Positions 1-64,000 of a stretch of DNA of 64,000 bases are shown piece after piece (within the stretch, counting starts at the first letter, position 1; every line of letters starts with the position of its first letter). Origin of the DNA: Hymenobacter pini (GTDB lineage: Bacteria; Bacteroidota; Bacteroidia; Cytophagales; Hymenobacteraceae); assembly GCF_020421205.1 (NCBI RefSeq), contig NZ_JAIZZH010000001.1:913691-977690 (forward strand). Direction: 5' to 3'. The translations under genes were made by a program, and so were the position numbers. The notes below the pieces were generated by a model that saw nothing but the letters and a program-made list of their open reading frames with translations, did not search any database and was not told the DNA's origin.

Positions 1-104
1 AGGTCGGCCTGTTTTTGCCAGAAGCCAGCAGTGAAGTCTTTGGCTTTGAAATCCTGAATCTTAGTTTCGACGGCAGACTGGTACGAGCCCAGTTGCAGGG
101 TCAT
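1..104 (-). CDS. partial CDS, N-terminus only
   Basis: An ATG on the minus strand at 104-102 opens 34 codons that run off the left window edge. The visible residues begin MTLQLGSYQSAVETKIQDF and contain FWQKQ. The pattern of a short amphipathic start followed by a charged helix and an aromatic/Trp pair recalls the first residues of the phosphoglucose-isomerase part of transaldolase/PGI proteins, but 34 residues are too few for a firm call. It is divergent from the STAS-like gene's neighbourhood and nothing else of it is visible here. Confidence 0.45.
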   Translation of the reverse strand, partial: MTLQLGSYQSAVETKIQDFKAKDFTAGFWQKQAD

Positions 105-310
105 GGCCGGGATAGAAGAAGGGGTGTCCATACAGGGGGTTGGGGTCACAAATGCAGTTCAAAAAAGCAGCCCGACGCCGCAAAATCCCAAGGGTATTCG
201 CTGGCGCAATGCCGCATATTGCCTGCCGAGGTCCAAAACCCGGCGGCCGGGCAAAGGTAGAGAAGTCGGGACATTCCTGCTTTATCGGGCCGGAATATGC
301 CCTTTTTCGG

Positions 311-781
311 TCAGGAATGGCCGGGCAGCGCCAGCAGGTGGGCTTCCCATTCCTGCTCCAGCCCCGGCTGGGCACCCTGGGGAGCATACTCCAGCATCCA
401 GTCGAGGGCGCCGGCTACGTTGCTGAAAAATTGCACCTCGTAGCGAATGAACGTGCGGCCGGCATACAGCAGGCTCTCCACCACCATGTTGTTGTACACA
501 TTGCTGGTGGGCAGCACCAGCGCCACGCGCTCCACGGCCGGCACCGATACCCGGCCCAGCCACTGCGTAGCCAGCCACAGCTGGTCGCTCAGACTCAGGG
601 GCGGCAGCTCGTGCAAATCCAGCACTACCGACCGGACAACTCCGTGCTCAACGAGCTGGGCCACGGCGCTCATACTCAACTGAAACCGCGGTAAGGCGGC
701 ATCGGCGGGCTGCCACTGAAAGCGCAGCAGCGCGTATTCGGGAGCAAACTGGGCCCGAATATCGTGTAGCGTCAGTAGCAT
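311..781 (-). CDS. hypothetical protein, SpoIIAA/STAS-like fold suspected
   Basis: Protein of 156 residues. I start it at MLLTLHDIRAQF (ATG ending at 781) rather than at an upstream codon that would add a 32-residue Pro/Ala-rich stretch of non-coding character. The body alternates predicted strands and helices (AVAQLVEHGVVRSVVLDLHEL, then VALVLPTSNVYNN) and ends with an amphipathic helix, as in small STAS-like proteins of Bacteroidota. No catalytic motif or membrane segment is visible. It is divergent from the hydrolase at 914, so the 130-base gap between them probably holds two promoters. Function unknown. Confidence 0.6.
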   Translation of the reverse strand: MLLTLHDIRAQFAPEYALLRFQWQPADAALPRFQLSMSAVAQLVEHGVVRSVVLDLHELPPLSLSDQLWLATQWLGRVSVPAVERVALVLPTSNVYNNMVVESLLYAGRTFIRYEVQFFSNVAGALDWMLEYAPQGAQPGLEQEWEAHLLALPGHS

Positions 782-913
782 GTAGGAGAAAGCAGAAAAT
801 GCTGGGGTACAAGGGGCAGCGAAAATACGAAACGGTGGAGCTTTCGGATGAGGGTTCTGGAAAAAAAGTAGGTACATGGGTAGGGCTGGCTGGCGCGGGC
901 CGATATTTGCCGG

Positions 914-1792
914 ATGAATCCGCCCGTTACCCCTGCGCCCGCTCCAGTTTCGGTGGGCTTGTCGTTGCTGCGCCTGAAATTCCGGCTGCTGAGTATCCTG
1001 TCAACAGAATGGGCATTTGCTGAAGCCTGGAAACTGTTTACTACGCCTCGCCGGCTACCCGAGAAAAGCTGGGAAGCGGCAGCCCTGCAGGCAGCCCGCC
1101 CGTTTGGAGTAGCGGTGGGCGCCCGTACCGTGCGCGCCTACGAGTGGAACTCTGGTGGGCAACGCACCGTGCTGCTGGTGCACGGCTGGGAGCACCGGGC
1201 CAGCTTTTGGGGAGTAGCCGCGCAGGCGCTGGTGAAGGCGGGGTTTCGGGTAGTGGCTCTGGACGGCCCGGCCCACGGCGCTTCTTCGGGTAGCCGCACG
1301 ACGCTGCCGGCCTTTGCGAGGGCCGTTCAGGCCGTGGCCGATACGCTGGGCGAGGTGCACGGCGTGGTAGCGCACTCGTTCGGGGGAGCGGCCACGGTAG
1401 GCGTGCCGGTGCATTTTAACCAGGCCACTGGCGGGCGGTTGCCCCGGCTGGTACTGCTGGCCGTGCCGGGCAGCACCACGGCGGTGGCCCGGCGCTTTGC
1501 CGAGCTGCTGCGGCTGCCAGCCGCCGTGGTACAGCGCATGGGGCGGCACATCCGGGAGCAGCACGGCCGCGACGCCGAGAGCTTCAGCCTGGTGCAGGTA
1601 GGCCGACAATTTCCGGCGGATAAAGCCCTGCTGCTGCACGATGAGCAGGATGAGAGCATCCCATTTGCCGAAGCCCAGGAAATTGCCAGTAGCTGGCTGG
1701 GGTTAGTGTTCCAGCGCACCACGGGTTTGGGACACAACCGGATTATGCGCGAGCCAGCGGTACTGCAACGAATAGCAGATTTCCTCCAATGA
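914..1792 (+). CDS. alpha/beta hydrolase
   Basis: Protein of 292 residues. The alpha/beta-hydrolase core is readable: oxyanion strand LLVHGWEHRASFWG near residue 86, the DGPAHGAS turn near 116, the nucleophile elbow AHSFGG near 151, an acidic residue in the LLLHDEQDESIP segment near 240 and the catalytic His in GLGHNRIM near 274. The first ~70 residues are an extra helical region preceding the fold. There is no signal peptide, so it is presumably cytosolic. The substrate (ester, lipid or other) cannot be told from sequence. It reads as a stand-alone gene upstream of the DoxX gene. Confidence 0.85.
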   Translation: MNPPVTPAPAPVSVGLSLLRLKFRLLSILSTEWAFAEAWKLFTTPRRLPEKSWEAAALQAARPFGVAVGARTVRAYEWNSGGQRTVLLVHGWEHRASFWGVAAQALVKAGFRVVALDGPAHGASSGSRTTLPAFARAVQAVADTLGEVHGVVAHSFGGAATVGVPVHFNQATGGRLPRLVLLAVPGSTTAVARRFAELLRLPAAVVQRMGRHIREQHGRDAESFSLVQVGRQFPADKALLLHDEQDESIPFAEAQEIASSWLGLVFQRTTGLGHNRIMREPAVLQRIADFLQ

Positions 1793-1939
1793 GAATTATG
1801 GCAGTAGCCGTTCCAGCGCTGGATGACTTGGCACCCTGAACATTTGGAGGGGCGGCGCGTTTATGACGCTAACGCGGCGGATACCTAGCAACGGGTCTGC
1901 GGCTGAGGTTCTCATTTCACTCCCAAATCCCATTTGCGT

Positions 1940-2308
1940 ATGTCCGCTTCTACCCGAAACATTATTGCCTGGATTCTGCAGGGGCTGCTGGCCCTGGCGT
2001 TTATTGCCTCTGGCGGCAAAAAGCTATTGGACTTACCTGGTACCGTGGGCATGTTCAGTCAGCTGGGGTTGCCCGGCGCATTGGCATACGTGGTGGCCTT
2101 TGGCGAAGTGCTGGGCGGTATTGGGCTACTGATTCCGCGTTTCGTGCGGCTGGCCGCTGCCGGCCTCATCATCATTATGATTGGGGCAGTAATCATGCAC
2201 GCCACCAAAATACCAGGCGGACTGGCGGGCGGCATGCCGGCTATTGTGCTGCTGCTGCTGTTGCTGGTAGTGTTGTGGCTGCGTCGTCCGGCTCCCACTA
2301 TTGTGTAG
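1940..2308 (+). CDS. DoxX family membrane protein
   Basis: Protein of 122 residues starting at ATG 1940 (a TTG two codons upstream is possible). Four hydrophobic segments fill the protein, with the family pattern LLALAFIASGGKKLLD in helix 1 and AFGEVLGGIGLLIPR in helix 2; helices 3 and 4 follow (LIIIMIGAVIMHA, IVLLLLLLVVLWL). Length is normal for short DoxX proteins of the inner membrane. DoxX relatives have been linked to redox homeostasis, but the role here is unknown. A strong terminator follows 20 bases after the stop. Confidence 0.85.
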   Translation: MSASTRNIIAWILQGLLALAFIASGGKKLLDLPGTVGMFSQLGLPGALAYVVAFGEVLGGIGLLIPRFVRLAAAGLIIIMIGAVIMHATKIPGGLAGGMPAIVLLLLLLVVLWLRRPAPTIV

Positions 2309-2327
2309 CTTTTCCGCAGTTTCCGCT

Positions 2328-2370
2328 ACGGCCGGCCCACTCTCAGCAGTGGGCCGGCCGTCGTTTTTTT
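2328..2370 (+). terminator. intrinsic terminator after DoxX gene
   Basis: A perfect 13-bp stem (ACGGCCGGCCCAC pairs with 2349-2361) with an 8-nt loop is followed by a run of seven T. It ends the plus-strand DoxX transcript and overlaps the stop codon of the convergent J-domain gene. Confidence 0.93.
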
Positions 2371-3385
2371 ACAAGACGTCGTGCCCCTCGGTGGCCAACT
2401 CCCGCAGTAGCTCCCGCAGGCTAGCGGGCTCCTGCATCATCCGGGCGGCGTGTAGCAAGTACTCGGCTTCGGCGCGCAGGTGGCGCTTTATTACCCGGAT
2501 TTCCTGCTCCCGCTTTTTACCGGTGCTGCCACTGAAGCCATTGTCGCCGTACTTCAGCTCGTTGAGCTGCTGCTTCAACTCCAGCAGCTGCTGGTGTAGG
2601 GCCTGGGTGTAGCGGGCCAGCGAGGTTTCATCGGTGGCGGAGGTGGGCGTGGTGTCCGAAAGTAACTGCAGCAGGGTGTACAGGTCGTTGGTTTCGTAGG
2701 CTTCCGTAATGCGCTGCATCAGCTGAGTGCGGTGCTGCTGGGTGGCTTCGTCGCGGGCCAGGTCGGGGTGGTGGGCGCGGGCCAGCTGCCGATACAAGTC
2801 TTTGGTGTTGGTGAGCAGTTGTTGCTCGGCGGCGCGGGAGGCCTGGGCTGCGGCTTCCTCAATGCGCTGCTGTTTGGTTTTACGCCGGGCCCGCGCGGTA
2901 GCGGCGGCCTGCTCGTGGGGTGGCAGGGCAGCGTCGAGTGGTTCGGTTGCGGGTGAGGTAGGTGTTACTTCGTCCTCATCATTGGCGGGGGTAGGGCGGC
3001 GCGGGGCGTACTTGTGCAGGATGTGGCTGGCATCTTCTCCAAACCGGTCCTGCAATGCCCGGGCGTTGCCCACAATGAGAGTCCTAATCTGCTGTTCTTC
3101 CAGGCGGCTGAAATAGCCCAGCAGCAACGCGTTTTCCAGCGGGGCGAGTAGGGCTTCCCGTGCCTGAACCACGGCCTGAGCCGCCGGCCCCACTTGCTGC
3201 CAGTAGCGGCGGCGCGCTTCGGCCTGCTCCGCCCGGAGCTCCCGCAGCCGCTGCCGCAACCCCTCCACCTGTGCCACGGCCTCCCGAAACGCCTGCTGCG
3301 CTGGGGTGCCTGGCGCTTCGGCCGGGGCCGGGGTGGGCAGTTGGTTGGCAGCTGGCAGGTCGGTAAGCGGGTTGTGCAGGTTCAT
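2369..3385 (-). CDS. J-domain-containing protein
   Basis: Protein of 338 residues. The central part is charged and helical, with coiled-coil-like Glu/Gln/Arg runs at about 30-75 and 175-200. A J-domain-like segment follows at about 200-250: DLYRQLARAHHPDLA contains the HPD tripeptide that in DnaJ proteins stimulates Hsp70 ATPase, then AYETNDLYTLLQLL. There is no Gly/Phe region or zinc finger, so it is a type-III J protein, probably a co-chaperone or adaptor in the cytosol. The C-terminal ~80 residues form another long helix. Confidence 0.8.
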   Translation of the reverse strand: MNLHNPLTDLPAANQLPTPAPAEAPGTPAQQAFREAVAQVEGLRQRLRELRAEQAEARRRYWQQVGPAAQAVVQAREALLAPLENALLLGYFSRLEEQQIRTLIVGNARALQDRFGEDASHILHKYAPRRPTPANDEDEVTPTSPATEPLDAALPPHEQAAATARARRKTKQQRIEEAAAQASRAAEQQLLTNTKDLYRQLARAHHPDLARDEATQQHRTQLMQRITEAYETNDLYTLLQLLSDTTPTSATDETSLARYTQALHQQLLELKQQLNELKYGDNGFSGSTGKKREQEIRVIKRHLRAEAEYLLHAARMMQEPASLRELLRELATEGHDVL

Positions 3386-3403
3386 CCGGCAAAGGTAGGG
3401 GGA

Positions 3404-3666
3404 TGGGTGGGTAGGTGGTTGGATGGTTAGGTGGTTGAACGGTCATTGCGAGGCGAAGCCGAAGCACCCGAAGGACAGCGCAGCTAATCCTTCCTTTTTC
3501 GAAGTACAATTTCCCTGAGCTACTCAAAAGCCCCTGACGTCCGTGCTGGCGGTGGGGTGTTGCGCTTCTTCATGGCGTAACACTCAGGAAAGGACGGGTT
3601 AGCAGCGTTGTCCTTCGGGTGCTTCGGCTTCACCTCGCAATGACCACCCAACTACCCATCTACCCA
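3404..3666. repeat. inverted-repeat element between J-domain and HDAC genes
   Basis: This gap holds an imperfect palindrome. The arm at 3441-3482 (GGTCATTGCGAGGCGAAGCC and onward) pairs with 3604-3645, with about 120 nt between. Outside the arms lie low-complexity GGTTGGATGGTTAGG-type stretches and their complement CCAACTACCCATCTACCC. No gene is visible. It belongs with the other dispersed palindromes of this window that carry GAAG cores. Confidence 0.75.
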
Positions 3667-4562
3667 TACAGCTCATACGCCACCCGGAAGGTGTTGCAAT
3701 GGGCATCTACAATATCGCGCAGCTGCTCGGAGTAGCCGCCGCCCATACTCACGGCCACCGGTAGGCCGGCCTGCTGACATTGGCTGAGCACGTAATAATC
3801 CCGCTGGCGGCAGCCAGCATGAGTGAGGGCCAGCTTGCCCAGCTTGTCGGTGGCCAGCACATCCACCCCGGCCTGGTAGAAAACAACATCAGGCTGAACC
3901 TCGCATAGCAGACGGGGTAAGGTTTCTTGTAGAATGCGCAGGTAAGTTTTATCGTCGGTTCCTAAACCAAGGGCCAGGTCCAGGTCCGACTGCTCCTTGC
4001 GCAACGGGTAGTTGGCCCCGGCGTGCATGCTGAACGTGAACACGCGGGGCTCGTCCCGGAAAATACTGGCCGTGCCGTCGCCCTGATGCACATCCAGGTC
4101 CACTACCAGCACCTGCCGGGCCAGGCCGTGGTGCAACAGGTGGGCGGCGGCCACGGCAATGTCGTTGAGTACGCAAAACCCCTCGCCCCGGTCCCGGAAG
4201 GCGTGGTGGGTGCCACCGGCCAGGCTCAGCCCGACCCCGTCCCGCAGTGCTCGTTTCGCCGATTCGACGGTGCCGGCCACGCTGCTCAGGGAGCGGCGTA
4301 CCAATTCGGGGCTCTGGGGGAGACCCAGGCGGCGCACCTCGGCGGCTGAGAGCTGCAACTCGCGCACCCGGTGCCAGTATTCCGGGGAGTGCACCCGCAG
4401 AATGTCTTCCTCGGTGGCCAGGCCGGGGTCGTAGAAATCCTCGGGGGCGGCAATGCCCTGCCACAGAAGCTGTTCCTGAATGAGGGCGTATTTGGCAATG
4501 GGAAAACGGTGACCTTGGGGCAGGCTGATGCTGTAGCGGACGGAAGAAGCGAGGCAGGGCAT
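3660..4562 (-). CDS. histone deacetylase family protein
   Basis: Protein of 300 residues, the full length of bacterial class IV-like HDAC/AcuC relatives. Signature motifs are present: GGTHHA at 116-121 (charge-relay His pair), DLDVHQGDG at 155-163 (Asp/His zinc ligands), MHAGANYP near 180, QAGVDV near 230 and the transition-state Tyr in MGGGY near 278. It should hydrolyse acetyl-amide bonds on acetylated lysines or small polyamine-type substrates in the cytosol. It stands alone on the minus strand; the regulator gene upstream is separated by about 120 bases. Confidence 0.9.
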   Translation of the reverse strand: MPCLASSVRYSISLPQGHRFPIAKYALIQEQLLWQGIAAPEDFYDPGLATEEDILRVHSPEYWHRVRELQLSAAEVRRLGLPQSPELVRRSLSSVAGTVESAKRALRDGVGLSLAGGTHHAFRDRGEGFCVLNDIAVAAAHLLHHGLARQVLVVDLDVHQGDGTASIFRDEPRVFTFSMHAGANYPLRKEQSDLDLALGLGTDDKTYLRILQETLPRLLCEVQPDVVFYQAGVDVLATDKLGKLALTHAGCRQRDYYVLSQCQQAGLPVAVSMGGGYSEQLRDIVDAHCNTFRVAYELYG

Positions 4563-4681
4563 AGGGTTTCGCTCAACGCAACCAGGCCGGGGCAGGTTGG
4601 TTTATGTCAACAGCAGGCCGTTCAACGGGAGTGGTCCGACGACTTTGAGCTGTCGGATTACTCTGATGTCCACCGGGGCCG

Positions 4682-5416
4682 CTAGTGCATGTTCCGCTCC
4701 TCAATCAGCTTAAAGAAGGCCTCGGCGTACGACTCCCCGATGGGAATAATGACCTCACCCATATAGATGCGGTTTTTGCGGATGGAGTCGATGTGGGCCA
4801 GGGCCACGATGTAGGAGCGGTGCACACGCACGAAATCGGGGCTGGGCAGGCGGTCCTCGAAGGCTTTCAGGGAGTTGAGGGTGAGAATGGGCTTGCCGCC
4901 GGCGTAAATCTTGATGTAGTCTTTCAGCCCTTCCAGGTAGCGGATGTCGCGCAGGTTGAGGCGCTGGGTGTGGTAGTCGGCCTTCACGAAAATGTAGTCG
5001 TCGGCGGACGCTGGGGGCGTCGGGGCCGGTGGTGGGAGCGGGGCCGGCTCGGCGGGGCGCGGAGCCAGGCGGTCCTGGGCTTTTTGGGCGGCCTGCAGAA
5101 ACCGCTCGAAGGCAATGGGCTTCACTAGGTAATCCACAGCGTTAAGGTTGAAGCCCTCCAGCGCGTAGTTTTCGTAGGCAGTAGTGAAGATAACCAAGGC
5201 CTGGGGCTGCATGCTGCGCACAAATTCCACACCCGTGAGGTCGGGCATCTGAATATCCAGAAATAGCACGTCCACCGGCTCGCGTTGCAGCACCGTAAGG
5301 GCATCGAGGGCGCTACGGCAGGTGCCCACCAACTCCAGGAAGGGCACGCGCTCCACGTAGGAGCTCAGCAGGCGCAGGGCCAGGGGTTCGTCATCCACGA
5401 GCAGGCACCGGAGCAT
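4682..5416 (-). CDS. LytTR-family response regulator
   Basis: Protein of 244 residues started at the ATG at 5416 (a TTG two codons upstream is less likely). Residues 1-120 are a receiver domain with the acidic pair DDE near 8-10, phosphoacceptor Asp in LFLDIQMPD near 53 and Lys in LVKPI near 103. A Pro/Ala linker follows. The C-terminal ~100 residues are a LytTR DNA-binding domain (YIFVKADYHTQRLNL, FVRVHRSYIVAL). The start overlaps the 3' end of the histidine kinase gene by 26 bases, so the pair is translationally coupled and forms a LytS/LytR-type two-component system. Confidence 0.93.
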   Translation of the reverse strand: MLRCLLVDDEPLALRLLSSYVERVPFLELVGTCRSALDALTVLQREPVDVLFLDIQMPDLTGVEFVRSMQPQALVIFTTAYENYALEGFNLNAVDYLVKPIAFERFLQAAQKAQDRLAPRPAEPAPLPPPAPTPPASADDYIFVKADYHTQRLNLRDIRYLEGLKDYIKIYAGGKPILTLNSLKAFEDRLPSPDFVRVHRSYIVALAHIDSIRKNRIYMGEVIIPIGESYAEAFFKLIEERNMH

Positions 5417-6458
5417 AGGCAAGCAGCAGGGTTAGTTCAATGATAAATTCGTCGGAGGTTTCCTCCAGCAGCAACTGGTGGCGGCCGTCGGGGTAGAGCA
5501 GGTTGAGGCGCTGGCGCACGTTGGGCAGGCCAATGCCGGAGTTAGGGTCGTGGGTGCCGGTGGACGCAAAACGGGAGTTTTGCACCGTGAACAGCAGCCG
5601 GCCTTCTCGCACCAGCACATCTACGGCAATGCGCGAAAACTCGCGGGCACTCACCCCGTGTTTAAACGCATTTTCCACGAACGGAATTAAGAGCATGGGC
5701 TCAATGAGGGCTCCGTCGAGCGGGCCGTCCACGGTGAGGCGGATGTGCACCTGCTCCTCGTCGAGGCGCAGGCGCTGCAGGTCCATGTAGTTGCGCAGGT
5801 ACTCCACTTCCCGCGCCAGCGGCACCCGCGCGGCATCCGACTCATACAGCATATAGCGCATCAGCTGGGAGAGCTTAAGAATGGCCTCCGGCGTGTCATC
5901 GGACTTCAGGTGGGCCAGCGAGTAGATGTTGTTGAGCGTGTTGAACAGGAAGTGCGGGCTCACCTGCGACTTCAGGAAGGCCAGCTCGGCCGTGAGCTGC
6001 TTGTTGGCCAACTCCTGCCGGGCCCGCTCGGTGGTAAACCACTCGCTGGTAATGCGCATGCCCGAGCTGATAATCCAGGCCAGCACTCCAATCAGCCACA
6101 ACCCCCGAGGCGGCCGGGAATAATGGATGGCTCCCGGGGGCAGCGGGTGGTGCGGATGGTGGCCCAATAGCCCCGCCATGCGCACCAGCATGGGCAGGTA
6201 CACCAACGCCAGCAACCCGGCCGCTACCAGGAAATACAGCCCAAACCGCTGCCGGGCGTACAGGCGCGGAATAAGCACGTAGTAGTTCAGGTAGAAATAC
6301 CCGGCCACCGTGAGCGGCAACAGGATATTGTGTAACCGGAACGGCGGCGGGTTTTCGGAGAGTAGGCGCGGTACGGCCGCCACGGCCACCCACGCGGCCA
6401 CGTGCACCACAATGCGCAAAACCTGCTGGCGGGTAACGTGGGAAAAGGAAAAAGCCAT
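5391..6458 (-). CDS. LytS/YehU-type sensor histidine kinase
   Basis: Protein of 355 residues. Four hydrophobic segments (about 15-33, 43-62, 73-95, 119-133) form a membrane sensor without a large periplasmic domain. Residues 140-180 hold the His_kinase signature with phospho-His 169 in SPHFLFNTLNNI, and an ATPase domain follows with N-box VENAFKHG near 270 and GIGLPNVRQRL near 320. It should autophosphorylate and pass phosphate to the overlapping LytTR regulator. The signal is unknown; no target genes are obvious next to it. Confidence 0.92.
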   Translation of the reverse strand: MAFSFSHVTRQQVLRIVVHVAAWVAVAAVPRLLSENPPPFRLHNILLPLTVAGYFYLNYYVLIPRLYARQRFGLYFLVAAGLLALVYLPMLVRMAGLLGHHPHHPLPPGAIHYSRPPRGLWLIGVLAWIISSGMRITSEWFTTERARQELANKQLTAELAFLKSQVSPHFLFNTLNNIYSLAHLKSDDTPEAILKLSQLMRYMLYESDAARVPLAREVEYLRNYMDLQRLRLDEEQVHIRLTVDGPLDGALIEPMLLIPFVENAFKHGVSAREFSRIAVDVLVREGRLLFTVQNSRFASTGTHDPNSGIGLPNVRQRLNLLYPDGRHQLLLEETSDEFIIELTLLLAYAPVPARG

Positions 6459-6515
6459 GCTGCGAAGAAAGAGAACTACACATACGGAACCGGACCGAAA
6501 ACCGGCCCAACGGCT

Positions 6516-6552
6516 ACCAAGCCGTTATGCTTAGGGAGCATAACGGCTTGGT
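6516..6552 (-). terminator. perfect 16-bp hairpin after the Spy-like gene
   Basis: ACCAAGCCGTTATGCT at 6516-6531 pairs perfectly with 6537-6552 around a 5-nt loop. It lies just past the stop codon of the Spy-like gene and before the kinase gene on the same strand. No T-run follows in the minus direction, so it may act as a weak terminator, an mRNA 3'-end stabiliser or a partial barrier between the two genes. Confidence 0.6.
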
Positions 6553-6574
6553 GCCTGTGCGGGGCAAGTGCGCT

Positions 6575-7036
6575 TTAGCGGTTGCCGCCGGGGGGCGGGC
6601 CCATGCGTTGCATCCGCTCCTGCTGCTTGGCCTGGTACTTCTGGTACTGCTCCGGCGTCAGTACTTCTTTCAGCTTGGCATCGGTAGTGACGCGCTGAGC
6701 CTGCATTTGCTCGCGCATAGCGGCCCGGTCGCCGCCCTGGTTGTTGGCGCGGGCGGCCTGCATGGCCTGCATTTGCTCCTGCCAGATGGCCGTTACCTTA
6801 GTTTGCTGCTCGGGCGTAAGGTTCAACTCCTGGGTTAGCTCGGCCATGCGGTTGCCGCGGCCACCACGGCCCTCGGGGCGGCCCTGGTCGGCAGGCTGTT
6901 CGCCCTCGGCAGCCTTCACTTTAATCTTGTCCTTCTTGGCTTTTACTTTTTTTACGGGCTCCGTTTGGGCCTGCGCCAGCGGCGCGGTGGTGGCCATGGC
7001 GCCGAGCAGGAGTGAGGCAATCAGCAGCTTTTTCAT
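6575..7036 (-). CDS. Spy/CpxP-like periplasmic protein
   Basis: Protein of 153 residues starting MKKLLIASLLLGAMATTAPLAQAQ, a clear Sec signal peptide. The mature part begins with a Lys-rich stretch, then two LTP-type motifs (LNLTPEQQTKVTAIW near 90 and VLTPEQYQKYQ near 133) that in Spy/CpxP proteins mark the helical cradle. A Gln/Met/Arg-rich tail ends with PPPGGNR. Spy homologues are periplasmic ATP-independent chaperones. A second gene of the same type is at 37315-37782. Confidence 0.85.
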   Translation of the reverse strand: MKKLLIASLLLGAMATTAPLAQAQTEPVKKVKAKKDKIKVKAAEGEQPADQGRPEGRGGRGNRMAELTQELNLTPEQQTKVTAIWQEQMQAMQAARANNQGGDRAAMREQMQAQRVTTDAKLKEVLTPEQYQKYQAKQQERMQRMGPPPGGNR

Positions 7037-7222
7037 GGAACTGGAAATAGGTTGAGCCACTACCGGAGTGGCGGGGTTAGGAGAATACCCCAAACTTATT
7101 AGCCCACCCGCTTCCGTGCGAAAAACATCTGCCAACCCCGTAGTTCCCTCGACGCGCCAACCTCCCCCAACCGACGTAGGGCTGCTGCGGCCAGTTGGGG
7201 TGGGTTGCGTACCTTGGCACTG

Positions 7223-9862
7223 ATGAGTTTCGGTTTCACTTCCGCCCCTGTTTCTTCCGTTTCCGCCGATTGGCTGCTGGAAGCCATGCCCATTGGCCTG
7301 CTGGTGCTGGATGACCAGGGACGAATTCAGCGCCTGAATCAGCAGCTGGCTACGTGGCTGGGGCTGCCAGTCAGCCAGCTTGAAGGCCAACCCTTTGCCG
7401 CCCTACCCACGGCCGCAGTGCCCGCCCCGCTGCTGCTGGCACTGCAGCAACTCATGGCACAAGGTACAGTGGCACCAAGCCCGTATTTGCTGCCCAAGGC
7501 GCAACAGTGGGTAACGCTAAGCGGGCGTAGCCTGGCAGGGCAGCACGTTGTGTATTGGCAGGCCGGTGAGCCGCCGGTTCCGCCCGCCGCCCAACCCTTC
7601 ACGGCAGAACTGACGGCGGAGCTGAACACGTACCGGGCCCTTTTTGAAGCCACGGACGATGGTTTCTGTGTCATCGAAATGCTGTTTGATGAACAGGACC
7701 GGCCCGTTGATTACCGCTTTCTGGATACCAATCCATCCTTCGAGCGCCAAACCGGCCTGCGCAATGTGCTGGGCCGGTGTGTGAGTGAGCTGGCCCCGGC
7801 CCTGGAGCAGCACTGGTTTGAGATGTACGGCCATGTAGCCCTGACCGGCGAGCCGCGCCACTGCCAGCAGTGGGCCACCGACCTGCACCGGTGGTTCGAC
7901 GTATTGGCCTTCCGGATTGGCGAGCCCGCCCAGCGGTGCGTGGCCGTGCTGTTTCGGGATGAAACCAGCCGGAAGCATATCGAGGATGCGTTGCGGAACT
8001 CCGGGGAGCAGTTCCGGCTGGTGGCCAACCTGGTGCCTGACCTGCTCTGGACCAACACTGCCAACGGCTACACCGACTGGTGCAATCAGCGCTGGCTCGA
8101 CTACACCGGCCAGACTCTGGAGGAAGTGTGCGGCTATGGCTGGGTAGAAGCCATTCACCCCGACGACCGGGCGGAGTCGCAGCGGCGTTTTGCGGCGGCG
8201 GTGGCCACTGGGCAGGCGCTGCACCTGGAGCACCGAATTAAGAGTGCCTCGGGTGAGTACCGGTGGTTTCTGGTGCAGGTAGTTCCTTTTTCGCAGCAGG
8301 ATGGCCATGTTACGCAGTGGGTAGGGGCCGCTACCGACGTGCACGAGCTGAAACTGGCCGAAGAGGCCATTAGCCAGCACAAGCAGCAGCTGGAGCAGGA
8401 GGTGGTGGAGCGCACCCAGGCCCTGCAGGAAAGCCAGGCCCTGCTGCATTCCGTCTTCGAGGCCAGTATTAACTCCGTGACGGTGCTGGAAGCCGTGCGC
8501 GACGCCTCCGGCGAAATCATCGACTTCACTTACGTCCTGTCCAACCAGATTTCCCGCCTGTATAATAACGGCAATAGTACCCCCCCGGGTACCAGCTACA
8601 CTACGGTACACCCCGGCGTTCGGAAAACGCCCGTGTTCGAAACCTTCAAGCACGTGGTAGCAACCGGGCAGCGGCTGGATATGGAATTGTACTACGGCCA
8701 TGAGGATATCAACCAATGGTTTCGGGTGGTAGGCGCTAAGCTGCGCGACGGCCTAGTGGTAACCGCCGAAAACATCACCGACCGAAAAACCTACGAGCAG
8801 GAGCAAACCCGCAGCCTGCACCTCTTGCAGCAGGCCGAGGAGGTTGCCGTAATGGGGAGCTGGGAATACTACCCGGCCACCAGGCATATCCAGTGGTCGG
8901 CCGGAATGTACCACTTGTATGGCTGGCTGGCCACGGTACCGGCCACCCCGCTGCTGTACCTGCAATACGCGGCCCCGGAGTCGGAGGCAGCGGCCCGACA
9001 GCTGGTGGCGCAACTGCAGGCCGGGGAGGCCGGGTTTGAGCACACACTACGGCTGCGGCTGGATAAGGCCGAAAAAACGGTGCGCGTGAAGGCGGTGCTG
9101 GTGCCCGGCCTGGAAGGTCGCCCCGCCCGTTTGGTGGGCATGGATGTGGACATTAGTGAGCGGCAGCGGCTGGAAGAGGAAAACCTGCGCCTGCGCCTCA
9201 CCCAGCAGCAGGAGCTGTTTGCAGCCGTGCAGCAGGCCCGGGAAGCCGAGCGGCGGCGGGTGGCCGAGGGCTTGCACAATGGCGTGGGGCAGATTCTGTA
9301 CGCCACCAAGCTGCGCCTGGAGCAGCTGGCCGTGTTTGCCCGGCAGTTTACCCCGGAGGCCAAAGCGGCTTACCAGGAGTCCAGCCAATTGCTGGGCGAA
9401 GCCATGCGCCAGATTCGGGGCCTTTCCCACGAGCTGGTGCCCCACATTCTGGAGTCGTTTGGGCTGGCTAGCGCCTTCCTGGACATCGGCCACAAGCTTA
9501 GCAGCCCCCAGTTGCGGCTGGACTGCCGGAGCACGCTGGGGGAGGAGCAGAACCTATCGGCAGCGTTGCAGCTGGCGCTGTACCGCATGGCCCAGGAGCT
9601 GGCCCACAACATTGCCAAACATGCCCAGGGCGCTACGCGGGCCCGGGTGCAACTGGAGTCCGTTGAGGAAGGCGTGCTGCTGTGCGCCGAGGATAATGGC
9701 ATCGGCTTTACTTCCGACCCCGCCCAAAGCACCGGGCTGGGCCTCCGCAGCATCCGCAACCAAGTGGAGCTGCTGGGTGGAACCATCACCATTGGTGCCG
9801 GGGCAGCTGGCGGAGCCAGCATACGGCTATACATCCCGCTCACCGGGCCGGTAATTCTGTAA
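7223..9862 (+). CDS. multi-PAS sensor histidine kinase (HisKA_3 type)
   Basis: Protein of 879 residues; I chose ATG 7223 (MSFGFTSAP) over an upstream in-frame ATG. Successive PAS-like domains are readable: 16-110 (LLEAMPIGLLVLDDQGRIQR), about 135-260, a PAS_3 fold near 275-390 (YTDWCNQRWLDYTGQTLEEV), about 425-540 and about 560-660. The phosphotransfer helix follows near 676 (RRRVAEGLHNGVGQIL), with a Gln/Asn-type HisKA_3 pattern, then an ATPase domain with N-box HNIAKHA, DNGIGF near 823 and GLGLRSIRNQV. There is no membrane segment, so it is probably cytosolic. No response regulator is adjacent. Confidence 0.92.
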   Translation: MSFGFTSAPVSSVSADWLLEAMPIGLLVLDDQGRIQRLNQQLATWLGLPVSQLEGQPFAALPTAAVPAPLLLALQQLMAQGTVAPSPYLLPKAQQWVTLSGRSLAGQHVVYWQAGEPPVPPAAQPFTAELTAELNTYRALFEATDDGFCVIEMLFDEQDRPVDYRFLDTNPSFERQTGLRNVLGRCVSELAPALEQHWFEMYGHVALTGEPRHCQQWATDLHRWFDVLAFRIGEPAQRCVAVLFRDETSRKHIEDALRNSGEQFRLVANLVPDLLWTNTANGYTDWCNQRWLDYTGQTLEEVCGYGWVEAIHPDDRAESQRRFAAAVATGQALHLEHRIKSASGEYRWFLVQVVPFSQQDGHVTQWVGAATDVHELKLAEEAISQHKQQLEQEVVERTQALQESQALLHSVFEASINSVTVLEAVRDASGEIIDFTYVLSNQISRLYNNGNSTPPGTSYTTVHPGVRKTPVFETFKHVVATGQRLDMELYYGHEDINQWFRVVGAKLRDGLVVTAENITDRKTYEQEQTRSLHLLQQAEEVAVMGSWEYYPATRHIQWSAGMYHLYGWLATVPATPLLYLQYAAPESEAAARQLVAQLQAGEAGFEHTLRLRLDKAEKTVRVKAVLVPGLEGRPARLVGMDVDISERQRLEEENLRLRLTQQQELFAAVQQAREAERRRVAEGLHNGVGQILYATKLRLEQLAVFARQFTPEAKAAYQESSQLLGEAMRQIRGLSHELVPHILESFGLASAFLDIGHKLSSPQLRLDCRSTLGEEQNLSAALQLALYRMAQELAHNIAKHAQGATRARVQLESVEEGVLLCAEDNGIGFTSDPAQSTGLGLRSIRNQVELLGGTITIGAGAAGGASIRLYIPLTGPVIL

Positions 9863-10017
9863 TTCAGTATTTGCTATAAGATGCACGCCTCAGGGTGTGA
9901 CGTGTAATTATTTGAAAATACAGCGCAGTAATTACGAATTGCCTTAAATAGATGAATAATAAATAATGAAGTATAAGAAGGGTTAATAAAAAAATATAAA
10001 AATATTTTTCAATGCTA
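9863..10017. other. AT-rich intergenic stretch
   Basis: From about 9900 to 10060 the sequence becomes markedly AT-rich (for example TAAATAATGAAGTATAAG and long A/T runs), unlike the GC-rich surroundings. No gene is visible. It leads straight into the promoter at 10018-10049 and may act as an upstream promoter element or a silencer-bound region. Confidence 0.6.
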
Positions 10018-10049
10018 TTGACATTGTGAAAATAACCTTTCTATCTTTG
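10018..10049 (+). promoter_or_regulatory. Bacteroidota-type promoter for candidate RNA
   Basis: TTG at 10018-10020 and TATCTTTG at 10042-10049 with 21 nt between match the -33 / -7 (TAnnTTTG) consensus of the Bacteroidota major sigma factor. The same TATCTTTG box drives the SRP RNA in this window. Start of transcription is expected near 10055. Confidence 0.75.
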
Positions 10050-10054
10050 TCCCG

Positions 10055-10252
10055 TTCAAGAGCACCAACACATCCTCGAACGCCTAATTCTCATCTGTCA
10101 TGCGCAGTCACTTCAACGAATATCAGCCAATGCTCTGCGGCGCGGATCAAAAGATCCAGCCGGGGTTCGGCGCGCATGCTACCAGATGAGGTTTCCTTAA
10201 CCGACTATCATCTACGCAAACGCCCGAACCCCACCTGGTTCGGGCGTTTTTG
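10055..10252 (+). ncRNA. candidate structured RNA upstream of the RNA-repair genes
   Basis: A promoter at 10018-10049 and an intrinsic terminator at 10218-10252 define a transcript of about 200 nt. It contains nested helices: CTCATCTG (10090-10097) with CAGATGAG (10183-10190), CATGCGC (10099-10105) with GCGCATG, and an apical hairpin CGGC-gc-GGATC-AAAA-GATCC-a-GCCG. An alternative reading is a 29-codon ORF at 10100-10189, but its codons coincide with the helices. The size is compatible with a 6S-like or Y-like RNA, but I see no diagnostic motif for either, and it does not share the TGYCGTA motif of the array at 14.9 kb. Confidence 0.6.
10218..10252 (+). terminator. intrinsic terminator of candidate RNA
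   Basis: AACGCCCGAAC pairs with GTTCGGGCGTT around an 8-nt loop and is followed directly by a T-run. It closes the transcript that begins near 10055. Confidence 0.88.
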
Positions 10253-10285
10253 CTTTCATCCTTCCACGACGTATTCTCTATTCCA

Positions 10286-10408
10286 ATGTTCCTCTTCACT
10301 GCTTCGTCGCCCAACTACCGGCCATTGCTTGCTGCCCACGGGTGGCAGGTGGCCACCCCGGGCTCCGCGTTTATTTCGCAACTGCACCGCGCCTTTCCGT
10401 TCCGGTAA
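10286..10408 (+). CDS. possible 40-residue small protein
   Basis: ATG 10286 to TAA 10408 encodes 40 residues beginning MFLFTASSPNYRPLLAAHGW and ending HRAFPFR. Codon choice (GCC, GTG, CTG, CAC) resembles the neighbouring genes. It follows a terminator and precedes an AT-rich gap before the PcfJ gene. No family is recognised and no promoter is obvious, so it could equally be a gene remnant. Confidence 0.3.
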   Translation: MFLFTASSPNYRPLLAAHGWQVATPGSAFISQLHRAFPFR

Positions 10409-10656
10409 ACTTCCGCTGGAGCGGGTGCTGAAAAAATAAACTGGTTGGTATTTATCTGCTAAGTAGCGCAAGAAAAATGCGCTGATGGAAAAATATTGCC
10501 TGTTGTTTTTGGTTTGCTAAATGGCTGTTTATTGTAAAATAAGTGGCCGGGAAACGTGCGCCTATTTTTTAAATAAGACATGATTCAGATAACAACACGG
10601 GGTGCCAGTGGCGCACCTTTTTCATCGGCTGCTCGGCCCCTGAGCAGCACTTTCCG
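10409..10656 (+). promoter_or_regulatory. AT-rich leader region of the RNA-repair genes
   Basis: This gap precedes the PcfJ-like gene. It is AT-rich, holds a small hairpin GCGCA-agaaaaa-TGCGC, and just before the start codon a short stem GGTGC/GCACC (10601-10617) followed by five T, which could be an attenuator. No convincing -33/-7 pair or sigma-54 site could be fixed by eye. Confidence 0.35.
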
Positions 10657-11946
10657 ATGGCAAATCGAAACAAGCCCCTCTCGGTGGAAGCCCAGACTGC
10701 CCGCCGCGCGGCTGCGGTGCTGGCCAACCGCCCCGCCGGACACAAATGGTCCGTAGCTCGGCAAATTGATTTTATCTGTACGTGCAGCTCGGTAGCCGAA
10801 GTGCACGCCCGGTTAGAGCCCGATACCGTGGCGGCCCGGCTGTACGGCCACTGCCTGCACGGCCTCCCCGCCGCTGAGCAGGCCATCAGCCGGGAAGCAC
10901 TGCGGGCCCTGGCCCAAAGCCGCACCCACATCCTGACCCGCCCGGAGCTGGTGCCAGCGGTGGCGGCCATTACCCGGCTGTATCCGCGACGCTGCCGCGA
11001 GGTGGCGGCGTGGCACCCGCACCGGCGTAACGCGTTTCGGCAGCTCTACAGCCTGGTGCGCCACCTGTTCGATGCGTTTTATGACGTGCCGGGGTGGGTG
11101 GTGGAAGCCTGGGCAACCGGGCAGCTCACCCAGCACGAGGTGGACATGGCCCAGCTGACCGTGCACCTGGGCAGCGGCCAGGCTCTTCGGAGTTTTCCGA
11201 ATCTGCCCGTGCCGCTGAGCCGCCGCCTGGAGCACGAAATGCGCCAGGCCCCCTACGAGTACACGCTGGTGCAGGCCGTGCGCTATGCCCAGCTGGCCGC
11301 CACCGATGCCCTACACCTGCTGCCGCCGGTGCTGGGTACGCGGCTGGGCCGCGAAATCACCCCGCAGGATGCCGCCTGGTTGCAGGTGGTGGCGTTTTTT
11401 CGGTCGGCTCCGCTGCCCGCCGGCGCGCAGCTGGGGCGGGTGTGCGAGTGGATTGAAGCCGTGCGCACGGTAGGCATCAACGGCCAACCACCGCACCCCG
11501 GCTTCTCGCTGAAAGGCCGCCGGCCGGCCGCCGTGCTGGCCCAGGCCCGGCAGTGGTACCGCCGCACGCAGCGGGCCCGGGAGTACTGGGGCTACAATGT
11601 GGGCCTGGCTACCACCTGGGAAGGGTTGCCGTTTGCGGGGTACACCGCCCCCGGCCCTCACCGGGTGCACATCATCCAGCTGCTCAACTACGCCGCGTTG
11701 GTGGAGGAAGGCAGCCTGCAAAAGCATTGCGTGTCGTCGTACGTGTACTACTGCCTGCGGGGCCACTGCGGCATCTTCTCGCTGCGCATCAACGGGGTGC
11801 GGGCCCTCACGATGGAAGTGGAGCCCAACCGCCAGATCGTGCAGGTGCGGGGCCGCGACAACCGCTCACCTACCGAGCCGGAGCTGCACTGGCTCCGGTG
11901 CTGGATGGCCGAAGCCGGCCTCAGCCTCAGCGCCACGGCCTACTAA
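10657..11946 (+). CDS. PcfJ-like domain protein of the RNA-repair locus
   Basis: Protein of 429 residues. The C-terminal third carries the PcfJ-like pattern: HIIQLLNYAALVEEGSLQKHC near 335-355, then a Cys/Tyr-rich strand SSYVYYCLRGHCGIFSLRI, ALTMEVEPN near 388, QVRGRDNRSP and a final Trp/Leu helix. The N-terminal two thirds are helical and basic with no recognised domain. PcfJ was named from conjugative plasmids and its biochemical role is not established. Here it is the first gene of a co-directional set with TROVE, PARG and RtcB, so an RNA-related role is inferred from context only. No mobile-element genes are nearby. Confidence 0.75.
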   Translation: MANRNKPLSVEAQTARRAAAVLANRPAGHKWSVARQIDFICTCSSVAEVHARLEPDTVAARLYGHCLHGLPAAEQAISREALRALAQSRTHILTRPELVPAVAAITRLYPRRCREVAAWHPHRRNAFRQLYSLVRHLFDAFYDVPGWVVEAWATGQLTQHEVDMAQLTVHLGSGQALRSFPNLPVPLSRRLEHEMRQAPYEYTLVQAVRYAQLAATDALHLLPPVLGTRLGREITPQDAAWLQVVAFFRSAPLPAGAQLGRVCEWIEAVRTVGINGQPPHPGFSLKGRRPAAVLAQARQWYRRTQRAREYWGYNVGLATTWEGLPFAGYTAPGPHRVHIIQLLNYAALVEEGSLQKHCVSSYVYYCLRGHCGIFSLRINGVRALTMEVEPNRQIVQVRGRDNRSPTEPELHWLRCWMAEAGLSLSATAY

Positions 11947-11957
11947 CCGCCCTGCTC

Positions 11958-12071
11958 ATGCCTGCTCCCTCCAACACCACCCGGCCGGCCACCTCCGCCG
12001 CCGATATCCGCTCCTTCATCAATTACCTCCTGTCCTTGTCCTCCGTTCCACCGCCGCGCCCCCCGCACTAG
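11958..12071 (+). CDS. possible 37-residue small protein
   Basis: ATG 11958 to TAG 12071, 11 bases after the PcfJ stop and 44 bases before the TROVE start. The peptide begins MPAPSNTTRPATSAADIRSF, continues with a hydrophobic FINYLLSLS segment and ends in a Pro/Arg tail. It could be a translated spacer that couples the flanking genes. No homology is recognised. Confidence 0.35.
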   Translation: MPAPSNTTRPATSAADIRSFINYLLSLSSVPPPRPPH

Positions 12072-12115
12072 CTCTGCTGCTTATCCGGTCGGGCGCGCCA
12101 CTATCCTCCCATACG

Positions 12116-13681
12116 ATGCGTTTCAACTATACTCCCGTTCCGGCGGCTACCGCCGTCAACCACGCCGGCGCACCTGCCTACGTGCTCACGTCGGCCCTGG
12201 AGCTGTACGCGGCCGTTGCCATGGCGGGCCTGCAGGACCAGTTCTACGAAAAAGCCGACACCCGCCTGGCCCGCCTGCGCCACCTGGTGGCCCATAACGA
12301 TGCCCGGTTTGTAGCCCAGCTGGCCGTGTACGCCCGCGAAAAGCTGCACCTGCGCTCTGTGCCATTGGTGCTGGCCGTGGAGCTGGCCCGCCAGCACCGG
12401 GGTACCAGCCTGGTAAGCCGCCTGGTGGCCCGAGTGGTGCAGCGCCCCGACGAAATTACCGAGCTGCTGGCCTACTACGCCGCCGCCAACGGCCGGAGCG
12501 GCCCCAAAACGCTGGGCCGCCTGTCGAAGCAGGTGCAGAAAGGCTTGGCGCTGGCGTTCAACAAGTTTGATGGCTACCAGCTGGCCAAGTACAACCGGGC
12601 CGGGGCCGTGCGTCTGCGCGACGCGTTGTTCCTGGTGCACCCCCGCCCGCACGACGACGCCCGCCAGGCACTGTTCGACCAGCTGGCCGCCGACACGCTG
12701 CCCACGCCCTACACCTGGGAAACCGAGTTGTCGGCCCTGGGGCAGGCGAGCTTTGCCACCGCCGAGGCGCGCACCGCCGCGTTCCGGCAGAAGTGGACGG
12801 AGCTGATTGACAGCGGCAAGCTGGGCTACATGGCGCTGCTGCGCAACCTGCGCAACATCTTGGAAGCCCAGGTACCCGCCGAAGCCCTCGGCCGGGTGTG
12901 CGCCACCCTGGCCGACGCCCGGCAGGTGGCCCGCAGCAAGCAGCTGCCGTTCCGGTTCCTGGCCGCCTACCGGGAGGTACTGGCGCTGAAAACCGGCGTG
13001 CTGACCTCCGCACTCACGGCCCTGGGCTTGCAACCCAACCCGGTGGCCCAGGTGCTGGCGGCCCTGGAAACGGCCATCGGCCACAGCGCTGCCAACCTGC
13101 CCGGTTTCGGCTCCGAAACCCGGGTGGTAGTGGCCTGCGACGTGTCGGGCTCCATGCAGCAGCCGGTGTCGGCGCGCAGCAAGGTGCTGCTCTACGACGT
13201 GGGCCTGGTGCTGGGCATGCTGCTGCAGAGCCGCTGCCCGAACGTGGTAACCGGCATCTTCGGCAACGTCTGGAAGCGCATTGCGCTGCCCGCCGGACCG
13301 GTGCTGCGCAACGTGCAGGAGCTGTACAAGCGCGAAGGGGAGGTGGGCTACAGCACCAACGGCTACCTGGTGATTGAGGACCTGCGCCGCCGCCGCGAGG
13401 TGGTGGATAAGGTACTACTCTTCACCGACTGCCAGCTGTGGAACACTCACCTCAACGGCACCAGTATGGCCCAGGAATGGGCTGAGTACCGCCGCACCGT
13501 GGCCCCCCACGCCCGGCTCTACCTCTTCGACCTGGCTGGGCACGGCACCACTCCGGTGCAGGTGAAGCCCGAGCACGGCGCGTACCTGCTGGCCGGGTGG
13601 TCGGATAAACTATTTGACGTGCTGACGGCGCTGGAAAACGGCGGTTCGGCCCTCACCGAAATCGAGCAAATCGACTTCTAA
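12116..13681 (+). CDS. rsr: TROVE/vWA protein, Ro60 (Rsr) orthologue
   Basis: Protein of 521 residues starting MRFNYTPVPAATAVNHAGAP, matching the usual start of bacterial Ro60 proteins. Residues ~20-330 are the helical-repeat TROVE ring (GLQDQFYEKADTRLARLRHL, YAREKLHLRSVPLVLAVELA, KFDGYQLAKYN). A von Willebrand A domain follows with MIDAS motif DVSGSM at 341-346. In characterised bacteria Ro60 binds Y RNAs on the outer face of the ring and works with exonucleases in RNA quality control. Candidate Y RNAs lie 1.3 kb downstream. An upstream in-frame extension overlaps the PcfJ gene and is rejected as coding. Confidence 0.93.
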   Translation: MRFNYTPVPAATAVNHAGAPAYVLTSALELYAAVAMAGLQDQFYEKADTRLARLRHLVAHNDARFVAQLAVYAREKLHLRSVPLVLAVELARQHRGTSLVSRLVARVVQRPDEITELLAYYAAANGRSGPKTLGRLSKQVQKGLALAFNKFDGYQLAKYNRAGAVRLRDALFLVHPRPHDDARQALFDQLAADTLPTPYTWETELSALGQASFATAEARTAAFRQKWTELIDSGKLGYMALLRNLRNILEAQVPAEALGRVCATLADARQVARSKQLPFRFLAAYREVLALKTGVLTSALTALGLQPNPVAQVLAALETAIGHSAANLPGFGSETRVVVACDVSGSMQQPVSARSKVLLYDVGLVLGMLLQSRCPNVVTGIFGNVWKRIALPAGPVLRNVQELYKREGEVGYSTNGYLVIEDLRRRREVVDKVLLFTDCQLWNTHLNGTSMAQEWAEYRRTVAPHARLYLFDLAGHGTTPVQVKPEHGAYLLAGWSDKLFDVLTALENGGSALTEIEQIDF

Positions 13682-13747
13682 CCTATTACTCGTGCTATCC
13701 TTATCCAGCCGGTTGCTCGTGCCCTGATTGAATATGTTTACCGCGGC

Positions 13748-13793
13748 CCCGGGAGTGGCTTTGACACCTGTTATCCGCGGTGCCACTCCCGGG
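13748..13793 (+). ncRNA. strong hairpin between TROVE and PARG genes
   Basis: CCCGGGAGTGGC (13748-13759) pairs perfectly with GCCACTCCCGGG (13782-13793). The 22-nt loop reads TTTGACACCTGTTATCCGCG and then GT. It sits in the leader of the PARG gene with no T-run, so it is not a simple terminator. The loop's CCTGTTATCC loosely resembles the GCCTGTTAC strand of the Y-like RNAs, which may be chance. Confidence 0.5.
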
Positions 13794-13832
13794 TTGCGTC
13801 CCGAAATTCCCACCTCCTTCCTGCTCCTTCCC

Positions 13833-14672
13833 ATGAACCGAGAATTCCGCCAACAGATTGCCCAAACCACCCTGGCCGCCCTGCAAACCGGCTGCTACCA
13901 GTCCGGTGAGGGCCCGGCCGTAGACCTGGCCACCGCGCAGCGCGCCGCCGAAACCGGCAGCCGCCTTTACAGCCCCGCCGATGCCGGCCTGCTGCTGCGG
14001 GAGCTGCACCCGGTGCCCGGCCCCCCGGCCGATATCCGGGTGTATGCGGCCACCACGCTGGAAGCCGCCGCCCGCCTAACGGCGGAGTACCGGCGGGTGG
14101 GCTGCCTCAACTTTGCCTCGGCCCGTAACCCGGGCGGCGGGTTTCTGAATGGCAGTCAGGCGCAGGAAGAAAGCCTGGCGCGGTCCTCGGGGCTGTATCC
14201 GTGCCTCACGCAGTTCAAGCAGATGTACGCCCACAACAAGCGCCCCGACGGCACGGCCCTCTACAGCGACTACCTGGTGTACTCGCCCGGGGTGCCGGTG
14301 TTTCGCGGCGAGGCGGGGGAGTGGCTGCCGCAGCCGTTGCTGCTGGATATCATCACGGCCCCGGCCGTGAATGCCGGGGCGCTACAGCGCAACTCCCCGG
14401 AGCTGATGCCGCAGCTGGAGCCGGTGATGCGCCACCGCCTGCGGCTGGTGCTGGCCACGGCCATACGTCACGGCGTGGAAGCCCTCGTGCTGGGGGCCTG
14501 GGGCTGCGGGGTTTTCGGCAACGACCCGGCCCAGGTGGCCCGGCTGTTCCGCGAAGCCCTGGCCGACCCCGCCATCCGCAACCGGTTCCGCCGCATCGAC
14601 TTTGCCATCTTCGACCCCAAGCCCCCGCACGCCGTGCTCCGGGCCTTCGAGGAAGCCTTGCAGGGCGCGTAG
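13833..14672 (+). CDS. macro-domain poly(ADP-ribose) glycohydrolase (microbial type)
   Basis: Protein of 279 residues begun at MNREFRQQIAQTTLAALQ, where the family (TIGR02452-type) normally starts; upstream in-frame ATGs cover the hairpin region. The catalytic PARG signature is present near 100-112: NPGGG-FLNGSQA-QEE, i.e. GGG, seven residues, QEE. The C-terminal macro core follows with LVLGAWGCGVFGNDP near 220 and RIDFAIFDP. Such enzymes remove ADP-ribose chains or related adducts. Next to Ro60 and RtcB it may erase ADP-ribosyl damage or process ADP-ribose-linked RNA ends; that link is inference from context. Confidence 0.9.
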   Translation: MNREFRQQIAQTTLAALQTGCYQSGEGPAVDLATAQRAAETGSRLYSPADAGLLLRELHPVPGPPADIRVYAATTLEAAARLTAEYRRVGCLNFASARNPGGGFLNGSQAQEESLARSSGLYPCLTQFKQMYAHNKRPDGTALYSDYLVYSPGVPVFRGEAGEWLPQPLLLDIITAPAVNAGALQRNSPELMPQLEPVMRHRLRLVLATAIRHGVEALVLGAWGCGVFGNDPAQVARLFREALADPAIRNRFRRIDFAIFDPKPPHAVLRAFEEALQGA

Positions 14673-14699
14673 CCGGGTACGATATGTGACCTACCGCCC

Positions 14700-14798
14700 G
14701 TCATGCAGAGGCGCAGCAGAAGCATCTCGCTTAGCTGACGTCTGAATACCATCACAATAGCAGCACGCACGATGCTTCGGCCTCTGGCCTCTGCATGG
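14700..14798. repeat. palindromic repeat after the PARG gene
   Basis: CATGCAGAGGC (14702-14712) pairs with GCCTCTGCATG (14787-14797), and inside it GAAGCATC pairs with GATGCTTC. It belongs to the dispersed palindrome family with GAAGCATC/GATGCTTC cores also seen at 52643-52786. It may help terminate the PARG transcript. Confidence 0.75.
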
Positions 14799-14836
14799 CA
14801 GTTCAGTAACTTCAAAAACCGCTTAAATCATTTTTA

Positions 14837-14869
14837 TTTCCATGTTCAAGGATAGATAATGTACGTTTT
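14837..14869 (+). promoter_or_regulatory. probable promoter of the Y-like RNA array
   Basis: TTTC at 14837-14840 and TACGTTTT at 14862-14869 with 21 nt between approximate the TTTG / TAnnTTTG promoter. Transcription would begin near 14874, exactly at the first hairpin of the array. A weak GG-N10-GC pair overlaps the site but is not convincing as a sigma-54 promoter. Confidence 0.55.
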
Positions 14870-14874
14870 GGGAA

Positions 14875-14946
14875 GGTGGCTGCCGCTCATTGGGCATCCA
14901 CCGGCCGGAATGGCTCCGATGCCGTGCGTTGCGGCCCGCCCATTCC
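14875..14946 (+). ncRNA. leader hairpins of the RNA array (degenerate unit?)
   Basis: Two hairpins follow the promoter. GGTGG-c-TGCC (14875-14884) pairs with GGCA-t-CCACC (ending 14902). GGAATGG (14907-14913) pairs with CCATTCC (14940-14946) and encloses GCCG-TGCGTTG-CGGC. The inner CGTTGC matches the YGTTRC strand of the full units, so this may be a shrunken unit without tRNA module. Confidence 0.5.
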
Positions 14947-14950
14947 ACCC

Positions 14951-15116
14951 CGACTGACGCTTTCCGGCTACCCGTAGCCGGTGTCGTAGGCAGGCGTTCC
15001 TTCGTCTGGTTGAAGCCCACCTTCTTGGTGGGTCAGGGTTCGAATCCCCGCCGCGGCCTGGCCGCGGTGTACCGCCTGCCGCCCGTTGCCCGGCTACCGG
15101 GCCGGAAGCGCAGTCG
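14951..15116 (+). ncRNA. Y-RNA-like unit 1, permuted tRNA-like module without D-arm
   Basis: The outer helix is CGACTG, CGCTTTCCGG, a CTA bulge, CCC and GTAGCCGG (14951-14981) paired with CCGGCTAC, GGG, CCGGAAGCG and CAGTCG (15090-15116). Then come the internal loop TGTCGTA (14982-14988) opposite GCCCGTTGC (15081-15089), inner stem GGCAGGCG/CGCCTGCC, and TCCTTCG (14998-15004). Inside lie the hairpin CCCACC-ttctt-GGTGGG, a T-arm CAGGG-TTCGAAT-CCCCG (15034-15050) and a 7-bp acceptor-like stem CCGCGGC-ctg-GCCGCGG (15051-15067) closed by a loop. No D-arm or anticodon arm is present. A T-run at 15124-15128 follows. Confidence 0.82.
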
Positions 15117-15128
15117 ATGGTTGTTTTT

Positions 15129-15282
15129 CGGGTAAGGCGGGTGCCGTAGCTGTGGCCTACTTCGCGCTCTTAACGCCCAGGTCGCGGGTTCGAGTCCCGC
15201 CGGTTTTTCTCTCGCGGGGAAGGCCGTAGCTCAGTTGGGTAGAGCAGGTCCTGGCCCGGCGCTTGTTGCCCCGCCCCACCCG
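15129..15282 (+). ncRNA. Y-RNA-like unit 2, permuted tRNA-like module
   Basis: The outer helix is CGGGT-aa-GGCGGG (15129-15141) with CCCGCC-cc-ACCCG (15270-15282), extendable by GTTT/AAAC. TGCCGTA (15142-15148) is followed by GCTGTGGCC and TACTTCG. T-arm GCGGG-TTCGAGT-CCCGC is at 15184-15200. An acceptor-like stem CGGTTTTTCTC/GGGGAAGGCCG is closed by TCGC. A textbook D-arm TA-GCTC-AGTTGGGTA-GAGC-A is at 15227-15246. The inner stem partner GGTCCTGGC (15247-15255) pairs 8 of 9, with wobbles, and TTGTTGC follows some 8 nt later. The T-arm precedes the D-arm, so the tRNA order is circularly permuted. Confidence 0.82.
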
Positions 15283-15447
15283 AAACACCGGAAGCAGTGT
15301 CGTACGGTTGCCCTCCTTCGCAGGTCAATTTCGAGTAAAAAGAAATTCGCGGGTTCGAATCCCGCCGGCCCGCACACCCGGGCCGTGGCTGAGTGGCTGA
15401 AAGCACCTTTTTCTAGCGGGCAACCGGCCTGTTACTTGCTTCTGTTT
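15283..15447 (+). ncRNA. Y-RNA-like unit 3, permuted tRNA-like module
   Basis: The outer helix is AAACA-ccg-GAAGCA (15283-15296) with TGCTTC-TGTTT (15437-15447). TGTCGTA (15298-15304) lies opposite GCCTGTTAC (15427-15435). The inner stem CGGTTGCCC (15305-15313) pairs perfectly with GGGCAACCG (15418-15426). TCCTTCG follows, then hairpin AATTTC-gagtaaaaa-GAAATT, T-arm GCGGG-TTCGAAT-CCCGC (15349-15365), acceptor-like stem CGGCCCG-cacacc-CGGGCCG (15366-15385, 7 bp perfect) and a class-II style D-arm TGGCT-GAGTGGCTGA-AAGCA (15386-15405). There is no anticodon arm. Confidence 0.87.
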
Positions 15448-15453
15448 ATAGTG

Positions 15454-15642
15454 CCAAACGCTGCCCCGCCGGGGCCGGATGCCGTAGGGCGGCCATACTT
15501 CGCAATAGGGTTGCCCGGGTCGCAGGTTCGAATCCTGCCGCAGCAGTTGCCCCCAAACCGGGCGGCTGGTGCGTAGCTCAGCTGGTAGAGCAGGATAGAG
15601 GCCGCCCGCCTGTTGCTCTGGCCCGCGGTGGGCAGCGTTTGG
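15454..15642 (+). ncRNA. Y-RNA-like unit 4, permuted tRNA-like module
   Basis: The outer helix opens with 13 perfect pairs, CCAAACGCTGCCC (15454-15466) with GGGCAGCGTTTGG (15630-15642), then continues after mismatches. TGCCGTA (15480-15486) lies opposite GCCTGTTGC (15608-15616). The inner stem GGGCGGCC pairs with GGCCGCCC (15600-15607), and TACTTCG is at 15496-15502. T-arm GCAGG-TTCGAAT-CCTGC is at 15522-15538. The acceptor-like stem CGCAGCAG/CTGGTGCG has one mismatch and is capped by a further GCCC/GGGC hairpin. The canonical D-arm TA-GCTC-AGCTGGTA-GAGC-A is at 15574-15592. Confidence 0.87.
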
Positions 15643-15644
15643 AA

Positions 15645-15740
15645 GGAAGCACCTGCCCGGTGTCTTATAATCGGCTACTGGCTGGCTCACTTCGATTAGT
15701 TTGAAGCGCCGGTTTGGCCGATAGCCCGGGTAGGGTTTCC
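15645..15740 (+). ncRNA. Y-RNA-like unit 5, hairpin without tRNA module
   Basis: GGAA plus CCTGCCCGG (15652-15660) pair with CCGGGTAGG (15726-15734) plus TTCC. TGTCTTA (15661-15667) replaces TGTCGTA. The inner helices are ATCGGC/GCCGAT, ACTGGC/GCCGGT and CTTC/GAAG, and CACTTCG (15688-15694) corresponds to the TACTTCG motif. No T-arm or D-arm is present. The opposite YGTTRC strand is not recognisable, so this unit is the most divergent. Confidence 0.6.
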
Positions 15741-15750
15741 TGGATGAGTG

Positions 15751-15851
15751 GGTGAGTTCCGGCTGTCGTAAAGCCGCGTTCCTTCGACCTGTTTCGTCGC
15801 TACTGCTTTGGCGTAGCTGCACGCGGCTTGCTGGTTACGCCGGAACTCACC
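15751..15851 (+). ncRNA. Y-RNA-like unit 6, hairpin next to rtcB
   Basis: A 13-bp perfect outer helix GGTGAGTTCCGGC (15751-15763) pairs with 15839-15851. TGTCGTA (15764-15770) lies opposite GCTGGTTAC (15830-15838). The inner stem AAGCCGCGT (15771-15779) pairs perfectly with ACGCGGCTT (15821-15829), and TCCTTCG follows at 15780-15786. The apex has hairpin GCTAC/GTAGC instead of a tRNA-like module. It ends 37 nt before the rtcB start codon, so it is either the last RNA of the array or a structured rtcB leader. Confidence 0.8.
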
Positions 15852-15888
15852 TTTCCGTCCTGTTTCTTTCTTCTTGATATAATTCGTT

Positions 15889-17292
15889 ATGGCCTCACAA
15901 TTACGCGGCAACGACCTTCGCCAACTGGGTTTCCCGGAAGGTCGGGCCATTGGGCTGGCGCTGGCTCAACTGCAGCGCAAGCACCTCAAAAAACTCTCGC
16001 AAACCGACCAGCTGACCTTGCTGAAGGAACTGCTGGCTAACCCCCAAACCTACCTCACCCACCTCGACTGGAGCCACACGGCCGCCGCGCTGCTGCCCCC
16101 GCCCAGCCGCCACATTGCCCTTGCCGAGCGCAAGGAGTACACCATCTTTGGGGCTGAGCACATCGAGCAGGGGGCCATTCATCAGATGGAAACGGCCATG
16201 AAGCTGCCCGTGGCGGTGGCCGGGGCCCTCATGCCCGATGCCCACCACGGCTACGGCCTGCCTATCGGGGGCGTGCTGGCCACCGATAATGCCGTAATTC
16301 CCTATGCCGTGGGCGTGGACATTGGGTGCCGCATGGCCCTGTCGGTGTTTCCGTTGCCGCCTAAGTTTCTGGAGCAGCGGGTGCAGGAGCTGCGCAAGCT
16401 GCTGCTGGAACACACCCGGTTCGGCGGGCGCGACGTCTTTCGCCACGGCCAGCGCCTCGACCACGCCGTGCTGAGCAGGGCGGAATTCCAAGACATTCCC
16501 TTCCTGCGCAATAAGCTGGACACAGCCGCAGCGCAGATTGGCTCCTCCGGCGGCGGCAACCACTTTGTAGAGTGGGGCGTGGTGGACATCCTCGACCCTG
16601 CCAACGAACTAGGCGTGCCGGTGGGCCAGTACTTGGGCCTGCTCTCGCACTCCGGTTCCCGGGGATTGGGGGCCAGCATTGCCAACCACTACACCAAGCT
16701 CGCGCAGGATACCTGCCAGCTCCCGGCCGAAGCCCGGCACTTGGCCTGGCTGAGCCTGGAGGCCGAAGCGGGGCAGGAATACTGGGCGGCCATGAGCCTG
16801 GCCGGGGACTACGCCTCGGCCTGTCACCACCAGATTCACCACCGCCTAGCCAAAGCACTCGGGGAAAAGCCCCTGGGAAAAGTAGAAAACCACCACAACT
16901 TTGCCTGGAAGGAGCAGCTGGTCTCGGGCCAGCAGGTGGTGGTGCACCGCAAGGGCGCTACCCCGGCCGGGGCGGGGGTACTGGGTATCATTCCCGGCTC
17001 CATGACGGCCCCCGGCTTCATTGTGCGGGGCCGGGGTGAAGCCAGCTCCCTAAGCTCGGCCTCGCACGGGGCGGGCCGGCTGATGTCGCGCACCCGGGCC
17101 AAGCAGGAGTTGGGCGAGGCCGAAGTGCGCCGCTACCTGCAGCAGCACGGGGTGGAACTCATCGGGGGCGGCCTCGATGAAGCTCCGCAGGCCTATAAAG
17201 ACATCCGCCAGGTGATGCAGAGCCAGACTGGCCTAGTAGACGTGCTGGGTTCATTCACGCCGCGCATCGTGCGGATGGAAGGCGGCGTGTAG
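15889..17292 (+). CDS. rtcB: RtcB RNA-splicing ligase
   Basis: Protein of 467 residues, complete. RtcB joins RNA 3'-phosphate or 2',3'-cyclic-phosphate ends to 5'-OH ends using GTP and Mn2+. Metal-site motifs are visible: MPDAHHGYGLPIGGV near 113, VGVDIGCRMA with the metal-binding Cys near 144, GSSGGGNHFVEW near 220, LLSHSGSRGLG near 253, and SASHGAGRLMSR near 395, which holds the His guanylylated in characterised RtcB. The sequence diverges from E. coli RtcB in its first ~80 residues. No RtcA, archease or RtcR is in the window. It is the last gene of the RNA-repair locus and a terminator follows. Confidence 0.95.
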   Translation: MASQLRGNDLRQLGFPEGRAIGLALAQLQRKHLKKLSQTDQLTLLKELLANPQTYLTHLDWSHTAAALLPPPSRHIALAERKEYTIFGAEHIEQGAIHQMETAMKLPVAVAGALMPDAHHGYGLPIGGVLATDNAVIPYAVGVDIGCRMALSVFPLPPKFLEQRVQELRKLLLEHTRFGGRDVFRHGQRLDHAVLSRAEFQDIPFLRNKLDTAAAQIGSSGGGNHFVEWGVVDILDPANELGVPVGQYLGLLSHSGSRGLGASIANHYTKLAQDTCQLPAEARHLAWLSLEAEAGQEYWAAMSLAGDYASACHHQIHHRLAKALGEKPLGKVENHHNFAWKEQLVSGQQVVVHRKGATPAGAGVLGIIPGSMTAPGFIVRGRGEASSLSSASHGAGRLMSRTRAKQELGEAEVRRYLQQHGVELIGGGLDEAPQAYKDIRQVMQSQTGLVDVLGSFTPRIVRMEGGV

Positions 17293-17310
17293 CGCCACCA
17301 TTTGTTACGA

Positions 17311-17345
17311 AAAAAGCCCACCTGATAGTTCAGGTGGGCTTTTTT
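17311..17345. terminator. bidirectional intrinsic terminator after rtcB
   Basis: AAAAAGCCCACCTGA (17311-17325) pairs perfectly with 17330-17344 around TAGT, with A and T tails on both sides. It closes the rtcB transcript and could also serve the small minus-strand ORF at 17357. Confidence 0.95.
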
Positions 17346-17356
17346 ACTTTAGAAGT

Positions 17357-17512
17357 TCAGGAGCGGTGCCGCCGGTGCCGTTCGGGCGCAGTTTCCAGCG
17401 CCGCGCTGAGGGCACTGGGCCGATAAGAATCGGCTACCGGCAGCAGATTGGCCAACAGTAGCAGTGCTACCGCCGTGGTGGCCAAGTTGGGGGTGGAGAC
17501 GCACGGTTCCAT
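17357..17512 (-). CDS. possible small membrane protein
   Basis: ATG at 17512 to TGA at 17357 encodes 51 residues: MEPCVSTPNLATTAVALLLL and onward, with one hydrophobic segment (about 10-26) and a basic C-terminus ending RHRRHRS. Its stop lies 12 bases from the bidirectional terminator, as expected for a real convergent gene. No family recognised. Confidence 0.4.
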   Translation of the reverse strand: MEPCVSTPNLATTAVALLLLANLLPVADSYRPSALSAALETAPERHRRHRS

Positions 17513-17842
17513 ACAAAATGGGCTCTGATATACATAAGAACTGGACGACGGCCTGCTACCGGTGCGTGGGCGCTAGGCAATAGGATAAAAGAGGGCGGCT
17601 GCCTGCGTAGCGTTGCGCACTACTCAGGCTACTCGTGTAGGTGTACCTACGTGCACAAAAGTAGTATCGGTTTTTATGGAAGCCACTTTATTTCAGATAA
17701 GCTGGAGGTCGTGGTCGGTGAGTGAGGCTAATTGCTCGTTTAAATTAAGAAAGCTGAAGAACAGGGCAAGGCAAATAAGGAGTTGACGGATGTCTCTCTT
17801 CAAACTGAATGCATGTACATACTTGAATTGGATTTTCGCCAG
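17513..17842. other. intergenic region without clear gene
   Basis: About 330 bases between the small ORF and the MOSC gene. It turns AT-rich after 17640. A 36-codon ORF starting ATG 17676 (MEATLFQISWRSW and onward) is possible but has poor codon character. I see no RNA gene or repeat. Confidence 0.4.
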
Positions 17843-18364
17843 CTATTGTGTTGGCTCAATCTGCACCACGTCGCCTACCCGCAGATTGCCGCCCTGCACA
17901 ATGCGGGCGGTTAGGCCACCGTGGCCGCGCATGGCGTTGTAACCGCCGGGCCCTAGTTCTTCCTCCATGCGGGAGCAGGGGTGGCACTCACCCGTAATTT
18001 CCAGTATCACGTCGCTGCCAATGCGTACCCGGCGGTTTTTCAGCGCCAGTAGGTTCAGCCCGCTTACCACCAGGTTACGCCGTAGGCGTTGCGGGGCCAC
18101 TGGTTCAGTCAGCCTCAGAAACCCGGCCACGGAAGCCAGGTGCTCCTGCTGAATGAGGGTAATCTGGCGCTTACCGCCGGCTTTGGGGCGGGCATGGTCG
18201 CCGTGGAGGTGGCGGTCGGTTTCGGCCGTAGCTTCAGGTACGCTCAGCATGCTCTCTCGCCGGGCGGGGCGCAAGCCAATCCACTCCAGACGGCCTTGCT
18301 GGGGTAGGGTGTTGAGAAGCCGGGCTATCGTCGATTTATCGTCGCCAAAAAACGGGAAGGGCAT
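17843..18364 (-). CDS. MOSC domain-containing protein
   Basis: Protein of 173 residues spanning a MOSC domain: WIGLRPARRE near 28, HARPKAGGKRQITLIQQEHL near 58-78, RRNLVVSGLNLLALK near 95 and the conserved Cys in ITGECHPCSRMEEELGPGG near 125-143. MOSC proteins of the molybdenum-cofactor sulfurase type use the Cys to carry sulfur or build molybdenum-bound active sites. It is a stand-alone cytosolic form related to YiiM. The next gene upstream on the same strand is a membrane protein 30 bases away. Confidence 0.88.
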   Translation of the reverse strand: MPFPFFGDDKSTIARLLNTLPQQGRLEWIGLRPARRESMLSVPEATAETDRHLHGDHARPKAGGKRQITLIQQEHLASVAGFLRLTEPVAPQRLRRNLVVSGLNLLALKNRRVRIGSDVILEITGECHPCSRMEEELGPGGYNAMRGHGGLTARIVQGGNLRVGDVVQIEPTQ

Positions 18365-18393
18365 ACAGTCAGAGGGAAAAGGAGGTACAGAAA

Positions 18394-18819
18394 TCAGCGG
18401 ATTTCGGAGTGGCGGATTTGGCCGCCCAGGTTGCCGGCTCGGGCCAGCAGGCCAAAGCTCAGTAATGCCCCCGCTAGAGCCGCCAGCGTAAACAGCCGGG
18501 CCCGGGTGGTCACCAGCAAAGCCAACAGGGCCAGTGCTCCGGTGAGTTCAAGGGCCCAGAAACCCAGCTCCGCTGCCTCCTCATGGGCATGAATCAACTG
18601 GTGCGTGATACCGGGAATCTTTTCCACCACTTCCTCGGCACCTTCCCCGGTATGCTGGGTAAGAATAGCCAAAGCAGCGGCTCCCAGCAAACTAACGAGC
18701 CCAACCCGGGTGATGGTGGGGTTGCGGCGCACCACGCCAACGGCCAGCACCAGCAGGCCAAATAAGCTGCCCAGAATAGGCGTGTGGTTCAGAAGCAAGT
18801 GCAGATGTGCTTCATTCAT
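18394..18819 (-). CDS. hypothetical four-helix membrane protein
   Basis: Protein of 141 residues starting MNEAHLHLLLNHTPILGSLF. Four hydrophobic helices are at about 10-30, 36-54, 85-103 and 108-127. A His/Glu-rich loop (TQHTGEGAEEVVEKIPGITHQLIHAHEE, about 54-80) could bind metal. It resembles DUF2231-like membrane proteins. It lies between MOSC and VIT1-like genes on the same strand. Role unknown. Confidence 0.7.
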   Translation of the reverse strand: MNEAHLHLLLNHTPILGSLFGLLVLAVGVVRRNPTITRVGLVSLLGAAALAILTQHTGEGAEEVVEKIPGITHQLIHAHEEAAELGFWALELTGALALLALLVTTRARLFTLAALAGALLSFGLLARAGNLGGQIRHSEIR

Positions 18820-18855
18820 AACAGGAAGTGGAGGGAGAAAGAAGAAAAAAGGGAA

Positions 18856-19560
18856 TTAGTGCGACTCAAACTGCCGGGCTACCAAAAAGGCGGCTCCTGC
18901 AGCTAGGGCACCGGTGCCGGCCATTTTAAGGGCTCCCAGCACGGGCGGCTGGCCCGTCAGGCGGCTTTTCAGGTAGCCGAAAATCAGCAGGCAGACCAGC
19001 GTAATTACCGCCGACCACAGCAGGCCCTGCGTGGGCGTACTGGTAAAAAAATAGCCACTCAACGGAATTAGCCCGCCCAGCGCATACGCAATGCTGATGG
19101 TAACGGCACTCTTGGGGGCCTGCTTGGGGTCCGGTTTCTCGAGCCCGAGTTCGTATTTCATCATGAAGCGCACCCACTGGTCTCGGTCGTCGGTGAGTTC
19201 CTGCAAGGCTAGCGCCCGGGTTTTTTCCGACAGCCCCATTTCAGCCAGTAGCTCATCTACCTCGGCCCGCTCCACGTGCGGTACTTCGTCAATTTCCCGG
19301 TATTCGCGCTGCAGCTCCGAGGCGTAGTGCTCTACCTCGGTGCGGCCTGCCAGGTAGCCGCCCAGCCCCATGGCAATGGAGCCCGCCACAATTTCGGCTA
19401 GCCCCGCCGTAATCACCAGCCCCGACGACTGCACGGCCCCACTCAGCCCGGCCGCCAGCGCAAACGGCACCGTAAGCCCATCGGATAAGCCAATGACAAT
19501 ATCCTGCAGCATGGCCGAACTGGTCAGGTGTTCTTCGGGGTGGGGATGCACGTGCTGCAT
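18856..19560 (-). CDS. VIT1/CCC1-family Fe2+/Mn2+ transporter
   Basis: Protein of 234 residues from ATG 19560. VIT1 pattern: DIVIGLSDGLTVPFALAAGL in the first helix, EIVAGSIAMGLGGYLAGRTE in the second, then a cytosolic acidic metal-binding hairpin (EYREIDEVPHVERAEVDELL, about 90-150) and three more helices with ISIAYALGGLIPLSGYFF. Such carriers move Fe2+ or Mn2+ across membranes. The gene is divergent from a Dps ferritin-like gene, suggesting linked iron handling. Confidence 0.9.
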   Translation of the reverse strand: MQHVHPHPEEHLTSSAMLQDIVIGLSDGLTVPFALAAGLSGAVQSSGLVITAGLAEIVAGSIAMGLGGYLAGRTEVEHYASELQREYREIDEVPHVERAEVDELLAEMGLSEKTRALALQELTDDRDQWVRFMMKYELGLEKPDPKQAPKSAVTISIAYALGGLIPLSGYFFTSTPTQGLLWSAVITLVCLLIFGYLKSRLTGQPPVLGALKMAGTGALAAGAAFLVARQFESH

Positions 19561-19680
19561 GGTCAAAAAAAAGGCCTTGGGATTAACCTGGAGCGGAATA
19601 TACGCGTATGCTGAGCAAACGAACGGCTTCTCCCGCCCGCCGTTATTTCTTCGACCCTATTCTTTCCTCTGAACAGTATC

Positions 19681-20364
19681 ATGGCTAAATCAACTGCCAA
19701 ATCGGCCCCGGCTGCCAAAGCCGCGCCGGCCGCTGCTCCCAAAGCCCCCGCTGCCAAGCGTACGGCCGCCGCTTCTGCCAATGGCCAAAGCGCCCCCAGC
19801 GTGCAGCCCATCCTGAACCAGCAGTTCAACGCCCCGGCCCCGCTGCAGAAGTACGGCACCGTGTCGCAGCGCCTGCCCATCGGCCTCGATGAGAAAACCC
19901 GGCAGCAGAGCGTGACCCAGCTCAACCAGCTGCTGGCCGATACCATTACCCTGCGCGACCTGTACAAAAAACACCACTGGCAGGTAGTAGGCCCTACTTT
20001 TTACCAATTGCACCTGCTCTACGATAAGCACTACGAGGAGCAGAGCACTCTGGTAGACACTATTGCCGAGCGAATTCAGATTCTGGGTGGGGTGGCCGTG
20101 GCTATGGCCGCCGACGTGGCCGAACTAACCAGCATTCCGCGCCCGCCCCGCGACCGGGAAGAGGCTCCCGTGCAGGTATCTCGCTTGCTGGAAGCCCACC
20201 AGATTATGCTCAAAAACTGCCACGATTACGCTAAGCAAGCCGATGAGGCCGGCGACGATGGCACCAATGACTTGGTAGTAAGCGACGTGATGCGCACCAA
20301 CGAAATGCAGGTGTGGTTTATCTCGGAGCACGTGGTAGACACCCCGCTGGCCCGCGCTGAGTAG
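19681..20364 (+). CDS. dps: Dps-family protein with basic N-terminal tail
   Basis: Protein of 227 residues. Residues ~1-40 are an Ala/Lys/Pro-rich tail (MAKSTAKSAPAAKAAPAAAP and onward) like a histone H1 tail. The ferritin-like core starts near 58 (YGTVSQRLPIGLDEKTRQQS). The ferroxidase signature is LYKKHHWQVVGPTFYQLHLL near 97 and YDKHYEEQSTLVDTIAERI. Dps forms 12-mers that store iron, detoxify peroxide and bind DNA; the tail probably supplies DNA binding. It is divergent from the VIT1-like gene and ends in a strong terminator. Confidence 0.92.
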   Translation: MAKSTAKSAPAAKAAPAAAPKAPAAKRTAAASANGQSAPSVQPILNQQFNAPAPLQKYGTVSQRLPIGLDEKTRQQSVTQLNQLLADTITLRDLYKKHHWQVVGPTFYQLHLLYDKHYEEQSTLVDTIAERIQILGGVAVAMAADVAELTSIPRPPRDREEAPVQVSRLLEAHQIMLKNCHDYAKQADEAGDDGTNDLVVSDVMRTNEMQVWFISEHVVDTPLARAE

Positions 20365-20386
20365 GTCGCAGCCATTTTGGTACAGT

Positions 20387-20419
20387 AAAGGCGGCTCCCA
20401 GCCCGGGAGCCGCCTTTGT
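20387..20419. terminator. bidirectional terminator between dps and iron-permease gene
   Basis: AAAGGCGGCTCCC (20387-20399) pairs perfectly with GGGAGCCGCCTTT (20405-20417). Convergent genes end on both sides. Confidence 0.9.
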
Positions 20420-20421
20420 TG

Positions 20422-20895
20422 TTATTGATGGTGGGCGCGTCGCTTTTCCTGGTGGTTTTCCTCCGCCTCTTCCACTGAGTGGGTGCGGCCTAAATCGTGG
20501 TCCTGTTTGGCTTTGTCGGCCAGCAAACAGAAATAGCCGTGCAACAGGTTGATTTCTTCTTCCGAAAAATCCTGGGCATTAATCAGGCGGTTGCTGGCTC
20601 CCTTGTGCGCGGCAATCAGCTCATTCAGCTTCAGGTGCAGCACCAGGGAGTCCTTATTCTGGGCCCGCTGAATGAGGAATACCATCAGAAAGGTTACGAT
20701 GGTGGTACCTGTGTTGATGACCAACTGCCAGTTTTCGGAGTAGTGAAACAACGGCCCCGTAACGGCCCACACTATCACCGTACCTAAGGCCAGGCAGAAG
20801 GCCAGCGTGGAGCCCGACCACGTGGTAACCACCCCAGCAAACTGGGCAAAAAAGCTGGAATGGGTGGGCTCGGTTGGATTAACGCGGTTCTGCAT
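20422..20895 (-). CDS. low-affinity iron permease family protein
   Basis: Protein of 157 residues from ATG 20895 (MQNRVNPTEPTHSSFF). Two hydrophobic helices are near 28-48 and 55-78: SGSTLAFCLALGTVIVWAVTG, then FHYSENWQLVINTGTTIVTF. The cytosolic part has LHLKLNELIAAHKGASNRLI. This is the pattern of the small Fet4-like permease family of bacteria. The C-terminus is charged (ENHQEKRRAHHQ). With VIT1-like and Dps genes next door it completes an iron-related cluster. Confidence 0.87.
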   Translation of the reverse strand: MQNRVNPTEPTHSSFFAQFAGVVTTWSGSTLAFCLALGTVIVWAVTGPLFHYSENWQLVINTGTTIVTFLMVFLIQRAQNKDSLVLHLKLNELIAAHKGASNRLINAQDFSEEEINLLHGYFCLLADKAKQDHDLGRTHSVEEAEENHQEKRRAHHQ

Positions 20896-21139
20896 GATCA
20901 GGAGAATGGTGAGAGAAGTGACTTTTGGGTAAATGTGAAGCTGGCTACGTGAGGACAAAATGAAATTTTATTGTCTGACAATGAGCCTTCAACCCCTGTA
21001 TGGGGCATTGAAGTGGTAAAAAATAGGGCAGGGGCTTGCTCGCTTCGTCGCAACCCTCTACTTTTGTCCTCGATTCGCCGCCTCAGTGAATCCGGAAGCT
21101 AAAGCTTCTGCCCAAGTAAAGGAGTGCTAGCCGTCATCT

Positions 21140-21221
21140 GCGCACGTGGTGAAACTGGTAGACACGCCATCTTGAGGGGGTGGTGCCTTCGGGTGTGGGA
21201 GTTCGAATCTCCCCGCGCGCA
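21140..21221 (+). tRNA. tRNA-Leu(GAG)
   Basis: 82-nt class II tRNA. The acceptor GCGCACG/CGCGCGC has one A-C mismatch at pair 5. The D-arm is GTG-AAACTGGTAGAC, the anticodon stem is CCATC/GGTGG with loop TTGAGGG (anticodon GAG), the variable arm is TGCCTTCGGGTGT, the T-arm is GGGAG-TTCGAAT-CTCCC, and the discriminator is A as needed for Leu. CCA is not encoded. A terminator follows at once. Confidence 0.95.
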
Positions 21222-21228
21222 CTCTGGT

Positions 21229-21263
21229 AAAAAGCCGCTTCGGTTCGCCGAGGCGGCTTTTTT
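21229..21263 (+). terminator. terminator of tRNA-Leu
   Basis: AAAAAGCCGC pairs with GCGGCTTTTT around a structured loop (CTTCGG...CCGAG), ending in six T, eight bases after the tRNA. Confidence 0.9.
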
Positions 21264-21352
21264 GCTCTCTGGGTGGGTTGAGGTAAGATTCCCTCAAAGC
21301 GGGTATTAGGTCCGGTTCTTTTCGTTTCTTAGCGACCTACTCCCGTGCTTTC

Positions 21353-23245
21353 ATGAAACTACCCTCCCTGCAGTACTTGGCTGCCGAAGCGGTTCGCGTG
21401 GTGCGGCGCTTTCCCCACGTGTTGTTGTGTGCCGTGGTGCTGTGCGGCGTGGGCATATACACCAACCACCTTAACTACCAGGAGAAGCATCACCTGGATT
21501 GGCTGTTTCCGGTGTTGTCGGCGGCGGGGCTGGGCTTGTCGGGTACACTGGCCGTGGCCCTCACAGCCGAGCGGTACCGCTGGCGGTCGGCCACCCGGTG
21601 GGGTGCTTTAGCGGTAGTGCTGGGGCTGTTGGCGGTTTGGTATGCTATGGCACCAGCCGAGCCTACTCCTGAGTGGGGTGCCCGGCTGGCCTTATTGCTG
21701 TTGGGTACGCACCTGTCAGTAGCCGCCGGGCCTTACCTCTCCGAACTGCGTCGCCAAGCCGATACGCCGGGCTTCTGGCATTATAACGAAACCCTGTTCC
21801 TGCGCATCCTTACCTCTGGGCTGTACTCCGGAGTGCTGTTTGCGGGTTGCGCGCTGGCTTTGGTAGCCATTGAAAACCTCTTTTTCGTGGATATTAGGCC
21901 GCGCGTCTATGCCGATTTGTGTGTAGTGCTGGGCTCCATCTTCAACACCTGGTTTTTCCTGGCTGGCGTACCGCGTGATTTTGCGGCGCTGGAGCAAGAA
22001 ACCAGCTACCCAAAGGGGCTGAAGGTATTCACCCAGTTTGTGCTGCTGCCGTTAGTAGTGCTGTACCTGGGCATCCTGTACGCTTACATGGGGCGCATCA
22101 TCCTGCTCTGGACGTTGCCCAAAGGCTGGGTGTCGTTGCTGGTGCTGGCGTTGGCGGTAGCCGGCATATTCGCCCTGCTCCTGATTCACCCCATCCGCCA
22201 TGCCGCCGAAAACACCTGGATTCGCACGTTCGGGCGGTGGTTTTACTTGGCGTTGTTTCCGTTGCTGGGGTTACTGGCCGTGGCCATCAGCACCCGCATC
22301 CAGGCCTATGGCATCACCGAGGAACGGTATTTCGTGCTGGTGCTGGCCGCCTAGCTGTTCGGTATTGCCATGTACTTTCTGGTGCGGCGCGGGCAGGGCA
22401 TTATCTGGATTCCAGCTTCGCTGGCGGTAGTGGCTCTTATGGCGGCGGGCGGGCCCTGGGGCGCCTTTGCCGTGGCCCAGCGCAGCCAATTAAGTCAGTT
22501 GCAAGAAATCAGCGTGGAGTATGGGTTACTAAAGGATGGTAAGCTGGACGGGTCTGGGAAGCGGGTGAAGAATCTACCTGAAGAGGCTCGCAAGCGCATC
22601 AGTTCGGTGTTCGACTTCTTCGCGCACCGGGAAGCAGTAGATGAGTTACAGCCGTTGTTTGTCGCAAAGCTTACCGTGCCGGATTCGCTCCGCAGTATGC
22701 CTCGGTGGTTACGCACACGGCAGCAAACCAAGCAACTCTACGCTATCAGTGGGTTCCCAGAGTGGAATGAATACGCTGATGATTCAGAAGAAAACTCAGG
22801 CATCATTTCTTTCTATACCGAAAACCCTGAAGTGCACACCTTAGGGAATGGACGCTACTGGGTGCCAAACGTCAATTCAGGTGTAGTTGAAGTAGGAGGC
22901 ACTATTCCGCTAACCCTCCTGGAAGGCAACTACCGCCTGCGTATTCCGGATTCGGGTGAGGAAGTAATTCTAGAGCAGGAACGAGCAACGGGGCAATGGC
23001 AACCGCAACTAACGGCACATCTGAACCGTCTGGCCGACTCATTAGTGGTACAAACTAATGCTCAGCGAAATACTTCCCAAGAATTGCCGGCCCGGTCACT
23101 CACGCTAGGTACCACCCAAAGCAGATACACGCTACATCTTTATTTGCAACGGCTAACCTGCGACATACAGCACAACAACAGCTACACTTTTGAGGGCAGC
23201 GCGTTGCTTGAAATAACATCTGCTAGTGGGAAACCAGCGAAATAA
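21353..23245 (+). pseudogene. DUF4153 membrane protein interrupted by an in-frame TAG
   Basis: Residues 1-333 (21353-22351) give a polytopic DUF4153 protein with about nine hydrophobic helices. TAG at 22352-22354 then interrupts it. The same frame continues without another stop to 23245: LFGIAMYFLVRRGQG follows directly, in the middle of a transmembrane helix, then a soluble C-terminal domain of about 270 residues (NLPEEARKRISSVFDFF and others). TGG to TAG is the simplest origin. Without readthrough the C-terminal domain is lost, unless translation restarts at ATG 22370. A sequencing error is possible. Confidence 0.85.
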
Positions 23246-23253
23246 CCCAATAC

Positions 23254-23291
23254 AAAAAGAGCCGTTGGCAGCACGCCAACGGCTCTTTTTT
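23254..23291. terminator. bidirectional terminator between DUF4153 gene and guaA
   Basis: AAAAAGAGCCGTTGGC (23254-23269) pairs perfectly with 23275-23290 around AGCAC. Confidence 0.94.
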
Positions 23292-23307
23292 CAAGTAACC
23301 AGATGTA

Positions 23308-24840
23308 TTATTCCCACTCAATGGTTGCTGGTGGCTTCGAACTGATGTCGTACACCACGCGGTTGATGCCGCGCACCTGGTTGATGATTTTGTTGCTCAC
23401 CTCGGCCAGGAACTCGTAGGGTAAGTGGGCCCAGTCGGCCGTCATGCCATCCACGCTGGTTACGGCGCGCAGGGCTACCACCCGCTCGTAGGTCCGTTCG
23501 TCGCCCATCACGCCCACGCTCTGCACGGGCAGCAACATCACGCCAGCCTGCCACACTTTCTCGTAGAGGCCGTGCTCTTTTAGGCCGTTGATGAAAATAG
23601 CGTCGGCGCGCTGGAGCAGGTCCACTTTCTCCGGGGTAATGTCGCCGAGGATGCGGATACCCAGGCCGGGGCCGGGGAAGGGGTGACGATGCAGGATGTT
23701 GGCGGGCAGCTCCAGGGTATGGCCTACTTCGCGCACCTCATCCTTGAACAGGGCCCGTAGCGGCTCCACAATCCGCAGGTTCATCTTCTCGGGCAGGCCG
23801 CCCACGTTGTGGTGGCTTTTGATGGTCACGGCCGGACCCTTCACCGATACCGACTCAATCACGTCGGGATAAATAGTACCCTGGGCCAGCCAGCGGGCTC
23901 CCTCCACTTTCTGCGCTTCCCGGTCGAACACCTCAATGAAGGTGCGGCCGATGGCTTTGCGCTTCAGCTCCGGGTCGGTCAGGCCCGCCAGCGAGTCGTA
24001 AAACTCCTGGGAGGCATCCACGCCGCGCACGTTCAGGCCCAGGCCCTGGTAGGAGTGAAGCACCTGCTCGTACTCGTCCTTGCGCAGCAGTCCGTTGTTC
24101 ACGAAAATGCCGTGCAGGCGCTTGCCAATGGCCTTGTGCAGCAGCAGCGCCGCCACCGACGAATCGACCCCGCCCGAGAGGCCCAGAATCACCTGGTCTT
24201 CTTCGCCAATAGTGCGCTGCAGAGTTTCTACCATCGAATCCACGAAGTGCTCCGGCGTCCAGCTCTGGTCCAGTCCGCATATGTTCACCACGAAGTTCTG
24301 CAGCAGCGTTTTGCCGTCGGTGGAGTGCGTTACCTCGGGATGGAACTGGATACCGTAGGTTTCCTGACCTTCAATTTTGAAGGCGGCCACGGCTACCTCG
24401 GGGGTGCTGGCAATGATATCGAAGCCCTGGGGCAGGGTCTTAATGGTGTCGCCGTGCGACATCCACACCTGCGACTCGGTGGGTACACCGTGCAATAGGG
24501 GCGAGTCGTGCAGGACGCGGCTGAGGCGGGCCCGGCCGTACTCCCGGATGGTGGCGGGCAGCACCTCGCCGCCTTGCTGGTGGGCCAGCAGTTGCGCGCC
24601 GTAGCACACGCCCAGCACTGGCACCTGGCCCAGGTAGCGGCTCAAGTCAGGATTGGGCGAGTCGGCGTCGCGCACGGAGCAGGGGGAGCCCGAAAGCACA
24701 ACGCCCCGGATATCCTCAGTGAGGGCCGGGGCGTGGTTATACGGATGAATTTCGCAGTAAACGTTCAATTCCCGGATGCGCCGGGCAATGAGTTGGGTGT
24801 ACTGCGACCCAAAATCGAGAATCAGAATTTGTTGCGGCAT
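23308..24840 (-). CDS. guaA: GMP synthase (glutamine-hydrolysing)
   Basis: Protein of 510 residues from ATG 24840 ([20 protein letters not shown]). It converts XMP to GMP with ATP and glutamine. The N-terminal class I glutamine amidotransferase has nucleophile [11 protein letters not shown] near 77 and His/Glu in [11 protein letters not shown] near 165. The ATP pyrophosphatase has P-loop [19 protein letters not shown] near 225. The C-terminal dimerisation domain ends with the universal TIEWE-type tail (PPATIEWE). Complete, no anomalies. Confidence 0.97.
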
Positions 24841-25152
24841 GGGCAAAAGTAGCGCACAGATGTCAGAACCCCCGAATCCATGGGTAAATTTTTCATCCGG
24901 CAGCGCTACTGCTCCAACCCTTGCCCTGGAGAACCAACTGTTATCTTGGTCTCAAGCATGGAGTGTCACATTTGTTAGGGGGCAGCAAAGTAGAGAGGCT
25001 TTCATACAGCTATACATGCTGGATTTACTGCCAGAGTGCCATGGAATTTCGCTGGAAATACAAGTCACAAACAGAGCAGTATTTGCCTTTACAGTAGGCA
25101 GCGTACTCCGCATTTTTGTGAACGTCCGATCTGGTTTGCTAATCCCCTCATC
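24841..25152. other. intergenic region upstream of guaA and the CarboxypepD-like gene
   Basis: About 310 bases between divergent genes. It presumably holds both promoters, but no confident -33/-7 pair was fixed. No repeat or RNA gene seen. Confidence 0.4.
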
Positions 25153-25605
25153 ATGCATTCAACTCTACCTTTAGTGGCCCTTTCCCTGCTGGGGGCGCTG
25201 GCCCTGCCTACCACCACCGTGGCACAGCAGTCTGCCGAGCCCGCCACTGCGGATGCGGCCAAGGCACCGCTGCTGGCCGACGCCCGGGCGCAGTCCGTCA
25301 GCCGTACCGAAAAAAAAGTGCTGGCTGGTAACGTGGTTGACGAGTGGGGCAACCCACTGAAGGGGGCTACGGTGATGATTGTGGGCGACCATCTGCACTC
25401 CGTTAGTACCAACTCGGCCGGTGACTATCTATTGCCCGTGGGGGTGGCAACCCCCGTTATCCGGGTAAGCTTTGCCGGTTATGAAGATGCAGAGCGGGTA
25501 GCCCGTGGCCCCGCCGACCTGCTGTTTAAACTGGAACCCATAAAAGGCTACCGCAAGGAGCTGAAAAAGCGAACCAAAGCAGCCACCCGGGCCTGGAAAC
25601 ACTGA
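25153..25605 (+). CDS. secreted carboxypeptidase-like regulatory domain protein
   Basis: Protein of 150 residues. The start MHSTLPLVALSLLGALALPT is a Sec signal peptide cleaved after TVAQQ-like residues. Residues ~55-125 form a beta-sandwich of the CarboxypepD_reg type: VLAGNVVDEWGNPLKGATVM, then SVSTNSAGDYLLPV and VIRVSFAGYEDAE. This domain usually precedes TonB receptors but here stands alone with a basic tail (KGYRKELKKRTKAATRAWKH). Periplasmic or outer-membrane associated; role unknown. Confidence 0.8.
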   Translation: MHSTLPLVALSLLGALALPTTTVAQQSAEPATADAAKAPLLADARAQSVSRTEKKVLAGNVVDEWGNPLKGATVMIVGDHLHSVSTNSAGDYLLPVGVATPVIRVSFAGYEDAERVARGPADLLFKLEPIKGYRKELKKRTKAATRAWKH

Positions 25606-25702
25606 TTTTGGGGGTGCTAGCGGCTGCTTTACGCAAAAGAAAGCCCTTGATTGCCTTGCTGATATCCTCCCGAGTAAGAAAAAAGCCTGCCCGATGTGCC
25701 GG

Positions 25703-25728
25703 TTTCGCTGAAAGGGTTTCTATCTTTG
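25703..25728 (+). promoter_or_regulatory. promoter of SRP RNA
   Basis: TTTCG at 25703 and TATCTTTG at 25721-25728 match the Bacteroidota -33/-7 promoter and lie just before the SRP RNA. Confidence 0.75.
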
Positions 25729-25733
25729 CAACG

Positions 25734-25828
25734 GCGAGTCAGAACGACCAGCTCCTGCTGAACTCCCCCAGGACCGGAAGGTAGCAAGGGTAAGTGGTTG
25801 AGCGGTGCGATTTTGGCTCGCTTTTTTT
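25734..25828 (+). ncRNA. ffs: signal recognition particle RNA, small bacterial type
   Basis: The conserved apical domain AGGACCGGAAGGTAGCAAGG (GGAA tetraloop and Ffh-binding symmetric loop) is intact near 25770-25789. The ends GCGAG and CTCGC pair (25734-25738 with about 25817-25821), and a T-run ends the RNA. About 88 nt before the T-run, so it has no Alu domain. It partners Ffh and FtsY in co-translational membrane targeting. Confidence 0.95.
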
Positions 25829-26040
25829 ATCACGGATTGAGCCGGATTCTCCGGACTGCACGCTTAGCGTGACCAATTCGCCTCTAACAGAAAGCGGCCT
25901 GATTTCGGGCCGCTTTCTGTGTTTTACAGCCTTTGCCAGCCTAAGGCCCGGGAGCTGGCGGTACAAAATCCAAGCAATCCGCTAAATCCGATAAATCAGT
26001 GCTTAGCTTTGCGAGCATTGTTGTTTTCCAACCTACCCGC

Positions 26041-26697
26041 ATGAAATTTTTCATTGATACTGCCAACCTGAAGGAGATTCAGGAAGCTGTGGAGCTCGGC
26101 GTGCTCGACGGCGTAACCACCAACCCCTCCCTGATGGCCAAAGAGGGCATCAAGGGCACCGACGCGGTGATGGCGCACTACCGCCAGATCTGCGAAATTG
26201 TGGACGGCGACGTGTCGGCGGAAGTAATTGCTACCGACTTCGAAGGCATCATTCGGGAAGGAGAGGCCTTGGCTGAGCTGCACCCCAACATTGTGGTGAA
26301 AGTGCCCATGATTCGGGACGGCGTAAAGGCTATTCGCTACTTCTCCGATAAAGGCATCAAAACCAACTGCACCCTGATTTTCTCGGCTGGGCAGGCGCTG
26401 CTGGCTGCTAAAGCCGGTGCCACCTACGTGTCGCCCTTCGTGGGCCGCCTGGATGACATTGGAGCCGACGGCTTGCTGCTCATTCAGCAGATTGTAGACA
26501 TCTTCTCGAACTACGGCTACCCCACGCAGGTGCTGGCCGCCTCGGTGCGCCACGTGCCGCACCTGATTCAGTGCGCCGAGCTGGGTGCCGACGTGGTAAC
26601 CTGTCCGCTGAACGTAATTACCGGCCTGCTGAACCACCCCCTGACCGACAAAGGCCTGGCCGCCTTCCTGGCCGACCACAAGCGGGTAAACGGCTAA
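26041..26697 (+). CDS. fsa: transaldolase, FSA/TalC type
   Basis: Protein of 218 residues, typical of the short transaldolase/fructose-6-phosphate aldolase class. It starts [20 protein letters not shown]. Catalytic Lys lies in NIVVKVPM near 86; [13 protein letters not shown] near 30 and [11 protein letters not shown] near 135 are also present. It interconverts sedoheptulose-7-P and glyceraldehyde-3-P with erythrose-4-P and fructose-6-P (pentose phosphate pathway), or cleaves fructose-6-P. It is followed by a palindromic repeat, then a small gene. Confidence 0.93.
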
Positions 26698-26705
26698 TTG
26701 CATAC

Positions 26706-26793
26706 AGGAGCTAGGAGTGAGAGGCTACGTACTGAAATTGCCGAACTTGGCCGCCAGCATCTATCTTCTCACTCCTAACTTCTAGCTCCTCCT
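26706..26793. repeat. inverted repeat after the transaldolase gene
   Basis: GGAGCTA and GGAGTGAGA near 26708-26724 pair with TCTCACTCC and TAGCTCC near 26766-26791. It is a non-coding palindrome between transaldolase and the 67-residue gene and may act as a terminator. Confidence 0.7.
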
Positions 26794-26795
26794 CT

Positions 26796-26999
26796 ATGTA
26801 TATTATCAAAGTAAAAGGCAAGGCCAAAATTCCGGACTACATTCAGTTGCGGGACGAGGCGTTTGTGCTGATTGCCTATTTCCGGGCCGACCGTCCCCTG
26901 AAGGACCTGAACCGCTACGGGCTGGAGGGCAAAGAAGAGGCGCTGGCCGCCGTAATTGCCGGTCTGGAGTTTGGCAAGCTGCAGAAGCTGACCATCTGA
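26796..26999 (+). CDS. small conserved hypothetical protein
   Basis: Protein of 67 residues starting MYIIKVKGKAKIPDYIQLRD. Alternating strand/helix pattern (FVLIAYFRADRPLKDL), charged, no signal peptide. It has clean codon usage and ends 46 bases before the FtsE-like gene, so the two may share an mRNA. Not recognised beyond a likely Bacteroidota-specific family. Confidence 0.7.
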   Translation: MYIIKVKGKAKIPDYIQLRDEAFVLIAYFRADRPLKDLNRYGLEGKEEALAAVIAGLEFGKLQKLTI

Positions 27000-27045
27000 A
27001 TCCGTTAGCGTCAGGGTTTTCTGGCGGTGCCTTTAAGAAACAACT

Positions 27046-27735
27046 ATGACTGTACTGGAGCTGCACGACGCCTACATCATGCAGGACGTGAATACGGTGC
27101 TGCGCAACGTGAGCTTCGCACTGGAGAAGGGCGAGTTTGCCTACCTGGTAGGGCGCACTGGCTCTGGCAAAAGCTCGTTGCTGAAAACCCTGTACGCCGA
27201 TTTGCCATTGCCGGCCGGTACGGGCACCGTGGCGGGTTTTCCGCTGCCCCGGGCTGGCTCCTCCGATAAAGTGCCGTACCTGCGGCGCAAGCTGGGCATC
27301 ATCTTCCAGGATTTTCAGCTGTTATTTGACCGCACCGTGGCCGAAAACCTACTGTTTGTGCTGAATGCCACCGGCTGGAAAGGCAAAGCCCGCAAGCAGC
27401 AGCGCATTTCAGAGGTGCTCATGCGTGTGGGGCTGGCCAGTGTGGCCGCCAAAATGCCTCACCAACTCTCGGGAGGCGAGCAGCAGCGCGTGGTTATTGC
27501 CCGGGCCCTGCTGAACGAGCCGCTGCTGTTGCTGGCCGATGAGCCCACCGGTAACCTCGACCCCGACGTGGCCGACAGCATTATGCGCCTGTTCACGGAA
27601 ATCAACAACGCGGGCACGGCCGTGCTCATGGCCACGCACAACTACCAGCTTATTCAGCAGTACCCGCACCGCGTGCTGAAGTGCGAGCAGGGCCAATTGG
27701 TGGATTCGGCCAAGACTCCATTTGAGCTGAGCTAG
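27046..27735 (+). CDS. ftsE: FtsE-like ABC transporter ATPase
   Basis: Protein of 229 residues. Walker A is GRTGSGKSS near 37-45, Q-loop is [14 protein letters not shown] near 86, the ABC signature is [19 protein letters not shown] near 143, Walker B is [13 protein letters not shown] near 163, and the switch His is in MATHNY near 196. The PTGNLD and FQD-LL features match FtsE, which with the membrane partner FtsX controls cell-wall hydrolysis at division. FtsX is not adjacent, as is common in Bacteroidota. Confidence 0.88.
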
Positions 27736-27897
27736 CGCGTGCCGTGGGAAAGGGGCAATCTGCTGGGCTCCGGATGTCGTACACGAGTAAAAAACATCTG
27801 CCTAGCTTGGGCTGCTGACAACCATTTGGGCGCGGGTGGGCTCTTGTGCAAGGGCTTTCCATGTGGTTTCTTGATTTTTCGTTTGCTTCTCTAAAGA

Positions 27898-28788
27898 ATG
27901 ACAGGACTTTCGGTACTGATTCCGGTGTTCAACTACGATGTGCGGCCCTTGGTGCGCGCCCTGTTGGCACAGGCAGCCGATTGGCCGGGGCCCGTGGTCA
28001 TTCATTGCCTGGATGATGGCTCGGAGGAGCAGATTCGTCGGTATAACCAGGAGTTGGCGCAGCTGTCCGGGGTGAGGTACCAGGAGTTGGGTCGGAATGT
28101 GGGCCGGTCGGCCATCCGAAACCAACTGGCCGCAACGGCGGCCCACGAGTGGCTCCTGTTGCTGGATAACGACAGCCGCCTGCCCGATGCGCAGTTTCTG
28201 GCCCGCTATGCCGCGGCCCGGCAGCTGGCTCCAGTGCTATCGGGCGGTACTGCCTACGAGGCCGCGCCGCCCCCCGAAACCTCTTTGCGGCTGCGGTGGC
28301 TGTATGGCCGGCACCGGGAGGCGCGCCCAGCTGCCGTGCGGCAGCGCGCCCCGCACGGCCAGCTCACGCTCAACAACCTGCTGGTGCGCAAAGACGTGTT
28401 CTGCCAGCTGGGGCTCGATGAAACGCTGACCCGCTACGGCCACGAGGATACCAAGTTTGGCTGGGCCCTGCGGCACCGCAATATTCAGGTGTACCACCTC
28501 GATAACCCGGTGCTGCACGACGGGCTGGAGCCGGCTCCGGTATTCCTGCAAAAAACCCACGACGCCGTACGTAACCTGGTGCTGCTGTACCAGGCCGAGG
28601 GGCTGGGGGCAGATACCAAGCTGCTGCAAGCCGCTTTGCGCCTGAAACGCTGGGGACTAAGCGAAGCCGTGCGAACTGCCTTTGGCCTGCGCCGCGAGCA
28701 GGTGCGCCGCAACCTGTTATCAAGCCGACCCAGCCTGCGGCAGCTGGATGCGCTAAAGCTCTACTGGCTGCTGAATGAGCTCCGTTGA
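27898..28788 (+). CDS. glycosyltransferase family 2
   Basis: Protein of 296 residues. GT-A fold: SVLIPVFNYDVRPLVRALL at the start, HCLDDGSEEQ near 37, NVGRSAIRNQLAATAAHEW near 68, DXD-like LLLDNDSRLP near 88, acceptor region TLNNLLVRKDVF near 160 and YGHEDTKFGWAL near 180. It transfers sugar from a nucleotide donor; the acceptor is unknown. No N-terminal signal. It is followed by a terminator and stands alone in this region. Confidence 0.88.
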   Translation: MTGLSVLIPVFNYDVRPLVRALLAQAADWPGPVVIHCLDDGSEEQIRRYNQELAQLSGVRYQELGRNVGRSAIRNQLAATAAHEWLLLLDNDSRLPDAQFLARYAAARQLAPVLSGGTAYEAAPPPETSLRLRWLYGRHREARPAAVRQRAPHGQLTLNNLLVRKDVFCQLGLDETLTRYGHEDTKFGWALRHRNIQVYHLDNPVLHDGLEPAPVFLQKTHDAVRNLVLLYQAEGLGADTKLLQAALRLKRWGLSEAVRTAFGLRREQVRRNLLSSRPSLRQLDALKLYWLLNELR

Positions 28789-28813
28789 GGTGCAGGAGAT
28801 ACCATAGCTCAAA

Positions 28814-28860
28814 AAAAGCACCAAGGCCCGCTTCCTGAGGAAACGGGCCTTGGTGCTTTT
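28814..28860. terminator. bidirectional terminator
   Basis: AAAAGCACCAAGGCCCG (28814-28830) pairs perfectly with 28844-28860 around a 13-nt loop. Convergent genes end on each side. Confidence 0.93.
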
Positions 28861-28875
28861 AAAATAGGCGCGGCC

Positions 28876-29742
28876 TTAGTCTTTCTTATCGTCTTTGCCG
28901 TCGAATACGTCCTTTACGGCGCCGCCTACTTTCTTGCCGGCATTCTTCACGTCCTTGGCAGTATTGCTAGCGGCGCGGCCTACAGCCGAGCGTTCATCTT
29001 GGGTTTCGTCGGCTACATTTTCGGCACCTCGCTCGGTGGCGTTACCTACTTGTGCCGCCCGAGCTTCGGCTTTATCATACGATTTGAAGGCCGCGTACTT
29101 CAGCTTTTCTTTCTGAATCTCAGCCAGGTCGCCCGCCGGAATGTCCTTCTTCACTTTGTCGTATGCCTCATCCAGGGCCCGCCATTCGGCGTTGATATTG
29201 CGCCAGTCGTCAATGTCGTACTGGTCTTCATTGCGCTTGATGTCGTTTACGAAAGCCTCATAGGTCTGGCGGGCATTAGCGGCGGTGAGGCGGCTAGCCG
29301 GTGAGCTGGGTTTATAGTATTTTCCCAGCTTCATGGTGCCGGAGGTGCTGGTGCTGCCATTCATGGCGGCGGTAGCGCCGGGGCGGTTACGCCACGTCAT
29401 TTCGCGCTTGTCGTAGGCGGTGGTGTAGCGGGTGCGGAGCTGCTCAATTTCCTGCCGGCGGGCATCGTCGTACTGGTCGGCGTAGCGGTCCACGGCGGCT
29501 ACTTTGGCATCAAAATCAGATTTGAGCTGCGTGGTTTCCCGGTCGTAGTCGGCCTCCGCTTCCGAGGCTACTGCGTCGGCTTTGGCTTCCGTATTAGCTA
29601 CAAAGGTTTTAAAGTCATTGTAGGCCTGCTCACTGTCGGCCGATACTTCCTGCTGCTGCGACTGGTTGCAGCTGCTAAAAGCGGTGCCGCCCAAAACGAA
29701 CATGGCCAGCAAGGCATTGCGGGTGAGGGTATTTCGAATCAT
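28876..29742 (-). CDS. lipoprotein with helical repeats
   Basis: Protein of 288 residues. The start MIRNTLTRNALLAMFVLGGT leads to lipobox AFSSC, so it is a lipoprotein. The rest is highly charged, helical and low in hydrophobics: long coiled segments at 35-110 and 150-230, then a LEA-like Ala/Lys/Asp tail (RAASNTAKDVKNAGKKVGGA). Probably an envelope stress or structural protein of the periplasm. Function not recognised. Confidence 0.75.
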   Translation of the reverse strand: MIRNTLTRNALLAMFVLGGTAFSSCNQSQQQEVSADSEQAYNDFKTFVANTEAKADAVASEAEADYDRETTQLKSDFDAKVAAVDRYADQYDDARRQEIEQLRTRYTTAYDKREMTWRNRPGATAAMNGSTSTSGTMKLGKYYKPSSPASRLTAANARQTYEAFVNDIKRNEDQYDIDDWRNINAEWRALDEAYDKVKKDIPAGDLAEIQKEKLKYAAFKSYDKAEARAAQVGNATERGAENVADETQDERSAVGRAASNTAKDVKNAGKKVGGAVKDVFDGKDDKKD

Positions 29743-29894
29743 GGCAGAAGAGGGTAGGTTGGAGAGAGAAAAAAGCAGGTGATGCCGGGAATATTTCTGA
29801 ACCTAACGCAACCTAATTGGCCCTGGTTACACCCGCCCGCGGACGTGCCGGCTGGTGGGTTCTATCTTTACCCGCCGAAGGTCTCTGCTATCCT

Positions 29895-31052
29895 ATGTCT
29901 GTTCCAACCTCGCCTATTCCCAAAATTCAGCTGCTGGACCTCGCCGCCCAGCACGCACCACTGCAAGCCGCCCTGGAAGCCGCCGTGCAGGAAACCCTGC
30001 AGGAAGCGCACTTTATTCAGGGGCCGGCCGTAGTAGAATTTGCGCAGGAGCTGAGCCAGTACCTTGGAGGCCCGCACGTGATACCCTGCGCCAACGGTAC
30101 CGATGCGCTGCAGCTGGCCCTGATGAGCCTGAACCTGCCAGCGGGCAGCGAGGTAATTGTGCCCGCCTTTACCTATGTGGCTACGCTGGAGGCAGCGGCG
30201 GTATTAGGGTTGGTGCCGGTGCCCGCCGATGTGCTGTCGGATACCTTCAACCTGGACCCAGCCGCGGCCGCGGCTGCCGTAACCGGCCGCACCGGAGCTA
30301 TTATAGCAGTGCATTTGTTTGGACAGTGTGCCAACCTGGAAGCCCTGCGCCAGGTAGCCGACCGATACCACTTGGCACTGATTGAAGACAATGCCCAAGC
30401 CATTGGGGCCACGTACCGCACCAGCACCGGCGAAACCTGGGTGGCCGGCACAGTGGGCGAAGTGGGTACCACATCCTTTTTTCCCAGCAAAAACCTGGGC
30501 GGTTTCGGTGATGGCGGGGCCTTGTTTACTCGCGACGCCGCCCGGGCCGATTACCTGCGCCAGCTGGCCAACCACGGCCAGACGCGCAAGTATCACCACC
30601 AGCACGTGGGGCTTAACTCCCGCCTTGATACGCTGCAGGCCGCCTTGCTGCGCGTGAAGCTGCCGCACTTGCCTGCCTGGACGGCGGCCCGCCAGCGCGT
30701 GGCCGCTCATTATGATGCGCTGCTACGGAACGTGCCGGACGTGCAGGTGCCACAGCGCGACCCGCGTAGTACCCACGTATTTCACCAGTACACCATCACC
30801 GTGCCCGATGCGCCCGGCCGCCGCGACGCGCTGCAGGAGTTTTTGCGGCGCAGGGCAGTGCCTACGCAGGTATACTACCCACTGCCCAACCATTTGCAGC
30901 CAGCATACCAGCACTTAGGATATCAAGCGGGGCAGTTTCCGGTAGCGGAGCGCCTATGCCGTACTGTCTTGTCGCTGCCGATTCATCCGACTCTCTCCGA
31001 GCAGCAGGTGGCGCACGTGGCGGCGGCGGTGCATGAGTGGGCGGGGACCTGA
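29895..31052 (+). CDS. DegT/DnrJ/EryC1-type sugar aminotransferase
   Basis: Protein of 385 residues from ATG 29895. PLP-binding Lys lies in TTSFFPSKNLGGFGDGG near 195-212; also NGTDALQLAL near 64, PAFTYVATLEAAA near 90, EDNAQAIGA near 165 and GLNSRLDTLQAALLRVKL near 238. This family transaminates nucleotide-linked keto-sugars for surface glycans. It precedes an amine oxidase gene. A glycan role together with the pse genes 30 kb away is possible but unproven. Confidence 0.93.
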   Translation: MSVPTSPIPKIQLLDLAAQHAPLQAALEAAVQETLQEAHFIQGPAVVEFAQELSQYLGGPHVIPCANGTDALQLALMSLNLPAGSEVIVPAFTYVATLEAAAVLGLVPVPADVLSDTFNLDPAAAAAAVTGRTGAIIAVHLFGQCANLEALRQVADRYHLALIEDNAQAIGATYRTSTGETWVAGTVGEVGTTSFFPSKNLGGFGDGGALFTRDAARADYLRQLANHGQTRKYHHQHVGLNSRLDTLQAALLRVKLPHLPAWTAARQRVAAHYDALLRNVPDVQVPQRDPRSTHVFHQYTITVPDAPGRRDALQEFLRRRAVPTQVYYPLPNHLQPAYQHLGYQAGQFPVAERLCRTVLSLPIHPTLSEQQVAHVAAAVHEWAGT

Positions 31053-31214
31053 GCCCTGCGCCAGTGCCCCAGGTTGGGACGCTGAGCAGCCGAAAATCCG
31101 CGTTGGGTGGTCTGCCATGCGGGGTGGGTGGAAAACTTTTTCCCGGAATTGGACAACTGCCGGAAACCTGTTTACTTCCATCTCCACTATTTCCCACCGG
31201 TAGCTTAGTCCTGC

Positions 31215-32924
31215 ATGAGTACACCTTCTACTCCCTCCGCGGCGCGCACCCCGCTGCTGCGCTTACTTCAGCACGCTTTTCACGCGGCTACGGCCGCTAA
31301 TGCGCCGGGAGCCCCTACACCCGATGCTCTGGCTGAACAGCTGGTAGCCCAGAGCCGCCGCCGCTTTATGGCCCGCACGGCTCAGGCCGGCGTGTTGCTG
31401 GCGGCGGGCTCCGTGCTCAGCGCCTGCGCCGACCTGGCCGAACCCGTGGCTCCGCGCGGGGCAGCTACCAGTGCCGCCCAAGCAGCCAAAAGCGGCCAGC
31501 CCCGCATTGTAATTGTGGGCGGGGGAATGGCCGGCCTCAACTGCGCTTACCAGCTGCAAAAGGCCGGGCTGGTGGCGCAGGTGTACGAAGCCAGCAACCG
31601 CCTGGGGGGCCGCATCTACACGGCCCGCAACCTCATGGGGCAGGGGCTGACTACCGAGTTGGGCGGGGAATTCATTGACTCCGGCCACCGCGACATGCTC
31701 ACGCTAGCCAATGAGTTTGGCCTGCCGCTGTACGATGTGGAGTCGGCCAGCGAAACGGCACTGATTAAGGATGCGTATTTTTTCAACGGGCGCCAGTACA
31801 GCCTCAGCGAAATCATCAGCGCCTTCCAGCCCTATGCACAGCAGATTGGGGCCGACTGCCGCTCCCTCCCTAACGTCATCACCTACGACAACCTGACGGC
31901 CGCTGCGGCCCGTTTTGATGCCCTTTCCATTGCCGATTACTTCGACTCAGTGGGGCTGACGGGCCTCATCCGGGAGCTGCTGGATGTAGCGTATGTGACA
32001 GAGTTTGGCCGGGCCATCAGCGAGCAAACGGCCATCAACTTCCTGTGGATGTTTTCGGCCGATACCCACAAGGGCACCTTCGACATCTTCGGCATCAGCG
32101 ACGAGCGGTACAAGGTACAGGGCGGCAACAGCCGTGTAATTGAGGAGCTGGCCCAGCGGCTGCCGGGCCAGTATACCCTGGGGCATCGGCTGGTGGCAGC
32201 CCGCCGCACTGCCGCGGGGCCCTACATCCTCACCTTCGAGCAACCCAACGGCCGCCGCGTGGAGGTAACCGCCGACTACGCCGTGCTGACTCTGCCCTTC
32301 ACCATTCTGCGCACCCTGGACCTGGCCGGCCTGACCCTGCCCACCTGGAAAACGCAGGCTATTCAGCAGTTGGGCTACGGCAACAACGCCAAGCTGATGC
32401 TGGACTTCAATGGCCGCCCCTGGCGCGAACGGGGCTACACTGGCTACTTCTTTTCCGACCAGATTACCCAGGGCGGCTGGGACAGCAGCCAGCTGCAGCC
32501 CACCAGTCAGGGCACGTTTACGGTGTACCTGGGTGGGCAGCCCGCCGTGGACCTGGGCAGCGGCTCGGCACAGTCGCACGTGAATGAGCACCTCACAGTG
32601 CTGGAAGCGGCCTGGCCCGGCACCAGGGGCCGTTACAATGGCCGGGTGGAGCGCTTTCACTGGCCCACGCACCCCTACACGCGCGCGTCCTACGCCTGCT
32701 ACCGCGTGGGGCAGTACAGCACCATTGCCGGGGCCGAAATCAAACCCGTGGGCCAGCTGTATTTTGCTGGGGAGCACTGCAGTGCCTGGTACCAGGGCTA
32801 CATGAATGGCGCTGCCGAAACCGGCCGGATGGCTGCTGAAGGCATTGCCGCCGCCATCCGTACGGGTAGCACGGCCGCAGTGCTGCGCCAGCGCCTACGG
32901 TTGCGCGCCGAGCAGCTAGTCTAA
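31215..32924 (+). CDS. Tat-exported flavin monoamine-oxidase-like protein
   Basis: Protein of 569 residues. Twin-arginine motif SRRRFMARTAQAG near 48 is followed by a hydrophobic stretch ending LSAC, so it is folded, Tat-exported and possibly lipidated. FAD-binding Rossmann motif is IVIVGGGMAGLNCAYQL near 95-111, then YEASNRLGGRIYTARN near 121 and the C-terminal FAD motif LYFAGEHCSAWYQGYMNGA near 515-535. It oxidises amines with O2; the substrate is unknown. Confidence 0.9.
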   Translation: MSTPSTPSAARTPLLRLLQHAFHAATAANAPGAPTPDALAEQLVAQSRRRFMARTAQAGVLLAAGSVLSACADLAEPVAPRGAATSAAQAAKSGQPRIVIVGGGMAGLNCAYQLQKAGLVAQVYEASNRLGGRIYTARNLMGQGLTTELGGEFIDSGHRDMLTLANEFGLPLYDVESASETALIKDAYFFNGRQYSLSEIISAFQPYAQQIGADCRSLPNVITYDNLTAAAARFDALSIADYFDSVGLTGLIRELLDVAYVTEFGRAISEQTAINFLWMFSADTHKGTFDIFGISDERYKVQGGNSRVIEELAQRLPGQYTLGHRLVAARRTAAGPYILTFEQPNGRRVEVTADYAVLTLPFTILRTLDLAGLTLPTWKTQAIQQLGYGNNAKLMLDFNGRPWRERGYTGYFFSDQITQGGWDSSQLQPTSQGTFTVYLGGQPAVDLGSGSAQSHVNEHLTVLEAAWPGTRGRYNGRVERFHWPTHPYTRASYACYRVGQYSTIAGAEIKPVGQLYFAGEHCSAWYQGYMNGAAETGRMAAEGIAAAIRTGSTAAVLRQRLRLRAEQLV

Positions 32925-33084
32925 TACGATACGTATTCCGTCATCTGCGCCACTCCGGGCCTCGGCCGGGGGTGGCGTTTTTGATGGCCGCCAACCGGCT
33001 CAAGTTGCGCAGGGTCGAAGGGTTTGGCACCGTTTTTTCTTTTCTGCGTATCAGTAACTCATTTCTCGACCTAACCTTTCCCTC

Positions 33085-33894
33085 ATGCGCCGTTCTTTGC
33101 TGACTGTGCTGCTGCCGCTGGCCGGCGCAGCCGCTATTACCACTGCCGCCATCAACAAGCCTGCTCAGGGCTTCAGCTTGTTTTCCATCGACCAGGATAT
33201 TGCCCTGGGCAACCAGGTAGCGCACCAAACCGACTCACTCTACCAGGCCAAAGGCCAACTGATGACGCGCGCCAGCAACGCCCGCGCCTACCAACTGCTG
33301 GACGGGGTAGTGAAGCGGGTGTTGGATAACGGCAACATCAAGTACCGCACGCAGTTTCCGTGGGATGTGAAACTGATTAAGGATGATGCCGTCCAGAATG
33401 CCTTTGCCACGCCCGGGGGCCATATTTACGTGTTTACGGGCCTGGTAAAATACCTCGACAACGAAAGCCAGCTGGCCGGGGTACTGGGCCACGAAATTGC
33501 CCACGCGGACCGTCGGCATAGCATCCAGCAATTGCAGAAACAGTACGGTACCAGCCTGTTGCTGGGCCTGCTATTGGGCAATCGTTCCAATAACCAGCTG
33601 GTGCAGATTGCCGCTGGCCTGGGCCAGTTGAAATTCAGCCGCACCTACGAAACCGAGGCCGATAAGTACTCCACCATTTACCTCAACGGCACCCGCTACT
33701 ACGCCTGCGACGGAGCCGCCGGCTTCTTCATCAAGGCCGAGAAGGAGGGAGGAGCCCGCACGCCGGAGTTCTTGAGCACCCACCCCAACCCCGGCTCCCG
33801 CATTCAAAGCATCCAAAAAAGCGCCCAGCAGCTAGGCTGTACCAACCGGAGCGTCAGCAACACCAACTTCAACGAGTTGAAGCGAATATTGTAA
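33085..33894 (+). CDS. M48 family metalloprotease
   Basis: Protein of 269 residues with an N-terminal hydrophobic signal (MRRSLLTVLLPLAGAAAITT). Zinc motif HEIAH near 137-141 (VLGHEIAHADRRHS), third ligand Glu in YETEADKYS near 190, substrate-strand NAFATPGGHIYVFTGL near 105. A periplasmic BepA/HtpX-like protease, likely for envelope protein quality control. C-terminus ends FNELKRIL. Confidence 0.92.
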   Translation: MRRSLLTVLLPLAGAAAITTAAINKPAQGFSLFSIDQDIALGNQVAHQTDSLYQAKGQLMTRASNARAYQLLDGVVKRVLDNGNIKYRTQFPWDVKLIKDDAVQNAFATPGGHIYVFTGLVKYLDNESQLAGVLGHEIAHADRRHSIQQLQKQYGTSLLLGLLLGNRSNNQLVQIAAGLGQLKFSRTYETEADKYSTIYLNGTRYYACDGAAGFFIKAEKEGGARTPEFLSTHPNPGSRIQSIQKSAQQLGCTNRSVSNTNFNELKRIL

Positions 33895-33913
33895 CGGCGA
33901 ATATGCTTGATGG

Positions 33914-33962
33914 CATTCCCGCAATTGGAGTATCTGGCCTAGGTACCCCGGTTGCGGGAATG
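33914..33962. terminator. hairpin between convergent metalloprotease genes
   Basis: CATTCCCGCAA (33914-33924) pairs perfectly with TTGCGGGAATG (33952-33962). Convergent genes end just outside, so it probably terminates both, though the T-runs are weak. Confidence 0.65.
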
Positions 33963-33968
33963 TCTGTT

Positions 33969-34691
33969 TTAGTCGGCATCCGGCGGGGTGCCGGGGGCGA
34001 GGCTGACTTCGTTGAGTGTGGCTTTGTGTTGTTGCCAGTCGGGCATGAACTGGTCCATCAGGCCCCAGAAGCGGGCGTTGTGGAGCCGCTCGTGCAGGTG
34101 CGTGAGTTCGTGTACTACCACGTATTCTAGGCAGGGCAGGGGGCGCTTGATCAATTCCAGATTCAGCCAGATGCGGCGGGCCCCAATGTTGCAGGTGCCC
34201 CAGCGGGTGCGCATTTGTTTCACGCCCCAACTGGCCGCTTGCCGGCCTACTACGGGTTCCCACTGGGCCAGCAATGTCGGTAGTAGCCGCTTAATTTGCT
34301 GGCGGTACCAAGCGGTAAGCAGGGCCTGGCGTTGCTCCAGGGTGCTGTCGGGTGGGATGGAGAGGTGCAGGTGCCCGGCGGTTTCATCCAGCCATACCTG
34401 CGGGCGGCCACCGGCTTCGGTCACCTGGAGTTCGTATAGTTGGCCCAGATAAGCGTGCTGCTCACCGGAAACGTAGTGCAGTACGGGTCGGGGAGCCTGG
34501 GCAGCAAATTTCTGCTGGTGCTTGGCAATCCAGCTGTGGCGGGCGGCCACGAACTGTTCCACGGCTGCTGCCGGGGTGTGCAACGGTACTGCTACCCGCA
34601 CGCGGCCACCGGCGTACACGGTCAGGCGGAGGCTGCGCATGCGTTTGCGCACCAGGTCAATTTCGAGGCCGGCAATAGTAGTTAAGGGCAT
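33969..34691 (-). CDS. YgjP-like zinc metallopeptidase domain protein
   Basis: Protein of 240 residues from ATG 34691 (MPLTTIAGLEIDLVRKRMRS). The upstream in-frame extension overlaps the divergent gene's leader and is rejected. The zinc motif HELTHLHERLHNARFW near 200 and WGTCNIGARRIWLNLELIK near 170 define the DUF45/YgjP family. These are cytosolic zinc-dependent proteins; one member was reported to hydrolyse UTP, others are taken as proteases. Confidence 0.88.
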   Translation of the reverse strand: MPLTTIAGLEIDLVRKRMRSLRLTVYAGGRVRVAVPLHTPAAAVEQFVAARHSWIAKHQQKFAAQAPRPVLHYVSGEQHAYLGQLYELQVTEAGGRPQVWLDETAGHLHLSIPPDSTLEQRQALLTAWYRQQIKRLLPTLLAQWEPVVGRQAASWGVKQMRTRWGTCNIGARRIWLNLELIKRPLPCLEYVVVHELTHLHERLHNARFWGLMDQFMPDWQQHKATLNEVSLAPGTPPDAD

Positions 34692-34797
34692 ACGGACCCC
34701 AAAGGTACAGGTGAAATACCAGGTTGCAGCGCCGATAAGACGGTATAACCGGCCGTTTTTTCGCAGTTTGCAGCCTCGATTTTCTACTGCACTGCTG

Positions 34798-35829
34798 GTG
34801 TCCGTTTCTGCTGCTTTTCCACCTGTTCGTTTTGTTATCTGTGGCGTGGGCCACATTGGCCGCCGCCACGCCGCGCTGGTGGCCCGCCACCCCGCAGCCC
34901 AATTGGTGGCCCTGGTTGATGTGCGCCCCGGGTTAGCGGCCGGGCTAGCCCAGGAGTTTCCGAGGGTACCGTTCTTCTCTTCCCTCGATGAATACCTGGC
35001 TCATGGCCCCGCCGCCGATGTGCTGACGGTAGCCACTCCCAACGGCCTGCACGCCAGCCAGGCCCAGCAGGGCCTGCGCGCCGGCCTGCATGTCGTCATC
35101 GAAAAACCCATGGCTCTGCACCGCGCCGAGGCCGAAGCCGTGGTGCAACTGGCCCAGCAAGCCAACCGCCTGGTGTTTGGGGTGATGCAGAACCGCTACT
35201 CGCCCCCGGCGGCTTGGCTGAAACAGGTGGTGGATGAGGGCCGGCTGGGCCAAGTATATCTGGTGCAGCTCAACTGCTTTTGGAACCGGGACGAGCGGTA
35301 CTACACACCCGGCAGCTGGCATGGTACCCAGGCCCTCGACGGCGGCACCTTGTTCACGCAGTTCAGCCACTTCGTGGATTTGCTGTACTGGGTATTCGGG
35401 GATATTGAGAACATTCAGGCCCGCTTCCAGAACTTCAACCACCAACACCTGACCGAGTTTGAGGACAGTGGACTGGTGACGTTTGACCTGCAGCGCGGGG
35501 GCAGTGGAACGCTGCAGTACAGCACCGCCGTGTGGGACCGGAACCTGGAAAGCTCCCTCACGGTGGTAGCCGAACATGGCAGCCTGCGCCTCGGCGGGCA
35601 GTATATGGATAAGGTGGAATATTGCCACCTGCGTAATTATCAGCTGCCAGAGCTGCCGCCTACCAACCCCGCCAACCAATACGGTCCTTACCAGGGCTCG
35701 GCTGCCAACCATGTGCACGTCATCGAAAACGTGGTAAATACCCTGCACCACGGCAGCCAAGCCACCACCAATGCGCTGGAAGGCCTGAAAGTGGTAGAAA
35801 TGATTGGGCGGATATATGCGTTGAAATAG
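34798..35829 (+). CDS. Gfo/Idh/MocA family oxidoreductase
   Basis: Protein of 343 residues; I propose GTG 34798 because no ATG lies between the divergent gene and the Rossmann motif FVICGVGHIGRRHAAL near residue 12. The catalytic signature EKPMALHRAEAEAVV is near 103. C-terminal domain: SWHGTQALDGGTLFTQFSHFVD near 178. NAD(P)-dependent sugar or cyclitol dehydrogenase. Surface-glycan use, for example UDP-sugar C3 oxidation, is plausible. Confidence 0.88.
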   Translation: MSVSAAFPPVRFVICGVGHIGRRHAALVARHPAAQLVALVDVRPGLAAGLAQEFPRVPFFSSLDEYLAHGPAADVLTVATPNGLHASQAQQGLRAGLHVVIEKPMALHRAEAEAVVQLAQQANRLVFGVMQNRYSPPAAWLKQVVDEGRLGQVYLVQLNCFWNRDERYYTPGSWHGTQALDGGTLFTQFSHFVDLLYWVFGDIENIQARFQNFNHQHLTEFEDSGLVTFDLQRGGSGTLQYSTAVWDRNLESSLTVVAEHGSLRLGGQYMDKVEYCHLRNYQLPELPPTNPANQYGPYQGSAANHVHVIENVVNTLHHGSQATTNALEGLKVVEMIGRIYALK

Positions 35830-35843
35830 GAGGTCAACCGCTT

Positions 35844-36356
35844 ATGAAAATTGTTGCTTGCCTACTAGTGTTTATCAGCTCATTAAGCTGCGTGTATGCT
35901 CAAAATGCGAAGTATGAACAGGCCGCATTTGATTATTTTTTTACTTCTGTCTATGAGCATAAGAAAAATGTAAAATGGGGTTTTTCTGGTTTAATGGAAG
36001 CAGCAAATACCCAATGCTTTCATCTAAATGCACCCTGTTTCAAAGACAGCTCAGGAAAGAAAGAGGATTACACCGTTTCGTTGGCTTTGTGCAACAAGCT
36101 TGATAGTATAGCTAGTATAAATAACATACTACCAGAGCCAGTAAATACTGAAAGCGGCAAGGAGTATTTGCGTTTAAAATACAGATGGTTACATCGGAAG
36201 TGGATGATGAAATTATATCCGGCTTCGGAAGTGCTGAATCGACATTACGTAATGATTTCTCTTATTCATGTCTATGAGTCTACTTCCCTGTATTTATTTG
36301 AGCTTGATGATAATGGCAAAGTTTTAAGATGGTGTCTTCGGGCAGATACTTGGTAA
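35844..36356 (+). CDS. AT-rich orphan secreted protein
   Basis: Protein of 170 residues starting MKIVACLLVFISSLSCVYAQ, a signal peptide. The mature part is Tyr/Lys/Asn-rich with several Cys (AANTQCFHLNAPCFKDS). Base composition is clearly more AT-rich than all neighbours, with A/T-ending codons throughout (AAA, GAT, TTA), suggesting recent transfer. It starts 14 bases after the oxidoreductase gene. No family recognised. Confidence 0.75.
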   Translation: MKIVACLLVFISSLSCVYAQNAKYEQAAFDYFFTSVYEHKKNVKWGFSGLMEAANTQCFHLNAPCFKDSSGKKEDYTVSLALCNKLDSIASINNILPEPVNTESGKEYLRLKYRWLHRKWMMKLYPASEVLNRHYVMISLIHVYESTSLYLFELDDNGKVLRWCLRADTW

Positions 36357-36395
36357 AATAGGAAATACGTTCAACGGCTCCCGTTAAGACATATT

Positions 36396-37130
36396 ATGCA
36401 CCCTGACCAGCAAGCCCTGAACGACCTGCGCACCTGGCAGCGGCGGATGCAGCAGAAGCCCACGCTTCTGAACCGCGTCGCGCGCCGTGTGCAGGCCCGG
36501 CTGAATGCGTTGCTGCCCGAAAAGGTACACGTGGCCATTACCGTAGCTATCCAGAAAATGGTGCAAGGGGTGCTGTTCGGGTCTATGCACACTACCCAGA
36601 AACCAGTGCTGGAAGGCACCTTGCAGGAGCGGGAAGAGCGGGTACGGGCCCGTATTCGGGCGTACCGGAACACGGCGGCGGTAGAAGGAGGTGTAACCGG
36701 AGCCGGCGGCTTTCTACTGGGCCTGGCCGATTTTCCACTGCTGCTCGGCATCAAGCTGAAACTGCTATTTGATATTGCAGCCCTCTATGGCCACGATGTG
36801 CGCAGCTTCCCCGAGCGGTTGTACCTGCTGCACATTTTCCAACTGGCGTTCAGCAGCCAGCACACCCGCCGCGAAACTTACCGTCAGCTCGCCGACTGGG
36901 CCACCACTGAGGCTACCGTTACAGCTGAAACCTTCGACTGGCGCACTTTTCAGCAAGAGTACCGCGACTATATCGACCTGGCCAAACTGGCGCAACTATT
37001 ACCCATTATTGGGGCCGCCGTGGGAGCCGTGGCCAACTACCGGCTGCTCGTGCAACTCGGCGAAACGGCCATCATGTGCTACCGCATGCGGTGGTTTGCG
37101 GACCACCAGCCGCTGCCGGAGCCGCAGTAG
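36396..37130 (+). CDS. EcsC family protein
   Basis: Protein of 244 residues with the EcsC pattern: GGVTGAGGFLLGLADFPLLL near 100-119, KLLFDIAALYGHD near 124 and LLPIIGAAVGAVANYRLL near 205. Two hydrophobic regions suggest membrane association. EcsC was first found in an ABC transporter cluster in Bacillus; its biochemical role is unresolved. It is followed by a dispersed palindrome. Confidence 0.88.
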   Translation: MHPDQQALNDLRTWQRRMQQKPTLLNRVARRVQARLNALLPEKVHVAITVAIQKMVQGVLFGSMHTTQKPVLEGTLQEREERVRARIRAYRNTAAVEGGVTGAGGFLLGLADFPLLLGIKLKLLFDIAALYGHDVRSFPERLYLLHIFQLAFSSQHTRRETYRQLADWATTEATVTAETFDWRTFQQEYRDYIDLAKLAQLLPIIGAAVGAVANYRLLVQLGETAIMCYRMRWFADHQPLPEPQ

Positions 37131-37154
37131 TAGCACAAGGTAGGTATAGCTACT

Positions 37155-37242
37155 CTGTCATCCTGAGCGCTGCGAAGGATCTTCTCACCTGAGAATGGGT
37201 CGTTGTGCTGTAATAAGGTTCTTCGTAAGCTCAGGATGACAG
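37155..37242. repeat. dispersed palindromic repeat (CTGTCATCCTGAGC family)
   Basis: CTGTCATCCTGAGC at the left pairs with GCTCAGGATGACAG at the right, with GAAGGAT/CTTCGTAA cores. Same family as 44101-44127, 52643-52786, 55150-55175 and 56594-56676. Confidence 0.85.
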
Positions 37243-37266
37243 TTCTGATACTAAATCAGCAACAAA

Positions 37267-37294
37267 AAAGCCCCGACGAATACGCCGGGGCTTT
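37267..37294. terminator. intrinsic terminator
   Basis: AAAGCCCCG (37267-37275) pairs with CGGGGCTTT (37286-37294); lies between the convergent EcsC and Spy-like genes. Confidence 0.85.
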
Positions 37295-37314
37295 CAGCAG
37301 AAAGGGAGAGAGGG

Positions 37315-37782
37315 TTAGCTTTTGCCTTGTTTCAGGCCGGGTTTCATACCCTGGCGGTGAGCTTTGTGCTTGGCCATTTTATCGGCCTGCATCTGCGTGT
37401 ACTTGGCGTACTGGTCGGCGCTCAGGATTTGCTTGAGCCGGGCTTCGTACTGGGCTTTTTCGGCCTTCATGGCCTCATGGTGCTGTTTTTTGTCGGCCGC
37501 AGTGGCGGTGCCAGCCTGAGCTTTGTGGGCCTGCATCTGCTTGGCCCGTTCCAGGTGCAACTGGCGTACCTGCTCGGTTTGGGCAGCCGACAGACCTAGT
37601 TTTCTGGTGAGGCTCTGGGCGGCGTGGTCGGCGCGCTGCTCAGGCGTTTTGGCGGTTTTGTCGCCGTGCATTTTACCGCCTCTCGTATGCTGACCGTGGG
37701 CGGCTTTTACCGGGGTGGTTTGGGCTGAGGCAGCAGCGGCAGACAGGGAGAAGGCAGCGAAGAGAACGAGGAGCTTTTTCAT
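37315..37782 (-). CDS. Spy/CpxP-like periplasmic protein
   Basis: Protein of 155 residues from ATG 37782. MKKLLVLFAAFSLSAAAASAQ is a signal peptide. The mature protein is His/Lys/Gln/Met-rich, with LGLSAAQTEQVRQLHLERAK near 63 and ILSADQYAKYTQMQ near 118 taking the place of the LTxxQ motifs of Spy. Likely periplasmic chaperone or metal-stress protein; paralogue of 6575-7036. Confidence 0.8.
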   Translation of the reverse strand: MKKLLVLFAAFSLSAAAASAQTTPVKAAHGQHTRGGKMHGDKTAKTPEQRADHAAQSLTRKLGLSAAQTEQVRQLHLERAKQMQAHKAQAGTATAADKKQHHEAMKAEKAQYEARLKQILSADQYAKYTQMQADKMAKHKAHRQGMKPGLKQGKS

Positions 37783-38128
37783 GATGCTATGTGGAAGAAG
37801 TTGTATGCGTGAAAGAGGTCCGCTACGAGCTGTACTGACGAGCGGGATGCTGCCAGAGTGTTTGCAACTCCGATGCCAGTTTTGAAAGAAGAAGGGCAAA
37901 AAGGCCTAGTTGAAAAATTTAAATTTTCGCGTTAAACCTTCGCCTATAAGCTGCGTCGTGGGTTTTTGCCTACCCCAGTCCGCCACTAAATGTGCCCGGC
38001 CGGTTGGCTTTGTACAGGCGTGAGCCGGTACTACTCAAACCTGGTAGCATGTACACCTGCAACAGCAACCGGTCCAGCGCCGGATGCGGCGAACTGGGGC
38101 GCGGGTTGCGGGGGCAGCAATCCGGCCG
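37783..38128. other. intergenic region before the riboswitch promoter
   Basis: About 350 bases between a divergent Spy-like gene and the S-box promoter. It is locally AT-rich near 37910-37935. No gene, repeat or RNA is recognised; short ORFs here have poor codon character. Confidence 0.4.
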
Positions 38129-38136
38129 TACCTTTG
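38106..38136 (+). promoter_or_regulatory. promoter of S-box leader 1
   Basis: TTG at 38106-38108 and TACCTTTG at 38129-38136 fit the Bacteroidota promoter. The same TACCTTTG box precedes S-box leader 2. Confidence 0.8.
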
Positions 38137-38164
38137 CCGCATCAATTCTTTCTAGCCCAAAGGA

Positions 38165-38263
38165 TTGTTTTTATACAGAGGCGCTGAGAGACAGGCTCGA
38201 AGACGCGTCGGCAACCATCCGCAAGCTCCGGAACGGTGCCAATTCCTGACCATATAAAAACAA
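38165..38263 (+). promoter_or_regulatory. SAM-I (S-box) riboswitch
   Basis: Closing helix P1 TTGTTTTTATA (38165-38175) pairs perfectly with 38253-38263. The SAM-I core is conserved: GCTGAGAGACAGGCTCGAAG, GTCGGCAACC, and GGTGCCAATTCCTGAC. It binds S-adenosylmethionine and normally turns downstream expression off. Here it precedes a Cys-rich leader peptide and an APC permease, implying that the permease imports a sulfur amino acid. Confidence 0.93.
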
Positions 38264-38269
38264 CTTGCC

Positions 38270-38377
38270 GTGGACTTTTTGCCCCGCTTTACTACCTGCT
38301 TCGCTGTTTCTGCTGCCCTCTCGTGCTCATCTGTAGCGCCCGAGGCGTGTTGTAGCTGCGCGTGTTGTTGTAGCTAG
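38270..38377 (+). CDS. Cys-rich leader peptide 1
   Basis: GTG 38270, six bases after riboswitch P1, opens 35 codons ending TAG 38377. The N-terminal half begins MDFLPRFTTCFAVSAALSCS and the end reads CCSCACCCS, six Cys in the last nine residues (eight in all). Tandem Cys codons just before a stop are the hallmark of an attenuator leader sensing charged tRNA-Cys through ribosome stalling. A hairpin GGGCCG/CGGCCC (38388-38419) follows. The matching ORF behind the second riboswitch supports translation. Confidence 0.8.
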   Translation: MDFLPRFTTCFAVSAALSCSSVAPEACCSCACCCS

Positions 38378-38535
38378 TTTGGTTGCCGGGCCGGTCTCCC
38401 GCTAAGGCGGCAGCGGCCCTATTCTCCTGGTTCCGGCCCGCCGTGGCCCGTACGGCCGCGCGCCCATTGAGGCGGCGCGGGGGCTTCATCTGCTTTTCTC
38501 TTTCTCCTTTTTACGACCTGTCGGGCCGCGGCCCG

Positions 38536-40005
38536 ATGCATCCCTGTATGCTCAGAAAATCATTGGAACTGCTACGGCAGGAGGCCGCCGAAACCGGCGC
38601 CGGAACGCTGAAACGAAGCCTGAACGGTTTCAACCTCATTGCCATCGGCATTGGGGTAATTATTGGGGCGGGTTTGTTCTCGCTGACGGGTATTGCGGCG
38701 GCTAACAACGCCGGCCCGGCCGTGACGCTTTCGTTTGTGGTGGCGGCCATTGGCTGCGCCTTTTCGGCGCTGTGCTACGCCGAGTTTGCCTCCATGGTAC
38801 CGGTGGCCGGCTCGGCCTACACCTACGCTTATGCCACCATGGGCGAGCTATTTGCCTGGATTATTGGCTGGGATTTGGTGCTGGAGTACTCGGTGGGCGC
38901 GGCCACGGTAGCCATCAGCTGGTCGCAGTACCTGCTCAAGTTCCTGAGCAAATACGGCATCAACCTGCCCCCGCAGCTGGTGATGTCGCCCTTTGAAACC
39001 GCCAAGCTGGCGAGTGGGGTGGAGGTGCACGGTTTCGTGAATATCCCGGCCATGCTCATTGTGCTGGCTATTACCCTGATTATTATTCGGGGTACCTCGG
39101 GCTCGGCGTGGTTTAACGCCTTGGTGGTGACGCTGAAGGTGGCCGTGGTGCTGGTGTTCATTGCCCTGGGCTGGCAGTACATCGACCCCACTAACTACCA
39201 ACCCTACATCCCGGAGAATACCGGCGTGTTCGGGGAGTTTGGCTGGAGCGGCATTCTGCGCGGGGCGGGCGTGGTGTTCTTCGTGTTTATCGGGTTTGAT
39301 ATTGTGGCCACCATGGCCCAGGAAACCAAGAACCCCCAGCGCAACATGCCCATTGGTATCATCGGTTCTCTACTGATTTGCACCGTGCTGTTCGTGCTGT
39401 TTGGCCACGTGATGACGGGCCTAGCCAACTACACCGAGTTCAAGAACAGCGCCGCCCCGGTGGCCATTGCCATCGAGAAAACGCCTTATGCGTGGCTGTC
39501 GTCGGCCGTGATTCTGGCTATCATCATCGGCTACACCTCCGTAATTCTGGTGGATTTGCTGGGCCAGAGCCGGGTGTTCTTCAGCATGGCTAAAGACGGG
39601 CTGCTGCCCCCGGTTTTTGCTCGGATTCACGAGCGGTTCCGCACGCCGCTGCAGTCGAACCTGCTGCTGGGGCTGTTCATTGCGCTGTTTGCGGGCTTCG
39701 TGCCCATTTCGGTGGTGGGCGAAATGACGAGTATCGGCACGCTGCTGGCCTTCGTGATGGTGTGCGTGGGCATCCTCATCATGCGCAAGCGGGAGCCCGA
39801 TGCCCCGCGCGGATTCCGCACGCCCTGGGTGCCGGTCGTGCCCATTCTGGGTATTCTCACCTGCGTGGTGATGATGGTATCGTTGCCCTGGGAAACCTGG
39901 CTGCGGCTGGCCGTGTGGCTGGCTATTGGCCTGGCCATCTACTTCGGCTACGGCCGCAAGCACAGCAAGCTGGGGCAGGCCGGGGAATTAACTGTGGAGA
40001 AGTAA
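38536..40005 (+). CDS. APC-family amino acid permease
   Basis: Protein of 489 residues; ATG 38536 is used (38548, MLRKSLELL, is possible). Twelve or so membrane helices. APC motifs: FNLIAIGIGVIIGAGLFSLT near 31-50, AEFASMVPVAGSAYTYAYAT near 84 and FVFIGFDIVATMAQETKNPQ near 255. It is closest to the cationic amino acid transporter (CAT/YfnA-type) group. The upstream S-box and Cys leader suggest methionine, cysteine or a precursor as substrate, which is inference. A GGGCCGCGGCCC palindrome abuts the start codon. Confidence 0.92.
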   Translation: MHPCMLRKSLELLRQEAAETGAGTLKRSLNGFNLIAIGIGVIIGAGLFSLTGIAAANNAGPAVTLSFVVAAIGCAFSALCYAEFASMVPVAGSAYTYAYATMGELFAWIIGWDLVLEYSVGAATVAISWSQYLLKFLSKYGINLPPQLVMSPFETAKLASGVEVHGFVNIPAMLIVLAITLIIIRGTSGSAWFNALVVTLKVAVVLVFIALGWQYIDPTNYQPYIPENTGVFGEFGWSGILRGAGVVFFVFIGFDIVATMAQETKNPQRNMPIGIIGSLLICTVLFVLFGHVMTGLANYTEFKNSAAPVAIAIEKTPYAWLSSAVILAIIIGYTSVILVDLLGQSRVFFSMAKDGLLPPVFARIHERFRTPLQSNLLLGLFIALFAGFVPISVVGEMTSIGTLLAFVMVCVGILIMRKREPDAPRGFRTPWVPVVPILGILTCVVMMVSLPWETWLRLAVWLAIGLAIYFGYGRKHSKLGQAGELTVEK

Positions 40006-40113
40006 GAATTGGCGGGATGTGCCAATAGTAACAGCCGGGGCCTGAAGGTTCCGGCTGTTTGCGTTGCGGGGTAGTTTGCCCGTAGCTTTAGGCGTCGTTC
40101 TATCCTGCTTTTC

Positions 40114-40971
40114 GTGGAATCTATTATTATCGAAGCGCCCGTGGTGGCACCCAACCCGCCGGCTACGGTGTACCCGACTATCAAGGAAAGCTGGGCGTTT
40201 CTGGGGTGGTACCTCTTGCTGTCGTTGCTGATAGGGTTACCTATCATTCTGATTGGGGAGAAGTTGCTGGGAATGCCGCGGTACTGTACGCTGCTGCTTG
40301 TAGGTGTTGGCACCAACTGTGGCGTGTTGGGCTTTATGCGGTGGAAACAGGGCCTTCGTTGGCCCGGTATCAATCTGCACGGCCGGGTGCCCGGCTGGCT
40401 ATTGCTCGCATTGCCGGTGCTGGTGCTGTCGGCCGATATGGTGCTGACGCTGATTCAGTTTCTGCATCTGCCCAAATTCTCCTCTGGCGAAACTTACCGG
40501 GAACTGATGAAAGTGCCGGTCATCGGGTTCCTGATGCTGTGCATAGTAGCCCCGGTGCTGGAGGAACTGCTACTGCGCGGGGTGGTACTCCAAGGCCTGT
40601 TGCGCAACTTCCCCAACCGTCCCTGGATTGCCATCGGCCAGTCGGCCCTGATTTTTGGGATAATGCACATGAATCCGCCCCAAAGCCTGGCGACGTTTGG
40701 GCTGGGGCTGTTGATGGGCTGGCTGTATTACCGCACCCGTTCTCTGTGGCTGTGCATGGGCGCACACTTTGTTAATAACTTCTTTGCTTTCAATACTATG
40801 CTGCAGGACAAAGCAGGTAAGGATACCGACGATGTGGTAGCCGCTTTCGGCTCGCCCTGGGCCTACGCCGGGGCAGTGGTGCTGAGCGCGCTGGTGTTGT
40901 TCGGCCTGCTGTGGCAGGTGCAGCGTACCACGTCGCCACCACTTCCTGACCACCCTATGCCAGCCAACTAA
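40114..40971 (+). CDS. CPBP intramembrane metalloprotease
   Basis: Protein of 285 residues from GTG 40114. Eight or so hydrophobic segments. Abi/CPBP motifs: EELLLRGVVLQGLLRNF near 149 (Glu-Glu and Arg), FGIMHMNP near 184 and GAHFVNNFFAF near 217. These are membrane-embedded glutamate/His proteases related to CAAX prenyl proteases. The target is unknown. Confidence 0.9.
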   Translation: MESIIIEAPVVAPNPPATVYPTIKESWAFLGWYLLLSLLIGLPIILIGEKLLGMPRYCTLLLVGVGTNCGVLGFMRWKQGLRWPGINLHGRVPGWLLLALPVLVLSADMVLTLIQFLHLPKFSSGETYRELMKVPVIGFLMLCIVAPVLEELLLRGVVLQGLLRNFPNRPWIAIGQSALIFGIMHMNPPQSLATFGLGLLMGWLYYRTRSLWLCMGAHFVNNFFAFNTMLQDKAGKDTDDVVAAFGSPWAYAGAVVLSALVLFGLLWQVQRTTSPPLPDHPMPAN

Positions 40972-41109
40972 GAACCGCTTTACTCAAAAAAATCCCGCTA
41001 AAGAGTTCCAGTAGCCAACTGCTACGGCGTAACGGTCCGAGCGCGTGTTTCAGGTGCGCGAGGCGAGTTTGTTTCTGCATTTAATCCTTCATTCCAAGTA
41101 GTCTATTCC

Positions 41110-42408
41110 ATGCGTTATTCAGCCCTTGCCCTAATAATTTTCAGCGGTATGTTCTGTGCCAAAGCTGGCCTAGCTCAGCAAGCGCCAGTTTTGGTGATTA
41201 CCAATACCAATGTGGTACCGCTTAATCAGAATACTGTACTACGCCGGCAAACGGTCCTGATTAAACAAGGTCGTATCCAGCAAATTGGAGACGCTGGTAA
41301 AATTCGTATTCCCCAAGGGGCCGTAGTCGTTAAAGGTGACAACAAATACCTGTTACCCGGCCTGATTGATATGCACGCGCATCTGCCTGGGCCCGAGGGC
41401 ACGCCGCATACGCTAGACACGTATTTCCGGCTTAACCTAGCCAGCGGCGTAACGGGGCTACGCAGTATGCGTGGTGACACCAGCCACTTGCGCTGGCGCG
41501 ACAGTCTGCGCCGAACTGCTGCCCATGCCCCGCATTTGTACCTGGGGTCCCCCGTATTCACCCGCGACAAAGCGTATTCGGCTCGTAAGGGGCAGCGCCT
41601 GCTTACCCGCTACAAAGCCAGCGGGTATGATTTTATTAAGTACCTGGGCGGAATGAGTGCTCCGCAATACGACTCATTGCTAACTGATGCGCACCGCCTG
41701 GGCCTGAAAGTAGCGGGCCATGCGCCCAAGAGTGGCCTGCGGGGCGCTATTGCAGCGGGCATGACTTCCGTGGAGCACATTGAGCCGTTTATCGAGGCTT
41801 ATCAGCAGGACTCCGTGCAGTTTCGGGCGTTGGCGCGCCAAATGGCCGCGCAGGGTATCTATACTTGCCCCGATTTATATTGGTATAAAGTCACGTGGCT
41901 GCAATACTCATCTGAGCAGCTACAACAGCTTCCCGGACTGAACTACATTGACCCGAAGCTACGCGAGGAGTGGCAAACGTCGCAGGCCGCCCGAATTCAG
42001 CAGTTAACGTCTCAGAATGCACTTATTGCCGCTCACGCTCAAATCAAGGTTTTGTTGCAGACCTATCAGCGGGCGTTTCGGATTATGCACGAAGAGGGAG
42101 TGAAATTTTTGATCAGTCCCGGCGACGGCAACTTTGTGGTACCCGGCTTTGGCATGGCCGAAGAGCTGACACTATTGGTGAAACAGGGACTAAGCCCGTA
42201 CGAAGCGCTACAGGCCGCAACAGTCAATGCCGCTACGTGGTTGGGGGAGCAGGATCAGCGTGGCACGGTAGTTCCGGGCAAGGCGGGCGATTTGGTGCTA
42301 CTTGACGCCAACCCGTTAACCGATATTTCCAACGTGCGCAAGGTGAATGGGGTCGTGCTGAACGGCCGGTGGATACCAGTAAGACAACTGCTGCCCCCTC
42401 AGCAATAG
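41110..42408 (+). CDS. secreted amidohydrolase
   Basis: Protein of 432 residues. MRYSALALIIFSGMFCAKAG is a signal peptide. Amidohydrolase superfamily: LLPGLIDMHAHLPGPEG near 84-99 (metal His pair), KYLGGM near 178 (Lys), AGHAPKSG near 203 (His), VEHIEPF near 222 (His) and LISPGDGNF near 337 (Asp). The C-terminal composite strand is VNAATWLGEQDQRGTVVPGK. Closest to the imidazolonepropionase-like/prolidase group. Periplasmic; substrate unknown. Confidence 0.9.
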   Translation: MRYSALALIIFSGMFCAKAGLAQQAPVLVITNTNVVPLNQNTVLRRQTVLIKQGRIQQIGDAGKIRIPQGAVVVKGDNKYLLPGLIDMHAHLPGPEGTPHTLDTYFRLNLASGVTGLRSMRGDTSHLRWRDSLRRTAAHAPHLYLGSPVFTRDKAYSARKGQRLLTRYKASGYDFIKYLGGMSAPQYDSLLTDAHRLGLKVAGHAPKSGLRGAIAAGMTSVEHIEPFIEAYQQDSVQFRALARQMAAQGIYTCPDLYWYKVTWLQYSSEQLQQLPGLNYIDPKLREEWQTSQAARIQQLTSQNALIAAHAQIKVLLQTYQRAFRIMHEEGVKFLISPGDGNFVVPGFGMAEELTLLVKQGLSPYEALQAATVNAATWLGEQDQRGTVVPGKAGDLVLLDANPLTDISNVRKVNGVVLNGRWIPVRQLLPPQQ

Positions 42409-42480
42409 TATAGCCTAAAAATTTGTCATTCTACTGAGTCAGCAATTTTTGACAAACTAATTTTTAACGTTGGATAGATA

Positions 42481-42526
42481 GCAAACAACGCACCCACCGA
42501 AGCACTTCGGCGGGGGCGTTGTTTGC
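42481..42526. terminator. terminator between convergent genes
   Basis: GCAAACAACGC (42481-42491) pairs with GCGTTGTTTGC (42516-42526), with further CCC/GGG pairs inside. It closes the amidohydrolase transcript and the long sulfur operon. Confidence 0.85.
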
Positions 42527-42546
42527 TAAGTAAACCTCTATGTCGT

Positions 42547-44061
42547 CTACATAAACACCTTGCGCAGCGCCCACAGGCTCCACACAATCACCATCAGGCC
42601 CACGCCCACGAACATCCAGCGCACGGGCAGGCGGCCGGCCAGGCGGGCGGCCAGCGGCGCGGCGGCCACGCCCCCGATGATGAGGCCCAGGATAATCTGC
42701 CAGTGCGAGATGCCCAGGGTGGCGAAGAACGTAACGGCGCTGGCAAACGTGACGAAGAACTCCGTGACGCTCACCGAGCCGATAACGTACTGCGGCGTGC
42801 GGCCCCCGGCAATGAGCGTGCTGGTTACCAGCGGCCCCCAGCCGCCCCCGCCAAACGAATCGAGGAAACCGCCGGCCGCGGCCAGCAGCCCCAGTTTCCG
42901 GTGTTTTTTGCGCTGCTGCGTTTGGGCAAAGGCTTTGCTGATGATGCGCACGCCCAGCAGCAGCAGGTACACGGCCAGCAGCGGCTTCACGTAACTGCCG
43001 TATTTCTCGCCAAAGTGCGACAACAGATACGCGCCCGTAATAGCCCCCAACACGCCCGGAATCAGCAGCACTTTAAACAGGCGCTTGTTCACGTTGCCGA
43101 AGCGGTAGTGGTGGTAGCCCGAGGCTCCGCTGGCAAACATTTCGGCGGTATGAATGCTGGCACTCACCGCGGCCGGGCTGATATTCAGGCTCATCAAACT
43201 GATAGCCGTAACTACCCCGTAGCCCATGCCGAGCAGCCCATCTACGAGCTGCGCGCCGAAGCCAATAGCCACAAAAATCCAGAAGGTTTCGGCGTGGGTA
43301 GCCGCGCCCCACACCTGCTGCCAGGTGAAGTAGTAGCTCAGAATGTTGAACACTAGCATGGCCGCAAACGCCAGCAGCGCCCCGGTGGCAATTTTGCGCC
43401 ACCGCGCCGCAGCAGGTGATTCGTAGGCCGGGCCGCCGGTCAGCTCGGCTGTTACGGCGTTCAGAGATTTTACCTTGTGAGCGAAGTCGCCGCCCACCTT
43501 CTCCCGGATCTGGGCCATGCGCTGGAGCACGTCGTGCAGCTCGTCGGGGAGGGTGTGGGTGAGCATTTCGCGCAGGCGCTTGGCAATGGTGGGCGACTTG
43601 CCGTTGGTGCTGATGGCAATTTTCAGGTCGCCCTTCTGCACGATGGAGCCCAGGTAAAAGTCGCAGGCGGCGGGTGTGTCGGCCACGTTGCAGAGCAGGC
43701 GCTGGCGGGTGGCGTCGGCCTTGATCTGCAGGTTCAGGGCTTTGTCGTTTGTGGCCACAATCACCAGGTCGTGGCCCACCAGGGTGGTGGGGTCGTAGGG
43801 TTGCTCGCGCAGCTGCACGGCGGGATGCTGGTCGGCCAGCACCCGCAGCTCGGGCCCGAACCAGGTAGCCACCACCGTAATGGCCGCGTTGGGGCTGTTG
43901 GCCAGCATGGCCGAGAGCTTCTCGAAGCCCACGGCCCCGCCGCCCACCAGCAGCACGTGCAGCTGTTCCAGCTTCAGAAACACCGGAAACAGCCGGTTGC
44001 CATCGGATACCGCGGGTGGCGGCTCGGGCTGGGGCAGGGCGTTGTTGGAGGAAAGAGGCAT
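42547..44061 (-). CDS. fusion of siroheme synthase domain (Met8/CysG-N) and TauE/SafE permease
   Basis: Protein of 504 residues from ATG 44061. Residues ~20-215 are a precorrin-2 dehydrogenase/ferrochelatase: FPVFLKLEQLHVLLVGGGAV (NAD-binding), VIVATNDKALN, CDFYLGSIVQKGDLKIAIST and RLREML. Residues ~245-504 are a TSUP permease of about eight helices with FVAIGFGAQLVDGLLGMGYG and GGFLDSFGGGGWGPLVTS. The first part makes siroheme for CysI; the second probably moves sulfite/sulfate-type anions. It is the last gene of the sulfur operon. Such a fusion has no mechanistic need, so it may serve co-regulation. Confidence 0.9.
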   Translation of the reverse strand: MPLSSNNALPQPEPPPAVSDGNRLFPVFLKLEQLHVLLVGGGAVGFEKLSAMLANSPNAAITVVATWFGPELRVLADQHPAVQLREQPYDPTTLVGHDLVIVATNDKALNLQIKADATRQRLLCNVADTPAACDFYLGSIVQKGDLKIAISTNGKSPTIAKRLREMLTHTLPDELHDVLQRMAQIREKVGGDFAHKVKSLNAVTAELTGGPAYESPAAARWRKIATGALLAFAAMLVFNILSYYFTWQQVWGAATHAETFWIFVAIGFGAQLVDGLLGMGYGVVTAISLMSLNISPAAVSASIHTAEMFASGASGYHHYRFGNVNKRLFKVLLIPGVLGAITGAYLLSHFGEKYGSYVKPLLAVYLLLLGVRIISKAFAQTQQRKKHRKLGLLAAAGGFLDSFGGGGWGPLVTSTLIAGGRTPQYVIGSVSVTEFFVTFASAVTFFATLGISHWQIILGLIIGGVAAAPLAARLAGRLPVRWMFVGVGLMVIVWSLWALRKVFM

Positions 44062-44100
44062 GGTGGTTGGTTGGGGGCGGATGCAGGAAGGAAGTTGGCC

Positions 44101-44127
44101 GTCATGCTTCGGCAAGCTCAGCATGAC
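44101..44127. repeat. short palindromic repeat
   Basis: GTCATGCT at the left pairs with AGCATGAC at the right around TCGGCAAGCTC. It is a half-size member of the dispersed family, between cysI and the Met8/TauE gene. Confidence 0.8.
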
Positions 44128-44137
44128 GTTCTATCGG

Positions 44138-45853
44138 TTACTCGTGAAACGTGAGGCCGCTTTCGGTGGGCTGCACGTAGCCCTGGCGGATGACAAAATC
44201 ACCAAACCGCTCCTGGGGCTGGCGGTTCTGGGCGTAGTCGGCGAGCAGGGGCGTGAGCTCCCGCACGATGCCATCTTCGTCCAGCATTTCCTTGTAGAGC
44301 TTGTTCATCCGCTCCCCGTTGAAAGCGGCACCGAGGTACAGGTTGTAGCGACCCACGGCCCGGCCCACCAGCCCGATTTCACCGAGGTAGGGGCGGGCGC
44401 AGCCGTTGGGGCAGCCCGTCATCCGCAGCAGAATATCATCTTGAGCCAGACCCTGTTGGCGAATCACCCGGTCCAATCTATCCAATAATTCCGGAAGATA
44501 CCGCTCGGCCTCTGCGAAGGCCAGCGTGCAGGTGGGCAGGGCCACGCAGGCCAGGGCCCCGCGCCGCAGCCCGGTCAATTCCTTACCGGCTTCCACGGCC
44601 ACTCCGTGCCGCTGCAGCACCGCCTGCACACTCAGCCGGTGCTCGGGGGCAATGTTGGCGATGATAAGGTTCTGGTTGCCGGTGAGGCGGAAGTCGCCGG
44701 TGTGGAAGGCGGCAATTTCGCGCAGGGCGGTTTTGAGCGTGTAGCCGTCCCGGTCGAGGATGCGGCCGCCTTCCACGAACAGCGTGAGGTGGGCCCGGCC
44801 ATCGGCCTGGATGGACCAACCGTAGGCATCGCCGGAACTGCGGAACTGGTAGGGGCGGGCGGGCTCCACCGTAAAACCCAGGCGCTGGTCCAGCTCCTGT
44901 TTGAACACGTCGAGGCCCACGCGGTCCACGGTGTACTTGAGGCGGGAGAACTTGCGGTTTTCCCGGTTGCCCCAGTCGCGCTGAATCGTCACGATTTTCT
45001 CGCAGGCATCCACCACCTTGTCGGTGGGCACGAAGCCGATGACGTCGGCCAGTCGGGGGTAGGTGTCGGGCATACCAAACGTCATGCCCATGCCGCCGCC
45101 CACGGCCACGTTGAAGCCCACCAGCTGGCCCCGCTCCTCAATGGCAATCAGGCCCAGGTCGTTGGCGAAGATGTCGGTGTCGTTGTAGGGCGGGATGGCC
45201 AGGGCAATCTTGAACTTGCGGGGCAGGTAGGTTTTGCCGTAGATGGGTTCGGCGTCCTCCTCGCCCTCGTTGGGGGCGCTGCTGAACTGCGGCTCCCCGT
45301 TCAGCCACAAATCCCAATAGGCCGAGGTGCGGGGCGTGAGGTGGGCGCTGATCTGCTTCGACACCTCGTACACGGCCGCGTGCAGGGGGCTCTCGTGCGG
45401 GTTGGGGTTGCACATCACGTTGCGGTTCACATCGCCGCAGCCCGCAATGCTGTCGAGCAGGGCCTCGTTGAAGCCCTGGATGGTTTTTTTCAGGTCGCGC
45501 TTGAGTACGCCGTGCAGCTGGAAGGCCTGGCGGGTGGTGAGCTTGAGCGTGTGGTTGCCGTACTCGTCGGCCAGCTCATCCATGCGCAGCCACTGCGACG
45601 GCGAGGCAATGCCACCCGGCACCCGCACCCGAATCATGAGGGAGTACAGCGGCTCCAGCTTCTGGCGCTTGCGCTCCGAGTCCAGGTCCCGGTCGGTTTG
45701 CTGGTAGGAGCCGTGGAACTTAATCAGGTGGGTATCGTCGGGGTAGAGGGCGCCGGTGAGCGGGTTCACGAGGCTTTCGGCCAGGGTGCCGCGCAGGTAG
45801 TTGCTGGCTTCCTTGACGTGCTCGACTTCGGAAAGTTTGGGGGTATCAGCCAT
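44138..45853 (-). CDS. cysI: sulfite reductase hemoprotein subunit
   Basis: Protein of 571 residues. It reduces sulfite to sulfide with six electrons using siroheme and a 4Fe-4S cluster. Cluster/siroheme Cys motifs are CVALPTC near 432 and CPNGC near 478. Substrate-site motifs include KLTTRQAFQLHGVLKRDLKK near 105-124 and CGDVNRNVMC near 140-149. It starts 5 bases after the DUF2490 stop and pairs with CysJ (49960-51813) to form the NADPH enzyme. Confidence 0.95.
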   Translation of the reverse strand: MADTPKLSEVEHVKEASNYLRGTLAESLVNPLTGALYPDDTHLIKFHGSYQQTDRDLDSERKRQKLEPLYSLMIRVRVPGGIASPSQWLRMDELADEYGNHTLKLTTRQAFQLHGVLKRDLKKTIQGFNEALLDSIAGCGDVNRNVMCNPNPHESPLHAAVYEVSKQISAHLTPRTSAYWDLWLNGEPQFSSAPNEGEEDAEPIYGKTYLPRKFKIALAIPPYNDTDIFANDLGLIAIEERGQLVGFNVAVGGGMGMTFGMPDTYPRLADVIGFVPTDKVVDACEKIVTIQRDWGNRENRKFSRLKYTVDRVGLDVFKQELDQRLGFTVEPARPYQFRSSGDAYGWSIQADGRAHLTLFVEGGRILDRDGYTLKTALREIAAFHTGDFRLTGNQNLIIANIAPEHRLSVQAVLQRHGVAVEAGKELTGLRRGALACVALPTCTLAFAEAERYLPELLDRLDRVIRQQGLAQDDILLRMTGCPNGCARPYLGEIGLVGRAVGRYNLYLGAAFNGERMNKLYKEMLDEDGIVRELTPLLADYAQNRQPQERFGDFVIRQGYVQPTESGLTFHE

Positions 45854-45858
45854 GAGAA

Positions 45859-46626
45859 TCAGGGTGCTGGGGAGGATGCCGGAGCAGCCGGGGCTGCCGG
45901 GCGCAAATCGAAGTTGTGGAAGTAGAAAACCCGGATAGTGTGCTGGTTGCGGTAGGTGCTGCCGGCCGGCAGCTGCTGAAACAGGTGCATGTAGCCGGCC
46001 TGCAGCTGGGCATTTTTGCTGAAGGGATACACCACCCCCGCAAACAGCCGGTTCTGGTCGAAGTAGTTCAGCCGAATCTCCTTGCCAAAATTCATCATCA
46101 CCTCGTTGTTGAGCAGAAACTGCCAGCCGCCGGGCTCAAAACCCCGCTTGGTAAGCGGCAGAAACAGCGCCGCGTTGTAGCGGGTGCGGTAGTTGAAATC
46201 AAAGTCATCGGTGCGCTCATTCTGCCGGATAGTGCGCCGGAATCGTTCTTCCAGCCGTACCCACTGCATCAGGCGGGCCTTCGGAAACTTGCTGAACCAC
46301 TGTACCTGCTGCCAGGGCCGGTGCTCGGGCTGGCCCACGGTGCGGGCCCCGTCGGGGTAATGGTGCACGTAGGCATAGCCCCCGGTCAGGCGCACGTCAT
46401 CGGTGAGGTAGTACGTCAGGCCCACGCGGGCCACCGTCTGGTAGCTGGCCTGCACGAAATGGTCGTGCAGGCGCAAGTGCAGGTCGGTCCAGCTGCCCCA
46501 GTGTTGCGAAAACCGGGTTTGGTTGAATATGCCCAGCCACGTCTGCTGCTCGCGCACGTACTGTTTCTGCGCCAGCAAAGGCCTGGTCAGAAGCAGCAAG
46601 CCACAAAAGAGAAGGAGTCGTTTCAT
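45859..46626 (-). CDS. DUF2490 outer-membrane beta-barrel protein
   Basis: Protein of 255 residues from ATG 46626. MKRLLLFCGLLLLTRPLLAQ is a signal peptide. The mature sequence alternates aromatic/hydrophobic strands (WTDLHLRLHDHFVQASYQTV, VGLTYYLTDDVRLTGGYAYV) as in a 10-12 strand barrel and ends with FYFHNF plus a Pro/Ala tail. It starts 5 bases after the TonB receptor stop, so both are co-translated and may cooperate in the outer membrane. Confidence 0.88.
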   Translation of the reverse strand: MKRLLLFCGLLLLTRPLLAQKQYVREQQTWLGIFNQTRFSQHWGSWTDLHLRLHDHFVQASYQTVARVGLTYYLTDDVRLTGGYAYVHHYPDGARTVGQPEHRPWQQVQWFSKFPKARLMQWVRLEERFRRTIRQNERTDDFDFNYRTRYNAALFLPLTKRGFEPGGWQFLLNNEVMMNFGKEIRLNYFDQNRLFAGVVYPFSKNAQLQAGYMHLFQQLPAGSTYRNQHTIRVFYFHNFDLRPAAPAAPASSPAP

Positions 46627-46631
46627 CACAC

Positions 46632-49535
46632 TTACCGCAACACGGTATTATCAAACGTCAACGCCACGTAGTACAGGCCCCCGATGGTAGGGCCGGCGGC
46701 GTACTGGTAGTAGCGGTTGTTGAAGAGGTTGGCGCCGCCGGCTTTGATGGTGGTTTTGAGGGCGGGCACGCGCACGTTCACCTGAGCATCCACGGTTTGG
46801 TAGGCGGGCACGCGGCCGTTGGCCAGGGGGCTTTCCCAGAAGAAGGTGCTCTGGTGACGCCACACCACGTTGAAGCCCACGTTGCGCACAATTTCGCGGT
46901 TGCCGAAGCTCACGTTGGTGACCCAGTGCGGGGTGTTGAAGCCCGTCACGAAGATGTCGGGGGCGTTGTTGGCCGACAGGGCGTTGTAGTTCACGTTGCC
47001 GCCCAGGGTGTACTTCTGATAGAAGTTGTAGGTGACGCCCAGCGTGGAGCCGTAGCTGCGGTAGTTGTTGCGGGCGTTGGTGTACACCCGGTACCGGTCC
47101 TGGCGGGCGGCGCGGTTGCTGTTGAGGGCAGCCAGCACGGCATCGTCGGAGCCTACCTGCACCTGCTGGCCGGCGGCGTTTTTGGGCACGCTCACCTCCA
47201 CCTGGCCCAGGAAGCCGGAGTAGATATTCACGTAGGCGTCGGCGTCGATGGAGAGGCGGTTATCCAGCAGCACGCTGCGGTAGCCCACCTCGTAAGCGTT
47301 AATCTGCTCGGGCTGCTCGGTGGGCAGGTTGCCGACTTGCAGCACGCCCCGAATTTCGGGGCGCAGGGCGGCCTGACTGGCGGTGGTGCCAGCGTTGGCG
47401 GCCACGTAGGCATTCACGGCGGCGTTGAACTTGGAAATAGACGCCAGCGTGTAGGAGTTGTCGAGGTAGTTCAGCCCCTCGTTCACCCGAGCTAGCCCGC
47501 CCACCCGGCGCACGTTGCCGTTGTTCACGAATGACAGCGCCTCAAACAGTGACGGGAAGCGCCAGCCGTTCTGGTACGAAGCCCGGAAGTTGTGCAGGCC
47601 GCCGGCCGTGTATACGGCCGCCACCCGCGGGTTCAGCTTGGGGTTGAACTCGGGGTTGTAATCCAGGCGCAGCGAGGCGGTGAGCTTTAGGCGGTCCTGC
47701 AGCAGGCGCTTGGTGGCCTGCCCGAAGCCCCCGATTTTCTTGTAATACTGGTTCTGGCCGCCGGGCTGGGTGCGCTCGGTGAGCGGGCGGCTGAAATCCA
47801 CGAAGTTGTTGCCGTCCGGAATTACCTCGTAGAGGCGGGCATCGGCCCCCAGCAGCACATCGGCAAATTTCACCCGCGGGCCCAGGTTCCAGATGGCGTC
47901 GGAGTGATAGGTGCGGCTGCGCTGGGTGAGGGCGGCCCCGCCCGGGATGGGCGCGCCGGGCACGTTCACGCCGCTGTCCCAGTTGTTGGTTTTCACAATC
48001 TGCGCTTTCAAAGCATCAAACTCGGGCGTACCGGGCTGGGCGCGGCCGGCGTCGGCAGCTACTCGGGCTAGGCGCATGGCGTCGGCCAAGGTGGCACCTG
48101 CTCCCAACTGATTCTGCAGCTCGGCCTTGAACTTGTTGCTCCACACGGCGTTGGAGCCGTTTTGCAGGTCCAGGTTCAGGGCCAGGGGGTTGAGGTTGTA
48201 GGAGTTGCCGGTGTTTTCGACCAGCATGTAGGCCCGGGCCGTGAAGTTCTCGCCCTTCAGCTCCACCTTGTGGTTCTGCACCGTCACGCCGTCGAGCTGA
48301 ATCTTATTGCCGCGCTGAAACACGCCGTCCATCAGCCCGAACCGGTAGCCGTAGCTCAGTTCCAGCTTGTCGGTGAGCTTGTAGTGCAGGCTGGCATCGG
48401 CCTTGATGTTGCGCACGATGGGGTTGGTGAGGTCCCGCTCATAGTAACCCGTGCGGCGCACGTTGAAGGTTTCGTTGCGGCCGTTGTAGGGGATGGTGAT
48501 GCTCACGTTGCCGGCGTTGTCGTCGCCGTAGCGGTTCCAGAGGTCGGCGGCGGGGTTGTTGGCCCCGCTCAGCTCCGGAAAGCGCGGGTTGGCCGAGGCT
48601 AGGTTCTGCGGGTTCTGGTCGTTCTGGGTGTTGGCAAGCCAGTCGGTGCCGCGCAGGAAGCTGCCGTTCACCTTGTAGGCCCAGCGGCCCGAAGCGCCCA
48701 GGCTCTGGGCCCAGCGCACGGCCGTTTCCGTCAGCACGCTCGGGTCCCGATCTTTGCCGTCCACGTGGTTTACGCCTACCTTCTGGTACACGCTCAGTCC
48801 CTGGTAGTTGAAGGGGCTTTTGGTGGTGAGGTTAGCCATGCCGTTGATGGCGTTCATGCCGTAGAGGGCCGAGGCCGCGCCGGGTGTAATTTCCACCGAA
48901 GCCACATCCAGCTCGGTGGGCCCGATGGCGTTGCCCAGCGGCACGCCCAACGTGGCCGCCTGCATGTCCACCCCGTCCACCAGTTGCATAAAGCGGAAGT
49001 TGTTGGGGATGTTGAAGCCGCGGGTGTTGGGCACTTTGAAGGTGAGCGAGGCCGTGGTCATCTGCACGCCCTTCACATTTTCCAGGGCGTCGTAGAAGCT
49101 GGGGGCCGGCGTTTCCTTGATGGCCCGGATGTCGAGCTTTTCAATGGCCACCGGCGAGGTCAGCCGGCTTTCCTCCACCCGCGACGCCGACACCACCACC
49201 TCGTTCATCGACACGGCCTTCGACTCCAGCTGCACGCTGATGGGCTGGCTGCCGCTGGCAATTTCCAGCTCCCGCGACTCGTAGCCCAGCGTGTTGAACA
49301 CCAGCGTAAACGGGAACCGAAGCTTGGCTTTCAGCGCAAACTGGCCGTTGCCGTCGCTGAGCGTGCCGGTGGTGCCACCCTTCACAATAACGCTCACGCC
49401 CGGCAGCGGCTCGCCGGTAGTTTTTTCGCGCACGGTGCCGCTCACCGAAATGAGGGCCTCCTGGGCGTGCAGGCCAGTGGCGCTGGCTGCAACCAGCGCC
49501 GGTACTAGGAAGGAAGAGGAAAGAAGATGTTTCAT
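46632..49535 (-). CDS. TonB-dependent receptor of the sulfur operon
   Basis: Protein of 967 residues from ATG 49535. A signal peptide (LVAASATGLHAQ) precedes a carboxypeptidase-like domain (ISVSGTVREKTTGEPLPGVS, about 30-110), plug domain (FYDALENVKGVQ, TRGFNIPNNFRFMQLVDGVD, ITPGAASALYGMNAINGMAN, about 120-250) and a 22-strand barrel ending YYVALTFDNTVLR. It imports a ligand with TonB energy. It lacks the SusC-type pairing with a SusD gene. Placement inside the cys operon suggests a sulfur compound or cofactor precursor; this is inferred. Confidence 0.93.
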   Translation of the reverse strand: MKHLLSSSFLVPALVAASATGLHAQEALISVSGTVREKTTGEPLPGVSVIVKGGTTGTLSDGNGQFALKAKLRFPFTLVFNTLGYESRELEIASGSQPISVQLESKAVSMNEVVVSASRVEESRLTSPVAIEKLDIRAIKETPAPSFYDALENVKGVQMTTASLTFKVPNTRGFNIPNNFRFMQLVDGVDMQAATLGVPLGNAIGPTELDVASVEITPGAASALYGMNAINGMANLTTKSPFNYQGLSVYQKVGVNHVDGKDRDPSVLTETAVRWAQSLGASGRWAYKVNGSFLRGTDWLANTQNDQNPQNLASANPRFPELSGANNPAADLWNRYGDDNAGNVSITIPYNGRNETFNVRRTGYYERDLTNPIVRNIKADASLHYKLTDKLELSYGYRFGLMDGVFQRGNKIQLDGVTVQNHKVELKGENFTARAYMLVENTGNSYNLNPLALNLDLQNGSNAVWSNKFKAELQNQLGAGATLADAMRLARVAADAGRAQPGTPEFDALKAQIVKTNNWDSGVNVPGAPIPGGAALTQRSRTYHSDAIWNLGPRVKFADVLLGADARLYEVIPDGNNFVDFSRPLTERTQPGGQNQYYKKIGGFGQATKRLLQDRLKLTASLRLDYNPEFNPKLNPRVAAVYTAGGLHNFRASYQNGWRFPSLFEALSFVNNGNVRRVGGLARVNEGLNYLDNSYTLASISKFNAAVNAYVAANAGTTASQAALRPEIRGVLQVGNLPTEQPEQINAYEVGYRSVLLDNRLSIDADAYVNIYSGFLGQVEVSVPKNAAGQQVQVGSDDAVLAALNSNRAARQDRYRVYTNARNNYRSYGSTLGVTYNFYQKYTLGGNVNYNALSANNAPDIFVTGFNTPHWVTNVSFGNREIVRNVGFNVVWRHQSTFFWESPLANGRVPAYQTVDAQVNVRVPALKTTIKAGGANLFNNRYYQYAAGPTIGGLYYVALTFDNTVLR

Positions 49536-49677
49536 CAAGGGTTGAGCAAGAGAAGAAAGGACCCGGGACGGGGCAGACGGCAGGCCGGCGCAGCCCCCGC
49601 GCCCGGGGCACAGCGGCCGTTACCGGCTACAACATCGTCTTGGAAAAACGGCGGGCATGGGTTGTTCTGGCGGTTTG

Positions 49678-49956
49678 CCTCACCCCCCGGCCCCCTCTCC
49701 AGGGGGAGAGGGGGAGCCACGGCGGGCTGGGAGGTAGTAGAAACGCGACACTTCGCGTCTCATCGTTGCTGAGGTTGTCTTGACTGGTTCAGTATCAGTC
49801 GTTCTGGCGGGAGACGCGAAGTGTCGCGTCTCTACACTGTTCGTCCGTTTGTTCAGTACCGGCTGTTCTGGTGGGAGACGCAAGATGTTGCGTCTCTACA
49901 CCGTTCAAATCGTCAGGCTCCCCCTCTCCCCCTGGAGAGGGGGCCGGGGGGTGAGG
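49678..49956. mobile_element. MITE-like element with 41-bp inverted repeats
   Basis: A 41-nt arm at 49678-49718 (CCTCACCCCCCGGCCCCCTC and onward) is the exact reverse complement of 49916-49956. The interior holds two diverged tandem copies of a ~65-nt unit containing GGGAGACGC(G/A)A and GCGTCTCTACAC, themselves palindromic. No ORF. It sits between cysJ and the TonB receptor gene, so the operon transcript would run through it. A partial arm recurs at 60984-61046. Confidence 0.8.
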
Positions 49957-49959
49957 CAC

Positions 49960-51813
49960 CTAATACACATCCTCCAAAAACCGGCGCGACTTCTTGAGCT
50001 GGCGCAGGTACTCGGCGGCGTAGTCGGCGTCGTGGCCGCTTTCCTGCTGAATGATCTGGCGCAAGGCCTGCTGCACGTCATGGGCCATGCGGGATTTGTC
50101 GCCGCACACGTAGAAGTAGGCGCCGTTTTCGAGCTGCTCGTACACGCGGCGGCTCTGTTCTAGCAGGCGGTGCTGCACGTAGAGCTTCTGGGCCTGGTCG
50201 CGGGAGAAGGCCACGTCGAGGCGGTCGAGGGTGCCGCGCTTGAGGTGCTGCTGCCACTCGGTCTGGTACAGGAAGTCGGTGGTGAAGTGGGGGTTGCCGA
50301 ACAGCAGCCAGTTACGGCCGGTGGCGCCGGTTTCGGCCCGCTCCTCCACGAAGGCCCGGAAGGGCGCTACCCCGGTGCCGGGGCCCACCATGATGATGTC
50401 GGTGGCGGCATCCTGCGGCAGCTTGAAATACTCGTTGCGGTCCACCCACACCCGGGCCGTGTCGCCGATGCTGAGGTGGTCGGCCTGGTAGCCGGAGCAG
50501 GCCCCGTGCTTGGCGCGGCCGTGGGTTTCGTAGCGCACGGCCCCCACGGTCAGGTGCACTTCCTCGGGGTGGGCCAGCAATGAGGAGGCAATGGAGTAGG
50601 CCCGGGCCGGCAACGGCCGCAGCACCGCCGCCAGCTGCTGCCCCGACAGCTCCACCGGAAACTCGGTGAGCAAATCGGCCACGTCGCGGCCGTAGAGGTA
50701 GGTGCCCAGCCCAGCCGTATCGGCCAGAATTTCGCGGAGGCGCGGGTGCTGCGGGGCCACGGCGGCGTAGCGCTCCAGCACGTCGCGGGTAATAACCGAC
50801 AGCTCCAGCCGCTCGGTCAGGGCGGTTGTCAGGTCCAACTCGTCGGCTTCGAGGCGCACCGGGGCGGCTTCGGAGAGGCGGGCAGCCTGCAGCACCTCCT
50901 GCACCAGCGCGGGGCGGTTGCGGGGCTGCACCATCAGGGCGTCGCCGGGCTCGTAGGTCAGGCCCGAGTCAGCCAAAGAAAACTCCAAATGGTAGGTTTC
51001 CTTGGTGGAGCCCCGGCCGTTGAGCTGAATCTTTTCCAGCAGTTCCGCCTCAAAGGGGTTGCGGGCGTTGTACTCCACGGCGGCGGGCAGCGGAGCCACT
51101 TCCGGCGCGTAGCCCGCACCCATTACCGCCACTACCGGCGCGGCCACGGCGGCACCAGCCGTTACGGGGGCCGGAGCGGGCTGCAGCTCGGCAATGCGGC
51201 TGAGCACCTGCTCGGCCCACTGGCGGGTTTCGTCCTCGAAGGTTACGTCGCAATCCAGCCGCTCCACGAGGCGGCGGCCTCCCAGCTCGGCCAGGCGTTG
51301 GTCGAACTCGAAGCCGGTCTGGCAGAACTGCAGGTAGCTTTTGTCGCCCAGGGCCAGCACTGCGTACTGGAGGTCGGGCAGCTTGGGGGCGCGGCTGCTG
51401 AGCAGGAACTGGTGCAGCTCCTCGGCCGCAATGGGCGGGTCGCCTTCCCCCTGGGTGCTCACCACCACCAGCAGCAACTGCTCGGTTTTGAGGTCCTTAG
51501 TGGGGTAGTCGTTCATGTCGCGCACCTGCGGCTGCAGGCCCCGGCGGCGGGCCGCCTCGGCCACTAGGCCGGCGGCTTTCTTGCTGTTACCCGTCTGAGA
51601 GCCGAACAGGATGGTGAGCCGACTAGCCGCGGCTGCTTCCGCCACCGCCGGAGCCACGGCCGCAACGGGGGCCACGGCCGTGGCCCCAGCGCGGCCGTAC
51701 AAGTAGCCGCTCAGCCACACCAGCTGTTGGGAGGTGAGGCCCGCCGTCAGCTGCTGCAGTGCCTGGTCGTCGAGGCCAATGGGAAGCGTGGGGGAAGCTG
51801 AAAGAAGAGACAT
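49960..51813 (-). CDS. cysJ: sulfite reductase flavoprotein subunit
   Basis: Protein of 617 residues. The flavodoxin-like FMN domain has FGSQTGNSKKAAGL near 71 and VVSTQGEGDPP near 112. The FAD domain has RAYSIASS near 405 and GACSGYQADHL. The NADPH domain has VGPGTGVAPFRAFVEERAET near 472 and ends LKKSRRFLEDVY. It passes electrons from NADPH through FAD and FMN to CysI. It is separated from cysI by the TonB and DUF2490 genes, an unusual spacing. Confidence 0.95.
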   Translation of the reverse strand: MSLLSASPTLPIGLDDQALQQLTAGLTSQQLVWLSGYLYGRAGATAVAPVAAVAPAVAEAAAASRLTILFGSQTGNSKKAAGLVAEAARRRGLQPQVRDMNDYPTKDLKTEQLLLVVVSTQGEGDPPIAAEELHQFLLSSRAPKLPDLQYAVLALGDKSYLQFCQTGFEFDQRLAELGGRRLVERLDCDVTFEDETRQWAEQVLSRIAELQPAPAPVTAGAAVAAPVVAVMGAGYAPEVAPLPAAVEYNARNPFEAELLEKIQLNGRGSTKETYHLEFSLADSGLTYEPGDALMVQPRNRPALVQEVLQAARLSEAAPVRLEADELDLTTALTERLELSVITRDVLERYAAVAPQHPRLREILADTAGLGTYLYGRDVADLLTEFPVELSGQQLAAVLRPLPARAYSIASSLLAHPEEVHLTVGAVRYETHGRAKHGACSGYQADHLSIGDTARVWVDRNEYFKLPQDAATDIIMVGPGTGVAPFRAFVEERAETGATGRNWLLFGNPHFTTDFLYQTEWQQHLKRGTLDRLDVAFSRDQAQKLYVQHRLLEQSRRVYEQLENGAYFYVCGDKSRMAHDVQQALRQIIQQESGHDADYAAEYLRQLKKSRRFLEDVY

Positions 51814-51836
51814 AGGAGGTTGTGGTTGGGAGGGCG

Positions 51837-52604
51837 TTAGGCTACCGCTGCGTATAGTTCCGGTAGCAGCGCCAGCTTCTCCGGGGTGGCCAGGCGGGTT
51901 ACTTCACCGATGATGATGATGGCCGGAGCACCGATTTCGGCGGCAGCGGTGCGGGCGGGCAGCTCGGCAACCGGGCCGGTTACCAAGCGGGCGTGGGGTA
52001 GGGTGCCGTTCTGGATGATGGCGGCCGGGGTGTCGGCGTGGCCCTGCTCGCAGAAGGCCTGCACAATGCGCGGCAGCTCGCCCAGGCCCATCAGAATGAC
52101 GGTGGTGCCGCGGGCGTCGCGGGCGGCTTCCCGGATGCTGCCGGCCAGTTCGCCGGTGGCGGTGGTAGCCGTAATTACCCGGAATCCTTCGCTCAGGCCC
52201 CGGTGCGTGACGGGAATACCCGCGGCCCCGGCCGCGGCCACCGCGCTGCTGATGCCGGGCACATAGTCCGTGAGCAGGCCGTGGGCTTCAGCGTAGAGCA
52301 TTTCCTCCCGGCCGCGCCCGAACACGAACGGGTCGCCGCCTTTGAGGCGCACCACGTGGCCGTAGCGGCGGGCATAGTCCACAATTAGGGCGTTGATGTC
52401 GTCCTGGGAGTGGCTGCGCATGCCGCGCCGCTTGCCCACGGGTACCAGCACAGCCTCGGGGCGGGCGTGCCCAAGCAGGGCGCGGTTGGCCAGCGCGTCG
52501 TACAAAATCACATCGGCTTCCGACAGCACCCGCGCCCCTTTGAGCGTGAGCAACTCCGGGTCGCCGGGGCCAGCACCCAGTACCGTAAGGCGGGGCGTTT
52601 GCAT
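51837..52604 (-). CDS. cobA: uroporphyrinogen-III C-methyltransferase
   Basis: Protein of 255 residues from ATG 52604. SAM-dependent tetrapyrrole methylase: TVLGAGPGDPELLTLKGARV near 6, VRLKGGDPFVFGRGREE near 93 and YVPGISSAVAAAGAAGIPVT near 120. It makes precorrin-2 for siroheme, the CysI cofactor; the Met8 domain of 42547-44061 finishes the route. It ends 24 bases before cysJ. Confidence 0.95.
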   Translation of the reverse strand: MQTPRLTVLGAGPGDPELLTLKGARVLSEADVILYDALANRALLGHARPEAVLVPVGKRRGMRSHSQDDINALIVDYARRYGHVVRLKGGDPFVFGRGREEMLYAEAHGLLTDYVPGISSAVAAAGAAGIPVTHRGLSEGFRVITATTATGELAGSIREAARDARGTTVILMGLGELPRIVQAFCEQGHADTPAAIIQNGTLPHARLVTGPVAELPARTAAAEIGAPAIIIIGEVTRLATPEKLALLPELYAAVA

Positions 52605-52642
52605 CGGTGAATTAGAGAATGAGTGATTGAGTGAATTGCCGA

Positions 52643-52786
52643 TCATACTGAGCTTGCCGAAGCATCTCTACCGCTTTGCTTGGGCGGTTCAGTAGCCCAG
52701 GGTTTAAACCCTGGGCTATGGAGCGGTTATCGGTGCTGCCATCTGATTAGCCAGAGGTGGAGATGCTTCGGCAAGCTCAGCATGAC
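52643..52786. repeat. compound palindromic repeat upstream of cobA
   Basis: TCATACTGAGCTTGCCGAAG and following GCATCTC at the left pair with GAGATGCTTCGGCAAGCTCA and GCATGA at the right. A perfect 26-bp palindrome built on CCCAGGGTTTAAACCCTGGG lies in the middle at 52693-52718. Non-coding, between cysN and cobA. Confidence 0.88.
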
Positions 52787-52799
52787 GTTCGTCAGCAGC

Positions 52800-54089
52800 C
52801 TAAATTGAAAAGGCTACCGGAGGCGCTACCGGCGCGGTGAAGTACTCGGAGTTGGCGGCTTCTACCAGGCCGGCGGCCAGGGTGTCGCCGGTCAGCTCGT
52901 CTACCAGGATGAAGGAGCCGGTGGTGCGGTTGTCGGTGTAGTTGTCCACGGCCAGGGGCAGGGCGGTTTTGAGGCGCACCCGCACGATGTCGTTCAGCTG
53001 GGCCTGCTCGGTGTGCACCCGGGCGAAGGTCTGCACGTTCACCTTGTAGAGAATGGCCGACACGGCCGCTTTCGAGAGGGCCGAGTGGTGCTGCACCAAC
53101 AGCTTGCGGCCGGGCCACAGGGGCTGCTCGCTCATCCAGCACAGGGTGGCTTCCAGCTCGCGGGTGAGGGCCGGCTCCTCGGGGCCTGCAGGCACCAGGG
53201 CGTCGCCGCGGCTCACGTCCACGTCGTCGCGCAGCCGGATTACCACGGCCTGCGGGGCCGCGGCCGTTTCCACTTCCTGCTGATTTACCTCAATGGCTTC
53301 GATTTCCGATTCCAGGCCCGAGGGCAGCACCCGCACGCGCTGGCCGCGGCGGTACTGGCCGCTCAGAATCTGGCCGGCGTAGCCGCGGTAGTCGGGCAGC
53401 TCGGGCGTCTGGGGCCGAATCACGTACTGCACCTGGAAGCGGGGCGCGGCCTCGGTTTCCTGGGCGCCGGGCACGCTTTCCAGGTGCTGGAGCAGACTGG
53501 GGCCGGTGTACCAGGGCAGGTGCTGAGAAGGCCGCACCACGTTGTCGCCCTGCAAGGCGCTCAGCGGAATGGCCGTGGCGGCGGGCAGGTGGAAGTGGTT
53601 GGTCAGCTCGGCGTAGTCGGTGGCAATGCGGGCAAACACGGCCTCGTCGTAGTTTACCAGGTCCATCTTGTTCACGGCCAGCACAAAGTGCCGGATGCCC
53701 AGCAGCGCGGCAATGAGGGTGTGGCGGCGGGTCTGCTCAATCACGCCCTGGCGGGCATCCACCAGCACAATGGCCAGGTCAGCGTTGCTGGCGCCCGTCA
53801 CCATGTTGCGGGTGTACTGCACGTGGCCGGGTGCATCGGTGATGATGAACTTGCGGCGGGGCGTGGTGAAGTACTTGTAAGCCACGTCGATGGTGATGCC
53901 CTGTTCCCGCTCGGCGCGCAGGCCGTCGGTCAGCAAAGCCAGGTCCACGGTGCCATTAGAAGCCTGCCGCTTCTCCAGCGCCGCCAGCACGTCCAGCGAC
54001 ACCGATTCGGAGTCGTACAGCAGCCGCCCAATCAGGGTGCTCTTGCCGTCGTCCACGCTCCCGCAGGTGATAAATCGAAGTAAGTCCAT
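52800..54089 (-). CDS. cysN: sulfate adenylyltransferase large subunit (GTPase)
   Basis: Protein of 429 residues, with GTPase motifs GSVDDGKSTLIGRLLYD near 11, DAPGHVQYTRNM near 84, NKMD near 140 and SALQGDN near 176, then EF-Tu-like beta barrels. With CysD it activates sulfate to APS using ATP and GTP hydrolysis. No APS kinase (CysC) is fused or adjacent, consistent with direct APS reduction by the CysH of this operon. Confidence 0.95.
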   Translation of the reverse strand: MDLLRFITCGSVDDGKSTLIGRLLYDSESVSLDVLAALEKRQASNGTVDLALLTDGLRAEREQGITIDVAYKYFTTPRRKFIITDAPGHVQYTRNMVTGASNADLAIVLVDARQGVIEQTRRHTLIAALLGIRHFVLAVNKMDLVNYDEAVFARIATDYAELTNHFHLPAATAIPLSALQGDNVVRPSQHLPWYTGPSLLQHLESVPGAQETEAAPRFQVQYVIRPQTPELPDYRGYAGQILSGQYRRGQRVRVLPSGLESEIEAIEVNQQEVETAAAPQAVVIRLRDDVDVSRGDALVPAGPEEPALTRELEATLCWMSEQPLWPGRKLLVQHHSALSKAAVSAILYKVNVQTFARVHTEQAQLNDIVRVRLKTALPLAVDNYTDNRTTGSFILVDELTGDTLAAGLVEAANSEYFTAPVAPPVAFSI

Positions 54090-54097
54090 GATCTTAG

Positions 54098-54217
54098 TGC
54101 TTAGTTGTTAGTGCTTGGTGCTTAGTTTGTTTGGGTGGTTGTTGGCACTTAGTGGGTAGGTTCTTGATGAACCCTTTGTCCGTCACTAAGCACTACCAAC
54201 CAGGCACTAAGCACTAG
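54098..54217. repeat. repeat of TTAGTGCTTAG units between cysD and cysN
   Basis: Left part has TTAGTGCTTAGTTGTTAGTG; right part has the complement CACTAAGCACTA twice. The two halves form an imperfect inverted repeat, and the last cysD codons/stop (TAG at 54214-54216) lie in its right edge. Confidence 0.75.
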
Positions 54218-55122
54218 AAATACCCGTTCCGTTTGCGGTCCTCCATGCCGGCTTCGGAGATGTTGTCGTCGAGGCGGGTGGCGCCCCGCTCGCTCACTTT
54301 GGCCAGCAGCAGGTCCTGAATGATGTCTTCCACGGTGCGGGCATCGCTTTCCACGGCGGCGGTGCAGGTGGAGTCGCCCACGGTGCGGAAGCGCACCTGC
54401 CGGGTCACGATTTCGTCTTCTTCATCCAGCTGCAGGTGCTCGGTGAGGCCCAGCAGCTGGCCCGAGGGCAGCACCACGCAGGTGCGCTCGTGGCCGAAGT
54501 AGATGTCGGGCAGCGGAATGTTTTCGCGCTGGATGTAGCGCCACACGTCCAGCTCCGTCCAGTTGGAAATGGGGAATACGCGCATGTTTTCGCCCTTCTG
54601 GATGCGGCCGTTGTAGATGTTCCAGAGTTCGGGGCGCTGGCGCTTGGGGTCCCACTGGCCAAACTCGTCGCGCACCGAGAAGACGCGTTCCTTGGCCCGG
54701 GCCTTCTCCTCGTCGCGGCGGGCCCCGCCAATGCAGGCGTCGAACTCAAACTCCTCGATTACCTCCAGCAGCGTGTAGGTCTGCAGCGGGTTGCGGCTGG
54801 GATACTTGCCACCCGGCTCGCGCAGGCGCTGCCGCTTGATGGTGTCTTCCACCTTGCGCACCACCAGCTTTTCGCCGAGTTGGTTAGCCAGCTGGTCGCG
54901 GTAGGCCAGCACCTCGGGGAAGTTGTGGCCGGTATCCACGTGCACCAGCGGGAAGGGGAAGCGGCCGGGGCGGAAAGCCTTTTCGGCCAGGCGCGTAAGC
55001 ACAATGGAATCCTTGCCGCCCGAGAACAGCAGGGCCGGCCGCTCAAACTGCCCCGCCACCTCCCGCAGGATGTGGATGGCTTCGGCTTCCAGCCGGTCGA
55101 GGTAATCGAAAGAGGTACTCAT
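54214..55122 (-). CDS. cysD: sulfate adenylyltransferase small subunit
   Basis: Protein of 302 residues. PP-loop ATP pyrophosphatase motif is LLFSGGKDSIVLTRLAEKAF near 30-50; VDTGHNFPEVLAYRD near 63, IGGARRDEEKARAKERVFS near 132 and the C-terminal RKNGYF are also present. It forms the ATP sulfurylase with CysN. The stop codon lies in a repeat; the start is preceded by a single palindrome arm. Confidence 0.95.
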   Translation of the reverse strand: MSTSFDYLDRLEAEAIHILREVAGQFERPALLFSGGKDSIVLTRLAEKAFRPGRFPFPLVHVDTGHNFPEVLAYRDQLANQLGEKLVVRKVEDTIKRQRLREPGGKYPSRNPLQTYTLLEVIEEFEFDACIGGARRDEEKARAKERVFSVRDEFGQWDPKRQRPELWNIYNGRIQKGENMRVFPISNWTELDVWRYIQRENIPLPDIYFGHERTCVVLPSGQLLGLTEHLQLDEEDEIVTRQVRFRTVGDSTCTAAVESDARTVEDIIQDLLLAKVSERGATRLDDNISEAGMEDRKRNGYF

Positions 55123-55149
55123 ATTTGTCTGGATTTTAGCTTTTAATCT

Positions 55150-55250
55150 GTCATCCTGAGCTTGCGAAGGACCTTATCTCGTTTGCACGATGGTCGTTCA
55201 GGGTTTTTAGCCCGCAGAGGACGCAGAGGATTTCGCAGAGGGCGCAGAGG
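55150..55250. repeat. repeat arms between cysH and cysD
   Basis: GTCATCCTGAGCTTGCGAAG (55150-55169) is one unpaired arm of the dispersed palindrome. It is followed by GCCCGCAGAGGACGCAGAGG (55209-55228) and GCAGAGGGCGCAGAGG. The second motif recurs in the opposite orientation at 59650-59695. Confidence 0.8.
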
Positions 55251-55266
55251 TTGTTTTTGCCTCGTG

Positions 55267-56043
55267 CTATCCGGCTGGTACCGGCTCCACCACCGGGTCG
55301 GGGCCGTCGTGGGGGGCGGTGGCGTGCAGGCCGCACTCCTTGGCCGAAAGGTCTTCCCACCACCAGCGGCCGGCCCGGAAATCCTCGCCGGGCCTGATGG
55401 CGCGGGTGCAGGGGGCGCAGCCGATGCTCACGAAGCCCTGCTGGTGCAAGGGGTTAACCGGAATGCCCTCCTGCTGCACGAAGGCCAGCGCCTGCTCCCA
55501 GGTCCAGTCGAACAGCGGGTGGATTTTCACGAGCTGGTGCGCCGCGTCCCACTCCACGGGGTCCATCGTCTGCCGGTTCTGAGATTGTTCGGCCCGGATG
55601 CCGGTGACCCAGGCCCCGCGGCCGGCCAGAGCCCGGTTTAGGGGCTCCACCTTGCGGATGTGGCAGCATTCCTTGCGGTTGTCTACGCTCTCGTAGAACG
55701 AGTTAGGGCCTTTCTGCAGAAGCAAGTTTTCCAGGTCCTCGCGCTGAGGGGCGTACACCGCAATGGGTTTCTGGTACCGGATCAGCGTCTTGTTCCAAGT
55801 GGAATAAGTTTCCTGGAAGTTGCGGCCGGTATCGAGGGTGAATACCTCAATGGGCAGGTCGTGGGCGAAAATCAGGTGGCTGATAATCTGGTCTTCCAGC
55901 CCGAACGAGGTGGAAAAAACGGCCTGACTGGGGAAGGTGTCGGCTACCAGACGCAGCCGCTCCAGGGCGGAGGCGGCCACTACGAGAGGGCGCAGGCGGT
56001 CCAGCTGGGCGTGGACGGCCGGCGCAGCATCAGCTGCAGGCAT
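55267..56043 (-). CDS. cysH: assimilatory APS reductase (CysH family)
   Basis: Protein of 258 residues from ATG 56043 (MPAADAAPAVHAQLDRLRPL). PP-loop-like STSFGLEDQ near 43, DTGRNFQETY near 72, and the 4Fe-4S Cys pairs KECCHI near 126 and GCAPCTR near 209. The CC...CxxC cluster marks reductases that accept APS directly, agreeing with the lack of APS kinase. They reduce APS to sulfite with thioredoxin. A GTG at 56196 would add 51 in-frame residues rich in Cys (see finding). First gene of the operon, behind S-box 2 and leader 2. Confidence 0.92.
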   Translation of the reverse strand: MPAADAAPAVHAQLDRLRPLVVAASALERLRLVADTFPSQAVFSTSFGLEDQIISHLIFAHDLPIEVFTLDTGRNFQETYSTWNKTLIRYQKPIAVYAPQREDLENLLLQKGPNSFYESVDNRKECCHIRKVEPLNRALAGRGAWVTGIRAEQSQNRQTMDPVEWDAAHQLVKIHPLFDWTWEQALAFVQQEGIPVNPLHQQGFVSIGCAPCTRAIRPGEDFRAGRWWWEDLSAKECGLHATAPHDGPDPVVEPVPAG

Positions 56044-56224
56044 GGCAGGAAGAGGGGGAGGAGGAAGCGGCCCGCCTGGGGCGCGGCATTCCGGCCGGAA
56101 GATGGTTCCACAGCAGGTGCCCGGCCGCACGCAGACGGCAGCCAGAAGGCAACAGGCGGAACAGGAATACACGGGGGCGCTACTCCGACGCGGCACCCGC
56201 TAGGGCGTTAGTCGGCCGAAATCA

Positions 56225-56258
56225 GCACCCGAACCAGCAAAAGGGAAGTGGTTCGTGC
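56225..56258 (-). promoter_or_regulatory. hairpin directly after leader peptide 2
   Basis: On the minus strand GCAC-GAACCA pairs with TGGTTC-gg-GTGC, starting at the base after the leader stop codon. A stalled ribosome on the Cys codons would prevent or reshape this helix. No T-run follows, so control would be translational or Rho-linked rather than simple termination. Confidence 0.5.
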
Positions 56259-56357
56259 CTACTTACAACAACAGGGCATCACCATCATCGCACAACAGCC
56301 ATGCTGTACAGCACAGGAGGTAGCGGATGCGGCGGCGAAGTTGAAGAAGCGGTTCAC
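56259..56357 (-). CDS. Cys-rich leader peptide 2
   Basis: GTG at 56357, six bases after riboswitch P1, opens 32 codons ending TAG 56261-56259. It starts MNRFFNFAAASATSCAVQHG and ends CCAMMVMPCCCK: six Cys, with a CC pair and a CCC triplet just before the stop, plus three Met. Same start codon, spacing and architecture as leader 1 at 38270. A probable tRNA-Cys-sensing attenuator for the sulfate operon. Confidence 0.82.
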   Translation of the reverse strand: MNRFFNFAAASATSCAVQHGCCAMMVMPCCCK

Positions 56358-56363
56358 GGTTCG

Positions 56364-56461
56364 TTGTTTTTATATGGTCAGGACTTGGCACCGTTTCGGA
56401 TTTTCCGCTGGTTGCCGGCGCTTCAGGGAGCCTGTCTCTCCACGCCTCTGTATAAAAACAA
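56364..56461 (-). promoter_or_regulatory. SAM-I (S-box) riboswitch
   Basis: P1 strands TTGTTTTTATA/TATAAAAACAA are perfect. The core on the minus strand has GGAGAGACAGGCTCCCTGAAG, CGCCGGCAACC and GGTGCCAAGTCCTGAC. It matches the riboswitch at 38165-38263 closely in P1 and core but differs in helix sequence (compensated). Controls the sulfate operon by SAM. Confidence 0.93.
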
Positions 56462-56489
56462 TCCTTTGTGGGTAAAAGAATTGGTGCCC

Positions 56490-56522
56490 CAAAGGTACGG
56501 GACGAAATTTTACACTTGCAAA
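56490..56522 (-). promoter_or_regulatory. promoter of the sulfate operon leader
   Basis: On the minus strand TTTG (56522-56519) and TACCTTTG (56497-56490) with 21 nt between match the Bacteroidota promoter, as for leader 1. Confidence 0.8.
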
Positions 56523-56593
56523 TTTTTCTTTTTCAGAACGCTCGGGTTAGGAAGCAGAACAGTAGTCAGGAGAGGGGTGAGGCATAAAAAAAC

Positions 56594-56676
56594 GTCATCC
56601 TGAGCTTGCGAAGGACCTTATCACGTCGGCGCAATTCGTTGCAACGTGGTAAGGTCCTTCGCAAGCTCAGGATGAC
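56594..56676. repeat. dispersed palindromic repeat
   Basis: GTCATCCTGAGCTTGCGAAG and GACCTTATCACGT pair with ACGTGGTAAGGTC and CTTCGCAAGCTCAGGATGAC. A near-perfect 33-nt inverted repeat with ~17 nt loop, between the sulfate promoter and the flippase gene. Confidence 0.9.
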
Positions 56677-56692
56677 AGGAGGGTGGAAAACG

Positions 56693-58171
56693 CTACAGCC
56701 CCAGCCGTTTTCTCATGTTCTGCAGCAGCGCCGTGGCCTCCGGGGCGGTGCCCGTCACCAGCACGAGGCCGCCGTACACGGCCGTGAGCACCGCGGAGCG
56801 CAGCAGCATGGTGAGGAAGGGCGAGCCGACGGCCGGCACCAGCCAGGCAGCCCCGCCGGCCACGGCCGCAATGCCCAGAATCAAGGGAATACGCCAGGTG
56901 AAGGGCTGCATCCGGAAGCTGTGCCACACAAACCACGTACGGGCCAGGTTGATGCTCACCTGCGCCGCCACCGCCGCCACCGCCGCCCCCACCATACCCA
57001 GCCGGGGGATGAGCACGAGGTTCAGCCCGATGGTGAGCAAGGAAAGCGAAACGTTGAAGATTAAATCAAACCGGTAGCGGGGCGAGGTAACCAGCAGTAG
57101 CCCGTTCACGCCCGTTACGCCATCGAACAGCCGGCTGCCCAGCAACAGCAGTACCACCAGGGTGCCCTGGGCGTAGTCGGCGCGCATGAGGGAGTAGATG
57201 AAGTCCAGATTCAGGCCGATGCCCAGGGCCAGGAAGCAGCCGATGAGGGTGTTGAGGCGGGTGGTGCGGCGGTAGAACTCAGCCATGCCCGTCAGGTTCT
57301 GCTCCTTCCAGTAATCGGCCAGCAGGGGGAAGGCAATTTTGTTGAGCGAGCGGGCCGGAATGGCCAGCGCCGTGCTGATGTTGAAGGCAATCTGGTAGAT
57401 GCCGGCGGCGGCCAGATTCACTTGCGCACCCACCATCAGGGTATCGAGGTACATGATAATGGAGCCAGCCAGGGAGCTGAGCAGCGTAAACGCGCCCACG
57501 CCCAGCAGCTCGCGCACCGGCCGCACCGCCAGTACCGCCCGCCGGGGCCGCCAGTGCAGCTCACCAATGCGCATGAGGTAGCCCGTGAGCAGCAGCACCA
57601 GCACCCCGTTCACGCTCACATACCACAGCACGTAGCCGTGAAATGTGAGCCACTTGCCCGCAAACAGCAGGGCCCCGGCCAGAATCAGCACCCGCAACAG
57701 CACATCCTGCAGAAACGAGGAATACGCCGTGTGGTACAGGCCCTTCAGGTAGGCATCGAGCAGGGAGTAGAGCAGGGTAAACAGCGCAAACACCGCCCCC
57801 CACAGGTAGTAAGTATTCAGCAGGGTGGCATCCTGCTCATAGAACCCCAGGATGGTAGGCCGGCCCAGCAGATACAGCCCCAGCACCACCGCAAATCCCA
57901 GCAGCGGCACGCCCACCAGAAACGGCAGGAACCCGTGGTGCCCGTTCTCCCGGTTGCGGAAGTAGGGGAAAAATCGAATGCCCACGCTGGCAAACCCCAG
58001 CGCCGCAACCTGCGCAAACAGCGTAGCTAGGCTCGACAACGTGCCCGTGAGCCCCAGCTGCTGCGGTGCCAGAAACCGGGGCAGCACCAGCGTGGTGCTC
58101 ACAAACCCCAGAATTAGCCCCACATACGAAATAACCGTGTTGCGCAGCCCCTGCCGCTGAACGATGCCCAA
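56693..58171 (-). CDS. polysaccharide flippase (MATE/Wzx type)
   Basis: Protein of 492 residues. The start is TTG 58171: the product MGIVQRQGLRNTVISYVGLI matches the usual N-terminus of Bacteroidota flippases, and no ATG fits. Twelve to fourteen helices fill the protein (LGFVSTTLVLPRFLAPQQLG, ALFTLLYSLLDAYLKGLYHT and others). It moves lipid-linked glycans across the inner membrane. Neighbouring deacetylase, glycan transfer and pse genes agree. Confidence 0.9.
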   Translation of the reverse strand: MGIVQRQGLRNTVISYVGLILGFVSTTLVLPRFLAPQQLGLTGTLSSLATLFAQVAALGFASVGIRFFPYFRNRENGHHGFLPFLVGVPLLGFAVVLGLYLLGRPTILGFYEQDATLLNTYYLWGAVFALFTLLYSLLDAYLKGLYHTAYSSFLQDVLLRVLILAGALLFAGKWLTFHGYVLWYVSVNGVLVLLLTGYLMRIGELHWRPRRAVLAVRPVRELLGVGAFTLLSSLAGSIIMYLDTLMVGAQVNLAAAGIYQIAFNISTALAIPARSLNKIAFPLLADYWKEQNLTGMAEFYRRTTRLNTLIGCFLALGIGLNLDFIYSLMRADYAQGTLVVLLLLGSRLFDGVTGVNGLLLVTSPRYRFDLIFNVSLSLLTIGLNLVLIPRLGMVGAAVAAVAAQVSINLARTWFVWHSFRMQPFTWRIPLILGIAAVAGGAAWLVPAVGSPFLTMLLRSAVLTAVYGGLVLVTGTAPEATALLQNMRKRLGL

Positions 58172-58197
58172 AAGGTGAAATGGTGAAAGGTGAAATA

Positions 58198-58289
58198 GTG
58201 AGATGGTGAAATAGTGAACTGGTGAGTTTCCTCTTTAAGTCGCGCATGCTGAGCAGAAAACTCACCAGTTCACTACTTCACCATCTCAC
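58198..58289. repeat. 32-bp inverted repeat flanking the 3' end of the deacetylase gene
   Basis: The arm at 58198-58229 (GTGAGATGGTGAAATAGTGA and onward) pairs with 58258-58289 at 31 of 32 positions. More GGTGAAA repeats precede it up to the TTG start at 58171. The right arm holds the last codons and stop of the deacetylase-like gene. Confidence 0.88.
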
Positions 58290-59628
58290 TTACTATATCC
58301 GAGCCATTGACGAAGGCCACGTTGCGGCTGCGAAGGTACTCCATGAGTGCGCGGAACTCGCTCGGGCCGTTGCAGTGGTTAGCCGGGTCGAAGTTTTCGT
58401 TGTGCCAAAGCACCGTACACACGCCCCCAAACCGCTCAATCTCCTGAAACATGGGCGTGAGGGCCGGCAGAATTTCCTCCGGAGCCAGCTGCAGATATTT
58501 CGGGTGGTGCAGGGTGGCGTCCATCACATTGAGCGGGATTTCGAGGAAATCAGCTGCTTCGCCTAGTTGGAAATTAAATAAGTTAAATGGTAGACAGTAG
58601 GAATTACGGAAACCGTAGTGCTCGGCAAAGCCTAGCGTAGAATCGTAACCATTGGTTAGATTATCCACCAGATCTGGTGTCACACGCGGCTCCCATTGCA
58701 AGTAGTGGAAGCGCAGTCCCCAACCTGCGGAGTCGAATGAAACTACTTCATCATACAACCTATCGGGGTCAAGCGAAGTGCCTAAACTGCCGTGAAGCGC
58801 TACTTCTGCGCCGTGCTGTTTCAGAGTGGCTATGACTGGCAAGATTTGCTTTACTTGATAATCCGCATTGGGCGTGCCGTTGGGGGCCTTGCGGTGCTCG
58901 GGAAGGAAGAAGAATGTGCTTTTGGCGCCATACTCGGCTACGGTTTTCTGCACCTCAATTAGGTTGTCCCAGGCGTCTTTCTGGGTGAAGTGCTGCCAGT
59001 AGCGGCGGGCGAAATCCAGCCAGTCGCGGCGCTGCAGGGCGGCTTTGGCGGGGGCTTTCCAGGCGCTGTAGAGGTTGTCGATGTCGTGGGTGATAAAGGC
59101 GGCCCAGGCGCGGCCATCGGCCCAGCGGCGGGGGCGCAGGGGCTGGCCGCCGGCGTGTTCCACGGCCGCCCGCAACACCTCGAAGTAGTGGTTCACCACC
59201 GGCACCGTTACAAAGCCGTAGCGCTGCTGCACGCTGGCCGCGTAGGGGAAGCGCCCATGCTGGTCCCGCTCGTCGGAGTAGAACTCCTGCCAGCCGCTGA
59301 GCAGGTAGAAGGCCGCCGAGACCACATCGGCCTGCACCCGGACCCGGCCGTTGGGCAGCAGCTCCAGCAGCGGCCGGGCGGGTTGGTCGTCGAAGAAAAA
59401 CGGGAGCTGCCGGCCCTGCCACTCCCGCCACACTGGCGGGGCCGGATAGGGGGCCGTACCCGCAAAAAAACCGTGCTCCACGGCGGCTACCTCCACCTGT
59501 GGCTGCGTACCGGCATACCCAATACTGACCGTTGGGACGGTATCATACGCCTGCCAGAAGTGCTGGAGCACGTAGTGAAGTCGGCTTTCAGCAGTAGTTG
59601 CGGGTACAGAAGGCAGCGGCGGTAACAT
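58273..59628 (-). CDS. polysaccharide deacetylase-like protein (DUF7033 type)
   Basis: Protein of 451 residues. N-terminal ~140 residues form a lead domain; the NodB-like part starts near 170 with AWAAFITHDIDNLY (metal Asp/His), STFFFLPEHRKAPNG near 240, EVALHGSLGT near 277 and CTVLWHNENFD near 415. It likely trims N-acetyl groups or has lost activity; the second metal His pattern is not fully canonical. The last residues SEMVK are encoded by the inverted repeat at 58258-58289. Confidence 0.82.
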   Translation of the reverse strand: MLPPLPSVPATTAESRLHYVLQHFWQAYDTVPTVSIGYAGTQPQVEVAAVEHGFFAGTAPYPAPPVWREWQGRQLPFFFDDQPARPLLELLPNGRVRVQADVVSAAFYLLSGWQEFYSDERDQHGRFPYAASVQQRYGFVTVPVVNHYFEVLRAAVEHAGGQPLRPRRWADGRAWAAFITHDIDNLYSAWKAPAKAALQRRDWLDFARRYWQHFTQKDAWDNLIEVQKTVAEYGAKSTFFFLPEHRKAPNGTPNADYQVKQILPVIATLKQHGAEVALHGSLGTSLDPDRLYDEVVSFDSAGWGLRFHYLQWEPRVTPDLVDNLTNGYDSTLGFAEHYGFRNSYCLPFNLFNFQLGEAADFLEIPLNVMDATLHHPKYLQLAPEEILPALTPMFQEIERFGGVCTVLWHNENFDPANHCNGPSEFRALMEYLRSRNVAFVNGSDIVSEMVK

Positions 59629-59649
59629 ACCGCAAGGTACTACGCAGAA

Positions 59650-59700
59650 CAGCTCTGCGTCCTCTGCGCAACCCTCCGCGTCCTCTGCGGGCTAAATTCT
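59650..59700. repeat. GCGTCCTCTGCG repeat
   Basis: CTCTGCGTCCTCTGCG and CCGCGTCCTCTGCGGGCTAA are the reverse complement of the motif near 55209-55245. Located between the deacetylase-like and glycan-transfer-like genes. Confidence 0.75.
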
Positions 59701-59706
59701 TCTATC

Positions 59707-61056
59707 TTATTGCCCGTTAGTCTGCAGCCACTCATCCAGTAGCCGCACAGCCCGTTGCTGACTGTGGCCTTCATCGGGCGTGCCGAGGGTGGCGTTGTAG
59801 TAGGCGGCGCGGCGGTAAAGGTCCAGCGGCTTGTGCTGCCGGTAGCGGCGCAGCCAGGCGCCCAGCTCCGGCAGCGCATCGGCCCGCTCGATGAGGTTTT
59901 GGGCCACGAATCCGTAGTAATCATCGGCCACGCCCTGGTTGCCGAAGCGCACGTACACGCTGGCTAGGTTGAGCAGCACGGCTTCCAGGTGGGTACTGGT
60001 ATCGGCGGCAATCAGGGCGTCGTGCTCCCCGAGGAACTCAAATACGTTCTGCTGCCGCGCATCCGAGAACCGTAACCCGGGGTGGCGCTGCTGCAGAAAC
60101 GTGAAGTCGCGCGGGTCGCCGGGATGGGGGCGCAAGGTGAAGGTGAGGTCGGGAAATTCGGTGAACAGGTACTCGAGCGTACCAGCCAGAACCGGCAGGT
60201 CATCAAGGGTGTTGCAGGCCAGTGCTACCCGGCGCACCTGCGGCTCCTGGTTTCGGCGGGTCAGGAAGGCATCAGCTTTGGGCATGCCTACCAGCTCCGT
60301 GCGGCCGCGCACGGTGCCGCAGAGGCGGTACTTATCGAGGGCATCCTGACCTTCCAGCAGACTTAGGTCGAACCCCAGCGGCGGGAAGCTGGTGCTCACG
60401 CTGGCGTGCTGGATGTAGGCCGTGGGGATGCCTTCGGCCTGGCAGGCTAGCAGCAGGGCGCGGGCGTCGTCGTTGTGGTCGTTGGCAAACACCACGGCCC
60501 GGGGCCGGTAGTGGCGCAGGGCCCGCCGGTACACCTCGTAGTAGCCGATAGCGTTGAAAATGAGGTCGAAGAACCGCCAGGCCCGCTCGCCCTCGGTGCG
60601 CCGCAACGCGCGGTACACGGCCGGCAGCTGCCCGTAGTACAGCAGCTTGCGCCGCAGCGAAAGACGGTTTACCTGCCGGTTGTAGCGGCCAATCTGCTTG
60701 CTCTGGCCGGCCACCAGCACGGCATCGGGCCGGGCCTCGCGCAGGAAGTGTAAGGCGTCGTAGTTGTTCTGGCTCACCACGTACAGCCACACTTTGCCCC
60801 GCAGCTCCTCCGGGTTGCGCACCTTCCGGAACACGTTGCCCACCAGCCGCACCACTGCGTAGACCGCCACCTTCAGCAGCCGCTTCCAGGGGCTGCGGGG
60901 CGAAATGGACTCCAGGGTGTGCGCCGGCAGGGAGGCAAACAGGTCGGTAAACCGCAGCTGCAGGATGTCGCGCAGGCGGGTGGCCTCACCCCCCCGGCCC
61001 CCCTCTCCGGGAGAGAGGGAGGAGCCTGACGGACTCGGGAGAGGGGGATGGGACAT
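59707..61056 (-). CDS. glycan biosynthesis protein of GT-B-like type
   Basis: Protein of 449 residues from ATG 61056. The first ~25 residues (PPLPSPSGSSLSPGEGGRGG) come from a GC-rich repeat, so the original start may have been near ATRLRDILQLRFTDLF. The rest has two Rossmann-like halves: RPRAVVFANDHNDDARALLL near 205 and TLRPHPGDPRDFTF near 320, then IAADTSTHLEAVLLNLASV near 358, typical of capsule/CDP-glycerol or sialyl-type transferases. The acceptor is unknown; pseudaminic acid genes next door suggest a role in its transfer. Confidence 0.7.
   Translation of the reverse strand: MSHPPLPSPSGSSLSPGEGGRGGEATRLRDILQLRFTDLFASLPAHTLESISPRSPWKRLLKVAVYAVVRLVGNVFRKVRNPEELRGKVWLYVVSQNNYDALHFLREARPDAVLVAGQSKQIGRYNRQVNRLSLRRKLLYYGQLPAVYRALRRTEGERAWRFFDLIFNAIGYYEVYRRALRHYRPRAVVFANDHNDDARALLLACQAEGIPTAYIQHASVSTSFPPLGFDLSLLEGQDALDKYRLCGTVRGRTELVGMPKADAFLTRRNQEPQVRRVALACNTLDDLPVLAGTLEYLFTEFPDLTFTLRPHPGDPRDFTFLQQRHPGLRFSDARQQNVFEFLGEHDALIAADTSTHLEAVLLNLASVYVRFGNQGVADDYYGFVAQNLIERADALPELGAWLRRYRQHKPLDLYRRAAYYNATLGTPDEGHSQQRAVRLLDEWLQTNGQ
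60984..61046. repeat. partial copy of the GC-rich 41-bp repeat
   Basis: CCTCACCCCCCCGGCCCCCC resembles the arms at 49678 and 49916 and is followed by GAGAGAGGGAGGAGCCTGAC. It lies within the 5' end of the 59707-61056 gene. Confidence 0.7.
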
Positions 61057-61220
61057 GGTTGACACGTGAGAGAACGGCAGGGAATGTGACGGGATGTGAA
61101 AATGTGCCGAATGTGGAAGGGTATACTGCCAGTGAGGCAGCTTGTGAAAATTCAGGCACTGCTGGTAGAGGCTTCACGCTTCACATTCAGCCATATTCTG
61201 CACATTCCACCACATTTCTA

Positions 61221-62261
61221 TTACAGCGCGTCCCAGGTGAGGGGGGTACCGGCTTTGAGAAGCTGGCGGGCGGGCTTGCCCAGTAGCTGGTCGTAGTAGC
61301 GGGGGGGCAGACCGTCGCCGGGGCGCACTACGCGCAGGTTGTCTTTGGTGAAGACCTCGCCGGGGGCAATATCCTGGGCTACGTAGAGGCTGCGCTTGTA
61401 GAGGCGGCTTTTCTCCTCGGCCCGCTGCACGCCGTACTGCACCTGGCCCAGCGCCTGCCAGGCCCGCTCGGTTTCGGTTACCAGCTGGGTCACTTCCTCG
61501 GGCTCCAGCGAGAAGGCGGAGTCCACGCCGCCGTCGGCGCGGCGCAGGGTTACGTGCTTTTCTACCACGCAGGCCCCTAGGGCCACGGCGGCCACGGCTG
61601 CGCCCACGCCCATGGTGTGGTCGGAGAGGCCCACCAGCGCGTCAGGGAACAGTTGCTGGAAGTGGGGCAGGGTGCGCAGGTTGGTGTTGATGGGCGTAGC
61701 GGGGTAGGTGCTAGTACACTTCAGCAGCACCAGCTCGCGGCAGCCGGCTTCGCGCAGCACCTGCACGGCTTCGGCCACCTCGGCCAGCTGACTGGCCCCG
61801 GTGCTCATAATCACGGGTTTGCCGGTGGCGGCTACACGGCGCAGCAGCGGCCAGTCGGTATTCTCGAAGGAGGCAATCTTGTAGGCCGGCACGTCGAGGG
61901 TTTCAAGGAAATCCACGGCGGTTTCGTCGAAGGGCGAGCTGAAAGCCAGCATCCCGTGCTGCCGGGCCCGGTCGAACAGGGGCTTGTGCCACTCCCAGGG
62001 CGTATGGGCCTCCTGGTACAGCTCGTGCAGCTCCCGGCCAAACCAGAGCGAGTTGGGGTCGTCGATGCGGTAGGCCCCGGGCAGGGTCATGGTATCGGCG
62101 GTGTAGGTCTGGAGCTTGATGGCGTGGGCGCCGGCGGCAGCCATGGCATCCACAATGGCCAGGCCCCGGTTGAGGTCCTGGTTGTGGTTGCCGCTGAGCT
62201 CGGCAATGATGAGCGGGGGCTGGTCGGGGCCAACGAGGCGGGAACCGAAGGAAATGGTCAT
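61221..62261 (-). CDS. pseI: pseudaminic acid synthase
   Basis: Protein of 346 residues of the NeuB/SAF family. IIAELSGNHNQDLNRGLAIV near 18-37 has the SGNHN variant typical of PseI rather than NeuB. KLQTYTADTMTL near 48, IMSTGASQLAEV near 149, GLSDHTMG near 207 and a C-terminal antifreeze-like SAF domain (RSLYVAQDIAPGEVFTKDNL near 290) complete it. It condenses PEP with 6-deoxy-AltdiNAc to pseudaminic acid. Confidence 0.92.
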   Translation of the reverse strand: MTISFGSRLVGPDQPPLIIAELSGNHNQDLNRGLAIVDAMAAAGAHAIKLQTYTADTMTLPGAYRIDDPNSLWFGRELHELYQEAHTPWEWHKPLFDRARQHGMLAFSSPFDETAVDFLETLDVPAYKIASFENTDWPLLRRVAATGKPVIMSTGASQLAEVAEAVQVLREAGCRELVLLKCTSTYPATPINTNLRTLPHFQQLFPDALVGLSDHTMGVGAAVAAVALGACVVEKHVTLRRADGGVDSAFSLEPEEVTQLVTETERAWQALGQVQYGVQRAEEKSRLYKRSLYVAQDIAPGEVFTKDNLRVVRPGDGLPPRYYDQLLGKPARQLLKAGTPLTWDAL

Positions 62262-62288
62262 GCCGCAAAAATACGAAGCCGGCCGCAG

Positions 62289-62984
62289 CTACAGGTACAA
62301 ATCGGGGTCGGTGGGGGAGAGGGAGGCCGGTTCCGGGGCCGCCAGGCCCAACTGCTGCACGTTCAGGGTAAGCGCCAGCTGCTGCTCAAACTGCCTGATG
62401 CGGTTAATCATGCGGGCCGTTACCCAGGCCGCCAGCGCATCAAACAGCAGCGCCGCGGCCGTAAACTGCAACGAGGTACGAATGGCTTCCAGCGTCATCA
62501 TGCTGGATGCGGCCGACACCACGATGCCCAGCACAGTCCGAAACAGAAACAGCGCCCACCATATCCGCACCAGCGCGTGGCTGGTAACGTAGCCGAAAGC
62601 CCGGTACTGGGTTGAACGCCAGATTTCCCGGATAATGCGGTAGGGCTGGTAGAGGCTCAGAACGGGAACAAACCAACCAATAACCACTTGGCTATGCGGA
62701 TACGTGGTATCGACGCCCACGGCCGCCAAGTTGGCGTACGCCCGCCGCGACCAGCTAATAAAGCTCACGATACTGGTCAGCAGCAGCCCGGAATTGATGA
62801 CGATACCCGCCTGATTCGCCCAGCCAAAGGCCAGCAGCGGCCCGGTAGTCAGGTCATCAGGCCCAATGTTTTTCAGCTGGAAGGAATATACGAAGTTGAA
62901 CAGCGCGTACGACAGTGAAAACAGGCTGACTGCTAAGAATACAGTATGGGCTGTCTGCCCCCGGCGCTCATTGTTGCGTAGCAT
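62289..62984 (-). CDS. DUF4328 membrane protein
   Basis: Protein of 231 residues with four to five hydrophobic helices; FISWSRRAYANLAAVGVD near 74, VVIGWFVPVLSLYQPYRIIR near 98 and VRIWWALFLFRTVLGIVV near 137 fit DUF4328. Inner membrane, unknown role. It lies between pseI and the pseG-pseH gene on the same strand. Confidence 0.85.
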   Translation of the reverse strand: MLRNNERRGQTAHTVFLAVSLFSLSYALFNFVYSFQLKNIGPDDLTTGPLLAFGWANQAGIVINSGLLLTSIVSFISWSRRAYANLAAVGVDTTYPHSQVVIGWFVPVLSLYQPYRIIREIWRSTQYRAFGYVTSHALVRIWWALFLFRTVLGIVVSAASSMMTLEAIRTSLQFTAAALLFDALAAWVTARMINRIRQFEQQLALTLNVQQLGLAAPEPASLSPTDPDLYL

Positions 62985-63093
62985 GTGATAGTAGAATACA
63001 GAACTGTTTATAGAGGCTCGGGTTAGTGCGGAACTGCCCTTCTGAGCGCAACGAAATACCTTGCCACACCATACTAAGGTGTTCCAGGGTAAT

Positions 63094-64000
63094 TTAGAAA
63101 TCAGTAGACAACCACGAAAAAGTAACCGAGTCGGGTGCTGCGGCTACGTCTGCCGTCACCGTAAAGCCGGCCCGCTCAAAGGCTTTTACCGATGCCGTAT
63201 TTACGCGCTGCACGTGGCCCAGCACCCGGCGCACCTGCGGGAAGTGCTCCAGCACCCGGCGCGTACCGGCCAGCAGCAGCAGCGGGGCCAGCCCGCGTCC
63301 CCGGAAGCCCGCATCGAGCAGGTAGCTGAGGGTGGCATCTTCTCCGCTCACGGCAAACCGGATGAGGCCGGCCGGGCGGCCGGTGGCGGCATCCTGGGCC
63401 AGCAGCAGCAACGCGTGAGGGTCCTGGAGGCGGGCGGCCAGCCACTGCTCGTGGTTGGGGCGGGCTACGGGGTTGGGGTTGAAGGAGAACTGCCGCACGG
63501 TGGGCTCGTTGGTCCAGGCCAGGAGCTGGTCGGAGTCGGCGGGCTGTACGGGGCGCAGGTAGAAGGGTGGCTGGGGCAGCAGCAGGGCCCGCAGCTCCTG
63601 CCGCAGCCGCACCGGGGCCAGCCCATCGAACACCCTGCGCTGGGCCTGCTGCAGGGCCACGGCGAGGCGGGCGGCTTCGGGCGAAGTGAGGATGTTGGCG
63701 GCCGACGCGTAGGGACGGGCCAGCCCCGCGCCGCGCAGGTAGTGGTCGATATCGTGCTGGTTGTCGGCGGTGGGCAGCAGCAGCAGCAGGCCGCCCCCCG
63801 CGGCGCAGTACTCGTAGCTGACGGTGCTGGCCGAGCACGCGGCCGCGCCGCACTGGCGCATGAGGGCGGCCAGCTCGGGGGCCGGCAGGTTGCGGTGCAG
63901 GGTCAGGCGGGGCTGCTCCAAGGCCCACGTCTGCAGACTTTCCCAGCCCACGTAGGCGCTGCCCACCACCACGTGCACGCGCCGTACGGCCGGCAACGTC
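63094..64000 (-). CDS. PseG-PseH fusion, 5' part outside window
   Basis: About 302 residues are visible; the frame is open to the edge and the apparent first codon (TTG 63996) is internal. The N-terminal visible part is the C-terminal half of PseG (LAALMRQCGAAACSASTVSY, EYCAAGGGLLLLLPTADNQH), the UDP-6-deoxy-AltdiNAc hydrolase. Residues ~140-300 are a GNAT acetyltransferase like PseH (FYLRPVQPADSDQLLAWTNE, DAGFRGRGLAPLLLLAGTRR). Together they supply the substrate of PseI. Confidence 0.85.
   Translation of the reverse strand, partial: TLPAVRRVHVVVGSAYVGWESLQTWALEQPRLTLHRNLPAPELAALMRQCGAAACSASTVSYEYCAAGGGLLLLLPTADNQHDIDHYLRGAGLARPYASAANILTSPEAARLAVALQQAQRRVFDGLAPVRLRQELRALLLPQPPFYLRPVQPADSDQLLAWTNEPTVRQFSFNPNPVARPNHEQWLAARLQDPHALLLLAQDAATGRPAGLIRFAVSGEDATLSYLLDAGFRGRGLAPLLLLAGTRRVLEHFPQVRRVLGHVQRVNTASVKAFERAGFTVTADVAAAPDSVTFSWLSTDF

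Follow-up and report, generated by a model that had tools for sequence, protein, structure and literature searches.

The YrlA RNAs are the closest described relatives of the RNAs considered here. The available parts of PMC8394870 describe YrlA as composed of D-, T- and acceptor arms, with no anticodon arm, and the accessible portions of PMC7790460 and PMC8394870 present the YrlA head as a substrate of DusA and TruB. In Salmonella, Y RNA genes lie beside rtcB in the rsr-yrlBA-rtcBA operon, according to the available text of PMC7790460, and in Deinococcus a Y RNA tethers Rsr to PNPase (PMC7790460 and PMC8394870, in the same portions).

The locus described here was found in Hymenobacter pini, in a 64-kb stretch of DNA (64,000 nucleotides, hereafter the window); the SRP RNA, too, probably assigns the genome to Bacteroidota. 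An earlier note on this DNA had considered the RNAs encoded between its Ro60/PARG and RtcB genes to be Y-RNA-like, and the units of the array are almost certainly YrlA-like Y RNAs, as indicated by their gene context, sub-threshold matches to the Rfam YrlA model, covariation and a linkage to Ro60 that holds in every one of the 84 Ro60-bearing genomes. On balance, we favour the view that the locus encodes tandem predicted Y RNAs with a common Ro60-type stem and different tRNA-like heads that are likely to be exchangeable adaptors.

The Locus and Its Units

On the + strand of the window, Pfam gave the gene order PcfJ-like, Ro60 (TROVE), PARG, array and RtcB (Table 1), with a vWA_Ro60 match in the Ro60 gene (25.5 bits) under the cut-off of that family; rtcB starts 37 bases past U6, the end of the array. 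The gene context agrees with an array of hairpin RNAs at 14951-15851, between Ro60/PARG and RtcB, as the earlier note had it, and Pfam gave no family for four ORFs (81-165 aa) that overlie the array stretch. The PcfJ-like gene (window 10657-11946) is a recurrent neighbour of Ro60 and the array. A promoter search at the window's array gave nothing convincing, with one site versus 0.6 expected, and a Bacteroidota-type promoter was found upstream of the first unit in none of the 79 loci tested.

Folding predicts six separate hairpins in 14951-15851, at about the places first noted. Five units carry TGYCGTA followed, after about 8-9 nt, by YNCTTCG (at 14982, 15142, 15298, 15480 and 15764), and the partner strand of this Ro stem is directly followed by GTTRC; the TGYCGTA / CTTCG motif had been correctly recognised in these five. 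The complementarity reported for the stem holds in U3 and U6 (9 of 9 positions) and in U1 and U4 (8 of 8), whereas U2, aligned as in the covariance model, shows less complementarity than claimed (6 of 8). The proposed family of six is reduced to five units with a Ro-type stem (U1-U4 and U6), as U5 lacks the motif and yielded no homologue: it reads TGTCTTA and has no GTTRC, and blastn (E <= 1e-3) found no match to it in 80 related arrays. The U5 region (15630-15745) folds with -56.1 kcal/mol. U6, which is joined to U1 by the direct repeat D3, has no T loop and no tRNA-like head. R1, a covariance model built from 67 units of the genus, scores U2 at 124 bits and U4 at 112.9 bits, both being rows of the model itself, U3, which stands outside its rows, at 48 bits, and U1 at 32.6 bits (14982-15092); at E <= 1 it finds nothing beyond U1-U4 in the 64-kb window.

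Just upstream of U1, at 14906-14948, lies an element (GGAATGG ... TGCCGT-GC-GTTGC ... CCATTCC) that contains both halves of the Ro motif, is headless and has the look of a shrunken Y unit. Elsewhere in the window, SAM riboswitches score over the Rfam cut-off at 38168-38260 (+) and 56367-56458 (-). Inverted repeats around GAAGCATCTC / GATGCTTC, perhaps REP-like, occur at 14698-14800, 52643-52785 and 56598-56672, the latter two with doubtful Rfam matches under the cut-off, and a long near-perfect inverted repeat at 58195-58292 has microRNA-family matches, also under the Rfam cut-off.

Table 1. Genes flanking the array and features of its units (window coordinates).
Feature	Position	Strand	Basis or remarks
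Ro60 (TROVE) gene	12074..13681	+	Pfam TROVE 5.3e-27
Microbial-type PARG gene	13833..14672	+	PF10021 1.6e-46; between Ro60 and array
U1	14951..15116	+	Fold; Ro stem 14982-14996 / 15073-15089
U1 hairpin	15016-15032	+	Fold
U1 T-arm	around 15036-15048	+	Typed 'T only', without D-arm
U2	15129..15282	+	Ro stem 15149-15156 / 15253-15260
U2 miniature anticodon arm	15164-15176	+	Loop CTCTTAA; triplet CUU (lysine) 15169-15171; alignment A2
U2 T-arm, then acceptor, then D-arm	T-arm 15184-15200; D-arm 15229-15245	+	
U3	15289..15444	+	Ro stem 15305-15313 / 15418-15426; alignment A5
U3 long variable-arm-like hairpin	15327-15347	+	6 bp, adjoins T stem
U3 T-arm, then acceptor, then serine-type D-arm	T-arm 15349-15365; D-arm 15385-15404	+	
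U4	15454..15642	+	Ro stem 15487-15494 / 15600-15607
U4 miniature anticodon-like arm	15502-15514	+	Loop ATAGGGT
U4 T-arm, then acceptor, then class I D-arm	T-arm from 15522; D-arm 15576-15591	+	
U5	15644..15740	+	Bulged hairpin without common motif; membership uncertain
U6	15750..15851	+	Fold; Ro stem 15771-15779 / 15821-15829
RtcB RNA ligase gene	15889..17292	+	PF01139 7.1e-84

Conservation and Covariation

TROVE is present in 84 of the 120 genomes of the genus, and 80 of the 83 Ro60 loci other than that of the window were fetched, G090, G095 and G108 (fragmented) being left out. Ro60, array and RtcB follow one another on one strand in all 80 fetched loci as well as in the window. In these 81 loci RtcB follows the end of Ro60 or PARG at a distance of 0.8-3.3 kb; PARG is found in 33 of them, and 9 have a PcfJ gene downstream of Ro60. 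The 81 gaps contain 403 motif-anchored units, one to nine per locus (mean 5.0), or one to six when those with a T loop are counted; 93 units are without a T loop and 118 have the T-arm only or a weak D-half. R1 matches (E <= 1e-8) were obtained in 88 of the 120 genomes, including every one of the 84 with TROVE. Among the 36 genomes without TROVE, one has a strong match (G044, 1.2e-28) and three have weak ones (G010, G028 and G082). G044 is a natural case of Ro60 loss with the RNAs kept: in this genome (L300 10669-11062, - strand) only stretches matching residues 6-101 and 501-535 are left of Ro60, and PcfJ, PARG, three or four units and RtcB are retained. The family set outside the genus comprised 19 Ro60 genomes, of which all but G458 were fetched; each of these 18 loci has three to seven motif matches, and RtcB lies within 7 of the 18 stretches. 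Among viral contigs, no relative of the window's Ro60 was found.

Pairing of the Ro stem was assessed genus-wide on units whose anchors had been picked by motif, independently of pairing. In 242 units from 79 loci, 6.72 of 8 positions were paired. Exchanging partners at random between units gave 4.96 ± 0.07 and never more than 5.19 in 1000 shuffles, and slid registers gave 3.0-4.1. This places the pairing far beyond chance, and the covariation that the earlier note had read from the units of the window thereby extends to the genus.

The structure as a whole was evaluated on alignment A2 (67 of 70 genus units), the rows of which were chosen by a pattern and a paired Ro stem. The pattern fixes C24, G35 and C36, and G23 is given by the anchor, while the pair 25-34, the loop and the remaining helices are unconstrained by the choice of rows. 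On A2, 96.2% of the cells in the five-helix structure are paired versus 85.6% after shuffling, a comparison in which the choice of rows tilts the fixed anticodon-stem pairs and helix 1 towards the structure. Since the rows were picked partly for a paired Ro stem, the motif-anchored test of 242 units is the fairer one for that helix. Cells with two-sided changes number 181, versus 46.2 ± 5.9 in the shuffles, and none of 500 shuffles reached either the paired fraction or the two-sided count; these shuffles ignore relatedness, for which the slid registers (33-51% paired) account. Less striking is the number of pairs with a two-sided change (14 versus 12.2 shuffled, reached in 42 of 500). RNAalifold recovers the same five helices from A2 unaided, with small differences at helix ends.

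tRNA-Like Heads

The first reading of the array had captured its hairpins and motif and overlooked the T-arms of U1-U4 and the D-arms of U2-U4. T-arms resembling GGGTTCGAATCCC are found at 15036, 15186, 15351 and 15524, and the three D-arms were read from the sequence (Table 1). In U2, U3 and U4 the head runs from the T-arm through a loop-closed acceptor stem to the D-arm, that is, in a circularly permuted order as in YrlA, and the Ro stem joins the head where the D-arm would lead into the anticodon arm. The Rfam YrlA model (RF02553) gives 40.6 bits for U2 (15176-15249), 35.3 for U4 and 20.5 for U3, and its gathering score of 69 bits is reached by no unit of the window, so that U2-U4 were filed as YrlA-like and not as Rfam YrlA; in the match to U4, part of the anticodon-like arm appears as an insertion. 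Over 296 genomes of the phylum, a single genome exceeds the cut-off of this model. At E <= 0.001 matches appear in 84 of the 296, but also in 6 of 14 controls, E. coli among them. One match in the window's own genome corresponds to two neighbouring tRNA genes, and we suspect that many of the phylum-wide matches are likewise tRNA genes.

The heads were compared with the tRNAs of one genome, the window's own (47 matches, 36 anticodons), the D-half and the T-half being scored apart and the anticodon arm left out. The two halves agree on the isotype in 40 of 192 cases, against 16.9 ± 3.5 with shuffled T-halves (largest of 2000, 29), the counts coming from related, non-independent sequences. Leu-type D-halves occur in 27 units from 27 loci, with a mean margin of 16.7 over the next isotype, and the T-half is best matched by Leu in 16 of these units and by another isotype in 11; alignment A4 covers 25 of the 27. 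The 14 units with Ser-type D-halves have a mean margin of 10.4, with a Ser T-half in 8 and another isotype best in 6. A hairpin of at least 5 bp beside the T stem is present in 25 of 41 Leu/Ser-type heads versus 16 of 151 class I heads, at a threshold taken afterwards from the same table; a 4-bp threshold separates the classes less well (33/41 versus 82/151). This hairpin resembles the long variable arm, as in tRNA-Leu and tRNA-Ser. Class I and class II heads stand side by side in 37 of the 81 loci. In the window, the D-half of U3 is best matched by Ser (margin 7.5) and its T-half by Asp.

Judged by their sequences, the heads that are clearly isotype-specific are Leu and Ser only; for Lys- and Met-type D-arms the margin averages 3.2 and 3.6, respectively, and the T-halves of these heads do not agree with the D-arms. 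Lys was rejected as the isotype of the class I D-arm, which is not discriminating, and a Lys assignment therefore comes from the anticodon loop alone. By eye, a Leu-type head in Pelomonas (L226:9074 onward) is apparently cut inside the D-loop, which would be a second permutation site, and similar heads are seen in L217, L218 and L220.

A Miniature Anticodon Arm

Ahead of the variable region, 70 units from 63 loci of the genus have a 3-bp stem with a mostly 7-nt loop, a miniature anticodon arm that the Rfam YrlA model does not contain. The lysine loop CTYTTAA (UUU or CUU) accounts for 38 of the 70 units, in 38 loci. The loop measures 7 nt in 66 of the A2 units, of which 65 have Y32, 61 U33 and 64 R37, and the triplets of the A2 units with U33 are Lys (38), Arg (6), Gln (3), Asn (3) and others. 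The unconstrained stem pair 25-34 is A-U in 53 units, G-C in 10 and unpaired in 4, so that both sides change. When all genus units with a T loop were taken at a fixed register, 116 of 310 had the hairpin, against 12-50 at shifted registers, with U33 in 73 of the 116; the lower rate in this test reflects the mixing of all head types.

An alignment of seven Ro60 proteins served to scan named genomes for distant Ro60 loci; the best 80 of 515 confirmed places were taken, which by their titles are largely Proteobacteria, Verrucomicrobia, Acidobacteria and Planctomycetes. An RtcB gene lies within the fetched stretch in 72 of the 80. Motif-anchored units with a T loop occur, singly or in greater number, in 68 of 82 distant Ro60 loci, and in 32 of those 68 there are three or more. 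The latter figure runs against the earlier statement that the usual copy number is one or two. Nor can a multi-copy family beside rtcB be called new, since multi-copy loci occur in this distant set and the Salmonella operon is already known (PMC7790460, in the portion available).

In the distant loci, a model-free search that required only the YrlA 5' motif and a T loop gave, after removal of double counts, 159 distinct units, spread over 66 of the 80 loci. A 3-bp/7-nt hairpin is present in 55 of 94 testable units (50 of the 80 loci), sitting exactly 7 nt before the T stem, while eight shifted registers give 0-15. These 55 hairpins have U33 in 49 cases, Y32 in 49 and R37 in 44, and the combination Y32-U33-R37 in 40 versus 0-1 at shifted registers. 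Their stems covary (AGA/TCT 13, AGC/GCT 12, AGG/CCT 9, TCA/TGA 5, and more). R1 detects the arm in 57 of 116 testable matches in the distant set (72 loci), with U33 in 56; a few R1 matches are not near Ro60 and probably represent tRNA genes. The presence of the arm in distant loci indicates that it is widespread among YrlA-type RNAs and not special to the genus, and suggests that the Rfam YrlA model is incomplete; about as many distant units are without the arm as with it.

The loops were also compared with real tRNA loops, the reference being those of the window's genome only. Identical loops number 5 of 26 distinct ones in the genus (a value reached by 249 of 5000 column-shuffles), 7 of 37 elsewhere (338 of 5000) and 10 of 57 when pooled (46 of 5000). 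Such exact identity weakly supports the idea that the loops may be copies of real tRNA loops.

Possible Roles of the Heads

The heads differ in the variable arm and the anticodon loop, which are the parts that proteins use to distinguish tRNAs, and it is for this reason that exchangeable adaptors are favoured. The adaptor role itself is put forward tentatively. The units would be transcribed together with Ro60 and RtcB and would bind Ro60, and a partner protein would read the head, in analogy with the PNPase tethered by the Deinococcus Y RNA; exchangeable heads would in this manner tether Ro60 to tRNA-recognising enzymes. If different tRNAs, anticodon loops included, are imitated within a single array, tRNA-specific proteins are the probable readers of the head. 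A broader proposal, possible rather than probable when taken as a whole, is that Ro60 with a panel of permuted, isotype-specific tRNA mimics, conserved across phyla and in many cases bearing a miniature anticodon loop of true shape (Lys, Asn, Arg, Asp and others), would form, together with RtcB, a tRNA-damage surveillance system, each Y RNA luring or recruiting the enzyme of one tRNA. If true, Ro60, an autoantigen of vertebrates also found in bacteria, would be tied concretely to tRNA damage and repair.

A close rival of the adaptors, which like them we infer, is that the heads are decoys. Placed on Ro60, they would serve as bait for tRNA-cleaving enzymes (anticodon nucleases), close to the ligase RtcB, which would mend the real tRNAs once cleaved. 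That anticodon loops with U33 are kept though the closed acceptor end prevents charging would be understandable on these terms, as would the lysine loop in 38 of the 70 units of the genus subset and the proximity of RtcB; moreover, in the accessible part of PMC7790460, its authors suggest competitive nuclease inhibition for YrlA. However, no anticodon loop could be discerned in Leu and Ser heads, although these have a variable-arm hairpin, U1 and U6 have no such loop, and the arm is absent from many units in the genus and elsewhere, so that decoys seem a somewhat unlikely answer.

It is also conceivable, but unlikely, that the copies are simply redundant YrlA RNAs, all of whose heads tether Ro60 to PNPase (RYPER) and which diverged neutrally, tRNA resemblance serving only folding, stability and modification. 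PNPase tethering is the experimentally known role (PMC7790460 and PMC8394870, in the portions available), and the class I D-arms are not isotype-specific, as redundancy would have it. Neutral drift is not expected, however, to hold together Leu-/Ser-type D-arms and a long variable-arm hairpin, nor a loop that keeps U33 and a mostly purine position 37 while stem and triplet change. Finally, a decayed or disrupted tRNA gene cluster of one strain, to which the T-arm and D-arm pieces and a 26.4-bit Rfam tRNA match at 15140-15208 (cut-off 29) might point, is ruled out with near certainty by the covarying Ro stem and the conservation of R1 matches in all 84 Ro60 genomes, along with the permuted arms and the failure of ARAGORN to find a tRNA within the array.

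Comparison with Known Systems

Two features of the array of proposed exchangeable adaptors are apparently new, namely the miniature anticodon arm and the resemblance of the heads of one array to different tRNAs; a literature search, conducted outside the key YrlA papers, recognised no report of isotype diversity or of an anticodon arm in Y RNAs. Like the array, YrlA adjoins Ro60 and RtcB, forms its stem from the 5' and 3' ends and has T-arm, acceptor stem and D-arm in permuted order. The array differs from it in the TGYCGTA/GTTRC stem motif (GAATGC/TTGTCG in the distant loci), in its one to nine units per locus with differing heads, and in the miniature anticodon arm, which is absent from RF02553 and from the description of YrlA in the available part of PMC8394870. 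The DrY RNA of Deinococcus, considered here from its description alone, in the portions of the literature available, is also encoded with Ro60 and shares the proposed tethering logic.

As in tmRNA and other tRNA-like RNAs, a tRNA body is grafted on another RNA, but the array is distinguished by its tie to Ro60 and by acceptor stems that end in a loop, so that charging of the heads is not to be expected. In algae and archaea, circularly permuted tRNA genes are processed into normal tRNAs. They share the permuted order of arms with the array, whose predicted RNAs differ from them in keeping the Ro stem and the closed acceptor loop.
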